64,000 nucleotides of DNA from Marinilabilia sp. (GTDB lineage: Bacteria; Bacteroidota; Bacteroidia; Bacteroidales; Marinilabiliaceae), in assembly GCF_016278715.1 (NCBI RefSeq), contig NZ_JADQBH010000033.1, positions 1-64,000 of the forward strand. Reading direction: 5' to 3'. The notes beneath the pieces are model-generated. The model saw only the letters and a program-made list of their open reading frames with translations, was not told the DNA's origin and ran no database searches. Position 1 is the first letter of the stretch; each line of letters begins with the position of its first letter. Of the stretch, positions 1-64,000 are shown piece by piece. The position numbers were made by a program, and so were the translations under genes.

Positions 1-1
1 A

Positions 2-1222
2 GGAGAATTGTACGAAATGCCCATAGAACGTAAAGCACCTCAGGTGATTTACCGCCAGCCGGTTAAGGAACCGTTACAAACCGGACTTAAGGCCATTGAT
101 GCCATGACCCCCATCGGACGCGGGCAGCGTGAATTGATTATCGGAGACAGACAGACCGGTAAAACTGCTATTGCAATTGATACCATCATCAATCAAAAGC
201 CATTTTTCGAAGCAGGCAACCCGGTTTATTGTATTTATGTGGCCATCGGTCAGAAAGGTTCTACCGTTGCGCAGATTGTGAATACCCTCCAAAAGCACGG
301 TGCAATGGATTACACTATTGTGGTTTCTTCTTCTGCGGCTGATCCTGCTGCCATGCAGTTTTATGCACCATTTTCCGGAACAGCCATTGGAGAGTTTTTT
401 CGTGATACAGGAAGGCATTCGCTGATTATTTATGATGACTTGTCCAAGCAGGCAGTTTCTTATCGTGAGGTCTCCCTTCTTTTGAGGCGACCGCCCGGAC
501 GGGAGGCATTTCCCGGAGATGTTTTCTATCTCCATTCAAGATTGCTCGAACGGGCAGCCAAGATTATCGAGTCGGATAAGGTTGCTGCCCAAATGAACGA
601 TATTCCTGAGTCTATCAGGCATCTGGTGAAAGGAGGTGGTACTCTTACAGCGCTGCCTATTATAGAGACACAGGCTGGCGACGTTTCAGCCTATATTCCA
701 ACGAACGTTATCTCGATTACCGACGGTCAGATATTTCTTGAAAACAACTTATTTAATGCCGGTGTCCGTCCTGCTATTAATGTTGGAATTTCGGTTTCCC
801 GCGTAGGCGGAAACGCCCAGATTAAGCCGATGAAAAAAGTAGCCGGTACATTGAAGCTGGATCAGGCTCAATATCGTGAACTGGAAGCGTTCTCGAAATT
901 TGGTTCCGATTTGGATCCTGCTACAATGGCTGTATTGGATAAAGGTCGTAAAAATGTTGAGTTGCTTAAACAGGCTCAGTATAAACCGGTGCGCGTGGAA
1001 CAGCAGGTTGCCATTATTTATTGCGGAACCAAAGGGTTGTTGAAAGATGTTCCCATGGACAAAGTAAAGATGTTTGAAAGCGAGTTCATTGAAACGCTGG
1101 AAGCCATGCATAATGAAGTGTTGAAAGGAATATTGGAAGGAAAATTTGATGAAGAGGTGACCCAAAAGATTGAGAAAGTTGCTCTTGATGTGGCTGCTCA
1201 TTTTAGTGCTGACCAGAAATAA
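2..1222 (+). CDS. atpA: ATP synthase F1 subunit alpha (5' partial)
   Basis: Non-catalytic nucleotide-binding subunit of the F1 head of ATP synthase, acting on the cytoplasmic face of the inner membrane. The reading frame is open from the window edge, so the start lies outside; the ORF-track TTG start at 8 is artificial. About 120 N-terminal residues are missing compared with the usual ~525. Visible motifs are the Walker A loop GDRQTGKT (residues 46-53 of the visible part), RELIIG before it, [20 protein letters not shown] in the middle, and ISVSRVGG with the conserved arginine finger near visible residue 265. The gene is followed after 10 nt by atpG, the normal order. The beta and epsilon genes are not here but near 49-50.8 kb of the window. 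Confidence 0.98.
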
Positions 1223-1232
1223 TAAAGCTTAA

Positions 1233-2108
1233 ATGGCAAACTTAAAAGACATACGCACGCGTATCGGGGCCATTAAAACAACCCGGCAGGTTACCAGTGC
1301 CATGAAAATGGTCTCTGCTGCCCGTCTTAAAAAGGCGCAGGACGATGTGGATCACATTCGGCCCTATACTTCTCATCTTCTCGGTATTATCAATGATATG
1401 GTTTCGACTCCCGAAGATGTGAAAATAAACTATACCATGCCCGGCAAAGGCGATAAAGTGGTGTTGTGGGTTATTGCATCCAACAGGGGATTGTGTGGTG
1501 CTTTTAACAGCAATGTCGTGAAAGCGGTACAGCAACTTTTGCATAACGACCTCAAAGAAGATTACCAGAATGGAAATGTGGAAATCAGGGTTTTGGGGAA
1601 ACAAGCGTGGAAAATGTTGCGCGCCAGAAATATCATTCCTCATATCCGGGAGGAAGGTCAGCTGGTAGATCCATCATTCAAAAAGGTTTCCATTCTTGCT
1701 GAAGAGTTGCTGGATGAATATGATTTTGGCATTCTGAAAAAATCGATAGTTGTTTACAATGAATTTATTAATGCGGCAATTCAGCAGGTTCAGGTTCAGC
1801 AGTTTTTGCCAATTGCAATACCTGAGGTAAAACGGGATAAACCGATATCTAAGTATATTCTGGAGCCTGACAGACAGACTATTGTGAATAACCTTATGCC
1901 CAAAACCCTGCGTTCGCTGTTCTATCAGGTGGTGCTGGATTCCATTGCTTCTGAACACGGAGCCCGCATGACTTCCATGCACAAGGCAACCGACAATGCG
2001 ACAGATTTGATTAAAGATCTGCAGCTTTCTTACAATAAGGCACGCCAATCATCAATTACAAACGAACTTATGGAAATTACTTCCGGGGCTGAGGCACTTA
2101 AAAAGTAA
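1233..2108 (+). CDS. atpG: ATP synthase F1 subunit gamma
   Basis: Central rotor shaft of F1, 291 aa, the usual length. The N-terminal helix reads MANLKDIRTRIGAIKTTRQV followed by TSAMKMVSAARLKKA, and the C-terminal helix carries the typical TDNATDLIKDLQLSYNKARQ and ITNELMEITSGAEAL segments that form the coiled-coil shaft. It begins 10 nt after atpA and is surely co-transcribed with it. The operon ends here: the next gene is convergent, and neither atpD nor atpC follows. No clear terminator hairpin was found in the 25-nt gap. Confidence 0.98.
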   Translation: MANLKDIRTRIGAIKTTRQVTSAMKMVSAARLKKAQDDVDHIRPYTSHLLGIINDMVSTPEDVKINYTMPGKGDKVVLWVIASNRGLCGAFNSNVVKAVQQLLHNDLKEDYQNGNVEIRVLGKQAWKMLRARNIIPHIREEGQLVDPSFKKVSILAEELLDEYDFGILKKSIVVYNEFINAAIQQVQVQQFLPIAIPEVKRDKPISKYILEPDRQTIVNNLMPKTLRSLFYQVVLDSIASEHGARMTSMHKATDNATDLIKDLQLSYNKARQSSITNELMEITSGAEALKK

Positions 2109-2133
2109 TTTGGTTTTTCTGTTTTAAACAGGT

Positions 2134-2826
2134 TTATTCCCTGAGTTTTTCCAGTTTCTCTTTCAGGATTTCCATTCCTGAGGTTGCTTTGTGTTTAAGA
2201 ACTTCGATGTTTGGTGATGAGATGTAAGCCGGGGAGCCTGGATCGATAATGAAAACCGGCACTGCTGCGGGAACAAACTCAATAAGCCCGGCAGCAGGAT
2301 AGACAGAAAGGGAGGTGCCGATGACCAGAAAAATATCTGCTGTGGCGGCAATTTCAGCAGCTTCTGCTATGGCATCTACCGATTCGCCAAACCACACGAT
2401 GTGGGGACGCAACTGCGAACCTTTTTCACATAGATCTCCCTCCTTTAGCTCCCAGTGATCCATTTCGTAGATGAGGTGCGGATCGATTGTGCTTCTTGCT
2501 TTTTTCAACTCTCCGTGCAAATGCAGTACATTACTACTGCCAGCCCTTTCGTGCAAGTCATCCACATTCTGGGTAATGATGCTGACTTCGAAACTTTCTT
2601 CAAGTTCTGCCAGCGCATAATGTGCAGTATTTGGCCTGCATTCAAAAAGTTGTTTTCTACGTTGATTGTAGAAATCAAGAACCACCTGCCTGTTGGTTTC
2701 CCAAGCATGGGGGGAGGCGACTTCTGTAATGTCATATTGCTCCCATAAGCCTCCCATGTCCCGAAATGTTTGAATACCACTTTCGGCGCTGAGGCCCGAT
2801 CCTGATAGAACCACCAATTTCTTCAT
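2134..2826 (-). CDS. SIR2 family NAD-dependent protein deacylase (CobB/SIRT5-like)
   Basis: NAD-dependent lysine deacylase, 230 aa, cytoplasmic. The NAD-binding start SGSGLSAESGIQTFRD (residues 8-23), TQNVDD (85-90), the catalytic His in LHLHGEL (H104) and RPHIVWFGE (140-148) are all present. FYNQRR (52-57) supplies the Tyr and Arg (Y53, R56) of the YxxR signature that in SIRT5/CobB-type sirtuins binds succinyl or malonyl groups, so desuccinylase or demalonylase activity is inferred. The stretch between HGEL and RPH has a single Cys instead of four zinc cysteines, so the structural zinc is probably absent. It stands alone, convergent with atpG. Confidence 0.93.
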   Translation of the reverse strand: MKKLVVLSGSGLSAESGIQTFRDMGGLWEQYDITEVASPHAWETNRQVVLDFYNQRRKQLFECRPNTAHYALAELEESFEVSIITQNVDDLHERAGSSNVLHLHGELKKARSTIDPHLIYEMDHWELKEGDLCEKGSQLRPHIVWFGESVDAIAEAAEIAATADIFLVIGTSLSVYPAAGLIEFVPAAVPVFIIDPGSPAYISSPNIEVLKHKATSGMEILKEKLEKLRE

Positions 2827-2912
2827 TCTTCTTTTTGAGGATAAAGATAAGGCACAGCCAAAATGGATAAAAATTTTTTAACTTTGAAAGTCGTTAATGA
2901 ACCAGGTGAAGC

Positions 2913-4892
2913 ATGATAGATAAGGGTACCATAGATAAGGTAATGGAGACAGCTCAGGGCCAGATAACAGAGGTGGTTTCAGAGTTTGTAAATCTCAGGA
3001 GACGTGGGATTAATTACATCGGATTGTGCCCTTTTCACAACGAAAAGACTCCTTCGTTTATCGTTTCTCCCCACAAGGGCATTTTTAAGTGTTTTGGTTG
3101 TGGAAAAGGTGGAAATGCTGTGAATTTCCTGATGGACCACGAACAGATTTCTTTCATTGAGGCCATCAAAATTCTGGGAAAGAAGTTTCACATCCATATC
3201 GAAGAAAAGGAGCTGACTCCTGAAGAAATGGCCCATCAGAACGACCGCGATAGTATGCTGGTGGTGACCAGTTTTGCAGCCGCTTATTTTATGGACAGAC
3301 TGCACAAGTCGGACGAAGGAAAGTCAGTTGGACTGGGTTATTTCAGAGAGCGAAGTTTTCGCGATGACATCATTCAGAAGTTTCAGTTGGGCTATTCGCC
3401 TGAGTCGAAGGATGCTTTTACCAAAGAGGCTTTAAGACAGGGATACAAGCTTGAATTTTTGGAAAAGACCGGGCTTACCATTGTTCGCGATGATTATAAA
3501 GTAGACCGCTTTCGGGGAAGAGTAATTTTTCCTATTCACAGTCTCGCCGGCAAAGTCATCGGTTTTGGCGGGCGTGTTTTGCGCACCGATGCTAAAACGG
3601 CTAAATATCTCAATTCACCTGAGTCAGAGATTTACCATAAAAGCAGGGTTCTTTACGGGATGTATCAGGCCCGTCAGGATATAGCCCGTCAGGATCGATG
3701 CATACTGGTGGAGGGATACACCGATGTTTTGTCGTTTCATCAGGCGGGAATCAACAATGTTGTGGCTTCCTCGGGAACCGCTCTTACCACAGACCAGATT
3801 CGTTTAATCGCCAGGTTTTCTAAAAACCTCACCATTATTTTCGATGGTGACGCCGCTGGAATCAAAGCTTCGCTGCGAGGAATTGATCTGGTGCTTGAGG
3901 AAGGTTTAAATGTTAAAGTCTTGTTGCTGCCCGATGGCGAAGATCCCGATTCCTATGCCAAAAAACTTGGCGGAGAAGCACTTCAGGAATATATTCAAAA
4001 GCACCAAACTGACTTTATTCGTTTCAAAACCGGGCTGCTTCTCGAAGAAGCCAAAGACGATCCCATTGCCCGGGCGCGCTTGGTGCAGGATATTGTGCGT
4101 ACCATTTCGGTGATTCCAGATTCCATTACCCGTACGGAATATGTGAAAGATTGCAGCAGCTTGATGAAAGTGGAGGAGCAGGTTCTTTATATGGAAATTG
4201 GGAAACTGCGCAAGAAAAGGCAGGAGGATGCCTCAAGGCGGACACATTATAGTGAAAATGCATCCCCCACCGACGGAGTAAGTGCTTCGCAACAACAAAA
4301 GACTGACCAGATGATGGCCAGAGCTGCCTCAAAATCATCCAATCCTTTTGATGCAGAAGAATGGGAGGTATTGAGATTTTTGCTGAAGTATGGGGATGCT
4401 ACTTTAGGTGAATTTGAATTTGAAGACGAGAAACGGGAAGTATCCGTAGGAGAATATATTGTTACGGAGCTGCGTCAGGATGAGTTGGAGAGTGTGAATC
4501 CGCTTTACAATAAAATGATGGAGCTTTATGAAACCAATTATAAGAACGAAAATTTTTCATCATCAGGATTCTTTGTTTCCAGTTCGGATAGTAAGATCAG
4601 CAGTCTGGCCACCGATCTGATTGCCAGGGAATATTCGCTAAGCCGTATTCACGGTAAGATGGGTGTGGTGGCTACGGAGGAGGACTTGCTCGAAGACCTG
4701 GTTCCTAAAGTTGTGACAGAGCTTAAGTGGAAAAAAGTAAAGGTGTTGCTGGAAGAAAAACGGCAGCAACTTAAAAAGGCCGAAGAAGAAAAAAATGAGG
4801 AGAAATTTATGGAATTTCTGCAGGAGCTGAATAATCTGCAACAGGCATTTATCTTTATTTCAAAATCATTGGGAGAACGAACAGTTGTTTAG
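2913..4892 (+). CDS. dnaG: DNA primase
   Basis: Makes RNA primers for replication; 659 aa, normal length. The CHC2 zinc finger is complete (C39, H42, C60, C63: CPFHNEKTPSF and FKCFGCGKGGN). The TOPRIM catalytic core follows, with the metal-binding Glu in LVEGYTDVL (E267) and the DGDAAG motif (D311, D313). The C-terminal ~200 residues, rich in charged helices, correspond to the helicase-interacting region. A TAACTTTG sequence at 2879-2886 matches the Bacteroidota -7 box, but no -33 partner was found. The ATG at 2913 matches the family N-terminus, where the zinc finger begins about 35 residues in. Confidence 0.98.
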   Translation: MIDKGTIDKVMETAQGQITEVVSEFVNLRRRGINYIGLCPFHNEKTPSFIVSPHKGIFKCFGCGKGGNAVNFLMDHEQISFIEAIKILGKKFHIHIEEKELTPEEMAHQNDRDSMLVVTSFAAAYFMDRLHKSDEGKSVGLGYFRERSFRDDIIQKFQLGYSPESKDAFTKEALRQGYKLEFLEKTGLTIVRDDYKVDRFRGRVIFPIHSLAGKVIGFGGRVLRTDAKTAKYLNSPESEIYHKSRVLYGMYQARQDIARQDRCILVEGYTDVLSFHQAGINNVVASSGTALTTDQIRLIARFSKNLTIIFDGDAAGIKASLRGIDLVLEEGLNVKVLLLPDGEDPDSYAKKLGGEALQEYIQKHQTDFIRFKTGLLLEEAKDDPIARARLVQDIVRTISVIPDSITRTEYVKDCSSLMKVEEQVLYMEIGKLRKKRQEDASRRTHYSENASPTDGVSASQQQKTDQMMARAASKSSNPFDAEEWEVLRFLLKYGDATLGEFEFEDEKREVSVGEYIVTELRQDELESVNPLYNKMMELYETNYKNENFSSSGFFVSSSDSKISSLATDLIAREYSLSRIHGKMGVVATEEDLLEDLVPKVVTELKWKKVKVLLEEKRQQLKKAEEEKNEEKFMEFLQELNNLQQAFIFISKSLGERTVV

Positions 4893-4934
4893 TTGTTTTC
4901 CGGGAATAGTATAATAATTAAAGATTCTTTATAC

Positions 4935-5417
4935 ATGAAAACATTCACCCACCACGATTTAGCATTTATTGAAGATGTAATTTCACAGTGTGATATTTGT
5001 TTTGCTGCGATGGTTGATGAAAACGGATTGCCCTATAATGTGCCTATGAATTTTGGCTTCACTGAGGGCATTTTTTATTTGCATAGTGCCCCTGAAGGGC
5101 GGTCTATACGTGCGCTGGAGAAAAATGACCACATTTGCCTGACCTTTAATGTCGGACAGGATTTGGCTTTTCAACATCCCAAAGTTGCATGTAGTTACCG
5201 GATGAAAGCCAAGAGTGTGATTGCCGAAGGAAAGGTGACTTTTTTAGATGATTTGGATGACAAGCGGCTGGCGCTTAACTATATCATGAAGCAATACAGT
5301 GATAAGGAATTTGAATATAGTGATCCCGCAGTAAAGAATGTGAAAGTCTGGCGCATCGATGTGGATAAAATTGTATGTAAGGAATTTGGAGCTCCTCATG
5401 ATGCGTATAAAAAGTAG
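4935..5417 (+). CDS. Pyridoxamine 5'-phosphate oxidase family protein (NimA-like flavoprotein)
   Basis: Small split-barrel flavin-binding protein of the PNPOx/NimA-like superfamily, 160 aa from the ATG at 4935. The ORF-track start (TTG at 4893, immediately after the dnaG stop) would add 14 unlike residues, so the internal ATG is preferred. The fold signature reads CFAAMVDENGLPYNVPMNFGF, then a GIFYLHSAPEGRSIRALEKN strand-helix unit, then ICLTFNVG. The C-terminal part (KVWRIDVDKIVCKEFG) also fits the family. The substrate is unknown; members include FMN-dependent reductases and heme-binding proteins. It lies 42 nt after dnaG and may be co-transcribed. Confidence 0.85.
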   Translation: MKTFTHHDLAFIEDVISQCDICFAAMVDENGLPYNVPMNFGFTEGIFYLHSAPEGRSIRALEKNDHICLTFNVGQDLAFQHPKVACSYRMKAKSVIAEGKVTFLDDLDDKRLALNYIMKQYSDKEFEYSDPAVKNVKVWRIDVDKIVCKEFGAPHDAYKK

Positions 5418-5453
5418 TTTCTGATGTGGCCCCAATTTTAAACCAATCGCGTT

Positions 5454-6686
5454 ATGGTATTGAATTATATTTGGATCGCCTTTTTTCTGATTGCTTTTGT
5501 GGTGGCTTTGATTAAGCTGGTATTCTTTCAGGATTTGGAGGTCTTTTCCAACCTGATGAATGCCACCTTTGATTACGCTAAAACAGGATTTGAAATTTCG
5601 TTGGGCTTGACAGGAGTATTGACGCTCTGGCTGGGACTGATGAAAATTGGTGAGAAGGGCGGAATGGTTCAAGCAATGTCGAAAGCAATTGGCCCGTTTT
5701 TCAGACGCATTTTTCCGACCCTGCCAAAGGATCATCCTGCTTACGGCTCTATGATGATGAATATTGCTGCCAATATGCTTGGATTGGACAATGCCGCTAC
5801 GCCGATGGGGCTAAAGGCTATGAAAGAGCTTCAGACAGCCAACGATAAAAAGGATACTGCCTCCAATGCCCAAATAATGTTTCTGGTGCTGAATACATCC
5901 GGATTGACCATCATTCCGGTTTCTATTATGGTTTACCGGGCCGAACTTGGGGCATCAAATCCGGCAGATATTTTTCTGCCCATTATGCTGGCGACATTCT
6001 TCAGTACTGTTGTGGGTTTGATTGCTGTGGCTGTGGCCCAGAAAATTAATCTTTTCAACCGGGTGGTGATGGGTTACCTTGGCGGGTTGAGCCTTTTTAT
6101 TGGTGCTGTCATTTACGGGCTGTCACTACTAGACCGGGAGCAAATCAGAATTGTTTCCCTGCTTACTGCCAATATCATCCTGTTTTCCATTATTGTCACA
6201 TTTATTGTGATGGCCGCTATTCGTAAAGTGAATGTTTATGAATCCTTTATCGAAGGGGCTAAAGATGGCTTTTTTATTGCCATAAAGATCATCCCTTATC
6301 TGATTGCCATTCTGGTGGGAATTGGTGTTTTCAGAGCCGCAGGAGCCATGGAAGTCCTTATTGACGGAATAGCGTGGACTATAAGTGCGGTGGGCCTGAA
6401 CACCGATTTTGTGGGAGCTTTGCCCACAGCTTTGATGAAACCCCTTAGTGGAAGCGGAGCACGCGGAATGATGGTTGATGCCATGAATCTTCATGGCGCC
6501 GACTCTTTTGTAGGAAGGATTGCCAGTACGGTTCAGGGAGCCACCGATACGACATTTTATATTATTGCGGTCTATTTCGGCTCTGTTGGAATCCGAAAAA
6601 CCCGGCATGCTGTGGCCTGTGGATTAATTGCTGACTTTGCAGGAATTGTTGCTGCTATCCTGTTGGGCTATCTTTTTTTCGGATAG
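5454..6686 (+). CDS. SpmA-SpmB fusion, nucleoside-recognition (Gate) domain membrane protein
   Basis: Integral membrane protein of 410 aa joining two Gate/nucleoside-recognition domains. The first half (about 1-200) matches SpmA: GLMKIGEKGGMV, then NMLGLDNAATPMGLKAMKEL, then LNTSGLTIIPVSIM. The second half (about 210-410) matches SpmB: ESFIEGAKDGFFIAIKIIPY, then KPLSGSGARGMMVDAM and GATDTTFYIIAVYFG. In Bacillus these are separate spore maturation proteins; nothing here suggests sporulation, so the role is unknown (transport is plausible from the Gate domain). About 9-10 hydrophobic segments are visible. It starts 36 nt after the upstream flavoprotein gene. Confidence 0.9.
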   Translation: MVLNYIWIAFFLIAFVVALIKLVFFQDLEVFSNLMNATFDYAKTGFEISLGLTGVLTLWLGLMKIGEKGGMVQAMSKAIGPFFRRIFPTLPKDHPAYGSMMMNIAANMLGLDNAATPMGLKAMKELQTANDKKDTASNAQIMFLVLNTSGLTIIPVSIMVYRAELGASNPADIFLPIMLATFFSTVVGLIAVAVAQKINLFNRVVMGYLGGLSLFIGAVIYGLSLLDREQIRIVSLLTANIILFSIIVTFIVMAAIRKVNVYESFIEGAKDGFFIAIKIIPYLIAILVGIGVFRAAGAMEVLIDGIAWTISAVGLNTDFVGALPTALMKPLSGSGARGMMVDAMNLHGADSFVGRIASTVQGATDTTFYIIAVYFGSVGIRKTRHAVACGLIADFAGIVAAILLGYLFFG

Positions 6687-7203
6687 AAGTAATGCAGAAA
6701 GGAGTGGGGATTTCAGTTACTAACATACCCAAAGAACTAAAAAAGATGCGTGAGATGTACATTTTTTATCTTTTGCAATTTTAGTAGCTAAAAGAATGTT
6801 GCTTCAAGATATCCCTGTTATTCAGAAGCATATTCTCCGTCATTCCTCCTCAGAATGATATTCAGCCAATTGTCATTCTGAGTGCCTGCCTCAAAAAAAA
6901 TTGAGGCATAATGGGTCTTTGACAGATTGGGGAGATTCCTAATAGAGAAGCAATTATTATTTATCTGATTTTTGCTTGTTACAAAAATCTTTCATTGGTA
7001 GCCTGCAAAGAATCTCTCATTAAAATAATGGAGGCAATTAAGCCAAACACTTCTGTATTTCTGAGCCTGAGAAGAATCTTTGATAAAAGTAATTCAGTCG
7101 TTAGCAGATTGTCAAAAGGAAACAAGTGTGGCGGACTCTTTGCAAACAAAAAAGTAGAGCCGATGCCGGCCCCCAGTCTTATCTTAGTCTAACCCCCAAC
7201 CAC
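6687..7203. other. Intergenic region with small inverted repeats
   Basis: 517 nt without a convincing gene. The 65-aa ORF at 6995-7192 has no recognisable features and is not accepted. The region contains two hairpins (listed separately) and otherwise AT-rich unique sequence. Confidence 0.6.
6849..6908. repeat. Two adjacent palindromic stem-loops
   Basis: CTCAGAATGA (6849-6858) is the perfect reverse complement of TCATTCTGAG (6873-6882), leaving a 14-nt loop. Immediately after it TGCCTCAA and TTGAGGCA (6887-6894, 6901-6908) flank a six-A loop. The first type of sequence resembles the palindromes commonly scattered between genes in Bacteroidota. There is no good U-tract, so they are not confident terminators. 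Confidence 0.55.
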
Positions 7204-7779
7204 TCATAATCTTGTTCCCAGAACCCCCAGGTGGTCAGTAAATTCTTCTGTAGTTTTGATATTGGAAAAATCGGCATCAACCATTAAAGAGGTTATGGTG
7301 GCTTCATCCACCCGGTGAGCCAACGGAGGGCCCGATTCACAGGCGTCTTCCCTTTTTGCCCAGTCGATGATCAGCATTTTTCCATTGGGTTTAAGGACTC
7401 TTTTTATCTCTTTGAGCAACAAATGAGGCTTCCTTAATTCATGAAAAAGGTTGATCATCCACACCACATCGGCATATTCGTCGTTAACCGGAAGTTGATT
7501 GTCAGTCATCAGATGAGGAGTAATGCGGCTGTATTCGGGGAGGTTGCTACGCATTTCGGCTACCATTACAGGCTCAATGTCGAAAGCGTCAATATGTGCC
7601 TTGGGAGCCAATTCCCCTAGTGCCGCAGTGATAAATGCTGTGCCTGCTCCGATGTCAATGATTTTTTCTGGCCGTTTGAAATTTATAAATTCCCATATTT
7701 TTTGTGGATCAAGCTTTTCTAAACGTTGTGGATTATTAAGTTTATTCCGGTGTTCGGGATTAAATTTTTTGTCTTCCAT
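7204..7779 (-). CDS. Class I SAM-dependent methyltransferase
   Basis: Rossmann-fold methyltransferase of 191 aa from the ATG at 7779; the tracked start at 7812 is a TTG adding 11 residues without family resemblance. Motif I reads IIDIGAGTAFITAAL, followed by the acidic strand end AFDIEPVM (motif II), then VVWMINLFHEL and LKPNGKMLIIDWAK (motifs of the UbiE/Methyltransf_11 group). The N-terminal HRNKLNNPQRLEKLDPQKI segment is typical of the small stand-alone group found in anaerobes. The substrate is not predictable. The gene is monocistronic, flanked by intergenic DNA on both sides. Confidence 0.85.
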   Translation of the reverse strand: MEDKKFNPEHRNKLNNPQRLEKLDPQKIWEFINFKRPEKIIDIGAGTAFITAALGELAPKAHIDAFDIEPVMVAEMRSNLPEYSRITPHLMTDNQLPVNDEYADVVWMINLFHELRKPHLLLKEIKRVLKPNGKMLIIDWAKREDACESGPPLAHRVDEATITSLMVDADFSNIKTTEEFTDHLGVLGTRL

Positions 7780-8057
7780 AGGGAGTTTCTTTGTAATGTC
7801 CAAAATAAACAATCTTATAGGGTATCATGTTTCAATCCTGCGTTAAACTTTTACAAACAGCTGATAATTAATCCACTACAAGACAGGCAGCCTAACCACA
7901 ACTCGCTCATAATGAAAACCATGCGTCATTGAGTCTCTGAGTTTAAGCTTATTTTTACGAACTATTGATGTTTTAAATACCATCAAAATAAAAACTTTAC
8001 CTTCTCCTGTAAATTTCTTATATTTATTGTATTCTCACATTTTCAAATCATTAAGTT

Positions 8058-8300
8058 ATGGAAGAACCAAAAAAAGATAAAACTAAAAAGAAAAAGAGCG
8101 GCGCCTGGACCATTGGTTGGGGATGGATGATAACCGTTCCTGCACTGGCTTTTTTATCATGGGCGACCAAAAAAGGAATTAAAGATGCGCTGGAAGAAGA
8201 ACATCCGGCCCCACTTACCATTCTTAAAGAGAGATATGTAAAGGGAGACATAGACCGGAAAGAATACGAGGAGAAACTCCGGGATCTTTTGGGTTCCTGA
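8058..8300 (+). CDS. Small membrane protein with SHOCT domain
   Basis: 80-aa protein. A very basic N-terminus (about 15 residues, mostly Lys) precedes one hydrophobic segment (WMITVPALAFLSWA). The C-terminal ILKERYVKGDIDRKEYEEKL is a clear short C-terminal (SHOCT) domain, a helix-turn-helix often found at the ends of membrane or secreted proteins. Function unknown. A strong terminator follows 22 nt after the stop, supporting that this is a real transcribed gene. Confidence 0.8.
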   Translation: MEEPKKDKTKKKKSGAWTIGWGWMITVPALAFLSWATKKGIKDALEEEHPAPLTILKERYVKGDIDRKEYEEKLRDLLGS

Positions 8301-8322
8301 GAAACACTGTTTTAAAAATTAG

Positions 8323-8354
8323 AAAAAACCGGCTTCTTGAGCCGGTTTTTTTTG
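8323..8354 (+). terminator. Rho-independent terminator
   Basis: Perfect 12-bp stem AAAAAACCGGCT / AGCCGGTTTTTT with a TCTTG loop, the right arm running into a T tract. It lies just after the SHOCT gene and, being A/T flanked on both sides, can also serve the convergent kinase gene. Confidence 0.9.
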
Positions 8355-8376
8355 TTTGGCCGGCTGTGAGGGACAC

Positions 8377-11300
8377 TTACTCAGGCTTCCTTGCCGAAGG
8401 AATGATAAACTTGAAGGTTGATCCCTTTCCCGGGGTGCTTTCCACCCATATTTTTCCATCGTGATAATCAATGAATTCTTTGCATAATATTAGTCCAAGC
8501 CCGGTGCCTTTTTCGTTTTGGGTTCCCGGAGTTGATATGTTTTCGTTAATGTCAAATAATTTACTGATTTTTTCCGCATCAATGCCCACTCCGGCATCGG
8601 CAACGCTGACTTCAGTTCCGTGGGCATATTGTTGAGCTGAAAGGGTGATGCGTCCTCCTGAATGAGTAAATTTTATGGCATTGGAAACAAGGTTTCTCAG
8701 GATTGTGTTGATCATTGCCACATCGCCGAAGATGGTGGTTTCAGGAGGTATGTTTGTGGCGAATTCCAGCATTTTTTCCTCAGGGTTTTCCTGGAACAAC
8801 AGTTTTCCTACCTGTTCAACAATGGGCAGTAAAGTAAACTCTTCAGGAGAGAACTTTATCCTTCCGGTTTGTGAGCGTGCCCATTCCATCAGGTTCATTA
8901 ATAGTTTCATGGCCATGTTGGCCGATTGATTAACGATCTGTGAATACTGATTTACTTTTTCCCGGTCAAGTGATTCTGCTTTGTCGGTTAAGAGACCGCT
9001 AAATCCCAGAATGGCATTAAACGGGCTTCTTAAATCGTGTGCAATAATGGAAAAGAACTTGTCCTTGGTGGCATTGGCTAACTGTAACTCTTCATTTTTT
9101 TGTCTTAAGGCTTCTTCTGCTTTTTTTCTTTCAGCAATTTCCACCCTCAGCCGGTCGGTGGCATTGGCCAGTTCTTTGGCTTGAGTCTCAGCTTCCACGC
9201 GGAGCCTGTTTTGCTGAAGTTGATGTGCGTATTGCTTGAGTACCCCGATTTGTTTTTCAACTATCTGCGTTTTCAATTCTTTGTTCGAGCCTTCCAGGTT
9301 TTGAAGGTTGTTAAACAGAGATTCTTTAATTTCCTCTTCTATGGCATTAACTTTTGTTTGTGCTCCCCAGCGGGCATAGCACGCATAAGCCTGCTGTCGA
9401 TAGATTCCTCTAATCACTGGGTTATTATTTTCCTGCCAGAACAAGCCTGCTCTTTCGTTGGCTAACGCTTCCCATTGAATAAAACCTTGGTCCCGTGCAG
9501 CTGTTACCGCTAGATCGTAGTGTTTTACAGCTGTTTTTAAATGATTTTCTAATCTTGCCTTTTCGGCTTTTGCCAGATGGAATTTATGGATATAGTTTTC
9601 GGGAGCATATTTTGCCCACAATTCTAATTTTTCGATGGTGGTGTTAAGTTCTTTATCCCATTTTTCGCGGGTAGAACTATCTGCTTTTGAATAAAGGGCA
9701 GTTAGAATTAGAAAGCGGGAAAAAACATACTCTGGCCAGGGTAAAAGCCCTTGGGTTCCAACAGTGAATAAAATGGGTTGGGTGGCATCAGAAATTTTCA
9801 ACGCATTTTCATAATCTCCAAGAAACAGGGATGCTGATGCTTTGAGGATATTGTAGATGCAGCGAATTTGAATATTTCCGTGGGCTTCGATTTTGTTTAA
9901 AAGTGCTTCATCCGACCAGTTTATCTCCTTTTCCACAGTAGTGGAGCTGTTTGACAGCTTTTTTAGAACGGTTGTTCCACCCTCCAGTAAATCTATGGCC
10001 CACTGGTTTAAACGGCTTTTGCTAAAAGTCAGAGAGTGTTTCGTTTCCTGAAGCAGGATGGATAATTCTTTGCCCTGAAAAAAGGAACAATACATGTTGT
10101 GTCCAAAAGCATAGGCGGCATACTGAAGATTACCTCCTCGCAATCCTGTTTCGTATGCATCTACATAGTCCTGCGAGCTGTGGCGCAAATGGTGAAACCA
10201 ATGACGAATAGAACTTCCAATCATCAGGTAAAAAATACTCTGATCGGAAGGGACCTGATATCTTTGCTTCATAAGGGTGGTTGCCAGATCGCCAAATCTC
10301 CGTGCTGTCGTGAAATCGTCGTCGACCCATCCCAGTAATCCCCCATACGCGGTGTGACTGTAACCGATTTGTGGGATGTTTCCGTATTTTAAAGTGATAT
10401 TGACCACTTTCGGTACCAGAACACTCCACAGATGTTGATGTGATCGGTAGCAGGGCGGCCCCATTGTAATGAGTATCCCTGTTGCCATCAGCATTGAAGG
10501 CTCCTTCATGTCGGGCATTTGGGCCAGTGATTCTACTGTTTTGTTTTCCAGGGTCTTTCGGATCCCGGCAATCTCATGTGAACTTGCCTCTTTGAAATTG
10601 TTGCGTGGTAAATCGATGCCCAAAGCCGAAAGAGCCTGATAAGCTGCTTCAATTGCCTCCCCATAGCGGGCCATAAGGGTGTAATGAGCGATGAGCAGAT
10701 TAAGAACCTTAGCTTTTTCAATGGCACTTCTTGCTTTCGAAACCGCTATCTGAATAGTTTTTACTCCGTAGTCTCTGTCGCCTTCAATAAATTCGCAAAT
10801 TGCCCTCTGCTTGTGGAGGGCCATCATTAACTGATGTTGGTTTCTCCATAATTCATCGGTATATGAGGGCTCGCTAAGAAAGGTGTCTGTTGCCCTGCAA
10901 AATTCCAAAGCTGAAAGATAGGCTGTTGCGGTGTAGGCTTTTTCTGATGCCTGAAGATTTAATTCTATTATTTTTAATTTCTCATCAGGAGCATGTACTA
11001 GATGTGCTCCCGAATTGATTGCATCAATTATCTCGAACAACTGTTCGTTGATTTGTTCAGGGTTTAACCGGGAAAGAAACAGTCTTCCTATTTTTAGTCT
11101 GATGGCGGGTGTTTCCTCAGGATTTGCAAGTGTAAAAGCCGCCTGCTGGACTTTGTCGTGCAGAAAACGCATGGTGAAGGCGGTTTCCTTCTCCGATTTG
11201 TTCATTTTCTGCTTTTCCCAATCCAAAAGCATGGTTTTCCCTGTTTTGGTAAGTATCTGAGATTGACAATCTTTTATGGAAAGACCACTAATAATACTTA

Positions 11301-12339
11301 AAGCCTGCAGATTGAAACGGTTTCCCAGACATGCGGCAAGAAAAAAGAGATCTTTTTGGGATTGACTTAACCGCTCCATTTTCAACGCAAACAGTTCTAC
11401 CACATCAGATGGAAGAGTTTCCTGGTTATCTTTGGAGTTCCACTCCCATTGGTTGGCATCATCATCAAACCTGATTAGCTGATGCTCCCTGAAAAAATCC
11501 AGATAAGACAGAATAAAAAACGGGTTCCCTTTGGTTTTTTGGTGAATTAAAGTGGCCAGTTTGCCTGCCTCTTTTATTTTTGGGGGGAATGTATCTTGTA
11601 AAATTTCATTAATGTTGGTGTATGATAGATTTGATACATACTCCTTTTCAACAAGAACATGGCGGCCTTTTAGCTCATTGATGGCTGAGAAAAACTGAGA
11701 TCCATGCTGCATTTCATCGTCACGATAAGCTGCTATGATTATAAGATATCGAAGCGATGAGCCTATTTCCAGTTTGCGCAACAGTTCCATTGATGCCGCG
11801 TCCGACCATTGCCAGTCGTCTATAAAAAGGACCACAGGATGTTCAGGACGGCAGAGTACTCCGAGGAATTTCTGAAATACATTAGTAAAACGATATCGTG
11901 CTTCCTGAGGGTTTATTTCTCCCAAAGGAGGTTGAGGGCCTAAAAATTCTTCAAAGTCAGGCACAAAATCTATTAATACCTGCCCCAGATTACCCACTGC
12001 CTTCAGGATTTCGGTTTTTAAGTAGTGATATTCCGAGTCATTTTTTGACTGTATACTTTTGCAAAACTCTGCGATGGCTTGCCGGAATGCGAAATATGGG
12101 ATGTTTTGTTGATATTGCTCAAATTTCCCGGATATAAAAAATCCGTTTTTCAGACCAACAGGTTTCCGCAGTTCTTCAATTAATGCAGTTTTTCCAACAC
12201 CGGACTGACCCGGAACTAAAAATATTTGTCCCGTTCCTCCACTAATTCGTTTAAAAACTTCCAGAAGTTGAGCTTTTTCACGTTCACGCCCGTAAAGCCT
12301 TGTTTGAAGCATTGGCTGATCCATGCGTTTATTTATCAT
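8377..12339 (-). CDS. AAA-ATPase/TPR-like sensor histidine kinase (giant signalling protein)
   Basis: 1320-aa signalling protein. An AAA/NACHT-like ATPase begins near residue 16 (LYGREREKAQLLEVF), with Walker A GQSGVGKT (44-51) and Walker B VVLFIDDWQWSD around 170. A long helical region of about 600 residues resembles the TPR-like part of predicted-ATPase kinases. A coiled coil follows (KELANATDRLRVEIAERKKAEE), then a DHp domain with phospho-acceptor H1101 (IIAHDLRSPFNAILGFSG) and an HATPase domain (NLVSNAIKF, DAGVGID, GTGLGLILCKEF). It resembles the PknB-ATPase-GAF-kinase family but starts directly at the ATPase: no Ser/Thr kinase and no GAF domain are visible. No transmembrane segment is obvious, so it is probably cytosolic. 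No adjacent response regulator. Confidence 0.88.
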   Translation of the reverse strand: MINKRMDQPMLQTRLYGREREKAQLLEVFKRISGGTGQIFLVPGQSGVGKTALIEELRKPVGLKNGFFISGKFEQYQQNIPYFAFRQAIAEFCKSIQSKNDSEYHYLKTEILKAVGNLGQVLIDFVPDFEEFLGPQPPLGEINPQEARYRFTNVFQKFLGVLCRPEHPVVLFIDDWQWSDAASMELLRKLEIGSSLRYLIIIAAYRDDEMQHGSQFFSAINELKGRHVLVEKEYVSNLSYTNINEILQDTFPPKIKEAGKLATLIHQKTKGNPFFILSYLDFFREHQLIRFDDDANQWEWNSKDNQETLPSDVVELFALKMERLSQSQKDLFFLAACLGNRFNLQALSIISGLSIKDCQSQILTKTGKTMLLDWEKQKMNKSEKETAFTMRFLHDKVQQAAFTLANPEETPAIRLKIGRLFLSRLNPEQINEQLFEIIDAINSGAHLVHAPDEKLKIIELNLQASEKAYTATAYLSALEFCRATDTFLSEPSYTDELWRNQHQLMMALHKQRAICEFIEGDRDYGVKTIQIAVSKARSAIEKAKVLNLLIAHYTLMARYGEAIEAAYQALSALGIDLPRNNFKEASSHEIAGIRKTLENKTVESLAQMPDMKEPSMLMATGILITMGPPCYRSHQHLWSVLVPKVVNITLKYGNIPQIGYSHTAYGGLLGWVDDDFTTARRFGDLATTLMKQRYQVPSDQSIFYLMIGSSIRHWFHHLRHSSQDYVDAYETGLRGGNLQYAAYAFGHNMYCSFFQGKELSILLQETKHSLTFSKSRLNQWAIDLLEGGTTVLKKLSNSSTTVEKEINWSDEALLNKIEAHGNIQIRCIYNILKASASLFLGDYENALKISDATQPILFTVGTQGLLPWPEYVFSRFLILTALYSKADSSTREKWDKELNTTIEKLELWAKYAPENYIHKFHLAKAEKARLENHLKTAVKHYDLAVTAARDQGFIQWEALANERAGLFWQENNNPVIRGIYRQQAYACYARWGAQTKVNAIEEEIKESLFNNLQNLEGSNKELKTQIVEKQIGVLKQYAHQLQQNRLRVEAETQAKELANATDRLRVEIAERKKAEEALRQKNEELQLANATKDKFFSIIAHDLRSPFNAILGFSGLLTDKAESLDREKVNQYSQIVNQSANMAMKLLMNLMEWARSQTGRIKFSPEEFTLLPIVEQVGKLLFQENPEEKMLEFATNIPPETTIFGDVAMINTILRNLVSNAIKFTHSGGRITLSAQQYAHGTEVSVADAGVGIDAEKISKLFDINENISTPGTQNEKGTGLGLILCKEFIDYHDGKIWVESTPGKGSTFKFIIPSARKPE

Positions 12340-12699
12340 TGAGTAATGATTGTATTTAAAGTTGATGCTTTAAACAATGCCAAAGCGTTGTCTTACAATT
12401 TTCCGGGATAAATCTTAATTGTTGACTCATTAATCTTTATCACGAAAATATTCTTTTTTTTTGATGAGGTGGAGATATGGGGTAAAAGTGTTTTGACATC
12501 AGTCATACTGTAATACGCAAAAAAGGTTATTTTGTTTAGATAATTCTTATGTCAGACTTCAATGTTAAACTACCATTAATAGCCCCCTCTATTTATTAAC
12601 GGTTACTTAAACGCGGCTTAAGGTACACGAAATGATAATCATGTTCTTTTGTAGTGTCAAATATAAACGACAAACAACAAACCAAAAAACAAGAAGACA
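12340..12699. other. Divergent promoter region
   Basis: 360 nt between the divergent kinase and lipoprotein genes. AT-rich and expected to hold both promoters. A TTCTTTTG sequence about 50 nt before the lipoprotein start is a weak -7 candidate without a -33 partner. No hairpin or gene was seen. Confidence 0.4.
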
Positions 12700-13917
12700 A
12701 TGAAAAATCGTTTTATGCTTTTAAGCCTTCTACTCGGATTCGGAATGGCTTTTTCTTTCACCTCGTGTAGTGAGGATGACAATAATGATGACAACAACGA
12801 AATCATAGATACAGGAAATGTTGTTGTAACAGAGAATATTTCTGCTGATGCTACCTGGACCAGTGATAAAGTTTATCAATTGGGTGGACGTATTGCTGTT
12901 GAGGCAGGAGCTACGCTTACCATTGAGCCGGGTACTATTATTAAAGGAGAAGCCGGTACAGGTGCCAATGCAACTGCTTTGGTAGTTGCCCGTAATGCAA
13001 AAATTATGGCTGAAGGTACTGCTGATGCTCCTATCATTTTCACTTCTGTGGCTGATGAAATTTCACCGGCCGATATTGCTGCCGGTGACTTTACAAGTCC
13101 CAACCTTGAGTCTAATATCAATGGTTTGTGGGGTGGCGTACTTGTTTTGGGTAATGCCCGAATCTCTGCGTCCAATGATACAGGCGAACTTACCGAAGTA
13201 CAGATAGAAGGTATTCCTACTTCTGATTCCAATGGCCTTTATGGTGGAAGCGATGATGAGGACAACTCTGGAGTGCTGAAATACATCTCTATTCGTCATG
13301 GTGGCAGTAACATTGGTAAAGGTAACGAAATCAATGGTCTGACATTAGGAGGCGTTGGTTCCGGGACGGTTGTGGAAAATATTGAAGTGGTTGCCAACCA
13401 AGATGATGGAATTGAGTGGTTTGGCGGTACTGTGAATGTTAAAAACGCTCTGGTTTGGAATGTTGGTGACGATGGCATGGATGCCGACCAGTCGTGGGGT
13501 GGTACTTTAGATAACTTTATGGTAATAACCGTTGCAGGGCACAGCTTTGAGCTTGACGGGCCAGAAGGAAATTACGACAATGGTGGATATTCTATTAAAA
13601 ATGGGGTTGTAATAGCCAATAATGAAGATAGAAGTTCTGAAGACCTTATCAATACCGATGACAATACCAGCGTCGCTTTCGATAATATTTTTATTACGGC
13701 TATCGCTGAAGGACAACAAATCAACCGTGTTAGCCACGATGTGGGAATTGTTTCTTTTGAAAATATTGTATTGGATGTGAACGAAGCAGACCTTGCCTCT
13801 CATGTAAATGGAACTGTACCCGCTGGAGTTACAGCAGGTACAACTCCTGCCACAGCCATCAATACTTCCGCTTTTGGATGGACCTGGGCTGCGCAGGCTG
13901 GTGTTACTTCTTTTTAA
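12700..13917 (+). CDS. Secreted lipoprotein, beta-helix-like, partner of TonB-dependent receptor
   Basis: 405-aa predicted lipoprotein: signal sequence with lipobox FTSC (Cys about residue 23) followed by an acidic SEDDNNDDNN linker. The mature part is Gly/Asn/Asp-rich with a repeated strand pattern (GGRIAVEAGATLTIEPGTII, then NGLWGGVLVLGNARIS, then LYGGSDDEDNSGVLKYISIRHGG without membrane segments), suggesting a right-handed beta-helix. Acidic runs (GDDGMDADQSWGG) could bind cations. No enzymatic motif was recognised. It directly precedes the TonB-dependent receptor gene in the same orientation, so a surface substrate-binding role is inferred. Confidence 0.75.
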   Translation: MKNRFMLLSLLLGFGMAFSFTSCSEDDNNDDNNEIIDTGNVVVTENISADATWTSDKVYQLGGRIAVEAGATLTIEPGTIIKGEAGTGANATALVVARNAKIMAEGTADAPIIFTSVADEISPADIAAGDFTSPNLESNINGLWGGVLVLGNARISASNDTGELTEVQIEGIPTSDSNGLYGGSDDEDNSGVLKYISIRHGGSNIGKGNEINGLTLGGVGSGTVVENIEVVANQDDGIEWFGGTVNVKNALVWNVGDDGMDADQSWGGTLDNFMVITVAGHSFELDGPEGNYDNGGYSIKNGVVIANNEDRSSEDLINTDDNTSVAFDNIFITAIAEGQQINRVSHDVGIVSFENIVLDVNEADLASHVNGTVPAGVTAGTTPATAINTSAFGWTWAAQAGVTSF

Positions 13918-13959
13918 ACTCCATATTTTGAATTAAAGAATAATTGAAAATGAATAACA

Positions 13960-13990
13960 AACAGGCTTGCAGAAATAATGCAAGCCTGTT
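13960..13990 (+). promoter_or_regulatory. Intercistronic hairpin between lipoprotein and receptor genes
   Basis: Perfect 11-bp inverted repeat AACAGGCTTGC / GCAAGCCTGTT around a 9-nt loop, 42 nt after the lipoprotein stop and before the receptor start. The 3' side is not U-rich (CTTCTGC), so it is more likely a processing/stability element or weak attenuator than a full terminator. It lies inside the ORF-track N-terminus of the receptor, which argues for the later start. Confidence 0.65.
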
Positions 13991-14027
13991 CTTCTGCAAT
14001 TTGCAAAACAAACGGACGAACAAACGG

Positions 14028-16931
14028 ATGAATAAAATGAGAAATTTAGTAATTGTTATCTTATCCCTGATATCAACGATTGCTTATTCACAAAATGGAA
14101 CCATAAGAGGCACTGTCTATGATGGCTCTACCGGTGAAACGCTGGTTGGTGTGAGTGTTGTGATAAAAGGTACCTATACTGGTACCGCCACTGACCTTGA
14201 TGGTAAATTCGCACTGGAGACAGAATCAGGAATTTATGACCTTCAGTTGTCGTTTATCTCTTTCCAGCCGCTGACAGTGGAGGGAGTCGAGGTAAAAGCT
14301 GGTGAAGTTACGGTGCTGAACAATCTCGAACTTGGGGAGAGCACAGTAGAACTCGAAGATATTGTGGTGACGGCCCGAGCCATAAGGAATACCGAAGCGG
14401 CTCTTCAGACAATGAAAGCTAAATCGTCGGTAATGCTGGATGGTATTTCGGCTTCCAAAATGGAACTGATTGGTGATGGCACTGCTGTGGAGGCCGCAAA
14501 AAGAGTCACGGGTGTTACCATTGAAGACGGGAAGTATGTGTACGTGCGGGGACTGGGAGACCGATACTCCAAAACTACACTGAATGGCGTTGATATTCCA
14601 GGCTTGGATCCCGATCGGAATAGCCTCCAAATGGATATATTTCCTACCAACCTGATTGACAATATGATGGTGAGCAAAAACTTTACTGCTGATATGCCTG
14701 CCGATTTTACAGGTGGCCTGCTCAATGTTACTACAAAGGATTTTCCTGATAAAAAGGTGTTTAGTGTTTCAGCAGGTACAGCTTTTAATCCTAATGTGCA
14801 TTTCAATGAGGATTTTCTTTCTTATGATGGTGGTAATACTGATTTCCTGGGATTTGATGATGGCACCCGGGCACTTCCAAATAGGGCAAGGCAGTCAAAT
14901 ATTCCTACACCTATTAGTGGAGCTCCGCAGGATGAAGTGGTCGATTTTATCCGAAGTTTTGACCCTCAGTTGGCTGCCAGGGAACAAACCAGCTTAATGG
15001 ACTACAGTCTCGGATTCTCTTTTGGCAATCAGATAGATTTGGATAACAATTCTGAAAAAGCTCCTAAACTGGGATACATCCTTTCACTTTCCTATAAATC
15101 GGAATATGAGTATGACAATGATGTCCAGTACGGTGAATATCAAAAGTCCATTGATCCCGAAACTTATGAGATGCGCTATGCCACTCGTCAAAATGGCCGG
15201 ATGGGGGAGCAAAAAGTTCTGGTAGGATTGCTTGGCGGAATCGCGTATAAAACCAATTTTACCAAGTATCGGTTTACTGCAATGCACCTTCAAAACGGTG
15301 TTAGCCGGGCGGGTAAATTCAGCATCGATAATGACGCATCAGCTGTAGGGCAGTCTGGTTATTATGCCGAGTCGGACAACCTGGAATACAATCAGCGCTC
15401 ATTAACTAATTTTCTATTGAGTGGCACCTATCTTTTTCAGGAATCGGGCTGGGAAATTGACTGGAGACTGTCGCCTACTTTTTCTTCATCTCAGGATCCT
15501 GATATTCGTAAAACGGCTTTTACGTTCCGCTCCGATGATGATGTAATGTTTAACGCCGGTGCCGGAGGTAATCCTTCCCGAATATGGAGAGAGCTCAACG
15601 AGATAAATGCCACTGCCAAATTTGATGTTTCTAAAGATTACACTTTAGGCGGAGATGATGCGAAGCTTAAATTTGGTGCAAGTCACAACTATAAACAACG
15701 GGATTATGAAATTCTCTTCTTCGATGTTCAGTTTTTTGGCGGACAATCTTGGGACGAGCCGGATGCATCGCAGGTTCTGAATCCAGAAAACCTCTATCCC
15801 AACCAGCCGAATGCCATTTATTATCAGTCGGGTAATAACAACCCCAACCCCAATGCTTATGAATCTAATGTTCATAATACGGCTGCATATATCTCCAACG
15901 AGTTTTCGCCACTTAAAGATTTAAAAACTATACTTGGGGTTCGGATGGAGAATTTCGTGCAACGTCATACCGGTCGCGATCAGAGTTATGCCAGTGGAGA
16001 CACCCGAAACGGACGAAACCTTGATAACGATAAGGTGTTGGAATCACTTGATTTCTTCCCCTCAGTCAACCTGATTTATGCCCTTTCGGAGAAACAAAAT
16101 CTGCGTGCTGCTTATTCGCGTACCATTGCACGTCCATCGTTTAAAGAGTTGTCCTTTGCCCAGATTCTCGATCCCATCAGTAACCGGATTTTTAACGGTA
16201 GCTTGTTTTCCTATTCCGATTGGGACGGAAATCTGGTGGAAACCCGGATTGACAATATGGATCTGCGGTGGGAATTGTTTGGCGATCGTGCACAGAATGT
16301 TTCGGCAAGTGTGTTCTACAAGCAGTTTGATAAACCTATCGAATTGGTACGTATTCCGGAACAGCAAACCAGTACCGAATATCAGCCGAGAAATGTTGGA
16401 GATGGGCAACTATATGGTTTTGAATTTGAGTTTAGCAAGAACCTTGACTTTGTGTCACCTGTGTTGAAGTATTTTAATATCAACAGTAATGTGACCCTGG
16501 TGAAATCGGAAATTGAAATGACTGATGCGGAGTATAATTCGCGAAAGACTTACGAAAAAGTGGGACAGACCATTGATGATACACGTGAAATGGCAGGTCA
16601 GTCGCCTTATGTTATTAATGCCGGGTTTACCTACAATAATTATGAGTCGGGTCTGGCTGCTGGCTTGTTTTACAATGTGAAAGGAGAGACACTCTCAATC
16701 GTTGGCGCCGGCTTGTTTCCTGATATTTATATAGAACCTTTTCATAGCTTGAATTTCAGTGTTAACAAAAAATTCGGGGCAGACCAGAATACTAAAGTTG
16801 ATTTTAAGGTATCCAATGTTTTGAACCAAAGGCAGGAAAGCTATTATCAATCTTACAAAGCAGAAAACCAGGTTTACAATATCTTTAATCCCGGCCGTAC
16901 TTTTAGTGTTGGTCTGAGTTATGATTTTTAG
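14028..16931 (+). CDS. TonB-dependent outer membrane receptor with CarboxypepD_reg-like domain
   Basis: Outer membrane active transporter, 967 aa from the ATG at 14028 (a further ATG at 14037 is equally possible). The tracked TTG start at 13944 is rejected: it would place 28 non-signal residues before a good signal peptide (MRNLVIVILSLISTIAYSQ) and translate a hairpin. The mature protein begins with a CarboxypepD_reg-like Ig domain (GTIRGTVYDGSTGETLVGVS), then a plug domain (IVVTARAIRNTEAALQ, VYVRGLGDRYSKTTLNGV), then a 22-strand barrel ending in SVGLSYDF with the terminal Phe. It pairs with the upstream lipoprotein. There is no SusD homologue, and the substrate is unknown. Confidence 0.93.
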   Translation: MNKMRNLVIVILSLISTIAYSQNGTIRGTVYDGSTGETLVGVSVVIKGTYTGTATDLDGKFALETESGIYDLQLSFISFQPLTVEGVEVKAGEVTVLNNLELGESTVELEDIVVTARAIRNTEAALQTMKAKSSVMLDGISASKMELIGDGTAVEAAKRVTGVTIEDGKYVYVRGLGDRYSKTTLNGVDIPGLDPDRNSLQMDIFPTNLIDNMMVSKNFTADMPADFTGGLLNVTTKDFPDKKVFSVSAGTAFNPNVHFNEDFLSYDGGNTDFLGFDDGTRALPNRARQSNIPTPISGAPQDEVVDFIRSFDPQLAAREQTSLMDYSLGFSFGNQIDLDNNSEKAPKLGYILSLSYKSEYEYDNDVQYGEYQKSIDPETYEMRYATRQNGRMGEQKVLVGLLGGIAYKTNFTKYRFTAMHLQNGVSRAGKFSIDNDASAVGQSGYYAESDNLEYNQRSLTNFLLSGTYLFQESGWEIDWRLSPTFSSSQDPDIRKTAFTFRSDDDVMFNAGAGGNPSRIWRELNEINATAKFDVSKDYTLGGDDAKLKFGASHNYKQRDYEILFFDVQFFGGQSWDEPDASQVLNPENLYPNQPNAIYYQSGNNNPNPNAYESNVHNTAAYISNEFSPLKDLKTILGVRMENFVQRHTGRDQSYASGDTRNGRNLDNDKVLESLDFFPSVNLIYALSEKQNLRAAYSRTIARPSFKELSFAQILDPISNRIFNGSLFSYSDWDGNLVETRIDNMDLRWELFGDRAQNVSASVFYKQFDKPIELVRIPEQQTSTEYQPRNVGDGQLYGFEFEFSKNLDFVSPVLKYFNINSNVTLVKSEIEMTDAEYNSRKTYEKVGQTIDDTREMAGQSPYVINAGFTYNNYESGLAAGLFYNVKGETLSIVGAGLFPDIYIEPFHSLNFSVNKKFGADQNTKVDFKVSNVLNQRQESYYQSYKAENQVYNIFNPGRTFSVGLSYDF

Positions 16932-16976
16932 ACAGATTTAAGGTTACAGCATACCGTCATCCGTTTGTTGAAGTCG

Positions 16977-17019
16977 GGGGAGGCCTGCCGGAGAAATTCG
17001 GGGGCCTCTCCTTTTTTTT
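16977..17019 (+). terminator. Rho-independent terminator after the receptor gene
   Basis: GGGGAGGCC (16977-16985) pairs with GGCCTCTCC (17003-17011), nine pairs with one G-U, followed at once by eight T residues. It closes the lipoprotein-receptor operon. Confidence 0.85.
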
Positions 17020-17170
17020 CAGCCTTTCTGTCTGGTCTGCGGCCTTCGGGCCGGGGCTTCCGGATCTTGCTGCCTGAGTCTTCCAGGCTTGTCCGCCTGA
17101 TTCCATGCGGTCCGTCCGCCTGACACGCCAGGCCTGGCAGCCTGGCACCCTGGCACCCCAGGCCTGGCAA

Positions 17171-17213
17171 CCTGAGTTAAGATATGGCGCCCCTTTGGGG
17201 CTTGGGGGCTAGT
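17171..17213. repeat. REP-like repeat, copy A (beside RAYT)
   Basis: CCTGAGTTAA, GATAT, then the palindrome GCCCCTTTGGGGC and a G-rich tail TTGGGGGCTAG that abuts the transposase stop codon. Copy B at 18785-18826 is nearly identical over about 40 nt. The 130 nt before copy A are GC-rich and full of CCTGG/CAGGC units, unlike the surrounding DNA. Confidence 0.75.
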
Positions 17214-17661
17214 CCCAGACGTAGCGTTCGTCGTATTCTATGTGATGTTCTTCCAGAAGCTGACGGTATTCAATTTTGAAGCTTCTTTTTTTATGGTGCT
17301 CTTCCTGATTCAGAATGTATCTTTTGACGATTTCCACTCCGTATTGATTTACAGAGAATGCTCCGTATCCGTTTTGCCAGTAGAAATTCCGGTATTTTAG
17401 TCCTTTGGTTTTTATCCAGCCTGATGAATGACTTTTGAGCTCCTCCAGCAATTTCATCAGTGGAATTTTTCTTGATAGCATGCACAGCACATGAATATGG
17501 TTGGTATATCCGCCAATCTGAATTGGCCAGGACTCCAGGTTTTTGCAAATGCCGGCCAGATAGGCATATAACTCTCCGGAGATATTTTTGTTGATGAGGT
17601 GAGCTCGTCCTTTTGTGCTAAAGATGATGTGAACGTAGTTTTTTACTAATGATTGTGGCAT
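17209..17661 (-). CDS. REP-associated tyrosine transposase (IS200-like Y1 family)
   Basis: 150-aa Y1 single-strand transposase. The HUH metal motif is NHIHVL (H55, H57). The catalytic tyrosine and metal-ligand glutamine sit in YILNQ (Y115, Q119), matching the YxxxQ arrangement of TnpA-type enzymes. The N-terminus YVHIIFSTKGRAHLI also fits. No TnpB partner is present and the gene is solitary, so it is called a RAYT rather than an insertion sequence. REP-like copies adjoin its 3' end and recur 1.6 kb away. Catalytic residues are intact, so it may be active. Confidence 0.85.
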   Translation of the reverse strand: MPQSLVKNYVHIIFSTKGRAHLINKNISGELYAYLAGICKNLESWPIQIGGYTNHIHVLCMLSRKIPLMKLLEELKSHSSGWIKTKGLKYRNFYWQNGYGAFSVNQYGVEIVKRYILNQEEHHKKRSFKIEYRQLLEEHHIEYDERYVWD

Positions 17662-17807
17662 AATTTCAGGTTTTTTAGCCCTGAACGGGTTAGTGGTTTA
17701 TGCCCCAGGTCTGGTGGCCGGGAGTATATTCTTCATTTTCAGAAGTGGGTGATTTTCTACTTCTTTTGGGTGGAAACCGGTATAAAAGTTTGTATGGCAG
17801 AGCTCTC

Positions 17808-18668
17808 TTATCTTAAAAGCAGTTTTGCTCTTACCGGAAAATGGTCCGAAATGAAAAGACTGTCCCTTCTTACCTCATCTACTGTATGTTCTTTAACTTC
17901 AAAGGCGTCATTCACAAAAATGAAATCGATGCGGGTTCCCTGGTATCCGGGGGTAAAAGCATTGTAAGTGATGTCGCCATTTGTTTTGGATTTTGCAATC
18001 TCTTCAGCGTTAACGAGCTGCATCTTTTCATTGTCTCTTTTGATGATCTGTTTATAGGGGGCACTTCCTGCAGGGGTGTTGAAATCACCAGTGAGAATTA
18101 CAGGTTTCTTTCCGGCAATGCGTTTTATTTCCTGAAGCAGCATTCTGGCACTTTGAATGCGGGCCTCTTCACTGATGTGGCTGAAATGTGTGTTGAAGAA
18201 AAAGAGTGTTTTTCCGCTTTCTCTGTTTGCTAGTTCAGTCCAGGTGACAATTCTGGGATAGTGCGTTCCCCAGCTCATGCTTCCCGGGTTATCAGGTGTT
18301 TCTGAGAGCCAGAAGTGTCCCGAGTGTTCAAGAGAAAACTTTTCCCTGTCGAAGAAGACGGGACAGGCTTCCCCCTTGTTTTCCCCATCTTCTCTTCCTG
18401 CTGCTACATAATCGTAGTCTTGCAACATGGTTTTCAGATCATCTAACTGATTGGGAAGAACCTCCTGCATCCCGATAATGGCAGGTTGTTTTTCCTTCAG
18501 GTAGGCTTTCACGAGAGGTATTCGGTATTTCCACTGGTTGATTCCGTCACCTGGATGATCCAGACGAATATTGAAAGAAATGACTTCCAGGGTGGTTGAA
18601 TTGGGCGTGCAGGCTGCCAGCAGAAGCACAGTCACCATTGCTGAGGTTAGAAGAGTTTTCATTTTCAT
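17808..18668 (-). CDS. Endonuclease/exonuclease/phosphatase family lipoprotein
   Basis: 286-aa secreted lipoprotein with lipobox LLAAC near residue 20. The EEP fold is clear: EVISFNIRLDHPGDG, the metal-binding Glu in IIGMQEV, FFNTHFSHIS, the catalytic TGDFNTPAGS, RIDFIFVND and the terminal SDHFPVRA. Members hydrolyse phosphodiesters or phosphomonoesters; the periplasmic or surface location suggests nutrient phosphate or lipid-headgroup release, which is inference. It sits between the RAYT gene and the oxidoreductase gene, bracketed by the two REP-like copies. Confidence 0.9.
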   Translation of the reverse strand: MKMKTLLTSAMVTVLLLAACTPNSTTLEVISFNIRLDHPGDGINQWKYRIPLVKAYLKEKQPAIIGMQEVLPNQLDDLKTMLQDYDYVAAGREDGENKGEACPVFFDREKFSLEHSGHFWLSETPDNPGSMSWGTHYPRIVTWTELANRESGKTLFFFNTHFSHISEEARIQSARMLLQEIKRIAGKKPVILTGDFNTPAGSAPYKQIIKRDNEKMQLVNAEEIAKSKTNGDITYNAFTPGYQGTRIDFIFVNDAFEVKEHTVDEVRRDSLFISDHFPVRAKLLLR

Positions 18669-18742
18669 TAGTCATTTTTTTGGGTTGTTTTCAGGGTCTG
18701 TTTTCAGGGTCCTTTCGGTCTGCCTGCTGAGGTCTTTCAGGC

Positions 18743-18780
18743 TTCATGCTCAGGCCTTACGGCCTTCATGCTCAGGCCTT
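18743..18780. repeat. 22-nt tandem duplication next to REP copy B
   Basis: TTCATGCTCAGGCCTT occurs at 18743-18758 and 18765-18780, a period of 22 nt, inside a GC-rich CAGGC-rich stretch of the same character as the one beside REP copy A. Confidence 0.7.
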
Positions 18781-18784
18781 TCAG

Positions 18785-18826
18785 CCTGAGTTAAAGATAT
18801 TTCGCCCCTTTGGGGCTTGGGGGGTT
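18785..18826. repeat. REP-like repeat, copy B
   Basis: CCTGAGTTAAAGATATTTC, then GCCCCTTTGGGGC and TTGGGGGG, matching copy A with a few changes. It runs into the stop codon of the oxidoreductase gene, just as copy A abuts the RAYT stop. Confidence 0.75.
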
Positions 18827-19811
18827 AGGGGGTTTGCCATTTTTTGGTTTCTGCAGATTTCCGGACGGCATCAATTACTTTCATGTTGTTGATGGCATCC
18901 TGGGGCGAAACGGGAAGTTGCTTGTTGTTGATTACAGCATCTGCGAAAGCGTCAAACATAAGTCCGTAAGCGTTGGAAGGAGCAAACTCAATGATGCGGG
19001 TTCCCATCCCATCCGTAACGGTCATTTGAGCGGGGACATCTACATAAGTATTAAATGGAATATGGATGGTAATGCTTCCGCCATTGGTAACAATGTCCAC
19101 TTTTTGAAACGCCTGAGCTGCCGTAGATACCGTGAATGTTGCTCGGGGCCCTCCAAAATCCATAATGGCTGAGGAGTGCATATCTGTGCCAAAATCGGGA
19201 TGGGCCGTTTGGAGTGACATAACCTGGCTGGGTTCTTCCCCCATAATAAACCGCGGAACCGAGATGGCATAACAGCCGATATCCATTAGTGCACCTCCGC
19301 CATACTCTGGGATGTTTCGAATATTGGTGGGTGAAGGGTTGTTGTACGAAAAGGCGGTGTGAATGTATTGGACATCCCCTATTTGTTGGGTTCTGATGAT
19401 ATCGCGTGCATATTTCCACATGGGGTGAAACATATACATAAATCCTTCCATCAGGAGAATGCCGGCCTCTTGTGCTTTTTCTGTTATTTTTTGTGCTTCA
19501 GCGGCATTCATTCCCAATGGTTTTTCGCACAATACCGGCTTCCCTGCTTCAATGCATTTTTCCACCCATTCTTTGTGCATATGGTTGGGCAACGGAATAT
19601 AAACCATGTCCACATCGGCGTCGTTCAGAACCGCCTGGTAGGAACCATACCATAAGGGGATGTTAAAATCACGTGCCATTGACTCTGCTTTCTTAATGTT
19701 GCGGGAACCGATGGCATAGGATTCGCAATACTCTGTGTCCTGCAACGGTAAAACAATGCGTTTGAGGTAATGGTTGGAGGTTCCAAGTATTCCTATTTTT
19801 AGCTTTTTCAT
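18825..19811 (-). CDS. Gfo/Idh/MocA family NAD(P)-dependent oxidoreductase
   Basis: 328-aa oxidoreductase. The N-terminal Rossmann domain begins KIGILGTSNHYLKRIVLP, followed by YAIGSRNIKKAESMA and VYIPLPNHMH. The family Lys motif CEKPLGMNAAEA lies near residue 95, and the C-terminal substrate domain includes GGGALMDIGCYAI. Substrates are usually sugars or inositols; which one cannot be told. The final codons and stop merge with REP copy B. It lies upstream of the EEP gene on the same strand, but the 156-nt repeat-filled gap makes co-transcription uncertain. Confidence 0.9.
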   Translation of the reverse strand: MKKLKIGILGTSNHYLKRIVLPLQDTEYCESYAIGSRNIKKAESMARDFNIPLWYGSYQAVLNDADVDMVYIPLPNHMHKEWVEKCIEAGKPVLCEKPLGMNAAEAQKITEKAQEAGILLMEGFMYMFHPMWKYARDIIRTQQIGDVQYIHTAFSYNNPSPTNIRNIPEYGGGALMDIGCYAISVPRFIMGEEPSQVMSLQTAHPDFGTDMHSSAIMDFGGPRATFTVSTAAQAFQKVDIVTNGGSITIHIPFNTYVDVPAQMTVTDGMGTRIIEFAPSNAYGLMFDAFADAVINNKQLPVSPQDAINNMKVIDAVRKSAETKKWQTP

Positions 19812-20033
19812 GGTTGAAAATGTTTTATGTAAAGTTTAATTTTTAGCTATTCCTGACTGATAAGGGTATCGGGGAAGGAAAGGGGCACTTTTAAATGCAA
19901 AACTTATTGAATTAACATCCCGATTGCAAAAAATGTTGCTGCTTAACCACCCCAATGAAAGCGTGCGAAAGAACCAAGTTACTAAAGAATTTTGAGCGGG
20001 AAAAATATTGGTCGGTGGCTGCAAAGAATGTTT

Positions 20034-20108
20034 GGGGTTAGAGGAGAGTAAGAGAGTAGGAAAATAGGCAAGTAGGAGATTAGGAGCAAGGTGAATAGGG
20101 GATTAGGC
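20034..20108 (+). repeat. Purine-rich degenerate repeat tract
   Basis: About 75 nt almost free of pyrimidines except T, built from degenerate units such as GAGTAGG, AGTAGGAGATTAGG and ATAGGGGATTAGG. No coding potential. Confidence 0.6.
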
Positions 20109-20168
20109 GATTTGGAGAATATATGTTTGGGTTTATTACAAAACAGACTTGGTACCCCGGCTTAAAGC

Positions 20169-20188
20169 TGGCGGATTGGAGTCCGCCA
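20169..20188. repeat. TGGCGGA palindrome, copy 1
   Basis: TGGCGGA / TCCGCCA with a TTGGAG loop. A related hairpin (TGGCGG / CCGCCA) occurs at 61940-61959, in both cases followed within a few bases by ACC. Probably a short interspersed palindromic repeat family. Confidence 0.55.
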
Positions 20189-20383
20189 CACCTGGTTGCT
20201 TTTTGCATTCCCTCCTAATTGGGCTACTTTTATCTGATTAAGGGAGGTAGGACCCTTAAAATGTGTCCTTTATAATGTTTTTTTGTTGGGTTCGCGGGTA
20301 AGTCTGGGTCTGGAGACCTTACTTTTGGCTACTAAATAAGACCTCTTGCCTGGAAAACTCTCTACTCACAAATCACAGCATTA

Positions 20384-20416
20384 TTGGGCGATATCCCTTA
20401 ATAAGTTATAAATTTG
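20384..20416 (+). promoter_or_regulatory. Candidate Bacteroidota promoter for acyltransferase operon
   Basis: TTG at 20384-20386, a 22-nt spacer, then TAAATTTG at 20409-20416, matching the -33 TTG / -7 TAnnTTTG consensus. The start codon is 31 nt downstream. Confidence 0.5.
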
Positions 20417-20447
20417 AAAAATCTGAAGTTATTCTTTCAATTTACCC

Positions 20448-21776
20448 ATGAAGTTTTGTTTTATGGATGTTAAAATCAACAACAACCCAAAGACCAACAA
20501 TCGTTTTTGGTATGCTCTTGATAACGCCGCAAAGATATTTCCGGCCATTATTACAAGGGAGGTAACTTCTGTGATTCGTATTTCGACTAAACTGATGGAA
20601 CCCGTCCAAGTCGAAGCTTTTCGAAAAGCGGTGTTGGTAGTAGAGAAGCGGTTTCCATATTATCTGGTACAACTCCGCAAAGGGTTTTTCTGGTATTACC
20701 TGGAGCATTTGCCGCATCATATCACGATCGAAACTGATGACAAAGAATGTTGTCGGAAGTTTGAAAAAGGTGATTTGCTACTTAGATTTCTTATATGGGA
20801 AAAGAGCATTAGTCTGGAAGTTTCTCATATTCTTACCGATGGCGGTGGGGCTTTTGAGTTTCTCCGTACTGTTCTGATTCTCTATTTTAAAGAGTGTGGA
20901 GTGGCAATTCCTGAAGATTTTTCATATAAAAAGCCACAGGAGAAATGGTCAGAAGAGGAGTTTGAGGATGCCTACAAACGTTATTTTAAAGAGGAAGTTC
21001 CGCCCCTGGTAAGGAAGTCAAAGGCCTTTCATCTTCCTTTTTCGCTAAATGCTTCTCCACGGTTTCATCGTACTATTGTTAATGTATCAATGAGGGACAT
21101 TAAGCGTGTGGCCAAAGCAAACCGGGTAAGTCTAACGGTTTACCTGGCTGCGGTTTATTTATATATCCTTCAGGATGTATTTGAGCATCTGAACCCAATT
21201 TCCAAACTAAAGATGTCGAAAATTCTTCGTGTTCAGGTGCCAGTTAATTTAAGAAATATATTTTCCTCCCAGACGATGCGAAATTTCTCCTTGTTTGTTA
21301 TGCCAGAGATAGACCTTCGGTTGGGCCATTATTCTTTCGAAGAGATTCTTCGTTCGGTGTATCATCAGATGGAGTTGGAGACAGAGGAGAAGTTGATTAA
21401 TAAAAACATATCACGAAATGTGGGAAGCGAGAAGAAGATATACGTTCGCAGCATTCCGCTTTTCGTCAAAAGCTTAATTCTAAAGGCCAAGTTTAACTCG
21501 CTTGGTACGAGTCAGTTTAGTGGTGTGGTGACGAATCTGGGGAGGGTAGATTTGCCTCCTGAAGTAGCAGATAAGATTGACTATTTTGTGCTGACCGCTC
21601 CACCACCCAACAAAATGTTAAAAATTAGCTGTGCAGTTGTGGGATTTAATGAGCGACTCACACTTTGTTTTGGAAGTGTTACCAAATCCCATGAATTTGA
21701 AGAACGTTTTGTGCGGTTTTTGAATGAGAATAAAATTTTTGCTGAATCTGAGGAATCAAATCAGATTAATTCGTGA
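20448..21776 (+). CDS. Condensation/alcohol acetyltransferase-like acyltransferase
   Basis: 442-aa protein resembling the CoA-dependent acyltransferase (CAT/condensation) superfamily. The hallmark HHxxxDG is present as SHILTDGG with H127 and D131 kept (the first, non-catalytic His is Ser). The segment VRVQVPVNLRN equivalent, here RVQVPVNLRNIFSSQTMRNF, matches the conserved NxR-type region after the second domain begins, and SLGTSQFSGVVTNLGRV the late strand. An alternative start at 20463 exists. The zinc-ribbon gene follows 19 nt later and is likely co-transcribed. Acyl donor and acceptor are unknown; a role in lipid or polyketide-like decoration is only a guess. Confidence 0.7.
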   Translation: MKFCFMDVKINNNPKTNNRFWYALDNAAKIFPAIITREVTSVIRISTKLMEPVQVEAFRKAVLVVEKRFPYYLVQLRKGFFWYYLEHLPHHITIETDDKECCRKFEKGDLLLRFLIWEKSISLEVSHILTDGGGAFEFLRTVLILYFKECGVAIPEDFSYKKPQEKWSEEEFEDAYKRYFKEEVPPLVRKSKAFHLPFSLNASPRFHRTIVNVSMRDIKRVAKANRVSLTVYLAAVYLYILQDVFEHLNPISKLKMSKILRVQVPVNLRNIFSSQTMRNFSLFVMPEIDLRLGHYSFEEILRSVYHQMELETEEKLINKNISRNVGSEKKIYVRSIPLFVKSLILKAKFNSLGTSQFSGVVTNLGRVDLPPEVADKIDYFVLTAPPPNKMLKISCAVVGFNERLTLCFGSVTKSHEFEERFVRFLNENKIFAESEESNQINS

Positions 21777-21795
21777 ATCTTGATATTATAAATCA

Positions 21796-22521
21796 ATGGA
21801 GTATTGTCCAAATTGCGGAGTAGCGCTCGATGAAAATGCGAATTTCTGTTCTTTGTGCGGAGAACCTTTACTGGAGCGGAATGAAGCCAATCTTGCCTTT
21901 ATTGAAACACGACGACAACAAAGAGAAGACAAGCTTCTGACAGAATATCAGAAACTATCGGGTTTTCAGAAGAGGAAATTATTCCTGCGGATTTCGGCCA
22001 TGATACTGTTGTCCGGTATTTTTATTACGCTGATTATTGATTTTGTGGCTAACGGAGGTTTAACCTGGTCTCGTTATCCGGTCACGGTGGGGCTTGTCCT
22101 GCTTTTGAATATCACTATGGGAACTTTTTGGTTTCGCAAAGAAATACTTTGGGGAGGAGTGAGTTTTCTTTCATCAGGCGTTTTGCTCGTTCTTTTGGAT
22201 ATTTATTCCGGAAATTCGGGATGGGGAATGCAACTGGGGATTCCATTGCTCCTGGCGGCTTATGCTACTGTGCTGATGCTCATCAGACTGGTTCGCCGGG
22301 CCCGGCAGAAAGGGCTCAATGTTATTGCTTATGCTCTGCTTACGACTGGAATCCTAAGCGTGTGTATCGAAGGCATTATTAACCTCTACAAAAATGATGT
22401 GCTTCGCTTTGAATGGAGTCTTATTGTAATGGCATCTGCAATTATTACCTCCTCACTTTTGCTTTATGTGCATTATCGACTGAAAAAGGTGACTGATTTG
22501 AAGCGGTTTTTCCACATTTAA
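21796..22521 (+). CDS. Zinc-ribbon membrane protein (DUF6320-like)
   Basis: 241-aa protein. The N-terminus is a CxxC-CxxC zinc ribbon (C4, C7, C18, C21: YCPNCG, FCSLCG), followed by a charged linker and six hydrophobic segments that span most of the rest. The architecture matches the DUF6320 family, which is often encoded beside condensation-type acyltransferases, as here. Function unknown; a membrane partner of the acyltransferase is inferred from adjacency. Its stop overlaps the convergent CPBP-like gene by 4 nt. Confidence 0.7.
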   Translation: MEYCPNCGVALDENANFCSLCGEPLLERNEANLAFIETRRQQREDKLLTEYQKLSGFQKRKLFLRISAMILLSGIFITLIIDFVANGGLTWSRYPVTVGLVLLLNITMGTFWFRKEILWGGVSFLSSGVLLVLLDIYSGNSGWGMQLGIPLLLAAYATVLMLIRLVRRARQKGLNVIAYALLTTGILSVCIEGIINLYKNDVLRFEWSLIVMASAIITSSLLLYVHYRLKKVTDLKRFFHI

Positions 22522-23189
22522 AAAATGGACCAGAGTTCGTTCCACAGATTGCGTTCCAGAACCAGATAGAGAAACAGCCCACCCAGCCATCCGTGTAGGA
22601 GTCCCAGAGCCAATAAGTTTCTCCATCTCAACCAGGCAATGATAAACACTACTTCCATGGCAAAAGTAAAGACCATGAGCGGCCAGTATGGATAGTGGGC
22701 CATGGCAAATAGAAAGGAAACAAAAATTATTACCTGGTTTTTTTTGAGTTTCAAACTTGAGATAGACCTCAGATTTCCGGCAATTATGGAAATCATTAAA
22801 AATTGCTGAATCAGTCCCCAAAACGGATAGAGTGCCAGAACCGGAATAAGGTTCCATGTCAGGGGAGAAGAGTTGGTTTGGGAAAGAATAATGCCAGGGA
22901 TTATAAGAAAAGCAAGAGGGATTCCAAAAAGGAAAGTTTTTTTAAAACCTGATTTATGAAAACCCCAGTCCTGCAGGATTTGTTTATCGGTCTGATATCT
23001 TTTCAGAATATATATCATCCAAAACAGACAAGCGCTCACAATATAAAAAACCCGCAACTCCAGCCAGTCCATTAAAATGTACTTTAATGCACCAGTGATA
23101 AAAACTGCAAAGATTTCGAACCATTTTCTCCTGTCAGGTGCTGACGGTTTTTTTCCTGTTTTAGACAAAGAAATGGATGGCTTAGACAT
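22518..23189 (-). CDS. CPBP-like intramembrane protease homologue with degenerate active site
   Basis: 223-aa polytopic membrane protein from the ATG at 23189 (the tracked start at 23252 is a TTG adding 21 residues). The C-terminal half resembles the CPBP/Abi family: the second motif FAMAHYPYW and third LGLLHGWLGG are recognisable, but where EExxxR is expected the sequence is QQFLMISIIAGNLR, so the catalytic glutamate pair is QQ. It is probably not an active glutamic protease. Seven or so hydrophobic segments. The assignment rests on the spacing of the three motifs. Confidence 0.6.
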   Translation of the reverse strand: MSKPSISLSKTGKKPSAPDRRKWFEIFAVFITGALKYILMDWLELRVFYIVSACLFWMIYILKRYQTDKQILQDWGFHKSGFKKTFLFGIPLAFLIIPGIILSQTNSSPLTWNLIPVLALYPFWGLIQQFLMISIIAGNLRSISSLKLKKNQVIIFVSFLFAMAHYPYWPLMVFTFAMEVVFIIAWLRWRNLLALGLLHGWLGGLFLYLVLERNLWNELWSIF

Positions 23190-23354
23190 AGAATGAATGC
23201 TATTTGACTTTGATAATGTAGGGGAAATGAAGATGTTACCCTCAGAAGCCAAAGATAATTAGATTTTTGGATGGAAAGGGATTTAGAGCAGGATTGTTTT
23301 GCAAACAAAAAAGCCACTCACAGAACAACGTCTGTAAGTGGCTTAATATCAATG

Positions 23355-23428
23355 TGGGCCCAGTAGGGCTTGAACCTACGACTCCCTGATTATGAGTCAG
23401 GTGCTCTAACCAGCTGAGCTATGGGCCC
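23355..23428 (-). tRNA. tRNA with CAU anticodon (Ile2 or elongator Met)
   Basis: 74-nt cloverleaf: perfect 7-bp acceptor stem GGGCCCA/TGGGCCC, D arm AGCTCAGCTGGTTAGAGC, anticodon stem-loop CCTGACTCATAATCAGG, T arm GTAGGTTCAAGCCCTAC. The anticodon is CAT. No encoded CCA tail; the discriminator is A. C4-G69 and C5-G68 in the acceptor stem are features recognised by TilS in tRNA-Ile2, so an AUA-reading Ile tRNA (lysidine modified) is likelier than elongator Met, though sequence alone does not settle it. Confidence 0.93.
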
Positions 23429-23572
23429 GGCAATAAGGCTTGTTTTCTGCCTGAGCGGATGCAAAAATACAAAACCACAGGGAATATTCAAACATAAAAA
23501 CTACAAATAAAAGAGACAAATTAGATTTATCCCTCAGGCTTTTTTAATTTTGGGCCTGCAAACTGGATTTAT

Positions 23573-24193
23573 ATGGCGATAAAGAATATAATATTTGATT
23601 TGGGAAATGTACTCATACCTCTTGAGAAGGAGGCAGCAAAGGCAGCATTCAATGAATTACTGGCAGAAGACCAGAAACACACCGATATTTTTTCTTTCAA
23701 AACCCTGGATGCGTTTATTGATTATGAAATTGGGAAAATTTCCTCTGAACAGTTTTTGGAAAGTATCCGGATTTTTTTTCGACCAGATGTATTGAATAGT
23801 GAAATCGTGAACGCCTGGAATAAAATAATTGGTGATTTCCCGGTTGAGAATGTGGCGATGTTAAAGAATTTGGGGCAGCAATACCGGCTTTTTGTGCTTA
23901 GCAATACCAACGAAATACATGCCAACAAATATGAAAAAGAGGTACCCGGTGTAGAACATCTCGGAGACCTCTTTGAAAAGCTTTATTATTCACATATTAT
24001 GGGGCTTCGGAAACCTCAGCCCGAAATATACGAACAAGTTTTGATAGAAAACCTGTTAAATCCTGCTGAAACTTTGTTTGCCGATGATCTTGCCGAAAAC
24101 ATCGAATCGGCAGGTAAGCTGGGCGTTCAAACGCTTCATGTAACCCCTGGGTTGGATTTGCCCGGATGGTTTAGTGGATTTAACAGAAAATAA
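23573..24193 (+). CDS. HAD superfamily hydrolase (subfamily IA)
   Basis: 206-aa phosphatase-like protein. Motif I IIFDLGNVL with D9, motif II FVLSNTNE, motif III GLRKPQPEIY and motif IV LFADDLAENI are all present; an alpha-helical cap occupies residues about 15-80. The FDLGNVL form of motif I is like YihX (sugar-phosphate phosphatase) proteins. Substrate unknown. TAATTTTG at 23545-23552 could be a -7 box, without a clear -33. Confidence 0.9.
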   Translation: MAIKNIIFDLGNVLIPLEKEAAKAAFNELLAEDQKHTDIFSFKTLDAFIDYEIGKISSEQFLESIRIFFRPDVLNSEIVNAWNKIIGDFPVENVAMLKNLGQQYRLFVLSNTNEIHANKYEKEVPGVEHLGDLFEKLYYSHIMGLRKPQPEIYEQVLIENLLNPAETLFADDLAENIESAGKLGVQTLHVTPGLDLPGWFSGFNRK

Positions 24194-24200
24194 TTTTGTG

Positions 24201-24620
24201 TTATTTTTTTACCAACACCCAGACATCTTCTTTGCCTGGTTGGGTACGTTCCTGTTGCATTTTATTGATGGCTTCCTTTCTGTTTGAAAAGCCCATGTAA
24301 GAAACTTTGTAAAAGTCGCTGTTTTCGCCCCAGTTGCGTATAATTACTTCCGATTTGAATCCCTGGCCGGTCAACTCTTTTTTAAATGATTCTGCATTGT
24401 TCTGGTTTGAGAAACTACCTGCGATGAGGAAATACTTGTCAGGTTCCTGGGGCACAGGTTTTGGTTCGGGTTTTGGTTCCTCAACCTTTTGTGCAATGGT
24501 ATCGGGCTTTGGTGCAGGTGCTACTTTATTTACAGGCTCTTTTCGAGGGGGCTCTTTTTTGTCCTTACAGGCCACTCCTATTACCAGTAATGCTGTAGCC
24601 AATAAAAAAATCTTCTTCAT
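24201..24620 (-). CDS. SPOR domain lipoprotein
   Basis: 139-aa envelope lipoprotein with lipobox VIGVAC (Cys near 18), a Pro/Lys/Glu-rich linker of about 40 residues (PKPEPKPVPQEP) and a C-terminal SPOR domain (KYFLIAGSFSNQNNAESF to WVLVKK). SPOR domains bind denuded septal peptidoglycan, so a cell division or envelope role is expected. It follows the PhoB-like gene on the same strand after 105 nt. Confidence 0.88.
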   Translation of the reverse strand: MKKIFLLATALLVIGVACKDKKEPPRKEPVNKVAPAPKPDTIAQKVEEPKPEPKPVPQEPDKYFLIAGSFSNQNNAESFKKELTGQGFKSEVIIRNWGENSDFYKVSYMGFSNRKEAINKMQQERTQPGKEDVWVLVKK

Positions 24621-24725
24621 AGTTGTGAAATTAGTTTGCTTAAAAGGCTCAAATCAGGCTTTAAGAGTGCAATTTAAATATAAAGTTACAAATAAAGCTA
24701 TTAATTGACCAAATTTGCAAAAAAA

Positions 24726-25427
24726 TCAATCCACAAATTTGTATCCAACGCCTTTAATGGTTTGGATATGGTCTTGTCCTATTTTTTCACGTAATTTTCT
24801 TATGTGAACATCAATGGTGCGGTCTCCTACTATAATGTTATCTCCCCAAACCGATGTGTAGATTTCATCCCGGGTAAAGACCCGGTCGGGTTTGGCGGCA
24901 AGTAGGAGAAGCAATTCGAACTCTTTTTTAGGTAGTGATAGTTTCTGGTCGCCGGAGGTCACCATATATTTTTCACGGTCAATGACCAAATCGCCTACTG
25001 TAATTTTGTTGCCTTCTTTTGGCTCTTCTTCCTGAGAGGCATTCGAATAACGTTTAAGAAGTGCCTTGACTCGCGATATCAGTACTTTGGGTTTGATGGG
25101 TTTGGTGATGTAGTCGTCGGCTCCTGCATCAAACCCTGCGATCTGGGAATAGTCCTCGCCACGGGCAGTCAGGAAAACGACCAACGTGTTTTTTAGTGCA
25201 GGGACTTTCCGCAGTTCCTCGCAGGTTTCAATGCCATCCATTCCCGGCATCATTACATCCAGTACAATTAAATGAGGATTTTCTGCCTGGGCTATCTTTA
25301 AACCGTCCTGCCCGTTGTTGGCTGTGAGTACGGTAAATCCTTCTTTTTTCAGGTTGTATCCGATAAACTCCAGTATGTCAGGCTCATCGTCCACCAGCAG
25401 GATTTTGTAATTCGATGTTTCGTTCAT
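24726..25427 (-). CDS. OmpR/PhoB family response regulator
   Basis: 233-aa DNA-binding response regulator. The receiver domain has the acidic pair LLVDDEPD, phospho-acceptor D57 (LIVLDVMMPGMDG), the switch Thr (FLTARGE) and Lys (ITKPIKPK). The C-terminal winged helix ends TIDVHIRKLREKIG and IQTIKGVGYKF, typical of PhoB/OmpR. It is downstream of the PhoR-like kinase gene and close to a phosphate permease gene, so a phosphate-starvation (Pho) role is inferred. Confidence 0.93.
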   Translation of the reverse strand: MNETSNYKILLVDDEPDILEFIGYNLKKEGFTVLTANNGQDGLKIAQAENPHLIVLDVMMPGMDGIETCEELRKVPALKNTLVVFLTARGEDYSQIAGFDAGADDYITKPIKPKVLISRVKALLKRYSNASQEEEPKEGNKITVGDLVIDREKYMVTSGDQKLSLPKKEFELLLLLAAKPDRVFTRDEIYTSVWGDNIIVGDRTIDVHIRKLREKIGQDHIQTIKGVGYKFVD

Positions 25428-25524
25428 GGTTATTGATTCGTTAGGTTACGTCAATATTCGGGATAAATTTTAAAATCTTGTTTATTTTCATTATTCCTCA
25501 AAAATGGAGAGTTAATTGCTCTTG

Positions 25525-25610
25525 TCCTTTCAGGGCTCTGTTTCTTTCTGTGCCATCAAGGGATTCACCCTGGGCTGTGGCTCCAAGATTTTCGGCCTGG
25601 ATTATAGTTG
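25525..25610. repeat. Interspersed palindromic-type repeat in kinase-regulator gap
   Basis: The 214-nt gap between kinase and regulator holds CCTTTCAGGGCTCTG and ATTCACCCTGGGCTGTGGCT, sequence of the type widely interspersed in Bacteroidota genomes. Only one clear copy lies in this window; a weak relative (AGCCCTGAACGGG) lies just upstream of the RAYT gene. Identification as a repeat is from memory of similar sequences. Confidence 0.4.
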
Positions 25611-25641
25611 GTGAGCTAATCCCTGCCCCTATCTCCATGCT

Positions 25642-26676
25642 CTATGCCTTCTCCAGTGTAAAAGTAAACGACGTTCCTTTACCCGGGGTGCTATTCACAT
25701 TAATGGTTTGTTTATGTGCTTCAATAATATGTTTTACAATGGCAAGTCCCAGGCCTGTTCCACCTTGTTCGCGCGACCGGCTTTTGTCGGCTCTGTAAAA
25801 CCGTTCAAAAACACGTGGCAGGTCTCGTTCCGAGATGCCGATTCCATTGTCGCGCACTTCCACAAGCACAAGATTATCCATGTCATAAAAACTAACGGTG
25901 GTCTGGCCTCCCTCTTTTCCGTAATTGATGGAATTAACAATTAAGTTGCTGACTACCTGAAACATCCGGGGTTTGTCACCTTTTACCAATGTGTTTTTGT
26001 CGGCGCTTCGGCCAAATTTTAATTTTATATTACGCTTGTCGGCTCGTACTTCCTGTAAATCAAATGCCTCGGCCACCAGTTGATAAATGTTAAATTTGGA
26101 AATATTCAGTTCCAGCTCGCCCGATTCCAGTTTCGAAATAGCTTCCAGGTCTTCAATAATTGAGATCATACGGTCGATGCTTCTTTCCGTTCGCTCCAGA
26201 TACAGCATATTGATTCCGGGGTCGTCGATGCCACCTTCCAAAAGTGTAAGAATATACCCCTGGATGTTAAAAATCGGGGTTTTTAATTCGTGCGACACAT
26301 TGCCAAGAAACTCTCGGCGGTATTTTTCCAGTTGCCGCAGTTGTTGAATTTCCATGGTTTTACCCTTCATCCATTCGGCCACTTCACGGTTAACCTGCGA
26401 GAAAATGTCGTTTTCGTTGGCGGAATTTTCTTTTATTCCGGGTTTGAAGTTGTGAATAGATTTGTAGATGGGTTTTATTTTGGCATAGATAAAAAGGCTG
26501 ATGAAGTAGTTTACAGCCGAAAAGGCAATTCCAGTAAAAAGCGGGATCGTAATCAGCAGGGAGATTGCCAGGTTGGGGCTGAAATTGTTAATCAGAAAAA
26601 AAAGCAAAGCAAGAACCAGGAAAGTAATGGTTATGTACCCAACGATTCTTTGTGGTGCGATAGACTTCATAAGCAT
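25642..26676 (-). CDS. PhoR-like sensor histidine kinase
   Basis: 344-aa membrane kinase. Two hydrophobic segments (about 11-32 and 37-64) with almost no periplasmic loop, then a short cytoplasmic linker, a DHp domain with H129 (FLGNVSHELKTPIFNIQGY) and a HATPase domain (NLIVNSINYGKEGG, VRDNGIGISERDLPRVFERFYR, GGTGLGLAIVKHI). No PAS domain, shorter than E. coli PhoR. It precedes the response regulator gene and is divergent from the phosphate permease gene, so a phosphate-sensing role is inferred. ATGs at residues 1 and 3 are both possible. Confidence 0.92.
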   Translation of the reverse strand: MLMKSIAPQRIVGYITITFLVLALLFFLINNFSPNLAISLLITIPLFTGIAFSAVNYFISLFIYAKIKPIYKSIHNFKPGIKENSANENDIFSQVNREVAEWMKGKTMEIQQLRQLEKYRREFLGNVSHELKTPIFNIQGYILTLLEGGIDDPGINMLYLERTERSIDRMISIIEDLEAISKLESGELELNISKFNIYQLVAEAFDLQEVRADKRNIKLKFGRSADKNTLVKGDKPRMFQVVSNLIVNSINYGKEGGQTTVSFYDMDNLVLVEVRDNGIGISERDLPRVFERFYRADKSRSREQGGTGLGLAIVKHIIEAHKQTINVNSTPGKGTSFTFTLEKA

Positions 26677-26969
26677 TTAATTGGACAATGATATTAAGTC
26701 TTATGGAACTTGCGCGACTTTTTTCTCATTGCAAACAAGTTGTTACTTCTGTGTGCTGGACAAATTTATATGAAAAAGACCAGTAGCCGTCAAATTAAAT
26801 AGGTTAATTGGCATGTTAATTTACTGTTAAGTAGGGTGAGGTGCTGTAAACATTAAAATTAACCTTAAATTTGAGAAAAATGAATCTGGAAACCTAACAA
26901 AAAATTAATATTCGGGTCTGAAAAGAACCATCTTTGGGGACTATTTTTGTTGCCAAAACATACAGGAAT

Positions 26970-29237
26970 ATGACACTTGTCTGGACTATTGCCGTTGTAC
27001 TCTCGCTGTTGGCCGTTGTTGACCTGATAGTGGGCGTTTCGAATGATGCTGTAAACTTTCTAAACTCCGCCATCGGAAGCAAGGTGGCTTCACGTCGCAC
27101 CATTTTCTGGATTGCCGGCATGGGGATCTTGTTGGGAACGTTTTTCTCGGCGGGTATGATGGAGGTTGCCCGCAAAGGCGTCATTTATCCTCAGAACTTC
27201 TTTCTCACGGAACTGATGATTATTTTTCTGGCCGTGATGATTGTAGATATTCTTCTGATTGACAGTTACAATACTCTTGGTTTCCCTACGTCCACTACCA
27301 TTGCTGTTGTTTTTGAGCTGACAGGTGCAGCACTTGCCATTGCTTTTGTTAAGACCAGTGGGTCACTATCGGGCGAGTCGGTTCTTTCAGACTATATTAA
27401 TACAGGAAGAGTTTTTCTTTTGTTTTCGGGAATATTGGTTTCTATACTTTTTGCATTTTTGGCAGGAGCGATTGTCCAGTTTATTTCACGCGTTGTTTTT
27501 TCTTTCAGATATCACGGACGCTTTAGGCTCTTGTTCGCACTGTTTGGTTCTTTGTCTGTTTCCGGAATTCTTTTTTTGATTTTAAAAAAGGGTATAGATG
27601 CCTCGTCTCTGTGGGAATATCCGCTGATTTTGTGGTCGGGAGCGCATCCGTTCTTTTCTTTTCTGATGATTTTTGCCGGCACTTTCTTCCTTCTGTATCT
27701 GCTGGGGCTGTTATTTCAGGTGGATATTCCGCGGGTGGTGGTTTTGTTTGGCACTTTTGCTTTGGCATTATCATTTGCAGCCAACGATCTTGTGAATTTT
27801 ATCGGCGTTCCGCTTGCCGGGATAGAGAGTTTTCGAGCCTATCTTACTTCTGGTAGTATGGCTTCCCCGGATTCTTTTAACCTTGCTTTTTTGAGCGACG
27901 ACTGGCTGAGAAATCATGGGTTTCAGGACTGGATTTATGCTGCATTTTTTCTGGGTTCTGGTATTGTCATGGTTCTGACTTTATTTTTTTCCAGAAAAGC
28001 GCGTTCTGTTACAGAGACGGAGGTTTATTTGGGTCGTCAACATTCCGGACAGGAACATTTTGAGCCCTCACAATTGTCGCGTACTCTGGTTCGTCAGTTT
28101 TTGAAAGTTTATAGTAAAGCTGACGTTTTGCTGCCCGCAGGAATTCATCAGTTTATTTCCAGACAATATAGGCGTAGTGACGACCAGAATACCGGGAAGC
28201 GTGTGGATGAGGTAATTTATTTTGATACATTAAGAGCATCGGTTAATCTTGTGGTAGCAAGTATTCTTATAAGTCTGGGAACCTATTGGGGATTTCCTTT
28301 GTCCACAACTTTTGTTGTTTTTATGGTTGCTATGGGAACATCATTGGCCGACCAGGCCTGGGGACGTGAAAGTGCGGTTTACCGCATCTCAGGTGTTTTG
28401 TCCATACTTGGCGGCTGGTTTATCACAGCATGTCTCGGATTTCTTGGGGCATTTGTCCTTACGTTATTGTTGTGGTGGGGAACCTGGGTCTCCATGATTG
28501 CAGCCCTTGTGTTTATGGTATTTTATCTCATTAAAAGTACCCGATATCACAGGAAGAAGCAGCTGGAGAAGCAGCAGTTCAAAGAGGAAATCAGCAATGA
28601 AATTGCCCAGAATATTGGGTGGATGCGTAATGCCGGGAGTGATACTGTGAGAAAAATGTTGCTCGAATCATCCAAAATATATCTTTTGCTGGTCCAGGGT
28701 TTGCTGGATGAAGATGAGCTGAAATTGTTGGAGGTAAAGGAAAAAACAGAAGGTCTTCGTGTTCGCGTAAAGGGGGCCAAAACAGAATTTTTCAGGGCGA
28801 TGAGTAAAATGCCGGAGGAGTCTCAGGATCCGGGACAATTCTTTATTCAGGCTCTCGATTATCTTACCGAGCTCACAAATACGCTTCTGGCAATGGTGAA
28901 CCCGGCCTACGACCATGTGAAGAATCAGCATAAAGGATTGGTGGAATACCAGCGTGAAGATCTTACGAACATCCTTGACGAGACCACCGCCTTTTTTAAT
29001 TTTATGGTTCATCTGGAAAAGGACAAGAAATTTGCAATGTTACCCGAATTGGTGCAGCGGCAACAATCGCTCTTCTCGTTAATTGAAAACTATCGTCTGC
29101 ACCATATCCGGCAAATCCGGTCAGGAAAGGGAAAGACGCGTATCAATATTATTTATATGGAGCTTTTGGGCGAAACACGCAATCTGGTTACTTATTCGGT
29201 TAATCTGGTAAAATCGTTGAAAAGCTTTTTTGAATAG
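26970..29237 (+). CDS. PiT family inorganic phosphate transporter with PhoU-like C-terminal domain
   Basis: 755 aa from the ATG at 26970 (tracked TTG start at 26934 is rejected). Two PiT repeats are visible: DLIVGVSNDAVNFLNSAIG with GFPTSTTIAVVFE in the first, and LALSFAANDLVNFIGVPLAG with YWGFPLSTTFVVF in the second. The central insertion holds a charged loop. From about residue 560 the protein is soluble and helical (KMLLESSKIYLLLVQGLLDE and onward), resembling PhoU, so transport and its regulator are fused. A TAAATTTG box lies at 26866-26873. Divergent from the PhoR-like kinase gene. Confidence 0.93.
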   Translation: MTLVWTIAVVLSLLAVVDLIVGVSNDAVNFLNSAIGSKVASRRTIFWIAGMGILLGTFFSAGMMEVARKGVIYPQNFFLTELMIIFLAVMIVDILLIDSYNTLGFPTSTTIAVVFELTGAALAIAFVKTSGSLSGESVLSDYINTGRVFLLFSGILVSILFAFLAGAIVQFISRVVFSFRYHGRFRLLFALFGSLSVSGILFLILKKGIDASSLWEYPLILWSGAHPFFSFLMIFAGTFFLLYLLGLLFQVDIPRVVVLFGTFALALSFAANDLVNFIGVPLAGIESFRAYLTSGSMASPDSFNLAFLSDDWLRNHGFQDWIYAAFFLGSGIVMVLTLFFSRKARSVTETEVYLGRQHSGQEHFEPSQLSRTLVRQFLKVYSKADVLLPAGIHQFISRQYRRSDDQNTGKRVDEVIYFDTLRASVNLVVASILISLGTYWGFPLSTTFVVFMVAMGTSLADQAWGRESAVYRISGVLSILGGWFITACLGFLGAFVLTLLLWWGTWVSMIAALVFMVFYLIKSTRYHRKKQLEKQQFKEEISNEIAQNIGWMRNAGSDTVRKMLLESSKIYLLLVQGLLDEDELKLLEVKEKTEGLRVRVKGAKTEFFRAMSKMPEESQDPGQFFIQALDYLTELTNTLLAMVNPAYDHVKNQHKGLVEYQREDLTNILDETTAFFNFMVHLEKDKKFAMLPELVQRQQSLFSLIENYRLHHIRQIRSGKGKTRINIIYMELLGETRNLVTYSVNLVKSLKSFFE

Positions 29238-29417
29238 TTTCGCGCCTGGAACCATATCCGACCCAATATTTTTCTCCTTGTTGCCAAATCAGATGTGTTA
29301 TTCCTAAAAAAAATGGTAACTTTCTTTATTTAAAAGGGATTGCATGAGGTGATATTTTTATAATGTTCCTTTATATCCTTTGAGTTTTTCTCATATTTAT
29401 AACTAAATTTCTTTACT

Positions 29418-29660
29418 ATGGGACTTCTTTTATCCATTGTCATTGGTATTTTTGCCGGGTATCTTGGAAGTATTATTTTCAAAGGTTCCGGTCTGGGCTT
29501 AATCTGGAACCTGATTGTTGGTCTCATTGGAGGCGTGATAGGTGGTGCTTTATTTGAATTTCTTGGATTTCACGGACAGGGCATTATCTGGCAACTGATT
29601 GCAGCTACGGTAGGTGCCATTATTCTTTTGTGGATTGCTTCAGTGTTAAGGAGGAAATAA
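29418..29660 (+). CDS. GlsB/YeaQ/YmgE family membrane protein
   Basis: 80-aa protein of the transglycosylase-associated/YeaQ family: three hydrophobic segments rich in Gly (GIFAGYLGSIIFKGSG, IVGLIGGVIGGALFEFLG, AATVGAIILLWIASV) and a basic C-terminus RRK. Usually induced in stress; exact role unknown. Monocistronic, followed by a large hairpin with a T-rich end. Confidence 0.88.
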   Translation: MGLLLSIVIGIFAGYLGSIIFKGSGLGLIWNLIVGLIGGVIGGALFEFLGFHGQGIIWQLIAATVGAIILLWIASVLRRK

Positions 29661-29679
29661 TCTTCTCCGCGATAAAATG

Positions 29680-29765
29680 AATGATGTCCGGTTGATTACC
29701 ATAAAAGACCGGGTTGATCCGGTTCACTGATGTTGAGAAATCAACCTGACATCATTATTTTTGCT
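29680..29765 (+). terminator. Long hairpin with T-rich tail (probable terminator)
   Basis: AATGATGTCCGGTTGATT (29680-29697) and AATCAACCTGACATCATT (29739-29756) are inverted with one mismatch in 18; the loop holds a second ACCGG/CCGGT stem. ATTTTTGC follows. It ends the YeaQ-type gene transcript and overlaps the tracked rmuC start, supporting the downstream rmuC start. Confidence 0.65.
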
Positions 29766-29780
29766 CAAAAATTCTCTTTT

Positions 29781-31115
29781 ATGATTTTGGATGGACTTCT
29801 TGTTGCCTTGCTTTTGTTGTGTGTGATTCTTCTCATTGTGCTGATATTGCGAACGGGTCAAAATAATAATATTGATTTTCAGAATTCCATCCGGCAGGTA
29901 ATGAAAGAAGAGCTTAGGGACAATCGTTCTGAACTCAGTAATGGTCTGGGGCAAAACCGTCAGGAGCTTTCTCACAATCTTGAACGATTAACGGTCACGT
30001 TGCAGGAGCAACTTTCTAAAATGCTGGAAGGGATGAACACCAATGCCTTTTCCAACCGGCAGGAATTGGCTCAATCTCTCAAAAGTTTTGGCGAGTCGTT
30101 TACGCTAAATGTGACAGAGTTTAAAAACTTGCAAAAGCAACGCTTTGACGACATGGCCCGCAAGCAGGACGACCTGGTTAAATCGACCGAAAACAGGCTC
30201 GAAAAGATGCGGGAAACCGTAGATGAAAAACTCCACAAAACTCTGGAAGAGAGGCTTGGACAATCGTTTAAATTGGTTACTGAACGGCTCGAAGCAGTGC
30301 GTGAAGGGTTGGGCGAAATGAAAAACATGGCCGGCGAGGTTGGGGATCTTAAGCGGGTACTCAGCAACGTGAAAACGCGCGGAGTGCTTGGGGAAATTCA
30401 ACTGGGCAACATTCTTGAGCAAATAATGGCTCCCGAACAATACGAAAAGAACGTAAAAACAAAACGCGATTCCTCAGGGCATGTGGAATATGCCATAAAA
30501 CTGCCAGGCCAGGGAAGCAACGGGGAAGCGGTCTATATGCCTGTTGATGCTAAATTTCCCCAGGAAGATTATGCCAGACTTCAGGAAGCGTTGGACAAAG
30601 GTGATGCTGAGGGCATGGCTCTGGCTACTAAACAACTGGTTGCTGCGATTAAAAAATCTGCTTCAGACATCCGCGATAAATATCTGGACCCACCCCATAC
30701 CACTGATTTTGGAATATTGTTTCTCCCGGTGGAGGGGCTATATGCCGAGGTGGTTCGGCAACCTGATTTGGTTGCGGTTCTCCAGCGGGATTTTAAAGTG
30801 ATTGTTACCGGTCCAACCACACTTGCGGCCATGCTGAACAGTCTGCAGATGGGCTTCAGAACCCTGGCTATCCAAAAACGCAGCAGCGAGGTTTGGGAAA
30901 TCCTGGGAGCTGTAAAGACACAGTTTGGGGAATTCGGCAAAGTGTTACGGAAAGCCCAGGAAAAAATTAATCAGGCCAACAACGAAATCGAAACCCTGAT
31001 AACTACCCGGACTAATGTCATGATGCGCAAGCTTAGAAAGGTTCAGGAGTTACCTGCCGAAAAGAGTAAGGAATTGATGGAGACACTTGAAGAAAAAGAA
31101 GAAGAAACAATTTAA
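29781..31115 (+). CDS. rmuC: DNA recombination protein RmuC
   Basis: 444 aa from the ATG at 29781; the tracked start at 29730 falls inside a terminator-like hairpin. Order: one N-terminal membrane segment (LLVALLLLCVILLIVLIL), a long coiled coil to about residue 200, then the RmuC nuclease-like core with VLGEIQLGNILEQIM, YMPVDAKFPQEDYARL and TDFGILFLPVEGLYAEV. RmuC limits inversions and processes recombination intermediates in E. coli. The charged C-terminus is typical. Confidence 0.95.
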   Translation: MILDGLLVALLLLCVILLIVLILRTGQNNNIDFQNSIRQVMKEELRDNRSELSNGLGQNRQELSHNLERLTVTLQEQLSKMLEGMNTNAFSNRQELAQSLKSFGESFTLNVTEFKNLQKQRFDDMARKQDDLVKSTENRLEKMRETVDEKLHKTLEERLGQSFKLVTERLEAVREGLGEMKNMAGEVGDLKRVLSNVKTRGVLGEIQLGNILEQIMAPEQYEKNVKTKRDSSGHVEYAIKLPGQGSNGEAVYMPVDAKFPQEDYARLQEALDKGDAEGMALATKQLVAAIKKSASDIRDKYLDPPHTTDFGILFLPVEGLYAEVVRQPDLVAVLQRDFKVIVTGPTTLAAMLNSLQMGFRTLAIQKRSSEVWEILGAVKTQFGEFGKVLRKAQEKINQANNEIETLITTRTNVMMRKLRKVQELPAEKSKELMETLEEKEEETI

Positions 31116-31284
31116 CTGAAGAAAGATATTTTGGTTCTTCCTGGGCAATTCCTAACAATGAATATTTAATTTAATGGTAGAACAAGCCATCTTATCCACC
31201 CCCACATTGGTAAAAACAGTTTATTGCGAGTGAAAATTAATAACGGAAGATTAAATGTTTTTATGGTCTTAAGATAAATATGTT

Positions 31285-31989
31285 ATGCCTAATCTCCTCC
31301 GAAAATACCTCTCCGGTCTTTCGGCTCTTGTTTTTCCGGAAATCTGCAAAGGCTGTGGCGAATCGCTTGTTTCTGGTCGCACAGCTTTATGCCGGAAGTG
31401 TGAGTCAGAGATGCCCCGTACGTTTTTCGAGAAAGTGTCCGGCAACCTGGTGGAACAGATGTTCTGGGGTAGGGCAAGAGTGGAGTTTGCATTCTCTCTG
31501 TTTTTCTATCGCAAAGGCGAACTTCTTCAGCAACTCATTCATCAGCTTAAATACAAAAGAGACATAAGGGCAGGTACTTACCTGGGGCAAATGACTGGTC
31601 GGGTTTTGCTGAAGGAGGAGCTGGCCGGGAAGTTTGACTGCATCATTCCGGTGCCCTTACACCCCCAAAAGCAACGACTCCGGGGATATAATCAAAGTGA
31701 CATTATAGCTGATGGAATCAGTGAAATCACTAAAGTCCCGGTCAACAAAGAATCTGTAATCAGAACTGTGCATTCTGCAAGTCAGACCCGCAGAGGGAGA
31801 TACGAGAGGTGGCAAAATGTGGAGGGAATTTTTAAAGTTGTCCATCCCCATCTTTTCCATAACCAGCATTTGCTGATTCTTGACGATGTAGTTACCACAG
31901 GTGCCACCATCGAAGCTCTTTGCGCTGCATTTTCTGAAGTGGAAAATGTCAGATTTTCGGTATTGACCATTGGCATTGCCGTCGGATGA
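31285..31989 (+). CDS. ComF family phosphoribosyltransferase-like protein
   Basis: 234-aa protein with an N-terminal double-zinc region (FPEICKGCGESL, LCRKCESEMP) and a C-terminal phosphoribosyltransferase fold whose PRPP loop is LLILDDVVTTGATIEAL. The IIPVPLHPQKQRLRGYNQS segment is the ComF/GntX hallmark. In competent bacteria ComF works in DNA uptake with ComEC and the DNA-processing proteins. The stop is 12 nt from the convergent hom gene. Confidence 0.93.
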   Translation: MPNLLRKYLSGLSALVFPEICKGCGESLVSGRTALCRKCESEMPRTFFEKVSGNLVEQMFWGRARVEFAFSLFFYRKGELLQQLIHQLKYKRDIRAGTYLGQMTGRVLLKEELAGKFDCIIPVPLHPQKQRLRGYNQSDIIADGISEITKVPVNKESVIRTVHSASQTRRGRYERWQNVEGIFKVVHPHLFHNQHLLILDDVVTTGATIEALCAAFSEVENVRFSVLTIGIAVG

Positions 31990-32001
31990 ATTAAAAAGCT
32001 T

Positions 32002-33201
32002 CTAATAATTCAACGCCTTACCCGTGGCAGCCAGAAAAATATCCAGCGATCGTAATTTTTCCTTTATGGCAATGAGCTTGTCCAGCCTGATAAATCCGAT
32101 TCGGTAGTGATACCGTGGACCGTGGTATTCTTCAGATACCGATTTGAACTCAAAGTTCTCAAGCACTTCGGGATTGCTGTACCTCAGATAGACTTCGATG
32201 GCACCCTCTTTGAAATACTTGAATCCTTCGAAATAGTTCGCCTTCTTATATTCGTAACGGTAATGATGTGCAAGGGCTGTAATATCTGATAATACCGCTG
32301 ACCCGGTAGGATGACCCCCGGCTCCTTTGCCAAACATAAACTGTTTGTCGTAGGCCACTCCTTTTATTACCACCCCGTTGAATTCATCTTCCACATTGTA
32401 GATGTATTTGTCGCGGGTTACAAAACGGGGCAAAACAAACAGGGCTATTTTTTTGTCGCGCAAACGTTCCACCTGACCCACGAGTTTAATTTTGTAATCC
32501 TTCTCACGGGCGTAATTGATGTCAAACTCCGAAATATTTGATATGCCGTAGTTTAGAACCTCATCAGGCGATACCACCACACCAAAACTGTGCATGGTAA
32601 GAATTATCAGTTTGAAAAGCGAATCGAAGCCGTCCACATCAAAGGTGGGGTTGGATTCGGCAAAACCCAGCTCCTGGGCTTTTTTCAGGGCATTGGGATA
32701 GCTTTCATTATTATCAAAAATTTTGGAAAGAATGTAGTTGGATGAGCCGTTGAGGATTCCGGTTACGGAGAGCAGCAGGTCGTTGTCGTAATACTCCTCA
32801 AGGTTGCGTATGACCGGAATACTGCCGCACGCAGATGCCTCGTACAGCAGGGATACATTGTTTTCTTTGGCGAGAGAGACCATTTCGCTGAGGTTTTCGG
32901 CAAGCATTTTTTTATTGGCCGACACCACATTTTTCCCGTTTTGCAGCGCCTTTTTGACAATAAAATAGGCATCATCCGCATTGTCAATTAATTCTACAAT
33001 GGTGTTGATGCCTTCGTCATTGAGGATTTTATCAGGTTCGTAACAAAACATTTCGTCCGGAAGCGACCGCATAACGTGTCGTTTTACACAGATTCTTTTT
33101 ACTTTGGCGTCCAGTGCCGGGCTTTTAGCCAATACGTCGTAGAGACCCTGACCGACAACACCAAATCCAAAAAGACCGATATTTAATTTTTGCCGTGACA
33201 T
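32002..33201 (-). CDS. hom: Homoserine dehydrogenase
   Basis: NAD(P)H-dependent reduction of aspartate semialdehyde to homoserine, the branch to Met and Thr; 399 aa. Rossmann start NIGLFGFGVVGQGLYDVL, catalytic region YEASACGSIPVIRNLEEYY, TGILNGSSNYIL and ESNPTFDVDGFDSLFKLIIL are all intact, as is GAGGHPTGSAVLSDI. The C-terminal ~90 residues replace the usual ACT domain by a short region with no clear ACT match. Downstream of metY in the same operon (106-nt gap with a hairpin), so its expression should share the metY leader control. Confidence 0.95.
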   Translation of the reverse strand: MSRQKLNIGLFGFGVVGQGLYDVLAKSPALDAKVKRICVKRHVMRSLPDEMFCYEPDKILNDEGINTIVELIDNADDAYFIVKKALQNGKNVVSANKKMLAENLSEMVSLAKENNVSLLYEASACGSIPVIRNLEEYYDNDLLLSVTGILNGSSNYILSKIFDNNESYPNALKKAQELGFAESNPTFDVDGFDSLFKLIILTMHSFGVVVSPDEVLNYGISNISEFDINYAREKDYKIKLVGQVERLRDKKIALFVLPRFVTRDKYIYNVEDEFNGVVIKGVAYDKQFMFGKGAGGHPTGSAVLSDITALAHHYRYEYKKANYFEGFKYFKEGAIEVYLRYSNPEVLENFEFKSVSEEYHGPRYHYRIGFIRLDKLIAIKEKLRSLDIFLAATGKALNY

Positions 33202-33243
33202 TTTCTTTAGTTTTTGTGGAAGTGAATGATTTTCAGATGAAAA

Positions 33244-33282
33244 GGTTCTGATGCCGGAATTGTTTCTCCGAACATCAGAACC
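33244..33282 (-). promoter_or_regulatory. Hairpin between metY and hom
   Basis: Perfect 10-bp inverted repeat GGTTCTGATG / CATCAGAACC with a further CGGA/TCCG pair inside the loop. On the minus strand a short CTTTTC follows, so it could partially terminate or protect the metY transcript and lower hom expression. Confidence 0.6.
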
Positions 33283-33308
33283 AGTAAAGTTATGACCAAA
33301 GATACGGA

Positions 33309-34622
<1,314 letters not shown>

Positions 34623-34641
34623 TTATAGGTTAAATAAAAAT

Positions 34642-34676
34642 AAAAAATTCCTGACCGGTTGCGTTGACGCACCGGT
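34642..34676 (-). terminator. metY attenuator terminator hairpin (segments 3:4)
   Basis: Minus strand: ACCGGTGCG, loop TCAA, CGC, a bulged A, ACCGGT (34676 down to 34654), then CAGGAA and TTTTTTATTTTT. It lies 32 nt before the metY start codon. The six-nt spacer before the U-run is longer than ideal, which tempers confidence that it is a full intrinsic terminator. Confidence 0.65.
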
Positions 34677-34784
34677 ATCTGATTAATTTGAATTCAAATT
34701 TTATCGGAAAATGTTGGAAAGATACAGATATGATGCGTCAACAAGACTTATGCCATGAACATAGACATTCGTCCCATCATCATA
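34663..34784 (-). promoter_or_regulatory. metY leader antiterminator and protector pairings
   Basis: Three mutually exclusive stems. Segment 1, GGTATGATG (34786-34778), lies in the Met codons of the leader peptide and pairs with segment 2, CATCATATC (34735-34727). Segment 2 also includes GTTGACGCA (34742-34734), right after the leader stop codon, which pairs perfectly over 9 nt with TGCGTCAAC (34671-34663), the 5' half of the terminator hairpin. Ribosome stalling on Met codons would free segment 2 to form the antiterminator; reaching the stop codon would cover segment 2 and let the terminator form. Confidence 0.7.
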
Positions 34785-34861
34785 CCCGTTGTGGTAATGA
34801 AGGAAATTCCGCAGTTGATTGTTGCGGCAAAAGAAATAATATTTTCGATGTTTTGCTTCAT
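34748..34861 (-). CDS. Met-rich leader peptide of the metY-hom operon
   Basis: A 37-residue ORF too short for the ORF track. It begins ATG AAG CAA and ends in ITTTGMMMGRMSMFMA then TAA: six of the last eleven residues are Met, after three Thr codons. The ATG lies about 20 nt after a promoter candidate, and the stop lies just before the segment that pairs with the terminator hairpin. This is the arrangement of a classical attenuation leader peptide. No initiation signal beyond AT-rich sequence is visible. The Thr codons could add response to Thr, fitting hom in the operon. The reading is inference from sequence; no homologue was recalled. Confidence 0.75.
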   Translation of the reverse strand: MKQNIENIISFAATINCGISFITTTGMMMGRMSMFMA

Positions 34862-34880
34862 TCAATAAATTATCTCTTTG

Positions 34881-34911
34881 CAAATATGGACAACTTTATC
34901 CACAATTCAAA
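34881..34911 (-). promoter_or_regulatory. Candidate promoter of the metY-hom leader transcript
   Basis: On the minus strand TTTG (34911-34908), a 19-nt spacer, then CATATTTG (34888-34881), close to the Bacteroidota -33 TTTG / -7 TAnnTTTG pattern (first T replaced by C). Transcription would start roughly 10 nt before the leader peptide ATG. Confidence 0.5.
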
Positions 34912-35513
34912 TAGTTAGAAGATTTTTTTTCATTTGTGCCCTAAGAAAATTCCTAAAATTTTTGTCTATGCCTGAATTTTAAGGGGATCCGTAATGTCAG
35001 AACTATGTTGGGGGCCTGGAATCGCTTCAGCCAAATCCCGTGAAGAAAATCAAAACATTTTTAGTTAAGAAATCCGAATCATTTGAGCGTAACGAGTTTT
35101 CGATTTTAGAAAAGCGAGGTGATTTTCAGGGGTTTGGTTGGGCGACGGCATTTCTCGTTTACTTCTTTTTATTGCTGTAGAATTGGAGCGAAGCATAAAT
35201 CGTGAACTCCTAATAATCTTTTTCCTGTGAATAAAAGAAGTAAAAGTCCACGCAGTTTGAGCGCAAAAAAAGAAACATATATTTTCCCGGGACAATAGTG
35301 ATTTTTTTATATCCGATACCAAAAAAAGCTGCTTAAAGATTGCTTTCCAGAAATCGGGATCGGCTATTTTGCTAGAAATGAACAGATTTTTGTAACAAAC
35401 AAAACATCAACTATTATTATTTACTAACCGATGACCCAAGGAAAAAATAAAAAAAACGAATGATTTCTTTTTCGTCAACGTCAAAAGGATGAAAACAATA
35501 AAAAAACAGTATT
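34912..35513. other. Intergenic region, no confident gene
   Basis: About 600 nt between the metY leader and the small secreted protein gene. The 85-aa minus ORF at 35065-35322 (ends SKTRYAQMIRIS) lacks recognisable domains and is not accepted as a gene; it may be degraded repeat sequence. The last ~100 nt are A-rich and should contain the promoter of the downstream gene. Confidence 0.5.
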
Positions 35514-35900
35514 ATGAAAAAATTAGTATTCACTTTAGCTTTGGTAGCAGGATTTGCATTTGCAGCAAACAACGTAAATGCACAAACCAACTCTGATAAT
35601 GATCAGAAACAGGATACCACACAAACCGTTCGGTCAGGTTTTGTTGACAATAACGGAGACGGAGTATGTGACAATTATGATGGCAAACGTGCCGGAAAAG
35701 GATTAGGCCCGGGCAATGGGCACGGACAAGGCCGTGGACACGGGAAAGGTCTCGGACGCCGGGGTAATGGTCAGGGCCGTGGTGGTAATGGAAATTATAT
35801 TGATACCAATAACAATGGAACCTGTGACAATCAGGAAAATGGTACCGGACGTTTGCGTGATGGAAGTGGGAATGGCCGTGTAAACGCGCCCGCTGAATAA
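35514..35900 (+). CDS. Small secreted protein with two EF-hand-like loops and a Gly/Arg-rich linker
   Basis: 128 aa: signal peptide (MKKLVFTLALVAGFAFAANNVNAQ), then FVDNNGDGVCDNYD, a Gly/Arg/His/Lys-rich stretch (about residues 60-95), and YIDTNNNGTCDNQE. The two loops have the DxNxDG-type spacing of calcium-binding repeats, each with a Cys (possible disulfide or metal ligand). Function unknown. It is followed 100 nt later by an ECF sigma factor operon, so it may be part of that regulon; the sensor gene of that operon has a similar Gly/Arg-rich tail. Confidence 0.7.
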   Translation: MKKLVFTLALVAGFAFAANNVNAQTNSDNDQKQDTTQTVRSGFVDNNGDGVCDNYDGKRAGKGLGPGNGHGQGRGHGKGLGRRGNGQGRGGNGNYIDTNNNGTCDNQENGTGRLRDGSGNGRVNAPAE

Positions 35901-36000
35901 CCATTGAAATTTTGTAATTTCGTTGGTGGAATGGTAAAGACATAAGTTTATGGGACGTGCCATCTCCACCAGCGAATTAACAATTACTGTAATATTTTAC

Positions 36001-36546
36001 ATGCAGACAAACCCGAAAGACAGTGATTTGGTACAACAGGCGCAAGATGGGCAAACAGAGGCCTTTTCTGTGCTGGTGGACAGATATCGTCAGAAGGTAT
36101 TTCAAACCTGCATGGGTTTTTTGCACAATACCGATGATGCCGAGGACCTGACACAGGAGATATTCGTAAAGGCCTGGAATGCGCTAAAATCCTTTGACGG
36201 ACGTGCTGCTTTTTCAACCTGGCTTTACCGGATAGCTGTGAATAAAGCCATTAATCAGACACGAAGGAATAAGCTGAGGTCATTTACCGGTATCAATGAT
36301 GAGGTTACAGACTCTGGATTTGCCGACGATGATGCGGAAAGCAAACTGTTGCGCAGCGAACAACGTGCGCAAATAAAAAGTGCTGTGAATCGGTTAAAAT
36401 CCAACCAAAAGAAGGCTTTTGTTTTGTTTTATTATCAGGAATTAAGTCTGATAGAAGTTGCAGAGATTTTGGAAATGTCACCGAAGGCCACAGAAAGTTT
36501 GATTTTTAGGTCCAGAAAGAAATTGCAGAAATTGTTGTCCCGGTAA
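36001..36546 (+). CDS. ECF-type RNA polymerase sigma factor
   Basis: 181 aa from the ATG at 36001; the tracked start at 35950 adds 17 residues unlike the family. Region 2 is clear (AFSVLVDRYRQKVFQTCMGF, NTDDAEDLTQEIFVKAWNAL, FSTWLYRIAVNKAINQTRR), and region 4 ends ELSLIEVAEILEMSPKATES with the helix-turn-helix. Together with the next two genes it forms a sigma / anti-sigma / periplasmic sensor operon like CnrYXH. The signal is unknown; metal or envelope stress is suggested by the sensor type. Confidence 0.93.
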   Translation: MQTNPKDSDLVQQAQDGQTEAFSVLVDRYRQKVFQTCMGFLHNTDDAEDLTQEIFVKAWNALKSFDGRAAFSTWLYRIAVNKAINQTRRNKLRSFTGINDEVTDSGFADDDAESKLLRSEQRAQIKSAVNRLKSNQKKAFVLFYYQELSLIEVAEILEMSPKATESLIFRSRKKLQKLLSR

Positions 36547-36548
36547 AA

Positions 36549-36980
36549 ATGAAGATGATGAAGTGTAAAGATTTTAACAGTCAGTTAGCGATGCTGCAGG
36601 ATATGGGCGAGATTCCTGCTGAGATGCAGGAACACATGAAGCATTGCGATTCGTGCAATGAGGCTTTTGAGAAAACTCATCTGCTCTTTGATTTTGTGAA
36701 AGAAGAGAAAAGTCAAAAAGTTTCTCCTTTCGTCACAACAAGGATTATGGGGCAGATAGAACGCGTTGAGAAACCTTCATGGTTTACCCGGCCTGCGCTG
36801 GTGGTGGTTATGTCAATCGCTGTTTTGGTGCTGGGATTTTTTTCTGCAAGTCTTTTCTCCGCGCAGGAGTCTTCAAAACTGGCTGATTCAACCGAAATTA
36901 TTGCCACGGACTATTTTTTCTCTGAGAATCCTGGATCACAATTAGAAGAAATCTGGCTTAATTCTTATTCCTATGAGTAA
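36549..36980 (+). CDS. Anti-sigma factor with zinc-binding N-terminus
   Basis: 143-aa membrane protein starting 2 nt after the sigma gene. The cytoplasmic N-terminus carries the ZAS motif HxxxCxxC (EHMKHCDSCNEAF), then one transmembrane segment (ALVVVMSIAVLVLGFFSASLF) and a short periplasmic tail. This is the standard layout of ECF anti-sigma factors, holding the sigma factor at the membrane until a signal arrives. Its 3' end overlaps the sensor gene by 8 nt, so translation is probably coupled. Confidence 0.85.
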   Translation: MKMMKCKDFNSQLAMLQDMGEIPAEMQEHMKHCDSCNEAFEKTHLLFDFVKEEKSQKVSPFVTTRIMGQIERVEKPSWFTRPALVVVMSIAVLVLGFFSASLFSAQESSKLADSTEIIATDYFFSENPGSQLEEIWLNSYSYE

Positions 36981-37536
36981 AAATCGGATTATAATTACAA
37001 TTCTTATTCTGGCAGTCGCTTTTGTGGGGGGATGGGGTATTTACCGATGGTGGAACCCTGTTTCCGGTTCTTCATCAGTTGGTTTGAGTAATGAGCCTGT
37101 TTATCGGATTATTCCCGGGCAAACAAATGCAGGAGTTGGAGCCGGATTTAACCGCATGGTAAAAGTGCTTGATTTTTCGGAAGACCAAATAGCGATCTTT
37201 ACCGGAATCGAACGCAAATACAGGCAACAGATGGAGTTGTACATGGCACAGCTCGACAGTATTGACCTGAATATTCTGGAAGAAGTTAAAAAGGCGAATC
37301 CCGATAGAGGGCGATTAGACTCGCTTTCTGCTACAGCCGGAGAAATTCAATATGCCCTGAAAAAGGCTACCTCAGACCACTTTTTGGAGGTTAAGAATAT
37401 TTGTACCCCTGAACAAAAGCAACTTTTTAATGAGGTAATATCCGATATTGACCAGTACCGCAGGGGGCGTGGACCCGGAAGAGGACAAGGCCCCAGACAC
37501 AATGGTCAAAGAAGAGGATGGAGGAATTCCAGATAA
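36973..37536 (+). CDS. CnrX/Spy-like periplasmic sensor protein
   Basis: 187 aa with an N-terminal membrane anchor (IIITILILAVAFVGGWGIY) and a helical periplasmic domain with the long-helix pattern of heavy-metal sensor/Spy-type proteins (LDFSEDQIAIFTGIERKYRQ, LTPEQ-type CTPEQKQLFNEVISD). The C-terminus is Gly/Arg-rich (RRGRGPGRGQGP), echoing the small secreted protein upstream. It overlaps the anti-sigma gene and should sense the signal for the sigma factor. Whether it binds metal is inferred only from the family. Confidence 0.8.
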   Translation: MSKNRIIITILILAVAFVGGWGIYRWWNPVSGSSSVGLSNEPVYRIIPGQTNAGVGAGFNRMVKVLDFSEDQIAIFTGIERKYRQQMELYMAQLDSIDLNILEEVKKANPDRGRLDSLSATAGEIQYALKKATSDHFLEVKNICTPEQKQLFNEVISDIDQYRRGRGPGRGQGPRHNGQRRGWRNSR

Positions 37537-37846
37537 ATATTTCCGGCAAATCGCTGAAATTCGGCAATTTGAATAACCTTCCCAATTTAAATACAATAGT
37601 CCGTTAAGAAAACCTAAACGCAGCGATGCGATGACGCAAAGGTTTGCAATTATCAACCCCTTTTTTAAGTTGTTTATTATTAAATACTTGCAAGGGCTTT
37701 GCGGAATATTGTAAATAGGGACAGACAGGGTGGACAATCCGGGGTAGGCAGGACAAATAAGCCGGGTTCCCATTGGGGGGCCGGCTTATTTGTCCTGATT
37801 CTTAACAGGAAACGAATGAGATGATGAATTTTATTCTTCCAACTCC
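37537..37846. other. Convergent intergenic region
   Basis: 310 nt between the sensor gene and the convergent RND gene. It holds the 17-bp hairpin listed next and a degenerate ACGCAGCGATGCGATGACGC stretch of the type often scattered between Bacteroidota genes. No gene. Confidence 0.5.
37749..37797. repeat. Perfect 17-bp inverted repeat
   Basis: CAGGACAAATAAGCCGG (37749-37765) is the exact reverse complement of CCGGCTTATTTGTCCTG (37781-37797); the loop adds CCC-ATT-GGG. Unusually long perfect stem between convergent genes. It may act as a bidirectional terminator, although no T tract adjoins it, or be a mobile palindrome. Confidence 0.75.
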
Positions 37847-40800
37847 TTACTCTCCTGCTTCCGAATGAGATTTCTGCACTCTGTTTCGTACCCTGATTGC
37901 CAGATTATACATCACAGGCACCATTATCAACGTCAGGAAAGTTGCCGTAGTAAGTCCAAAAATGACTGTCCAGGCCATAGGTCCCCAAAAATCCGCGTTA
38001 TCGCCGCCAAAATAGATGTTGGGATCGAGGCGGGTGAATAGACCGGTGAAATCAAAGTTCATCCCGGTAGCCAGAGGCAACAACCCCAAGACAGTGGTTA
38101 TAGCGGTCAGTAAAACCGGTCGCAAACGGGTTTTGCCGGCTTTTATCACTGTTTTAATTTCATCTTCTCTCGACAACCGCGCACTCCCGGATAAATTGAA
38201 TTCCAGCTTCTTCTCTTTTCTTACGATGTCGATGTAGTCAATTAGCACAATCCCGTTATTGACCACAATTCCTGCCAGAGAGACAATCCCTACTCCGGTC
38301 ATCAGAATAACGAAATCCATCTGAAAGGTTCCAAGCCCCATAAAAACACCAATGGTACTCAGAAATACAGTCGCCAGGATAATGGCCGGTTTGGCCACTG
38401 AGTTAAACTGGGTAATCAGAATCATCGCAATAAGAGCAACGGCAATCAGTAATGCTTTGATTAGGAAGTTGGATGTTTCTGCCTGGTCTTCCTGTTCTCC
38501 GGTCATTTCCCATCTGTAGCCGGGCGGTAACTCCTCGTTGGCCAGGATGTTTCTTATTTCGGCATTGATTTCATTGGCATTGAAACCCTCAACAATGTTT
38601 GACGAAAGCGTAACCACACGGGTGTTGTCATTTCTTTTTATATTCTCATAGGTGGATCCATAGCTGTAATCAGCTACAGCAGAAATGGGGATGTGATAAC
38701 CCTGACCATCTTTTTCTATTTTCACCTTGAAATTCATTAACGATGTTACATCGTGGCGGAAACGGTCATCGAGACGTACCATGATGTCGTATTCGTCTTC
38801 ACCATCTTTGTAGGTATCAGCTTTTACCCCGTAGAGTGCTGTGCGCAAGGCTCCAGCAACCATCTGAGTTGAAAGGCCCATTCGGCGCACTTTGTCACGG
38901 TCGATGTGAATCTCCATCTGGGGCTTGTTCATATTAATATCCATCTCCAGATTTTCAATTCCCTCAATGTGGCTGTTGTCGATTGTTTTTTTGATATTGG
39001 TAGCCACATTTACCAGAGGTTCAAATTCGTTACCTGAAATTTCGATGTTTATGGGTTTTCCCACTGGTGGGCCGTTTTCTTCTTTTTCTACAAAGAACTT
39101 GGCGCCGGTGTAGGTTCTCAGGGTGTCCGATAATTCTTTCATTATTCGGGAAGTACTGATACCGTCCCGGTATTGATAATCCAGAAATGTGATGGTTGTA
39201 AGTGCTTTGTTGGGGCTTCGGCTTGATTCGAAGAAGTCGCCTTTGCCGTTACCCACATTCACTCCAACTGACTGGACGATGTGGTTGTAAGGTTCCAGAG
39301 TGGCTTCAATAATTTCTTCTGCCTCATAAGAAATTTCATTGGTTTTTTCTATGTCGGTTCCCAACGGCAATTCCATGGTAACGAATACGGTTTTTGGCTC
39401 ATTATCCGGAAAGAAAATAACGTATGGATTGGTCAGCCCGAAAAATATTATCGAAAAGAAAAGCAAAAGAATCATTCCAAAAAACAACCATTTGGAGGTG
39501 TTGCGTCCCATGGCTTTTCGGAGTGTTTCCTCATACATAAATTCCAATCGGGGCAGGACTTTGTGCTGAAACTGATAAGCCCCTGGTTTTAGTGCATAAA
39601 TGTTGAGCAGGGAAATAAGGAGAGGCAAAACCATCAGATTACCCCAAAGGATACTTCCCAGAACATAGCTTATGATACCAATTAGTGCCAGGCTTCCGGT
39701 GATGATAAAGAGATTTCGATGGTTCTCTTTTTCTTTTTTTGCTTTTTCATGAATCATAAACTGCAAAGCAAAAACCGGATTCAGCACCAGTGCCACAAAA
39801 AGCGATGAGGCCAAAACTATAATCAGGGTTATGGGCAGATATTTCATGAATTCGCCCATGATTCCGGGCCAGAACAGCAGTGGAAAAAAGGCCGCCAGCG
39901 TAGTGGCGGTGGAGCTTATAATGGGCATTGCAATCTCGCTAACACCCTTCTGGACCGCTTTAAACCGGGGATACCCTTCTTCAAAATGCCTGTAAGTGTT
40001 CTCCACAGCCACAATGGCATTGTCCACCAGCATCCCCAAAGCCATCAGAAGCGCAAAAAGAATCATGGTATTGATGGTGTATCCGGTTTCTCCCAGGATC
40101 AGGAATGAGATAAACATCGACATGGGAATGGCGAGGCCGGTAAAAATGGCGTTTCTTAAACCCATGAAAAGATAAAGGATCACCATTACGAAAAGCATTC
40201 CCATGATGATGGAGTTTTCCAGATTGCTTATCTGGTCACGAATGTAAACCGATTGGTCGTCGGTAATAGTTATGTTCAAATCCTGAGGCAGTGTGCTGTT
40301 GCTTTGCTTTCGGTTGATGATGGAAAATATTTTATCCGTGGCATCAAGTAGGTTTTCGCCGCTTTTCTTCACGATAGACAGCGTTACGACCGATTGTTTG
40401 TTGAGTCGTGAAATGGATGATCGCTCTTCGAATCCGTCTATGATCCGGGCAATGTCTCTGAGATATACTACTTTTCCGGCTTCGCTTTTGACGATTGTGT
40501 TTCGGATATCGTCCATGCTTTTGTAATCAGCCTCAGTCCGCACAGAACGGCGTGTTCCGTCAACAATAATTTCTCCTGCACCGATGGTAACATTTTCGCT
40601 CAACAGTGCAAATTCAATATCGCTAAACTGCAGGTTGGTGTTTTCCAGCTTTCGGGGATCCACGTGAACTTTTATTTCGCGTTCGTCCACCCCTTTTATA
40701 TCCGCTTCGCGCACTTCTTTCAGCGATTCAAACTCTTCCTGAAGGTCTTCAGCAAACTTCTTCAACTCATAAATGCTGTAATCGCCCGAAAGGTTGATGT

Positions 40801-41269
40801 TGAGAACCGGAAATTCGGAAAAATCAATATCTTCGGTAATCGGGTCGGTTTCCAGATCCTCAGGAAGCTCGCTTTTGGCTTTATCTACCTGGTCTTTGGT
40901 GTCTTGAAGTGCCTTTTGAACTTCCACATCGGTTTCAAATTCCACCAGAATAAGGCTCATATCCTGATATGATGCCGACGACATCTGCTTTACCCCCGTG
41001 AGGTCCTTTAGTTCTTTTTCGATGGGACGTGTGACAAGATTTTCAATATCCAGCGGACTGTTTCCCGGGTAGGGGGTCGAGACCATGATGTAAGGCACCA
41101 CAATTTCAGGGAACAACTCGCGCTGCATACTGTTGTACGACATCAATCCGGCAATAAAGAGGAAGGCCGTGAGAATGAATATGGTATTTTTGTTCTTAAG
41201 GGCAGCAACAGTAGGGCCGAATTTTCTTTCCACTTTTTTTTCGGCGTCGCTTTCAATGTATTCGTTCAT
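37847..41269 (-). CDS. RND efflux transporter permease (AcrB/CzcA-type)
   Basis: 1140-aa inner membrane pump subunit. N-terminal helix FILTAFLFIAGLMSYNSM and ELFPEIVVPYIMVSTPYPGNSPLDIE, the typical start of HAE1/HME-type RND proteins, then two large periplasmic loops and two bundles of transmembrane helices (e.g. LFALLMALGMLVDNAIVAVE with the conserved helix-4 motif). The helix-4 residues read MALGMLVDNAIVAVENTYR, with a single Asp rather than the DD typical of AcrB. Last gene of a tolC-acrA-acrB type operon on the minus strand. Substrates (drugs, metals, bile) unknown. Confidence 0.95.
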   Translation of the reverse strand: MNEYIESDAEKKVERKFGPTVAALKNKNTIFILTAFLFIAGLMSYNSMQRELFPEIVVPYIMVSTPYPGNSPLDIENLVTRPIEKELKDLTGVKQMSSASYQDMSLILVEFETDVEVQKALQDTKDQVDKAKSELPEDLETDPITEDIDFSEFPVLNINLSGDYSIYELKKFAEDLQEEFESLKEVREADIKGVDEREIKVHVDPRKLENTNLQFSDIEFALLSENVTIGAGEIIVDGTRRSVRTEADYKSMDDIRNTIVKSEAGKVVYLRDIARIIDGFEERSSISRLNKQSVVTLSIVKKSGENLLDATDKIFSIINRKQSNSTLPQDLNITITDDQSVYIRDQISNLENSIIMGMLFVMVILYLFMGLRNAIFTGLAIPMSMFISFLILGETGYTINTMILFALLMALGMLVDNAIVAVENTYRHFEEGYPRFKAVQKGVSEIAMPIISSTATTLAAFFPLLFWPGIMGEFMKYLPITLIIVLASSLFVALVLNPVFALQFMIHEKAKKEKENHRNLFIITGSLALIGIISYVLGSILWGNLMVLPLLISLLNIYALKPGAYQFQHKVLPRLEFMYEETLRKAMGRNTSKWLFFGMILLLFFSIIFFGLTNPYVIFFPDNEPKTVFVTMELPLGTDIEKTNEISYEAEEIIEATLEPYNHIVQSVGVNVGNGKGDFFESSRSPNKALTTITFLDYQYRDGISTSRIMKELSDTLRTYTGAKFFVEKEENGPPVGKPINIEISGNEFEPLVNVATNIKKTIDNSHIEGIENLEMDINMNKPQMEIHIDRDKVRRMGLSTQMVAGALRTALYGVKADTYKDGEDEYDIMVRLDDRFRHDVTSLMNFKVKIEKDGQGYHIPISAVADYSYGSTYENIKRNDNTRVVTLSSNIVEGFNANEINAEIRNILANEELPPGYRWEMTGEQEDQAETSNFLIKALLIAVALIAMILITQFNSVAKPAIILATVFLSTIGVFMGLGTFQMDFVILMTGVGIVSLAGIVVNNGIVLIDYIDIVRKEKKLEFNLSGSARLSREDEIKTVIKAGKTRLRPVLLTAITTVLGLLPLATGMNFDFTGLFTRLDPNIYFGGDNADFWGPMAWTVIFGLTTATFLTLIMVPVMYNLAIRVRNRVQKSHSEAGE

Positions 41270-41285
41270 TGGGATAGTGTTTGTG

Positions 41286-42422
41286 CTATTTTATATTTAA
41301 AGGAGAACCATCAGTAACCTGGCCATATCCTTTGGTAATAATTTCCGTCCCCTTTTCCAGGCCTTTGGTGACCACCGTATTGTTGTTGTCTTTGATTCCG
41401 GATTTAATATATATTTTCCGGGCTACCGGAATCCCGGTTTCGTCTTTGGACACAACAAATAAAAATTCTCCGTTAAAGTCCTTCTTTACCAGTATGGATG
41501 GTACTACCAGAGCATCCTGAATATGCGAAATACGCATCTTCATTTCACCCATAAGATTGGGCTGAAGTTTTTGGTCAGGATTGTTCAGGTTGGCCCTGAT
41601 GGAGAATGTTCTGCTGTCGGGGTCTATCATCGCCGAAGTTCTGAAAATCCTGGCAGTTTTTTTAATTCCCAGTACAGGGAAGAAAACTGTTACTGAATCG
41701 CCCGAATTTATCTTGTTCAAATATTCCTCCGAAACATCAGCCGTGATGTAAACTTCTTCCAGATTTACAATGCGTGCAAAAGGGATGGTGGGTCCTGCCA
41801 TTTCCCCCTGCTTTTGGAGCAGGTTGTCAATGATTCCTGAAATGGGAGCTTTAACAACAGCCATATTCATCTGGGCTTCCAGCCCCTGCAGCTTTTTCTG
41901 AAGTGCCATCATGCTCGATTCGGCCTGTAAAAGTTCCACTTCGCTGCCAATGTTTTGTTCCCAAAGATTCTTTCTGCGTTCGAATAAAGTGGTGGCCATC
42001 TGCAGGTTGACTTTAACCTCTTCCATGGACTGCTCAAGCGATTCGGTGTTCAGGCTGGCCAGCACCTGACCTTTTTTTACGTTATCGCCTTCAGTTACTG
42101 AAATAGAATTAATGATTCCGGCTGTCTCGGGGCTCACAATAATATTCTGGTCGGTGGATACGATGCCGGAAGCTTCAATATACTGCTCGAAATCAGTGGG
42201 TTGAAGTGTAGAGGTTTCCACGTTTACAGCGTTAGATGGCGTGCCTGTACTGAGTTCTGCCTCAAGTGTTGCAATTTTCTCTTTTAATTCGTTCATCTCT
42301 TTCCGGTAGCTGTCGAGTTGCTCCTGTTTTATCTCTAATTCATCAGCAGGTGCATTGGCACCGCATCCTTCCATTAGCAGAGCAAAAATCGGAAGAATTA
42401 AAAGAATGGATAATCGTATCAT
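41286..42422 (-). CDS. RND efflux periplasmic adaptor (membrane fusion protein, lipoprotein)
   Basis: 378 aa from the ATG at 42422; the tracked GTG at 42446 adds 8 residues ahead of the signal. Lipobox LMEGC with the anchor Cys near residue 20. Coiled-coil hairpin regions (KQEQLDSYRKEMNELKEKIA and the helices around MEEVKVNLQMATTLFERRKN) flank a lipoyl-like half (KKGQVLASLNTESLEQ), and a beta-barrel domain follows. It links the inner membrane pump to TolC. The gap to the permease gene is 16 nt, so they are co-transcribed. Confidence 0.93.
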   Translation of the reverse strand: MIRLSILLILPIFALLMEGCGANAPADELEIKQEQLDSYRKEMNELKEKIATLEAELSTGTPSNAVNVETSTLQPTDFEQYIEASGIVSTDQNIIVSPETAGIINSISVTEGDNVKKGQVLASLNTESLEQSMEEVKVNLQMATTLFERRKNLWEQNIGSEVELLQAESSMMALQKKLQGLEAQMNMAVVKAPISGIIDNLLQKQGEMAGPTIPFARIVNLEEVYITADVSEEYLNKINSGDSVTVFFPVLGIKKTARIFRTSAMIDPDSRTFSIRANLNNPDQKLQPNLMGEMKMRISHIQDALVVPSILVKKDFNGEFLFVVSKDETGIPVARKIYIKSGIKDNNNTVVTKGLEKGTEIITKGYGQVTDGSPLNIK

Positions 42423-42452
42423 GGTGCGTATTTTTAATTGGTTCACAAGTTG

Positions 42453-43829
42453 TTAGAGTTTTCCTGTAGCTTTCAGGTAAGCGATTCTGGAATTCAGCAC
42501 TGCAAGAGCTGCCTGAACATGACTTATCTGAGCCTGGATGTATTGTCCCTGTTGCTGGGTTAGTTCAAAGCTACCGATCATCCCGTTGGTAAATTTGGTT
42601 CTGGTTTTTTCGTAAATATCGTATGCAAGTGCTTTGCTATCAAGAGCAATTTCATATTGGTCAATTGCACTGTTGTAATCGGTCAATGCCGTCAAACCCT
42701 GCATTTTTATCTGTTGCATGGTTTGTGTCCTGATGTTCTTACTCTTCTCCCACGCCAGTTTTTGTTGCTGAGCTTGTGCATTTCGCATTCCCGATGAGAA
42801 AACAGGCACCGAGACCGACAGACCTACAAATTGAGATTTGTACCATTCGTCTCCAAAGATATTCCACTCATCTCCGTAGCCTGTTTTTTGATAGGTATAG
42901 AAAGCATTGAGCTGCGGTAAATACTGGGATTTGATATTTTTGAATTGCAATTTTTCGCTTTCCACGTTGGTGGATGCCACTTTGTAATCGATGTGTTCTT
43001 CGGGTGACCACCCTGATTTTTTTGCTTCCCCGTTGGTCGCCCTTTCCGAAAGAGAAAGAAGGTCGTTGGTGAGTTTTATCGGCTGTTCCTCTTCAACCCC
43101 AAGTGAAAAACGCAAAACTGCAAGGGCCACTTCTTCATTTCGCTTTACCTCCACTATTTGTTTTTCCGATTCACGTACCATCAGCCTTAACTGAGATACA
43201 TCCATCGATTCCCTGAATCCGTTTTCAAATAAGGCTTCGGTTTCTTTGAGTAAGCTTTTGTTTACCGTCAGGTTCTCTTCAAATGCTTGGAGGTTTTCTC
43301 GTGCCGATAAAACTAAAAAGTAGGCTTTGGCTACAGCATCACGAATTTCAATTTCCGTTTTGGTGGTCTGATGCCTGGTTAAATCTAAAAATACCTGAGT
43401 GGCCTGGAGTCCCACAAAGTAGGATCCGTCGAAAATCATTTGAGACACCGAAAAGGAATAACTCCCGTCGTAAGCCGTGCCAAAAGATACCGGTATTTTA
43501 TCTCCGGTCTCTATTCCTGGCGGACGCATATCTTCAGGAATGATTTCAGCAGGCAGCAGACTTACCGGTACATCTATGGAATGGTTGTACTTGGCCGAAA
43601 AGTCAATTTGTGGCAGTCCTGAAGCAATGGTTTCCCATATTTTTTTCTTTGCCGATGCCACATCGTATTCCGAACTTATTTTTTGGTAAGCATGAGCAGA
43701 TGCATATTCCATTGCCTGCTCGAGTGTAAGAGACAATGTATCGGGGGTTTGTGCTGAAAGAACATTTGTTCCCGACCAGAAACAGATGGCCACGAAAAGG
43801 CCCAATATTTTTGCATATCCGGATTGCAT
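42453..43829 (-). CDS. TolC family outer membrane efflux protein
   Basis: 458 aa with a signal peptide (ILGLFVAICFWSGTNVLSAQ) and two tandem OEP repeats, each starting with coiled helices (SLTLEQAMEYASAHAYQK; KVASTNVESEKLQFKNIKSQ) and rich in Gln. The exit-duct protein of a tripartite pump, first gene of the operon (tolC, adaptor, permease). The 628-nt region upstream should hold the promoter and any regulator site, none of which is visible. Confidence 0.93.
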   Translation of the reverse strand: MQSGYAKILGLFVAICFWSGTNVLSAQTPDTLSLTLEQAMEYASAHAYQKISSEYDVASAKKKIWETIASGLPQIDFSAKYNHSIDVPVSLLPAEIIPEDMRPPGIETGDKIPVSFGTAYDGSYSFSVSQMIFDGSYFVGLQATQVFLDLTRHQTTKTEIEIRDAVAKAYFLVLSARENLQAFEENLTVNKSLLKETEALFENGFRESMDVSQLRLMVRESEKQIVEVKRNEEVALAVLRFSLGVEEEQPIKLTNDLLSLSERATNGEAKKSGWSPEEHIDYKVASTNVESEKLQFKNIKSQYLPQLNAFYTYQKTGYGDEWNIFGDEWYKSQFVGLSVSVPVFSSGMRNAQAQQQKLAWEKSKNIRTQTMQQIKMQGLTALTDYNSAIDQYEIALDSKALAYDIYEKTRTKFTNGMIGSFELTQQQGQYIQAQISHVQAALAVLNSRIAYLKATGKL

Positions 43830-44457
43830 AGGTTATTGGTTTAAAGAATTCTCTTTTATTTTTTTTACCAGAACTGTTGATCGTGGGGAAGAATCATTTT
43901 CTGTGTAAATGAAACCACTTTATTCCCCAAATGTTCCAGCAAAGTTAAACTTACCTGATATTGAAAAACTGAAAAGTCGGGGTGAGTCCCTTGAGTTTCC
44001 GGTAAAAGACCGAAAAACATCGGTGAATGGGGCAGTCAGTCATAATTATCCATCCGTTCATAAATTATTCTTGTTAATTGGTTGAATTTGGGGCACTTTA
44101 ATCGGTTGATTTTCGTTTAAGAAACTGTTTATGTTTTATCCTTTTGGATGACTTCGAGTCTTGAGTCCTTATATTTCGTCAAAATTTCCTTGAACGCAGC
44201 GCTATTAAAGGAAGTTTTAACCTGTCTGAGTTTCAATCTTTCGAAAACATCGTCCAAAACAAAATTTAATTAGTTTCATTGTTGCCGGGTTAAAATATTG
44301 AGATTGCGTCACTCCGTTCGCAATGAACTTTGCATGACAACTTGCTTAAAATCTGTTGAACGGTTCCTTGCGAGCAAAGTGAAGTAATCTTCTTTCAAAA
44401 AAAGTTTCTCCTGACGATAGTGAATCAGTTTCTAATGCTTTACTCTTTTTTCTTTGT
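43830..44457. other. Intergenic region upstream of the efflux operon
   Basis: 628 nt between divergent genes. It contains one imperfect inverted repeat (44301-44390) and otherwise AT-rich unique sequence; expected to contain the divergent promoters. The 64-aa minus ORF at 44346-44540 is a shadow of the repeat and the next gene. Confidence 0.5.
44301..44390. repeat. Imperfect 27-nt inverted repeat
   Basis: AGATTGCGTCACTCCGTTCG... (44301-44327) is inverted at 44364-44390 with about 21 of 27 positions matching. Of the type AGATTGC..TCGCAATGA widely interspersed in Bacteroidota. Confidence 0.5.
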
Positions 44458-45429
44458 ATGATTAGAAAGCTTCTTATACTAATTTTTTTGGGCCTGTTTC
44501 TGATTGTTGGAAACAGCGAGGGACAGATATGGCCGTTCAAAAATCGCAGTCAGGCGGAGAAAGCGACCGAAGATTTAAATAAACGGAGACAGGATGCGGG
44601 ACAGGGAAACCTTTTTAATCCGCTTCAAACAACCGATCCGAATAATACTGATTTACGCGACGATCATATCTGGGCTGCAGGATCAGCAGCAACCTCCTAC
44701 CAAAAAGCCGGAAATTTAAGCTTGTCATCTGCTTCCCGGTATGGCCTCTCCCAGGGGGTGGAGCTGCAAACATGGCTTGGACTGGACTACTGGATTCCTA
44801 ATGTTTTTGTGAAAAGGGAGATTTCCAGAGGAGATATTTGGGTGTCTTCGCTTCATGGAGCCTATTCTGCCTGGCCCGGATTGAACCGGGTTTCCGCAAA
44901 CGGAGGCCCTTTCCCTGCTGATTCTCTTTCAGGAGTTCCATTGACTCTTTCAATCAAAAACCAATTGATGGTGAGTAAGCCCTTTTATGATGTGATGGAT
45001 TGTAATCCGCATCAGCCATTTCTGGTATTTACCGGGTTTTTGGCCCTCGACTATGGCTTTGCTTTTTCTGAAGAGGAGATTTATATTGAAGAGCAACATC
45101 TGATAACTCCGCGAAGCAGAGCTTATACCGGAAAAGGTCTGCATGGAACACTGGGTTTCCGGGGAGATTGGAGGATTAATCCGGCATTGTATGCGCGTGG
45201 CGAGCTGAGAAGCCTTATCGGGAATTTTCCTGCCGGGGTGGCTTTCGAACAACAATCCTCTGTTGAATACTTTCCTTACCGTAACTTTTCGGTATCCGGA
45301 GGATATATTGTAGGTCTGGGGCGTGTTGGGCCCCGTCTTTTTACTTTTTGGCCTTTTGTTGATATTTCTATTTATTTTGGCAGAAAACAGGGACGTAAAA
45401 GAGGTTTGTTTGGGCAGACCATGTTTTAA
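44458..45429 (+). CDS. Outer-membrane-like hypothetical protein
   Basis: 323 aa, unrecognised. A signal peptide (LLILIFLGLFLIVGNSEGQ) is followed by a low-complexity charged region (RSQAEKATEDLNKRRQDAGQ) and then many aromatic-rich amphipathic strands (GVELQTWLGLDYWIPNVFVK, FLVFTGFLALDYGFAF, FSVSGGYIVGLGRVGPRLF), suggesting an outer membrane beta-barrel. No domain is recognised; the C-terminus (RGLFGQTMF) ends with Phe as many barrels do. Monocistronic; the next gene begins 153 nt later. Confidence 0.6.
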   Translation: MIRKLLILIFLGLFLIVGNSEGQIWPFKNRSQAEKATEDLNKRRQDAGQGNLFNPLQTTDPNNTDLRDDHIWAAGSAATSYQKAGNLSLSSASRYGLSQGVELQTWLGLDYWIPNVFVKREISRGDIWVSSLHGAYSAWPGLNRVSANGGPFPADSLSGVPLTLSIKNQLMVSKPFYDVMDCNPHQPFLVFTGFLALDYGFAFSEEEIYIEEQHLITPRSRAYTGKGLHGTLGFRGDWRINPALYARGELRSLIGNFPAGVAFEQQSSVEYFPYRNFSVSGGYIVGLGRVGPRLFTFWPFVDISIYFGRKQGRKRGLFGQTMF

Positions 45430-45582
45430 CTAAATGAGGGCGGTATAATAAAATGCTTTTTAGATCAGACTCAAGGATTGTATTAACAAAGCTTAAACCG
45501 GACACAGGACAAAGCATAAATCACTGTTTTTTTCTAAATTCGCATCATTTTTGAGTGGATACTTGAGGTAATTTTTTGATTT

Positions 45583-48009
45583 ATGTGGATTCGTATTGCC
45601 AGTTTTATTCTTCGAAACCGGCTTCCTATTCTGATTGTTTTGGGGCTTATCACTGCTTTTATGGGGTTCCAGTCACGCAAGATAGAGATGTCTTACCAGT
45701 ATGCTCCGTTGCTGCCGGAGGATGACCCTGTGAATGAAGAGTATAAAAGGTTTGCAGAGCAGTTTGGAAACGAGGGAAACCTCATGGTGTTGGGAGTGCA
45801 GGATTCTGCTTTTTTTGAAGCCGGACATTTTCAACACTGGCAAAAACTATCCCGGAACATAAACGCGATAGAAGGGGTTACTTCGGTTCTTTCAGCTTCC
45901 GATTCTTATCAATTGATTCGCGACAGGGAAAATAAGAAATTTATAGTGAGACCTGTTTTTCAGGATTCTGTTAATCAGGTGGCACTTGATTCTCTTAAAA
46001 ATATTTTTGACGGTCTTCCTTTTTACAAAGGACTTTTGTATAATCCCGCTACCAAAACTTATTTATTAGGCATTACCCTTAACAAACAAATTCTTGAGAG
46101 CCCGGCCCGGGTGGATTTAATGGAAGCCATTAAATCGGAAGGGGGCGCTTATGAGGAGCGAACCGGAAATCAGTTGCATTATTCAGGTTTACCCTTTATC
46201 AGAGTTGAAACGGCGGAGATGATCAAGAGAGAACTGAATATGTTCATTTGGCTGGCTCTGGGTATTACCGCCATTATTATCTTTTTGTTTTTCCGGTCGT
46301 TTAAAGTGGTTATTTTTTCCATGCTTGTGGTGGGCGTCGCTGTTATCTGGGCCCTTGGCTGGCAGGGGATTATGGGTTACAAAGTGACCATCCTGACGGG
46401 GATGATCCCCCCTCTGATTATTGTGATAGGAATTCCTAACTCAGTATTTCTGCTGAATAAGTTTCATCATGAATTCCGAAATCATGGAAATAAAATAAAG
46501 TCTCTTCAGCGGGTAATCAGGAAAATCGGAAATGCTACTTTCCTGACTAATCTGACTACTGCCAGTGGTTTTGCTACATTTGTTTTCACCAGCAGTAAAC
46601 TATTGATCGAATTTGGAATTATGGCAGCCATCAACATTATGATGGTTTTTGTACTTTCATTACTGATGATTCCTATTATTTTCAGTTTCCTCCCTGACCC
46701 CAGGGAGCGTCATGTTCAGCACCTTGAAAGGCCATTCTTTGGGAAAATTATTTCTAAGTTGATTCATATTTCACTGAATCATAAAAAAATTGTTTTTGCC
46801 GGGACTTTAGGATTGTTGATATTTGGAGGCATCGGAATTTCCAATATGAAAACCACCGGGTTTATGCTCGATGATGTTCCACATGACCATCAATTGTATC
46901 GTGACCTTAAATTTTTTGAGAAGCACTTTAGCGGACTGATGCCTTTGGAAATAATGATCGATACCAAAAAGCCCAAAGCAGTATTGGCTCAAAGTACACT
47001 CCGGAAAATGGATGGGCTTCAGCAGAAATTGAAAACCTTCCCTGAACTTTCTGATGGTTTGTCGATGTTGCAGGTGGTGAAATTTGCCCGACAAGCCTAT
47101 TACAATGGAGATCAGGCTTATTATTCCATTCCCGGATCCATGGAGCGGAATTTTATTCTTTCTTATTTACCCCGGGGAGAAAAGAGTGGAGCAGGAATCG
47201 TTAGTTCCTTTGTGGATTCGACACAGCAAAAAGCCCGTATAAGCTTTAGGATGGCCGATGTAGGAACAACGCGGATGAAAGATCTGGACCGCGAAATCAG
47301 AGCCGTTGTGGATTCTGTTTTTCCCGCTGAAAAATATGAAACCTCAGTAACAGGTTCCAGCGTAGTGTTTTTTAAGGGAACCGATTACCTTATTCGGAAC
47401 CTGTTTATTAGTCTTGGGCTGGCGGTGCTGTTGATTGCTTCTTTTATGGCCTGGATGTTCCGATCCAAAAGAATGGTGGTGGTATCACTTTTCCCAAACC
47501 TGGTGCCCTTGATTACCACTGCTGCTTTGATGGGATTTTTTGAAATACCGATTAAGCCCTCTACCATCCTGGTGTTTAGTATTGCGTTTGGGATATCGGT
47601 CGATGACACCATTCATTTCCTGGCCAAATACCGTCAGGAACTGAGCCAGACCAATTGGAGCATAAGAGCTGCCACTGTTCTGGCGCTTAAAGAAACCGGA
47701 AGGAGTATGATTTATACCTCCATTATTCTTTTCTTTGGATTTGGTATATTTACAGTGTCAAGTTTTGGAGGAACAGTTGCCCTTGGTGCTTTGGTTGCAT
47801 TTACTCTTTTGGTTGCATTGTTTTCCAATCTTATTTTGCTTCCTTCGTTGTTGCTGGGATTGGAGAGATTAATCACCAATGAATCGTTTAAAGAGCCCAT
47901 GCTTACGATATACAATGAGGAGGAAGATATTGATTACGACGAATTGAAAATAGACCAAAAATCCGGTGGTCATCAGGAAGCTGACTTTCCTGAACGTACC
48001 CAAAAATAG
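45583..48009 (+). CDS. MMPL/RND superfamily membrane transporter
   Basis: 808-aa polytopic protein of the MMPL/HpnN-like RND group. The N-terminal helix (FILRNRLPILIVLGLITAFM) precedes a periplasmic domain (YAPLLPEDDPVNEEYKRFAE), then a helix bundle (GMIPPLIIVIGIPNSVFLLN), a second periplasmic domain and a second bundle (FSIAFGISVDDTIHFLAKYR, GTVALGALVAFTLLVALF). Such proteins move lipids or hydrophobic compounds; with prenyl synthase downstream, isoprenoid or lipid transport is possible but unproven. It ends 6 nt before the prenyl synthase gene. Confidence 0.85.
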   Translation: MWIRIASFILRNRLPILIVLGLITAFMGFQSRKIEMSYQYAPLLPEDDPVNEEYKRFAEQFGNEGNLMVLGVQDSAFFEAGHFQHWQKLSRNINAIEGVTSVLSASDSYQLIRDRENKKFIVRPVFQDSVNQVALDSLKNIFDGLPFYKGLLYNPATKTYLLGITLNKQILESPARVDLMEAIKSEGGAYEERTGNQLHYSGLPFIRVETAEMIKRELNMFIWLALGITAIIIFLFFRSFKVVIFSMLVVGVAVIWALGWQGIMGYKVTILTGMIPPLIIVIGIPNSVFLLNKFHHEFRNHGNKIKSLQRVIRKIGNATFLTNLTTASGFATFVFTSSKLLIEFGIMAAINIMMVFVLSLLMIPIIFSFLPDPRERHVQHLERPFFGKIISKLIHISLNHKKIVFAGTLGLLIFGGIGISNMKTTGFMLDDVPHDHQLYRDLKFFEKHFSGLMPLEIMIDTKKPKAVLAQSTLRKMDGLQQKLKTFPELSDGLSMLQVVKFARQAYYNGDQAYYSIPGSMERNFILSYLPRGEKSGAGIVSSFVDSTQQKARISFRMADVGTTRMKDLDREIRAVVDSVFPAEKYETSVTGSSVVFFKGTDYLIRNLFISLGLAVLLIASFMAWMFRSKRMVVVSLFPNLVPLITTAALMGFFEIPIKPSTILVFSIAFGISVDDTIHFLAKYRQELSQTNWSIRAATVLALKETGRSMIYTSIILFFGFGIFTVSSFGGTVALGALVAFTLLVALFSNLILLPSLLLGLERLITNESFKEPMLTIYNEEEDIDYDELKIDQKSGGHQEADFPERTQK

Positions 48010-48015
48010 GTTGTT

Positions 48016-48987
48016 ATGTCGAAAATTGAAGAGTTTCGCCAGATTATCGAAGACCAGATAAGAATGTTGGAACGGCCCACCAGGCCCGAAGGACTTTATG
48101 ATCCAGTGAAGTATGTCCTCTCACTTGGCGCTAAAAGGTTGAGGCCTGCGCTTTGTCTTACTTCTGCTGCTCTTTTTGGCGATTTTTCCGCTGCAGTTTT
48201 CCCCGCTATCGGGCTCGAAGTTTTTCATAACTTTACGTTGCTGCATGATGACATCATGGACCAATCTTTAGTACGCCGGAATCAGCCAACGGTACATGAA
48301 AAGTGGGACAGCAATACCGCCATCCTTTCCGGTGATGTTATGCTCATCAAAGCTTATGAATTAATGGCCAAAAGCCCGGTTGGTGTCCTGCCTCAGGTGC
48401 TTGAAGTTTTTAGTAAAACAGCCACAGAAGTATGCGAAGGTCAGCAGTTTGACATGGACTTTGAGAAAACCACTGACGTTACCGAGGATGGATATCTGGA
48501 TATGATTCGGCTGAAAACGGCGGTACTCCTGGGTGCAAGTATGAAAATTGGTGGCATTTTGGGAGGAGGGAGCTTACGCGATTGCAGTCTGCTTTACAAA
48601 TTTGGACAGGATATTGGTATGGCATTTCAGCTGCAGGACGACTGGTTGGATGTTTATGGCGATCAGGAATCTTTCGGAAAAAGGATCGGAAATGACATCC
48701 TTACCAACAAAAAAACTTTTCTTTTAATCACTGCATTGAACCGGTTAGAAAGTGAACCCAAAAAGGAACTTTTAGATTGGTTGGAACGTAAGGAGTATTT
48801 AGCGGAAGATAAAATTGCTGCTGTGACTCGTCTTTTTAATGAAGCCGGTATTTCTGAGATAACTCAGAAAAAACGGGATGATTTCTTTTTCAGGGCTATT
48901 GAGAACCTTGAAAAAGTGGGTGGGAATAAAGAAATCAGAATTGAGCTTCAGACTTTTGCCCATGAATTGATGGCCCGGGCACGCTAA
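48016..48987 (+). CDS. Polyprenyl (short-chain) diphosphate synthase
   Basis: 323-aa trans-isoprenyl diphosphate synthase. First Asp-rich motif HDDIMD (D78, D79, D82) and second DDWLD (D208, D209, D212) are complete; GQQFDMDFEKTTDVT and KTAVLLGASMKIGG fit the family. The residue five before the first motif is Phe (F73), which in the family suggests a product of FPP/GGPP length rather than longer, though sequence cannot fix it. It directly precedes atpD with a 48-nt gap. Substrates are IPP and an allylic diphosphate. Confidence 0.92.
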   Translation: MSKIEEFRQIIEDQIRMLERPTRPEGLYDPVKYVLSLGAKRLRPALCLTSAALFGDFSAAVFPAIGLEVFHNFTLLHDDIMDQSLVRRNQPTVHEKWDSNTAILSGDVMLIKAYELMAKSPVGVLPQVLEVFSKTATEVCEGQQFDMDFEKTTDVTEDGYLDMIRLKTAVLLGASMKIGGILGGGSLRDCSLLYKFGQDIGMAFQLQDDWLDVYGDQESFGKRIGNDILTNKKTFLLITALNRLESEPKKELLDWLERKEYLAEDKIAAVTRLFNEAGISEITQKKRDDFFFRAIENLEKVGGNKEIRIELQTFAHELMARAR

Positions 48988-49008
48988 TATTTCCGTTTAT
49001 TTGATTAA

Positions 49009-50552
<1,544 letters not shown>

Positions 50553-50553
<1 letters not shown>

Positions 50554-50828
50554 TGGAAGATCTTTATCTCGAAATTATCACGCCCGAAAAGATTCTGTAT
50601 GATGGGCTGGTGGGATTGATTGAAGTTCCCGGAGCCAGTGGACGGTTTGTGCTGTTGCGCGATCATGCTCCCATCATTTCCACGCTTGTTCGTGGGGATA
50701 TCAGGGTTATTGGGAAAGATGGATACGACCATCATTTTCGATGCAAACAAGGTGTGGTGGAGTGCCACGATAATCATACCGTTATTCTGATGGATGAACT
50801 ACCTGATGAAAATGAGGCTGACTTGTAA
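50553..50828 (+). CDS. atpC: ATP synthase F1 subunit epsilon (short form)
   Basis: 91-aa N-terminal beta-sandwich domain only (LEIITPEKILYDGLVGLIEVPG, GRFVLLRDHAPIISTLVRGDI). The C-terminal helical hairpin that inhibits ATP hydrolysis in longer homologues is absent, which is common in short epsilon forms. ATG overlaps the atpD stop by one base. Confidence 0.95.
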
Positions 50829-51132
50829 ATGTTAACTCGTGACGGGATTATTAGGTTTCTCCCATAACTTTTTTAACAGGATTTTTTTTCACTCCTTCTC
50901 GAACTGTATCCCCTCAATTATATATTATCTCTCTCCCTGGGAGGGATTAACTGATGCCATTTTCCTACCTGAAAAGGATTAAGGGAGGCTTTTCTATATT
51001 TTCCTGATCGATTTCCTGTTTTTTGTCTATGGTTTCCCTATTTTTGTCAAATATTATTCAGAAAGTATTAACAGAAAGTATTTTCCTGTGGGTTGAAATT
51101 TCAGGAAAATTGATTTCAAAAACGAAACCAAG
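50829..51132. other. Intergenic region after atpC
   Basis: 304 nt, AT-rich, no gene or hairpin seen. TATTTTTG at 51039-51046 fits a -7 box for the DUF4254 gene, but the nearest upstream TTTG is only 13 nt away, closer than usual. Confidence 0.4.
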
Positions 51133-51741
51133 ATGACTTTTAGCGAAACCTGTAACAAGATTTTTATTCAGTCCACCGAGCATTATCATGAATTTGACAA
51201 TGTGGATGCTACCCCGGAAAACCCGTATAAAGAGGAAACTATTGAGGATTTGCTCTTCAGAAAAAACTGGATTGATGCCGTGCAGTGGCACCTGGAAGAT
51301 ATTATTCGTGACCCTGAAATTCAGCCCGACGAGGCCTTGAAAATTAAACGTCGCATTGACAGCTCCAATCAGGACAGAACTGATTTGGTAGAATCTATCG
51401 ATGATTTCTTTTTGGCCAAATATAAGGATGTGAAAATCGCTTCTGATGCGACCATCAACACTGAGAGTCCTGCATGGGCTATCGACCGTCTTTCAATTCT
51501 GGCGCTTAAAATTTACCACATGGAGCAGGAAGTTAAGCGCGTTGATGCTTCTCCCAAACATCTGGAACAATGTAATCTGAAACTTTCCGTTTTGCTTCAG
51601 CAACGTGAAGATTTAAGCACTGCCATCGACCAGCTCATCGGAGATATTGAAGCAGGAAAGAAGTACATGAAAACCTATAAACAGATGAAAATGTACAACG
51701 ATCCGGCATTGAACCCCATTTTGTATAAAAACAAGAAATAG
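51133..51741 (+). CDS. DUF4254 domain-containing protein
   Basis: 202-aa protein matching the DUF4254 family: the region from EDLLFRKNWIDAVQWHLEDI through IKRRIDSSNQDRTDLVESID is characteristic. It is all helix and soluble, with no signal peptide. Function unknown; in Bacteroidota it is commonly beside a GT9 heptosyltransferase gene in LPS clusters, and the same arrangement holds here, with GT9 3 nt downstream. Confidence 0.8.
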   Translation: MTFSETCNKIFIQSTEHYHEFDNVDATPENPYKEETIEDLLFRKNWIDAVQWHLEDIIRDPEIQPDEALKIKRRIDSSNQDRTDLVESIDDFFLAKYKDVKIASDATINTESPAWAIDRLSILALKIYHMEQEVKRVDASPKHLEQCNLKLSVLLQQREDLSTAIDQLIGDIEAGKKYMKTYKQMKMYNDPALNPILYKNKK

Positions 51742-51744
51742 GTT

Positions 51745-52776
51745 TTGAAGAAAAGAGTTCTTGTTTTTCGTTTTAGCGCCCTGGGCGATGTGGCTATGAC
51801 GGTTCCTGTTTTGTGGTCGTTTCTGGAGAAATACCCCGATCATGAAATTTGGTTTGTTTCGCGGCCTTTTGCCAGGGATTTTGTTGCCCCGTTGCCCCGT
51901 GTTCATTTCGTTCCTGTTGATTTAAAGCAGAAACACAAAGGCCTGGCCGGACTTTTTCTTCTGTTCAGGGAGTTGAAAATGCAGGGCCCGTGGGATGCCG
52001 TTGTTGATTTGCACAGCGTCTTACGGACGCATGTACTTACAACCTTGTTTCAGCTTTCGGGAGTCAGGGTTTCAAAAATTGATAAAGGTCGTTCAGAAAA
52101 AAAGAAGCTAACTCGTAAAGACAAAAAGGTTTTTAAGGCCCTGCCGACAACAGCCGAGCGCTACAGACAAACCTTTGCAAAAGCAGGATTTCCGTTTGAA
52201 TTGCAAAAATTTCCCGGAAAAACATTATACGGAAAAGACTCGCTTGATTCAAAAAGTCCCCCTTGGGGGGATTTAGGTGGCTCCTCTTTTTTAGTCGGTA
52301 TTGCTCCGTTTGCCAAACATCATTGGAAGATGTGGCCCGAAGAGAAAATGTTGAAACTGCTTGGGTTGCTTGAAGAGAGGGAGATTCCGGTTATTTTATT
52401 TGGAGGTCCCGGACAGGAACAGGAAAAGCTGGAGCAATGGGCTTCCGATTTTAAAAATGCCCGCACCTTTGCCGGAAAATTATCAATGGCTGAGGAATTG
52501 GAGCTTATATGCCGTCTGAGTGTGATGATATCTATGGATTCAGCAAATATGCATATTGCAAGTTTAGCCGGAACCCGTGTGGTAAGTATTTGGGGTGCTA
52601 CACATCCGTATGCAGGTTTTTATGGTTATGGGCAATCAGCCGAAGACGCCGTTCAGGTGGAGTTGGATTGCAGGCCTTGTTCAGTCTTTGGAAATAAGCC
52701 CTGCCACCGTGGTGATTTTGCCTGTATGGAACGAATTACTCCGGAAATGGTAGTGGAGCAAACTTTAAATACCTAA
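51745..52776 (+). CDS. GT9 family glycosyltransferase (heptosyltransferase-like)
   Basis: 343-aa cytoplasmic glycosyltransferase of the ADP-heptose:LPS heptosyltransferase type: N-terminal VFRFSALGDVAMTVPVLW, a central VGIAPFAKHHWKMWPEEK, and C-terminal ICRLSVMISMDSANMHIASL with GTRVVSIWGATHP. The best start is the TTG at 51745; no ATG precedes the conserved N-terminus. An unusual insert SKSPPWGDLGGSS at residues 169-181 is encoded by a palindrome-bearing REP-like DNA (see repeat). Second gene of the glycan cluster. Confidence 0.88.
   Translation: MKKRVLVFRFSALGDVAMTVPVLWSFLEKYPDHEIWFVSRPFARDFVAPLPRVHFVPVDLKQKHKGLAGLFLLFRELKMQGPWDAVVDLHSVLRTHVLTTLFQLSGVRVSKIDKGRSEKKKLTRKDKKVFKALPTTAERYRQTFAKAGFPFELQKFPGKTLYGKDSLDSKSPPWGDLGGSSFLVGIAPFAKHHWKMWPEEKMLKLLGLLEEREIPVILFGGPGQEQEKLEQWASDFKNARTFAGKLSMAEELELICRLSVMISMDSANMHIASLAGTRVVSIWGATHPYAGFYGYGQSAEDAVQVELDCRPCSVFGNKPCHRGDFACMERITPEMVVEQTLNT
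52251..52284 (+). repeat. REP-like palindrome in frame inside the GT9 gene
   Basis: AGTCCCCCTTGGGGGGATT with perfect CCCCC/GGGGG arms, then TAGGTGGC. The CCCC-TT-GGGG core resembles the RAYT-adjacent palindrome GCCCCTTTGGGGC, but the flanks differ. It is translated as SPPWGDLGG. Confidence 0.6.
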
Positions 52777-52793
52777 AACTTTTATTGGCCCGG

Positions 52794-55067
52794 ATGATGA
52801 ATATCGCATTAATTAACTCAATAGGAAAAAATAAATGGGGCGGTGGCGAGAAATGGATGATTATGACTGCTTCCGGGCTCAAGGCTCTTGGGCACAACGT
52901 ATTAATCGTCTGTCGTAAAAACTCCGTTCTTTCCAGAAGAGCAAAAGCGGAAAATCTTTCTGTGAAAGAAATTGGTGCCAATTCAGATTTCGATATCATT
53001 GCCTGCTGGCGGTTTTGTCGCTTTTTTAAAGAATTTCAGCCAAAAGCTGTTATTGGTTGTCAGAATAAGGATTGGAGAGTTGCTTCTGTTGCCCTTAAAA
53101 TTATTGGTGCTGATGCCAAAGTGTATTCCCGCCAGGGTCTGCAATTACTTAAAAACCATTGGTGGTACAAATGGACGGTTAAGCTTTTTTGCGACGGGAT
53201 TATTACCAATACCCATACCATCAAAAAAGAATATGAATCCTTTCTGCCCGTTAAGAAGGATTTTATTAAAGTAATTTTTAATGGGGTGGAAGAATTACAG
53301 GAACAGGGGAACTTTTTTGATTTTTCTCCCTGGATTTCTGCTGAAGTGAAAAATCCGGTTATCGTCTTATCCACCGGACGGCTTGCGAGACAAAAAGGGT
53401 TTAAGTTTTTGGTGGAAGCTGCCCGATATATTGTTGAGCAGCATGATAACGTATTTTTCTTTTTGGCTGGAAAAGGCCGATTGGAAAGTCAATTATTAAA
53501 ACTGATTAGAAAATATAACCTGGAGAAACGGTTTTTTCTGATTGGATTTCAAGAAGATATTTCCGGATTGCTTCGCGCTGCGGATATTTTTGTAATTCCG
53601 TCGTTGTATGAAGGGATGCCCAACTCTGTGTTAGAAGCTATGAGTTACAAATTGCCTGTAGTAGCCAGTAATGTAAATGGTGTAAGCGAGCTAATAAAGG
53701 ACGGAGAAAATGGATTTTCTATTAAGAGTGGCGATGTGGCACAATTGGTTGACAAACTTAATGTATTGATTTCTGATGGAGGAAAGAGGATGGAATTGGG
53801 CGAAAAAGGACATTTTTTTGTAAAAGATAATTTCTCTATTGACCGAATGGTTCAGGAGTTTGACCGTTTTATCAAAGGTGATGCAGAAAATAGGCGCCCG
53901 AAAAAACGGATGACTAATGTTCCAGACGGATTATCTTTTGACATGAGAATTGCCTACGATGCCAAAAGGGTGTATCACAACTTCACTGGTTTGGGGAATT
54001 ATAGCAGAGATCTTATCAGAATTTTAAAGCAATTTTTTCCCCGAAACCAGTATTTGCTTTATAATCCCAAGGCCTCTAAAAAACATGTTTTTGATGTTGA
54101 TAATAAGCATGTGGTAGAAATAAGGCCCAAAGGGAAGTTTTTTAAACTTTTTCCCTCCGTGTGGCGCCAGTTTAAAATAGTTAATGACCTTAAACGTGAC
54201 GGGGTTAAGCTATTTCACGGCCTCTCGGGAGAAATCCCTACAGGTCTGAAACAGCATGGAATAAAAAGTATGGTTACCGTACACGATCTTATCTTTTTGC
54301 GGTTTCCCAAATTCTATTCTTTTTTCGACCGGGAAATCCATACCATTAAAGCCAGACATTCCACCAGAAATGCAGATGTTGTTGTTGCTGTCAGTGAACA
54401 AACAAAAAACGATGTTGTAGAATTTTTTGGGGTTGACCCTTCCAAAATAAGGGTTATTTATCAGGGCTGCCAGGATATTTACAAGCAGAAATTTCCGGCT
54501 GAAGAAATTGAGCGCGTACGAAAAAAATACAATCTTCCGGAGCAATACCTTCTTAATGTTGGAACCATTGAGGAGCGGAAAAACATTCTTCTGGGGGTGA
54601 AAGCCATAAAGGATCTGGATACCCATCTGGCTATTGTAGGCTCCGAAACAGAATATACAAGCAGAGTTAAAGAATATATTCTGCACAATGAGATGGGCGA
54701 TAAAGTGTCCTTTTTGAAAGGAGTTCCCAACGACGAACTGGCCATGCTATATCAGGGGGCATCATTGTTTGTTTATCCTTCTCTTTTCGAGGGTTTTGGA
54801 ATTCCAATTATCGAAGCTTTGTTTTCCGATACCCCGGTGGTCACCTCAAAAGGCGGTTGTTTTGGAGAAGCAGGCGGTGCCGGGAGCTTATATATTGATC
54901 CCTTTAGTGTGGAGGAATTAAAAGATGCGATTGTTAAGGTTCTGACTGATTCGGCTCTCAGGGAAAGGCTGGTTGTGTCAGGGAGAGAGCACGTTAAGAA
55001 ATTCTCTGATGAGTTTATTGCCGACCAATATATGGCATTGTATCGGTCATTGTTGCTTGAGAAATAA
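52794..55067 (+). CDS. Tandem GT4-GT4 glycosyltransferase fusion
   Basis: 757 aa from the ATG at 52794 (52797 is also possible; the tracked start is TTG). First GT4 domain: ALINSIGKNKWGGGEKWM at the start, STGRLARQKGFKFLVEA and PSLYEGMPNSVLEAMSYKLP in the C-terminal lobe. After a short linker the second begins MRIAYDAKRVYHNFTGLGNY (ATG at 53943), with NVGTIEERKNILLGVKAI and PSLFEGFGIPIIEALFSDTP. Each lobe has the EX7E-type region of GT4. So two enzymes appear fused. It starts 17 nt after GT9 and precedes a GT2 gene by 15 nt. Confidence 0.88.
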   Translation: MMNIALINSIGKNKWGGGEKWMIMTASGLKALGHNVLIVCRKNSVLSRRAKAENLSVKEIGANSDFDIIACWRFCRFFKEFQPKAVIGCQNKDWRVASVALKIIGADAKVYSRQGLQLLKNHWWYKWTVKLFCDGIITNTHTIKKEYESFLPVKKDFIKVIFNGVEELQEQGNFFDFSPWISAEVKNPVIVLSTGRLARQKGFKFLVEAARYIVEQHDNVFFFLAGKGRLESQLLKLIRKYNLEKRFFLIGFQEDISGLLRAADIFVIPSLYEGMPNSVLEAMSYKLPVVASNVNGVSELIKDGENGFSIKSGDVAQLVDKLNVLISDGGKRMELGEKGHFFVKDNFSIDRMVQEFDRFIKGDAENRRPKKRMTNVPDGLSFDMRIAYDAKRVYHNFTGLGNYSRDLIRILKQFFPRNQYLLYNPKASKKHVFDVDNKHVVEIRPKGKFFKLFPSVWRQFKIVNDLKRDGVKLFHGLSGEIPTGLKQHGIKSMVTVHDLIFLRFPKFYSFFDREIHTIKARHSTRNADVVVAVSEQTKNDVVEFFGVDPSKIRVIYQGCQDIYKQKFPAEEIERVRKKYNLPEQYLLNVGTIEERKNILLGVKAIKDLDTHLAIVGSETEYTSRVKEYILHNEMGDKVSFLKGVPNDELAMLYQGASLFVYPSLFEGFGIPIIEALFSDTPVVTSKGGCFGEAGGAGSLYIDPFSVEELKDAIVKVLTDSALRERLVVSGREHVKKFSDEFIADQYMALYRSLLLEK

Positions 55068-55082
55068 AAAAAGAAATGTGTT

Positions 55083-55955
55083 ATGAAGGTTTGTGGTTTT
55101 ACAATTGTCAGAAATGCCATAAAATACGGTTATCCGGTAGTTGAGTCCATTAATTCTGTTCTCCCCGTATGCGATCACTTCATTGTGGCCGTTGGCAAAT
55201 CGGAGGATAATACTTTAGAGTTGATTAAGAGCATCGCCTCACCAAAGATTGAAATTCTTAAAACTGAGTGGGACGAATCACTTCAAGGAGGAGGCCGGGT
55301 GTTGGCTGTTGAGACCAATAAGGCAATGGATGCCATTGGCGAGGAGTTTGACTGGTGCTTTTACATCCAGGCAGATGAGGTTATCCATGAGAAGTATTAC
55401 CCTGAAATTCAGGAACAGATGAACTTTTGGAAAGATCATCCTCAGGTGGAGGGGCTTTTATTTAAGTATTTGCACTTTTGGGGTACTTACGATTATGTGG
55501 GAACCAACAGAATGTGGTACCGGCATGAGATTAGAATTATCCGAAATGATAAGTCTATTCGTTCCTACAAAGATGCACAAGGCTTTCGGAAAAACAACCA
55601 AAAACTGAACGTTAAGCTTGTTGATGCATATGTATACCATTATGGATGGGTAAGGTCTCCGGAGACGATTAGGGAGAAGATGAGTAGTTTTCATGCACTT
55701 TATCACTCAGGTGAGAAACTTAAAGAAAAACAAAGACAATCTGAGGATTTCGATTATGCACAGGTTGGGTCAGTCAGGAAATTTGAAGGATCTCATCCTG
55801 AGGTGATGAAACCTATGATTGAGAAGTTAGATTGGCACGTAAATATTGATGTGTCCCGAAAAAATATTGGTTTAAAAGATTATCTTTTATACCTTTTTGA
55901 AAAGGCTTTTGGATATCGATTGTTTGAATACAAGAATTATAAGGTTGTTAAATAG
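55083..55955 (+). CDS. GT2 family glycosyltransferase
   Basis: 290-aa GT-A enzyme: MKVCGFTIVRNAIKYGYPVV, a DxD-like region around WCFYIQADEVIHEKYY, and a C-terminal region with HYGWVRSPETIREKMSSFH. The acceptor sugar is unknown. It completes the DUF4254-GT9-GT4GT4-GT2 run, and the 219-nt gap to the next gene probably holds a promoter. Confidence 0.85.
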   Translation: MKVCGFTIVRNAIKYGYPVVESINSVLPVCDHFIVAVGKSEDNTLELIKSIASPKIEILKTEWDESLQGGGRVLAVETNKAMDAIGEEFDWCFYIQADEVIHEKYYPEIQEQMNFWKDHPQVEGLLFKYLHFWGTYDYVGTNRMWYRHEIRIIRNDKSIRSYKDAQGFRKNNQKLNVKLVDAYVYHYGWVRSPETIREKMSSFHALYHSGEKLKEKQRQSEDFDYAQVGSVRKFEGSHPEVMKPMIEKLDWHVNIDVSRKNIGLKDYLLYLFEKAFGYRLFEYKNYKVVK

Positions 55956-56174
55956 AAGTTATTCTGAAAAAAATATTTGGAAAATAACTGTCAGATAATT
56001 ATTTATCTTCGACGTTTTTATCTATTTTATTTATTTTTTTTCATATGTTAAATAATTTAAGAAGTTTTAGATTACCAGACAAATGAAAGAAAGTACTGGT
56101 TGTTTATTATTCTGGAAAATATAGATTTGTGCAGTTGTTAAAAAAGCTATTGTAATAGAAACCGAATAAGAAAT

Positions 56175-57113
56175 ATGCTGACCTGGAATTATCAAACCAA
56201 CAAGAACATTAATCTAAAATTTTCAATTGTTATTCCTTCATGGAACAATCTTGAAATGTTAAAAACCTGCGTGAAAAGTATTCAAAAGAACTCAACTTTC
56301 CAGCATCAAATCATAGTTCATGTAAATGAAGGCACGGATGGGACGCTGGAATGGGTGAAGGAGCAGGGGTTTGATTATACACATAGTGTGCAGAATGTTG
56401 GTGTTTGCTGGGCAATGAATGCGTGTAGGAGCCTGGTGCAAACAGATTACCTTGCGTTTTTAAATGATGATATGTATGTCCTGCCTGAATGGGATCTGGC
56501 CTTGTGGAAAGAAATTGAAGTCCTTCCCGATAATTTCTTCTTCTTATCATCTACTACCATTGAACCTCGAATTTCTCCACATCCCGGAATATTAGCTCCT
56601 TTTGATTACGGAACAACACCTGATAACTTCAGAGAGGAAGCGTTGCTCAATGAGCAAAGGAGTATCCCCGGGAACGATTGGCATGGAGCAACATGGCCTC
56701 CGAATATTGTGCACGTTAATGTGTGGGATTTGGTAGGAGGTTATTCCATTGAGTATTTTCCTGGCTTGTATTCAGATCCTGATTTTTCAATGAAACTTTA
56801 TGAAGCAGGGGTTCGGTATTTCAAGGGGATTGATGCCAGCCGTGCGTATCATTTTGGTTCTAAATCTACCCGAAGAATCAAGATGAATAAGGGAAGTAAA
56901 CAGTTTCTCAATAAATGGGGTATTACTTCAGCTTCGTTCACTCGTATCTTTCTTAAGAGAGGGCAGCGCTATACTTCACCTGTTGTTGTGAGTTCGGATG
57001 ATAAAGCTTTCAAAAAGGCAAGGGTAAAGAGTTGTTTGAAAAGGTTTTTTTGGAGTTTCAGCGGAACCGGCCGAACCATCGGATTGAATTCGTATGATAA
57101 ATTCGAAGATTAA
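56175..57113 (+). CDS. GT2 family glycosyltransferase
   Basis: 312-aa GT2 enzyme: FSIVIPSWNNLEMLKTCVKS, NEGTDGTLEWVKEQGFDY, the DxD-type LAFLNDDMYVLPEWD, and the later GGYSIEYFPGLYSDPDFSMKL typical of the donor/acceptor lobe. Its stop overlaps the next ATG (TAATG), so the pair is translationally coupled. Confidence 0.87.
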   Translation: MLTWNYQTNKNINLKFSIVIPSWNNLEMLKTCVKSIQKNSTFQHQIIVHVNEGTDGTLEWVKEQGFDYTHSVQNVGVCWAMNACRSLVQTDYLAFLNDDMYVLPEWDLALWKEIEVLPDNFFFLSSTTIEPRISPHPGILAPFDYGTTPDNFREEALLNEQRSIPGNDWHGATWPPNIVHVNVWDLVGGYSIEYFPGLYSDPDFSMKLYEAGVRYFKGIDASRAYHFGSKSTRRIKMNKGSKQFLNKWGITSASFTRIFLKRGQRYTSPVVVSSDDKAFKKARVKSCLKRFFWSFSGTGRTIGLNSYDKFED

Positions 57114-58132
57114 TGGATGAATCCAAAAGTTTAAATATTGGGGTTGTATTGCCCCACACAAAGCTATACGGTGGCGTTAGACGGTTTCTGGAACTTGGTA
57201 ATTTCTTTGTTTCGAAAGGACATCAGGCTTTTATATTTACACATGATGGAAAATCTCCTGAATGGTTTAGCTTTAACGGGCAGATTCTTTCATTTGAGAA
57301 AATGAGGGATTTTAAACTGGATGCGCTTTTCTTTACTGAACCTTCCTTTGCCCCGCTTGTAGCTGAGACAAAATCGACCCGGAAGATTTTTTATTTTGTC
57401 AGAGCCAATGAAAATCTTAATAAAATAAGGAAAAAGGTTGAAAATGTTGAGTTTTTTGCAAATTCAACCAATATGGTGCAACTGGCCAAAAGAAAATTTA
57501 ATATAGAAGCATTTCCTGCCATTGGAGGTTTGAATCCAGACCAATATGTGCCCAGGAAAGATCTGGGGATTAAGCAGGGAAAGCCTTTCGAAATATTGGC
57601 TTACGGACGGTTGGCTGAAAGGCGAAAAGGAACAAAATATGTTGTGAGTGCTTGTGAGCGTCTCCTTAAAAAAGGATATAGTATCCATCTAACTCTTTTT
57701 GATACTCCGGTGACAGAAAAAATGGAGAAAGCCATAAAGGAATTTTCCACCACGATTCCCTATTCTTTTATTCTTAACCATCCTGTGGAAAAAAATCAGG
57801 AGATTTTTCACAAAGCAGATGTGTTTGTAGCGCCTGAGAAAAAAGCCGGATGGGCAAATACTGTTGTAGAGGCAATGGCTTGTGGAATTCCGGTTATTGC
57901 CAGTACTTCCGGAACCATGGATTTCCTGGTTCATGAAGAAACCGGTCTGATAGTCTCCCGCAATTCCCGAAGAATCGCAAAAGCTATTGTACGTTTGATT
58001 GAAAATGAACAGTTGAGAATTGATTTGGCCGAAAAGGCTGTGGATAAAGTAAAAATTTTTGCCTGGAACGTTTTGGGTGAAAAGATCCTGGATTATTTGC
58101 AAAGAAAACCGGGAATTCCTCGCCGGTTTTGA
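57113..58132 (+). CDS. GT4 family glycosyltransferase
   Basis: 339-aa GT-B enzyme: the N-lobe begins GVVLPHTKLYGGVRRFLELG, the C-lobe has ILAYGRLAERRKGTKYVVSA and PEKKAGWANTVVEAMACGIP with the EX7E-type motif. Coupled to the GT2 gene upstream. The next gene, an LTA-synthase-like protein, begins 99 nt later. Confidence 0.87.
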   Translation: MDESKSLNIGVVLPHTKLYGGVRRFLELGNFFVSKGHQAFIFTHDGKSPEWFSFNGQILSFEKMRDFKLDALFFTEPSFAPLVAETKSTRKIFYFVRANENLNKIRKKVENVEFFANSTNMVQLAKRKFNIEAFPAIGGLNPDQYVPRKDLGIKQGKPFEILAYGRLAERRKGTKYVVSACERLLKKGYSIHLTLFDTPVTEKMEKAIKEFSTTIPYSFILNHPVEKNQEIFHKADVFVAPEKKAGWANTVVEAMACGIPVIASTSGTMDFLVHEETGLIVSRNSRRIAKAIVRLIENEQLRIDLAEKAVDKVKIFAWNVLGEKILDYLQRKPGIPRRF

Positions 58133-58231
58133 CAAGTTCTTTCTCGGCTGTTTGTTCAACAGAACTATACATTACAAGGATTCCCCTCTTTTTCCTTACT
58201 TTTGCAGATTCCAATTACAGAATCAAAAAAA

Positions 58232-60076
58232 ATGAAGAGGTTTTTATATACATTTCTGAGGGTCTGGCTTTTCTGGCTGGTCTTTTTTGCTTTTTTCAGA
58301 GCTGTTTTCATCATTGTCAACTACAGCTATGCCGATAACACTCCGATTTTGACCATCCTGGCTTCTTTTGGGCCTGGTTTGCGCATGGATCTTTCCTTTT
58401 CGGGATATTTGATGTTACTCACGGGGGTTATTCAACTGGTTGCCTTGCTTGTTCAACGCAAGTTTTGCCAACAGTGTATCTTGTGGATGCATTACTTGTT
58501 GATTCCGGTTTTTACGGGACTGCAGCTTGGAGATATTAATCTTTTTCGTTATTGGGGAGGACATCTAAACAGCGAGGCTATTGCATTTATTGAAACTCCC
58601 GGAATTATTCTGAACTCTATCCACTGGACAGAAGCTTTGCTGTTCTTTGTAATACTGACAGGGATTTCGTGGGGCATCATCTGGTTGTTCAAAAAGTTTG
58701 TAGCCGGAGATAGACTGAATGAGATATTTACCTGGCGAGGAACTGCCATTAATGCGGGCATTACTTTGTTCATGGCCGCACTTATGATTGTTCCCATTCG
58801 GGGAAGCTTCGGTGTGGCACCGATAAATACAGGGGCTGCTTATTTTTCCAACTATTTGTTTGCAAACAATGCAGCGGTAAATCCTTTGTGGAACCTTGCT
58901 TATTCTATGAAGCGAAGCGGCATTGAGGAGGGTCAGTACTGGTTTGTCAGCGACGATGTTGCCCGGGAACAGTTTTCTGATATGATGCAACAATGTGGAG
59001 GTTTTTGGCATTTACTCAATACCCAACAGCCCAATATTGTGGTTGTTTTGCTGGAAGGTTTTTCGGCACAGGCTATTGGGTCTTTGGGAGGTGAACCCGT
59101 TGCAAAAAATCTGGAAAAATTGAAGAAAGACGGGGTATTCTTCAGTAACATTTTTGCCACCAGTTTTCGGTCTGACTACGGTATGGTTGGTGTGTTGGCC
59201 GGTTATCCCGGTATTCCCGGTTATTCAATCATGCAATATCCCGATAAATCGCGTAATCTCACCTTCATTCCCCAAAAGCTCAAAGAGGCCGGATACAAGG
59301 ATCTTAATTTTATTTACGGGGGCGATATGGGGTTTAAAAATCTGAAGTCATTGATTTCGCTGGCCGGGTTTGACGATGTGGTGGATATCAATGATTTTCC
59401 TGCCAAACAAAGAGGGCAAAAGTGGGGAGTGCATGACGAGTTTACGTTCCAAAAGTTTTCAACAATGATTGAGGAGTCGCAGTCTCCCTCCTTCAATTTT
59501 ATGTTTACACTCAGTAGCCATGAGCCGTTTGATGTTCCTATGGAACGGGTTTACGAAGATGATTATTTTAATTCGGTTCACTATACTGACAGCTGCCTGG
59601 GGGTTTTCTTTGACGAAATGAAAAGGCAAGACTTGTGGGACAATTCTCTTTTTGTGCTTATTGCTGATCACGGGGTCACAGGTCCCGAAAAACTAAGCAA
59701 TTTGGAATCCCGAAGATACCGAATCCCCATGTTGTGGGCTGGTGGAGCTCTGGCTATACGGGATACTGTTATAGATACTTATGGTTCACAGGTAGATTTG
59801 GCTGCTACTTTACTGTCGCAGCTTAAAATTGATTCGAACCCGTTTAAATTCAGTAAAAATATTCTCGATACAGCGGTACAGGGGTTCGCATTTATTCAGT
59901 ATCCCGAAGGCTTTGGATATGTGGATAGGGGGCAGTTTCAGATATTCGACAAGAGTAATTTCACTCCTCTGGTTTTGGAGGGTGCACAAACCCGTACCGA
60001 TAGCTTGAAAGCCAAAATTTTTATGCAGCAGGTGGCGAAGGATTTTAAAGAAAGAATAAGCAATGGAAAGAAATAG
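58232..60076 (+). CDS. LTA synthase family phosphoglycerol-transferase-like sulfatase-fold protein
   Basis: 614 aa from the ATG at 58232; the tracked TTG adds ten residues. Five hydrophobic segments (FLYTFLRVWLFWLVFFAFF and others) precede an extracytoplasmic alkaline-phosphatase-fold domain with NIVVVLLEGFSAQAIGSLGG (metal Glu) and LIADHGVTGPEKLSN. The nucleophile position, usually Thr in FRTD, reads FRSD with Ser (S314). It transfers phosphoglycerol or a similar group from lipids to glycans or lipids. The stop overlaps the U32 gene by 14 nt. Confidence 0.85.
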   Translation: MKRFLYTFLRVWLFWLVFFAFFRAVFIIVNYSYADNTPILTILASFGPGLRMDLSFSGYLMLLTGVIQLVALLVQRKFCQQCILWMHYLLIPVFTGLQLGDINLFRYWGGHLNSEAIAFIETPGIILNSIHWTEALLFFVILTGISWGIIWLFKKFVAGDRLNEIFTWRGTAINAGITLFMAALMIVPIRGSFGVAPINTGAAYFSNYLFANNAAVNPLWNLAYSMKRSGIEEGQYWFVSDDVAREQFSDMMQQCGGFWHLLNTQQPNIVVVLLEGFSAQAIGSLGGEPVAKNLEKLKKDGVFFSNIFATSFRSDYGMVGVLAGYPGIPGYSIMQYPDKSRNLTFIPQKLKEAGYKDLNFIYGGDMGFKNLKSLISLAGFDDVVDINDFPAKQRGQKWGVHDEFTFQKFSTMIEESQSPSFNFMFTLSSHEPFDVPMERVYEDDYFNSVHYTDSCLGVFFDEMKRQDLWDNSLFVLIADHGVTGPEKLSNLESRRYRIPMLWAGGALAIRDTVIDTYGSQVDLAATLLSQLKIDSNPFKFSKNILDTAVQGFAFIQYPEGFGYVDRGQFQIFDKSNFTPLVLEGAQTRTDSLKAKIFMQQVAKDFKERISNGKK

Positions 60077-61340
60077 TCTGAAGAGAATCGATTTTGAGGT
60101 GATGGCACCTGTGGGCTCCTTTGAGTCGCTGATGGCCGCTATTCAGGGGGGCGCAGATTCTGTATATTTTGGGGCGGAGCAATTGAATATGCGCTCCAGG
60201 TCGTCGAGCAATTTCACTACTGATGATTTGCGGGAAATTGTAAGCATTGCATCAGGGAAGGATGTTAAAACCTATCTTACTGTCAATACTGTTCTTTACG
60301 ACAACGATCTTCCGGTGATGCGCAGGCTGATAAGTGCCGCCAAGGAGAGTGGTATCTCCGCTGTCATTGCCTCGGATCAGGCCGCTATTAATTATGCCAA
60401 CAGCATTGGGGTGGAGGTTCATATCTCCACTCAGGTGAACATTTCCAACGTGGAGGCTCTGAAGTTTTACAGCCATTTTGCCGATGTGGTGGTGCTGGCA
60501 CGTGAACTGAATATGGAGCAGGTTCGTGCTATTTATGATACCATAGAAAAAGAACAAATCAAAGGGCCATCAGGGAAGCTGATTCGCATTGAAATGTTTT
60601 CGCATGGCGCCCTTTGCATGGCTGTTTCGGGAAAGTGTTATCTGAGTCTGCATCAACTGAACTCTTCTGCTAACAGAGGTGGATGCCTGCAGCCCTGCCG
60701 ACGCAGTTATAATGTTACCGAAAAAGAGACCGGTCAGGAACTGGAAGTGGATAATGAGTACATTATGTCGCCCAAGGATTTAAAGACCATTCATTTTCTG
60801 AATAAGATGATTGACGGAGGTGTTCGGGTTTTTAAGATTGAAGGAAGGGCCCGTGGACCCGAATACGTTAAAACAGTCGTCTCCAGCTATTGCGAAGCCA
60901 TTGATTCTGTGCTGGACGGAACCTATTCGCAGGAAAAGATTGAAGTCTGGGATAAACGGTTGGCTTCGGTTTTCAACCGTGGCTTCTGGGATGGTTATTA
61001 TCTGGGGCAAAAGCTTGGGGAATGGAGTGCTAATTATGGTTCTCTGGCGACGCGTAAAAAGGTTTATCTTGGAAAAGGAACCAATTATTTTCCTAAAATC
61101 GGGGTTGCCGAGTTTGTGCTGGAAACCAAAAGCCTGAAGGTGGGAGATGAGATTTTAATTACCGGCCCCACTACCGGAGTTGTAGAAATGACAGTTTCGG
61201 AAATTCGGGTCGATTTAACACCTGTGGAGGAAGCCCAAAAAGGAGATCGTTTTTCAATCCCGGTTAGTGAGAAAATCCGTAGATCCGACAAATTATATAA
61301 GTGGGTGAGTCCTGAGCATAAATATGTCAGAAGGAGCTAA
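60063..61340 (+). CDS. U32 family protein (peptidase-like / hydroxylation enzyme family)
   Basis: 425-aa protein of the U32 family: MAPVGSFESLMAAIQGGADS, STQVNISNVEALKFY, and the Cys-rich signature (FSHGALCMAVSGKCYLS, ANRGGCLQPCRRSY) present. Members include RlhA and TrhP, which hydroxylate rRNA or tRNA, and reported collagenases; the function here cannot be separated. The ATG overlaps the upstream gene by 14 nt. Confidence 0.9.
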   Translation: MERNSLKRIDFEVMAPVGSFESLMAAIQGGADSVYFGAEQLNMRSRSSSNFTTDDLREIVSIASGKDVKTYLTVNTVLYDNDLPVMRRLISAAKESGISAVIASDQAAINYANSIGVEVHISTQVNISNVEALKFYSHFADVVVLARELNMEQVRAIYDTIEKEQIKGPSGKLIRIEMFSHGALCMAVSGKCYLSLHQLNSSANRGGCLQPCRRSYNVTEKETGQELEVDNEYIMSPKDLKTIHFLNKMIDGGVRVFKIEGRARGPEYVKTVVSSYCEAIDSVLDGTYSQEKIEVWDKRLASVFNRGFWDGYYLGQKLGEWSANYGSLATRKKVYLGKGTNYFPKIGVAEFVLETKSLKVGDEILITGPTTGVVEMTVSEIRVDLTPVEEAQKGDRFSIPVSEKIRRSDKLYKWVSPEHKYVRRS

Positions 61341-62027
61341 CCTGGATTATTCGTAAATAATCTATTCTAATGCTCAACTATCGGCGAAATACAAGTGTCC
61401 TCGTCAAATTAAATTTGAAAATAGTTCACTATTTACTGCTTCAAATTTGTTTGCGGTTTCTTGTATTTCTTGATATTTGAATATTTCATTACGAAGATTC
61501 ATGAATAAAACAGGCTAGAGAGGAAATTTTTATATTTTTCCTCACTTAATCCATTGAAACCTGTCATCTAATTAAAAATACAACCAACTAAAAATATGAT
61601 GCTTGTTTTACTTAGCCTTTAGTGCTTTACTCCTAATTTTCGTATTTTTTTGGCAAGATATTTCATAGTCTCTCCTGAAGGCTCTTCATATTGGGTGCTC
61701 CATGGCTTGGATGGTTCTGGGATAATTGAGTTTTCGCTCTGTCATCCCTCCGCGGTTTTATCTTTGTCAACAACATATTAGGAATTAATAACCTCGGAGC
61801 GGTAGCAGAACGGTAGAAATAATGTGATAAAAAAGAAAAAAGCTGCGGAGCTGCGACAGATTCTGTATAGATTTCTTTAATTCTGGCTTGTCCAGGTTAG
61901 GGTATGTCGCAAAATGAACTTAGCTTGAGGTCTCAAGAATGGCGGATCATAACCCGCCAACCCTGACTCGTATGCCTTCTGTCTATGCGACTTGGGCACT
62001 TTTATCTAACCTCTAAAAATATATAGT
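61341..62027. other. Intergenic region with palindromic repeat
   Basis: 687 nt without ORFs of note. It contains a TGGCGG palindrome (listed next) and a GCTGCGGAGCTGCGACAG stretch of a kind seen in interspersed Bacteroidota repeats. No RNA gene was recognised. Confidence 0.5.
61940..61959. repeat. TGGCGG palindrome, copy 2
   Basis: TGGCGG / CCGCCA with an 8-nt loop ATCATAAC, related to the copy at 20169-20188 (TGGCGGA / TCCGCCA). Confidence 0.55.
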
Positions 62028-62834
62028 ATGCAGTACCACGGTAACCTAATAAAAATGTCGAGCAAGCTTGATGGGAAAATTGTTTCCTATGCGCTCACTT
62101 TGGGTGAGAATGAAATTGATATGACTCAATTGTTGGATAAAACCATAAAGTTGACATATCAAAACAAGATTAACTGCATAAAGTGTGGGAAGGAGACAAA
62201 GAAATCCTTCGGACAAGGATTTTGTTATTCGTGTTTTATTACGGCACCCGAAGCTGATGAGTGCGTGTTGCGTCCGGAGCGGTGCAAAGCTCATTTAGGC
62301 ATTTCCAGGGATATGAAGTGGGCAGAAGAACATTGCTTAAAACCCCATATTGTTTATCTGGCCGTAAGTGGTGGATTGAAGGTGGGCGTTACCCGCCTTT
62401 CACAGGTGCCCACCCGATGGATAGACCAGGGAGCAGAACGGGCTGTGCGGATATGCGAGGTTCCCAATAGGCACATTGCCGGGGTGATTGAAAAGTATCT
62501 GATGAATCATTTTGGGGATAAAACCAACTGGAAAAAGATGGTTACCAATGAATCTCTTCCGGAGATCGATCTTCTTTCCGAAAAGCAAAAAACAATCGGA
62601 CTTCTTCCTAATGAATTAAAGAAATACGCTTTGTCAGAGGATGAAAAAGTATTTGAGTTTTCTTATCCGGTAAATGAATGGCCTCAAAACCCGGGGCAGC
62701 ATGATTTTGATAAAAAAGTTGAAATAAATGGAAAACTTACAGGTATCCGTGGACAATATTTATTTCTTGACAGAGAAAAAGTTTTGAATGTGCGCCGATT
62801 CTCGGGGTATAAAATTCAACTGAGTTCGGACTAA
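62028..62834 (+). CDS. DUF2797 domain-containing protein
   Basis: 268-aa protein of the DUF2797 family. A zinc-ribbon-like centre (CIKCGKETKKSFGQGFCYSC) is followed by CVLRPERCKAHLGISRDMKW and a VYLAVSGGLKVGVTRLSQVP segment reminiscent of GIY-YIG-like folds, though the catalytic pattern is not clear. No signal peptide or membrane segment. Function unknown. Monocistronic. Confidence 0.8.
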   Translation: MQYHGNLIKMSSKLDGKIVSYALTLGENEIDMTQLLDKTIKLTYQNKINCIKCGKETKKSFGQGFCYSCFITAPEADECVLRPERCKAHLGISRDMKWAEEHCLKPHIVYLAVSGGLKVGVTRLSQVPTRWIDQGAERAVRICEVPNRHIAGVIEKYLMNHFGDKTNWKKMVTNESLPEIDLLSEKQKTIGLLPNELKKYALSEDEKVFEFSYPVNEWPQNPGQHDFDKKVEINGKLTGIRGQYLFLDREKVLNVRRFSGYKIQLSSD

Positions 62835-63108
62835 ACAATATATTATTTCTTTATATAAGAATCCTGATTACAGGCTGTTATCAGGCGTCTCCTTTCCGGT
62901 TTTTAATGTTCTTTGTAAAAAATTGGGTTTTAAAAAGAAACCAAACTCAAGTAAATACGTAGCAATGTGATATAAAATCATATTGTATCTGCATGGAGAT
63001 TCAGTACTATTTATTTTGGGTTAACTGAAGTTTCAAGCGAGTTTGTGATTGTGTTTTCCGGAAATTCCGGTAATTGGGTTACTTTGAACTTAAATTTATT
63101 AAAACGAA

Positions 63109-63621
63109 ATGAGAAAGTTTTACTTGATGTTGGCTTTGTTAATAACAATGCCAGTTTTGATGCAGGGCCAGGTGGCGAAGTATAAGGCGGTTTTTACTCT
63201 CAACTTTATTCGCTATATTGGTTGGCCCGAAGCTGCACGTCAGGGAGATTTTGTGATTGGGGTGTTGCAGGACTCTGATATTGCAAGACGAATTAGCCAG
63301 CAGACCGGAGGGAAAAAGTTTGGATTTCAGGATGTTGTGGTCAAGGAGTTTAACTCGCTGGAGGAGGTCACCGATTGTCAGGTGCTTTTTATCTCGGATA
63401 GTTTTAGTCTCTCACGCAATGCCACTCAAATCAAGCAGAAACTGGGTAATAACTCACTGATTGTGACCGAAAGTGAAGGTGCAACGGAATACGGGGCAAT
63501 GATTAATTTTGTGGTGAGGAATGAAGTTCTTAAGTTTGAGATTCATAAAGGAAACGCCTCAGGTAATGGGCTCCAGATTAGTTCGCGGCTGGAAAACATG
63601 TCTTCGGCTATTGTATTGTAA
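63109..63621 (+). CDS. YfiR family protein (DUF4154)
   Basis: 170-aa secreted protein: signal peptide ending MPVLMQGQ, then KYKAVFTLNFIRYIGWP, FVIGVLQDSDIARR, VLFISDSFSLSRNATQIKQK and GAMINFVVRNEVLKFEIH, the YfiR fold. In Pseudomonas YfiR represses a diguanylate cyclase; in Bacteroidota it usually precedes a sensor kinase gene, and here a membrane sensor gene follows 115 nt later. Confidence 0.85.
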   Translation: MRKFYLMLALLITMPVLMQGQVAKYKAVFTLNFIRYIGWPEAARQGDFVIGVLQDSDIARRISQQTGGKKFGFQDVVVKEFNSLEEVTDCQVLFISDSFSLSRNATQIKQKLGNNSLIVTESEGATEYGAMINFVVRNEVLKFEIHKGNASGNGLQISSRLENMSSAIVL

Positions 63622-63736
63622 TGAATTTTTTTTTGTAAAGTTACTATAAGCCCCGGATTGACGTGTTAGTGCCAGTCCAGGGATTTTTGTTGGCTTAGCT
63701 GACAATTACCCGGGGGTCTATGAAAAAGGTTAGTTC

Positions 63737-64000
63737 ATGAAACTGAAGTACAATGTAAACATTGCCCAAAAGCTGATATTCGGTTTTGGGCTTATTCTGG
63801 TAGTCATTCTTATAAACGCTGTTCTTACACTCGGGACATTGACGCGCAGTAAAAATCTTACCAACGGCGTTACCAGCGTATATTCTCCCACTACGGAAAT
63901 GCTTGGTGATTTGGAAATGATGGTTACTCAGACCAAAATGTTGATTAAAAACTGGGTGTACATCGATCGCCAGGCAGATACTCCTGATAAAGTACGGCTG
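63737..64000 (+). CDS. Membrane sensor protein, 3' partial (4-helix/HAMP-type)
   Basis: Open from the ATG at 63737 to the window edge (88 codons), and missing from the ORF track. Begins MKLKYNVNIAQKLIFGFGLI with one transmembrane segment, then a helical extracytoplasmic region (VYSPTTEMLGDLEMMVTQTK) like the four-helix-bundle sensor domains of chemoreceptors and sensor kinases. The type cannot be decided because the rest is outside. It follows the YfiR-like gene, an arrangement common for YfiR-kinase pairs. Confidence 0.75.
   Translation, partial: MKLKYNVNIAQKLIFGFGLILVVILINAVLTLGTLTRSKNLTNGVTSVYSPTTEMLGDLEMMVTQTKMLIKNWVYIDRQADTPDKVRL

Follow-up and report, generated by a model that had tools for sequence, protein, structure and literature searches.

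A Met-rich leader ORF lies between a promoter and metY-hom

In the window, the 64,000-nucleotide stretch of Marinilabilia sp. DNA analysed here, a short Met-rich reading frame separates a promoter-like element from metY on the minus strand, raising the question of whether it controls the genes behind it and by what means. The first-pass annotation had read this region as a Met-codon attenuator of metY-hom, and every part of its description is present in the sequence. The promoter-like element is a good match to the Bacteroidota type (34881-34911, minus strand; TTTG-N19-CATATTTG), with a -33 box TTTG at 34911-34908, a spacer of 19 nt, and a -7 box CATATTTG at 34888-34881 that agrees at 7/8 positions with the Bacteroidota consensus TAnnTTTG. 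Transcription would be expected to start near 34875. Next comes the leader ORF of 37 codons (34861-34748, minus strand; translation MKQNIENIISFAATINCGISFITTTGMMMGRMSMFMA), which has Thr at residues 23-25 and Met at residues 27-29, 32, 34, and 36; all six Met fall within its final eleven residues (TTTGMMMGRMSMFMA). A further 137 nt separate the leader stop from metY (33309-34610, minus strand; TIGR01326, 686.7 bits against a cut-off of 495.1), which is followed by its presumed operon partner hom, encoding homoserine dehydrogenase (32002-33201, minus strand; NF004976, 314.6 bits against a cut-off of 205). MetY belongs to the O-acetylhomoserine sulfhydrylase / cysteine synthase family, so its product fits the codons of the leader. 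The metY upstream region has no match at gathering score to any Rfam family, T-box and amino-acid leader families included, and the single such match across the whole window is a tRNA. Divergent from metY, a gene on the plus strand (35514-37536) encodes a Gly-rich protein that is secreted, carries DxNxDG-like motifs, and has no match in NCBIfam; beside it are a gene for an ECF-type sigma factor and two more small genes.

The leader ORF and its Met/Cys codons are conserved

Using 127 unique metY upstream loci, drawn from public genomes and 71 genomes of the window's family, we searched for upstream ATG-initiated ORFs with at least five Met+Cys in 11 residues, with dinucleotide shuffles as the control. 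Such leader ORFs are found in 69/127 of these Bacteroidota regions, compared with 0.4 in shuffles. When residues are counted singly, 28 regions are enriched for Met (0 in shuffles), 20 for Cys (0.2), 11 for Ala (0.2), and five for Thr (0). The Ala signal probably comes from TGC repeats read in another frame. Thr, which the first-pass annotation had allowed for as a second signal, is enriched only in the nearest relatives of the window (group A), although hom is the gene after metY in groups A, B, and C alike; thus, Thr is at most a possible second regulatory codon.

The Met-run leader is kept throughout the genus and in most of the family, where the leaders form three groups. Group A (the window plus its closest relatives) ends in GMMMGRMSM(F)MA preceded by a Thr run, while group B ends in MMMCMMMTR and similar sequences and group C in MMCRMMMTL and similar sequences. 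The proposal that the leader is read through its Met codons fits the window and is too narrow beyond it, since the predicted regulatory codons elsewhere in the family and phylum are Met plus Cys. Within the ORF, all group A indels are 3 or 6 nt long, whereas those between the stop and metY are mostly of 1 nt, and this keeping of the frame suggests that the leader is translated. A promoter with the same boxes and spacing lies just 5' of the leader ATG in 8/8 group A loci, the window's own and those of its 7 nearest relatives, and in 11/16 group B loci.

Two mutually exclusive helices covary among relatives

The RNA between the Met codons and metY contains four segments that can pair in alternative ways. 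Segment 1, GGTATGATG (34786-34778, minus strand), lies over Gly26-Met28 and forms the 5' arm of a protector helix by pairing, with one G-U, with CATCATATC (34734-34726). The latter is part of segment 2, TGACGCATCATATCTG (34725-34740, minus strand), which is common to the protector and the antiterminator: its partner is either segment 1 over the Met codons or segment 3, CAGATACCGGTGCGTCAAC (34663-34681, minus strand), the 3' arm of the antiterminator. Around this second choice, GTTGACGCA (34742-34734), the segment after the leader stop, pairs 9/9 with TGCGTCAAC (34671-34663), in the 5' half of a hairpin, ACCGGTGCG-TCAA-CGC(a)ACCGGT (34654-34676, minus strand). This 3:4 hairpin and the antiterminator are mutually exclusive.

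Comparison of relatives supports both helices. Among 25 distinct sequences, 96.4% of cells in the antiterminator 2:3 helix are paired, compared with at most 43% when the arms are slid, and the helix carries 25 two-sided changes, compared with 9.1 after shuffling. Inspection by eye shows that in two loci (L085 and L086) both antiterminator arms are one base shorter, a deletion on one side being balanced by a loss on the other. In groups B and C, 85.4% of cells are paired in the protector helix that surrounds the leader stop (at most 45% when slid), and the helix covaries there, with ACAA/TTGT in place of ACAC/GTGT.

Folding yields the two alternative states. The RNA from 34790 to 34641 folds into the protector and the 3:4 hairpin (-43.5 kcal/mol, z -3.6), whereas 34750 to 34641, from which the Met codons are left out, folds into the 2:3 helix (-25.2 kcal/mol, z -3.1), which is the switch expected if a Met-stalled ribosome covers segment 1. 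The 3:4 hairpin alone has a folding energy of -12.6 kcal/mol (z -3.3), and similar hairpins are present in most of groups B and C, in a comparison that took in group C in part. RNA 3' of the leader is strongly structured in the family, at a mean z of about -3, and less so elsewhere (about -1.5); complementarity of the ORF end to downstream RNA, taken as a general measure, is not above shuffles. Together, the upstream alignment and the folds bear out the first-pass proposal of mutually exclusive protector and antiterminator stems, with the ORF, its Met-codon run, and the covarying helices all conserved in relatives.

The switch is attached to metY

We built a covariance model on groups A, B, and C and ran it on the 71 family genomes. 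One strong match per genome (E <=2e-7) is found in 36/71, including all five of the genus, and every strong match lies about 35-190 nt 5' of metY, while the remaining matches are weak (E >0.001). A single strong match per genome, each before metY, indicates a regulator dedicated to one gene, as had been claimed for metY-hom. At one locus (L104, G051:C231), about 145 nt have been inserted between the 3:4 hairpin and metY and the switch is intact; that it is kept despite the insertion fits action at a distance. At L011, L013, and further loci of the family, a second metY copy lacks the leader and stands directly behind another gene.

Searches for further leaders in the Marinilabilia sp. genome returned patterns of other kinds. 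A second Met-run pattern (G000:C42) sits within a long coding frame and was ruled out as a leader. A search with His codons gave no convincing candidate: one match is in a long coding frame, one is antisense to such a frame, and two have no his gene seen behind them.

Ribosome stalling as the proposed mechanism

These observations lead us to propose, with a probability of roughly 0.8, that the region acts on metY-hom as a ribosome-mediated attenuator and reads the supply of methionyl-tRNA. Comparison shows the parts that such a device would use: a Met-codon leader that appears to be translated, an adjoining promoter, and two competing, covarying helices, attached to metY only. When methionine is plentiful, the ribosome would reach the leader stop and leave, segment 1 would pair with segment 2, and the 3:4 hairpin would form and turn metY off. 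If charged tRNA-Met runs short, the ribosome would stall at the Met codons and cover segment 1, leaving segment 2 to pair with segment 3, so that the 3:4 hairpin would not form and metY-hom would be expressed.

The output of the switch is harder to assign. The first-pass annotation had named the hairpin and the T-rich run behind it as a terminator. Both elements are present, but the U-rich stretch (34631-34647, minus strand) begins 6 nt past the stem, and scanning the window for terminators yields nothing that qualifies as a canonical intrinsic one, the 3:4 hairpin included. Most 3:4-like hairpins of groups B and C likewise have no U-tract on their 3' side. With the tract offset in the window and mostly missing in relatives, the final step could be intrinsic, Rho-dependent, or translational. 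Across the wider set, a terminator-like hairpin follows 19/70 leaders, compared with 8.6 in shuffles, and two distant loci, L071 and L025, have clear intrinsic terminators after their Met/Cys leaders. In L025, the 335 nt 5' of metY hold two tandem Met/Cys leader ORFs, and behind each stands a near-perfect intrinsic terminator of about -20 kcal/mol; the two terminators share an identical stem sequence, and each has a 5' arm that pairs with the 3' portion of the leader ORF.

It is possible, though a good deal less probable than termination, that the same stalling logic acts on metY translation or mRNA stability. The lack of a U-tract adjacent to the hairpin in the window, and mostly of any in groups B and C, would suit such an output. 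However, the hairpin ends about 45 nt 5' of the metY ATG, which is far for masking of the start site, with about 145 nt more in between at L104, and the strong intrinsic terminators of L025 and L071 speak against it as well. Because of these clear terminators we favour control of transcription, and the decision is most likely made there through a weak or Rho-assisted terminator, Rho perhaps taking part in the lineage of the window; this is the weakest step of the proposed attenuator.

Codon-specific starvation sensing also has to be weighed against action of the peptide itself, either as a nascent chain that arrests its ribosome or as a small protein with a function of its own. The almost constant C-terminus in group A is what such a peptide would be expected to show, but the N-termini diverge, the phylum-wide commonality is Met/Cys content alone rather than sequence, and nucleotide conservation at the Met codons is explained by their pairing with segment 2. 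We consider this reading improbable. A chance ORF beside chance complementarity, which descent could have spread among the nearest relatives taken on their own, is contradicted by the shuffle controls, the covariation, and the recurrence across the phylum with differing peptide sequences, and has a negligible likelihood.

Outside the family, SAM-I aptamers precede the leader

SAM-I (RF00162) has no match at gathering score in the window or in the rest of its genome, nor in five other genomes of the same order in the class sample; a broader sample of the order does include metY loci that carry it. Using cmscan, we found SAM-I aptamers before 46/80 metY loci, all outside the window's family. In 45/46 of these a short ORF begins 7-15 nt past the aptamer, nearly always at 8-12 nt; the Met/Cys threshold is reached by 28 of these ORFs. 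In the 29 loci checked, an extended P1 pairing spans from about 7 nt before the ORF ATG up to the ATG. At L032, one of the loci among L014-L084, the aptamer occupies positions 1107-1214 and the ORF starts about 10 nt on. None of 18 SAM aptamers preceding metH in a class-wide sample (metH recognized by eye from its N-terminus) is followed at 7-15 nt by an ORF of at least 8 codons, indicating that the arrangement is tied to metY and not to SAM aptamers generally.

The spacing of aptamer and ORF, together with a P1 that reaches the ORF start, suggests a riboswitch that gates translation of an amino-acid-sensing leader. At these loci, high SAM would probably shut off leader translation. We lean, with some reserve, towards a two-input device at Bacteroidota metY, in which P1 of SAM-I covers the start of the Met/Cys leader, SAM gates its reading, and charged tRNA-Met and tRNA-Cys set where the ribosome stops, the window's family having lost the aptamer and sensing by codons alone. 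If so, high SAM would put the device in a state like that of a trp attenuator without translation, always off. A Labilibaculum locus (L080), which has an aptamer and a leader ending in MMRMQRMMRMI, looks like an intermediate between aptamer-bearing and leader-only loci, and loss of the aptamer from the window's family, with the leader retained, would be the simplest explanation.

A further set of post-aptamer leaders, mostly from Sphingobacterium (L064, L067, L070, L076, L081, L084, and L047), ends in a constant (T/S/A)RMR before the stop. These leaders have few Met/Cys codons, and the TCGTC after their stop can pair with a downstream GACGAC.

Discussion

Leader-peptide attenuation has been worked out mostly in Proteobacteria and Actinobacteria. 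Judged by comparative sequence evidence, the element upstream of metY-hom is a real, conserved, and dedicated regulator that appears to work like a ribosome-mediated attenuator, and it provides a well-supported Bacteroidota case in which Met codons, or Met/Cys codons in relatives, would serve methionine synthesis. If the layout of SAM aptamer plus leader works as proposed, the output of a riboswitch would be another sensor, and one leader would integrate SAM and aminoacyl-tRNAs. Bacteroidota largely do without Shine-Dalgarno initiation, and these loci open to test how the phylum builds such switches and why some of its lineages use codons alone.

In the main texts of the open-access literature, we found no account of metY being served by a Met or Met/Cys leader, in line with the first-pass annotation, which knew of no Met-codon metY attenuator in Bacteroidota, and none of a SAM riboswitch joined to a Met/Cys leader. 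Within the phylum, "strong clues" for leader-peptide attenuation have been reported at amino-acid operons of Flavobacterium psychrophilum, with pheA and hisG among the conserved structured leaders (PMC9723704); these share phylum and kind of operon with the present case, and the main text of that paper names no metY or Met leader. In B. thetaiotaomicron, sORFs occur within long 5' UTRs (PMC7366714).

The SAM-I riboswitch likewise controls genes of methionine metabolism, and many metY homologues outside the window's family are among its targets, although before metY it adjoins a leader ORF and not the gene, and it is absent from the window. The nearest likeness to these SAM-plus-leader loci, as opposed to the window, is the B12 riboswitch that controls a translated uORF 5' of ppe2 in M. 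tuberculosis (PMC11260477). There too a riboswitch acts on a uORF needed for the downstream gene, but the ligand is B12 and not SAM, the downstream gene is reached via reinitiation, and the uORF is without starvation-sensing codons.

Cys-codon leader peptides are described in Actinobacteria, in cys operons (PMC1262725) and in the cysS uORF (PMC8632094). Like the leader studied here, they carry sulfur amino acid codons close to the stop of a short ORF, and the Mycobacterium leaders are also without an evident terminator, Rho having been suggested (PMC1262725, PMC8632094). They differ in phylum and in the genes served, whereas the window switch has covarying alternative helices and a dominance of Met codons.

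A GC-rich hairpin followed directly by a U-tract, as in the classical trp type, is lacking in the window and found only in L025 and L071; we therefore do not class the window switch as a member of that type. It differs from the trp, his, thr, and leu attenuators of Proteobacteria in its Met codons (Met/Cys in relatives), its occurrence in Bacteroidota, and its lack of both a canonical intrinsic terminator and an Rfam leader match. In the broad sense of an attenuator, the window has a Met-codon leader ORF that is presumably translated, exclusive helices, a 5' promoter by sequence match, and a codirectional downstream target. Its resemblance to the Proteobacteria systems lies in the core of the device, a leader ORF of cognate codons joined to a mutually exclusive protector and antiterminator.
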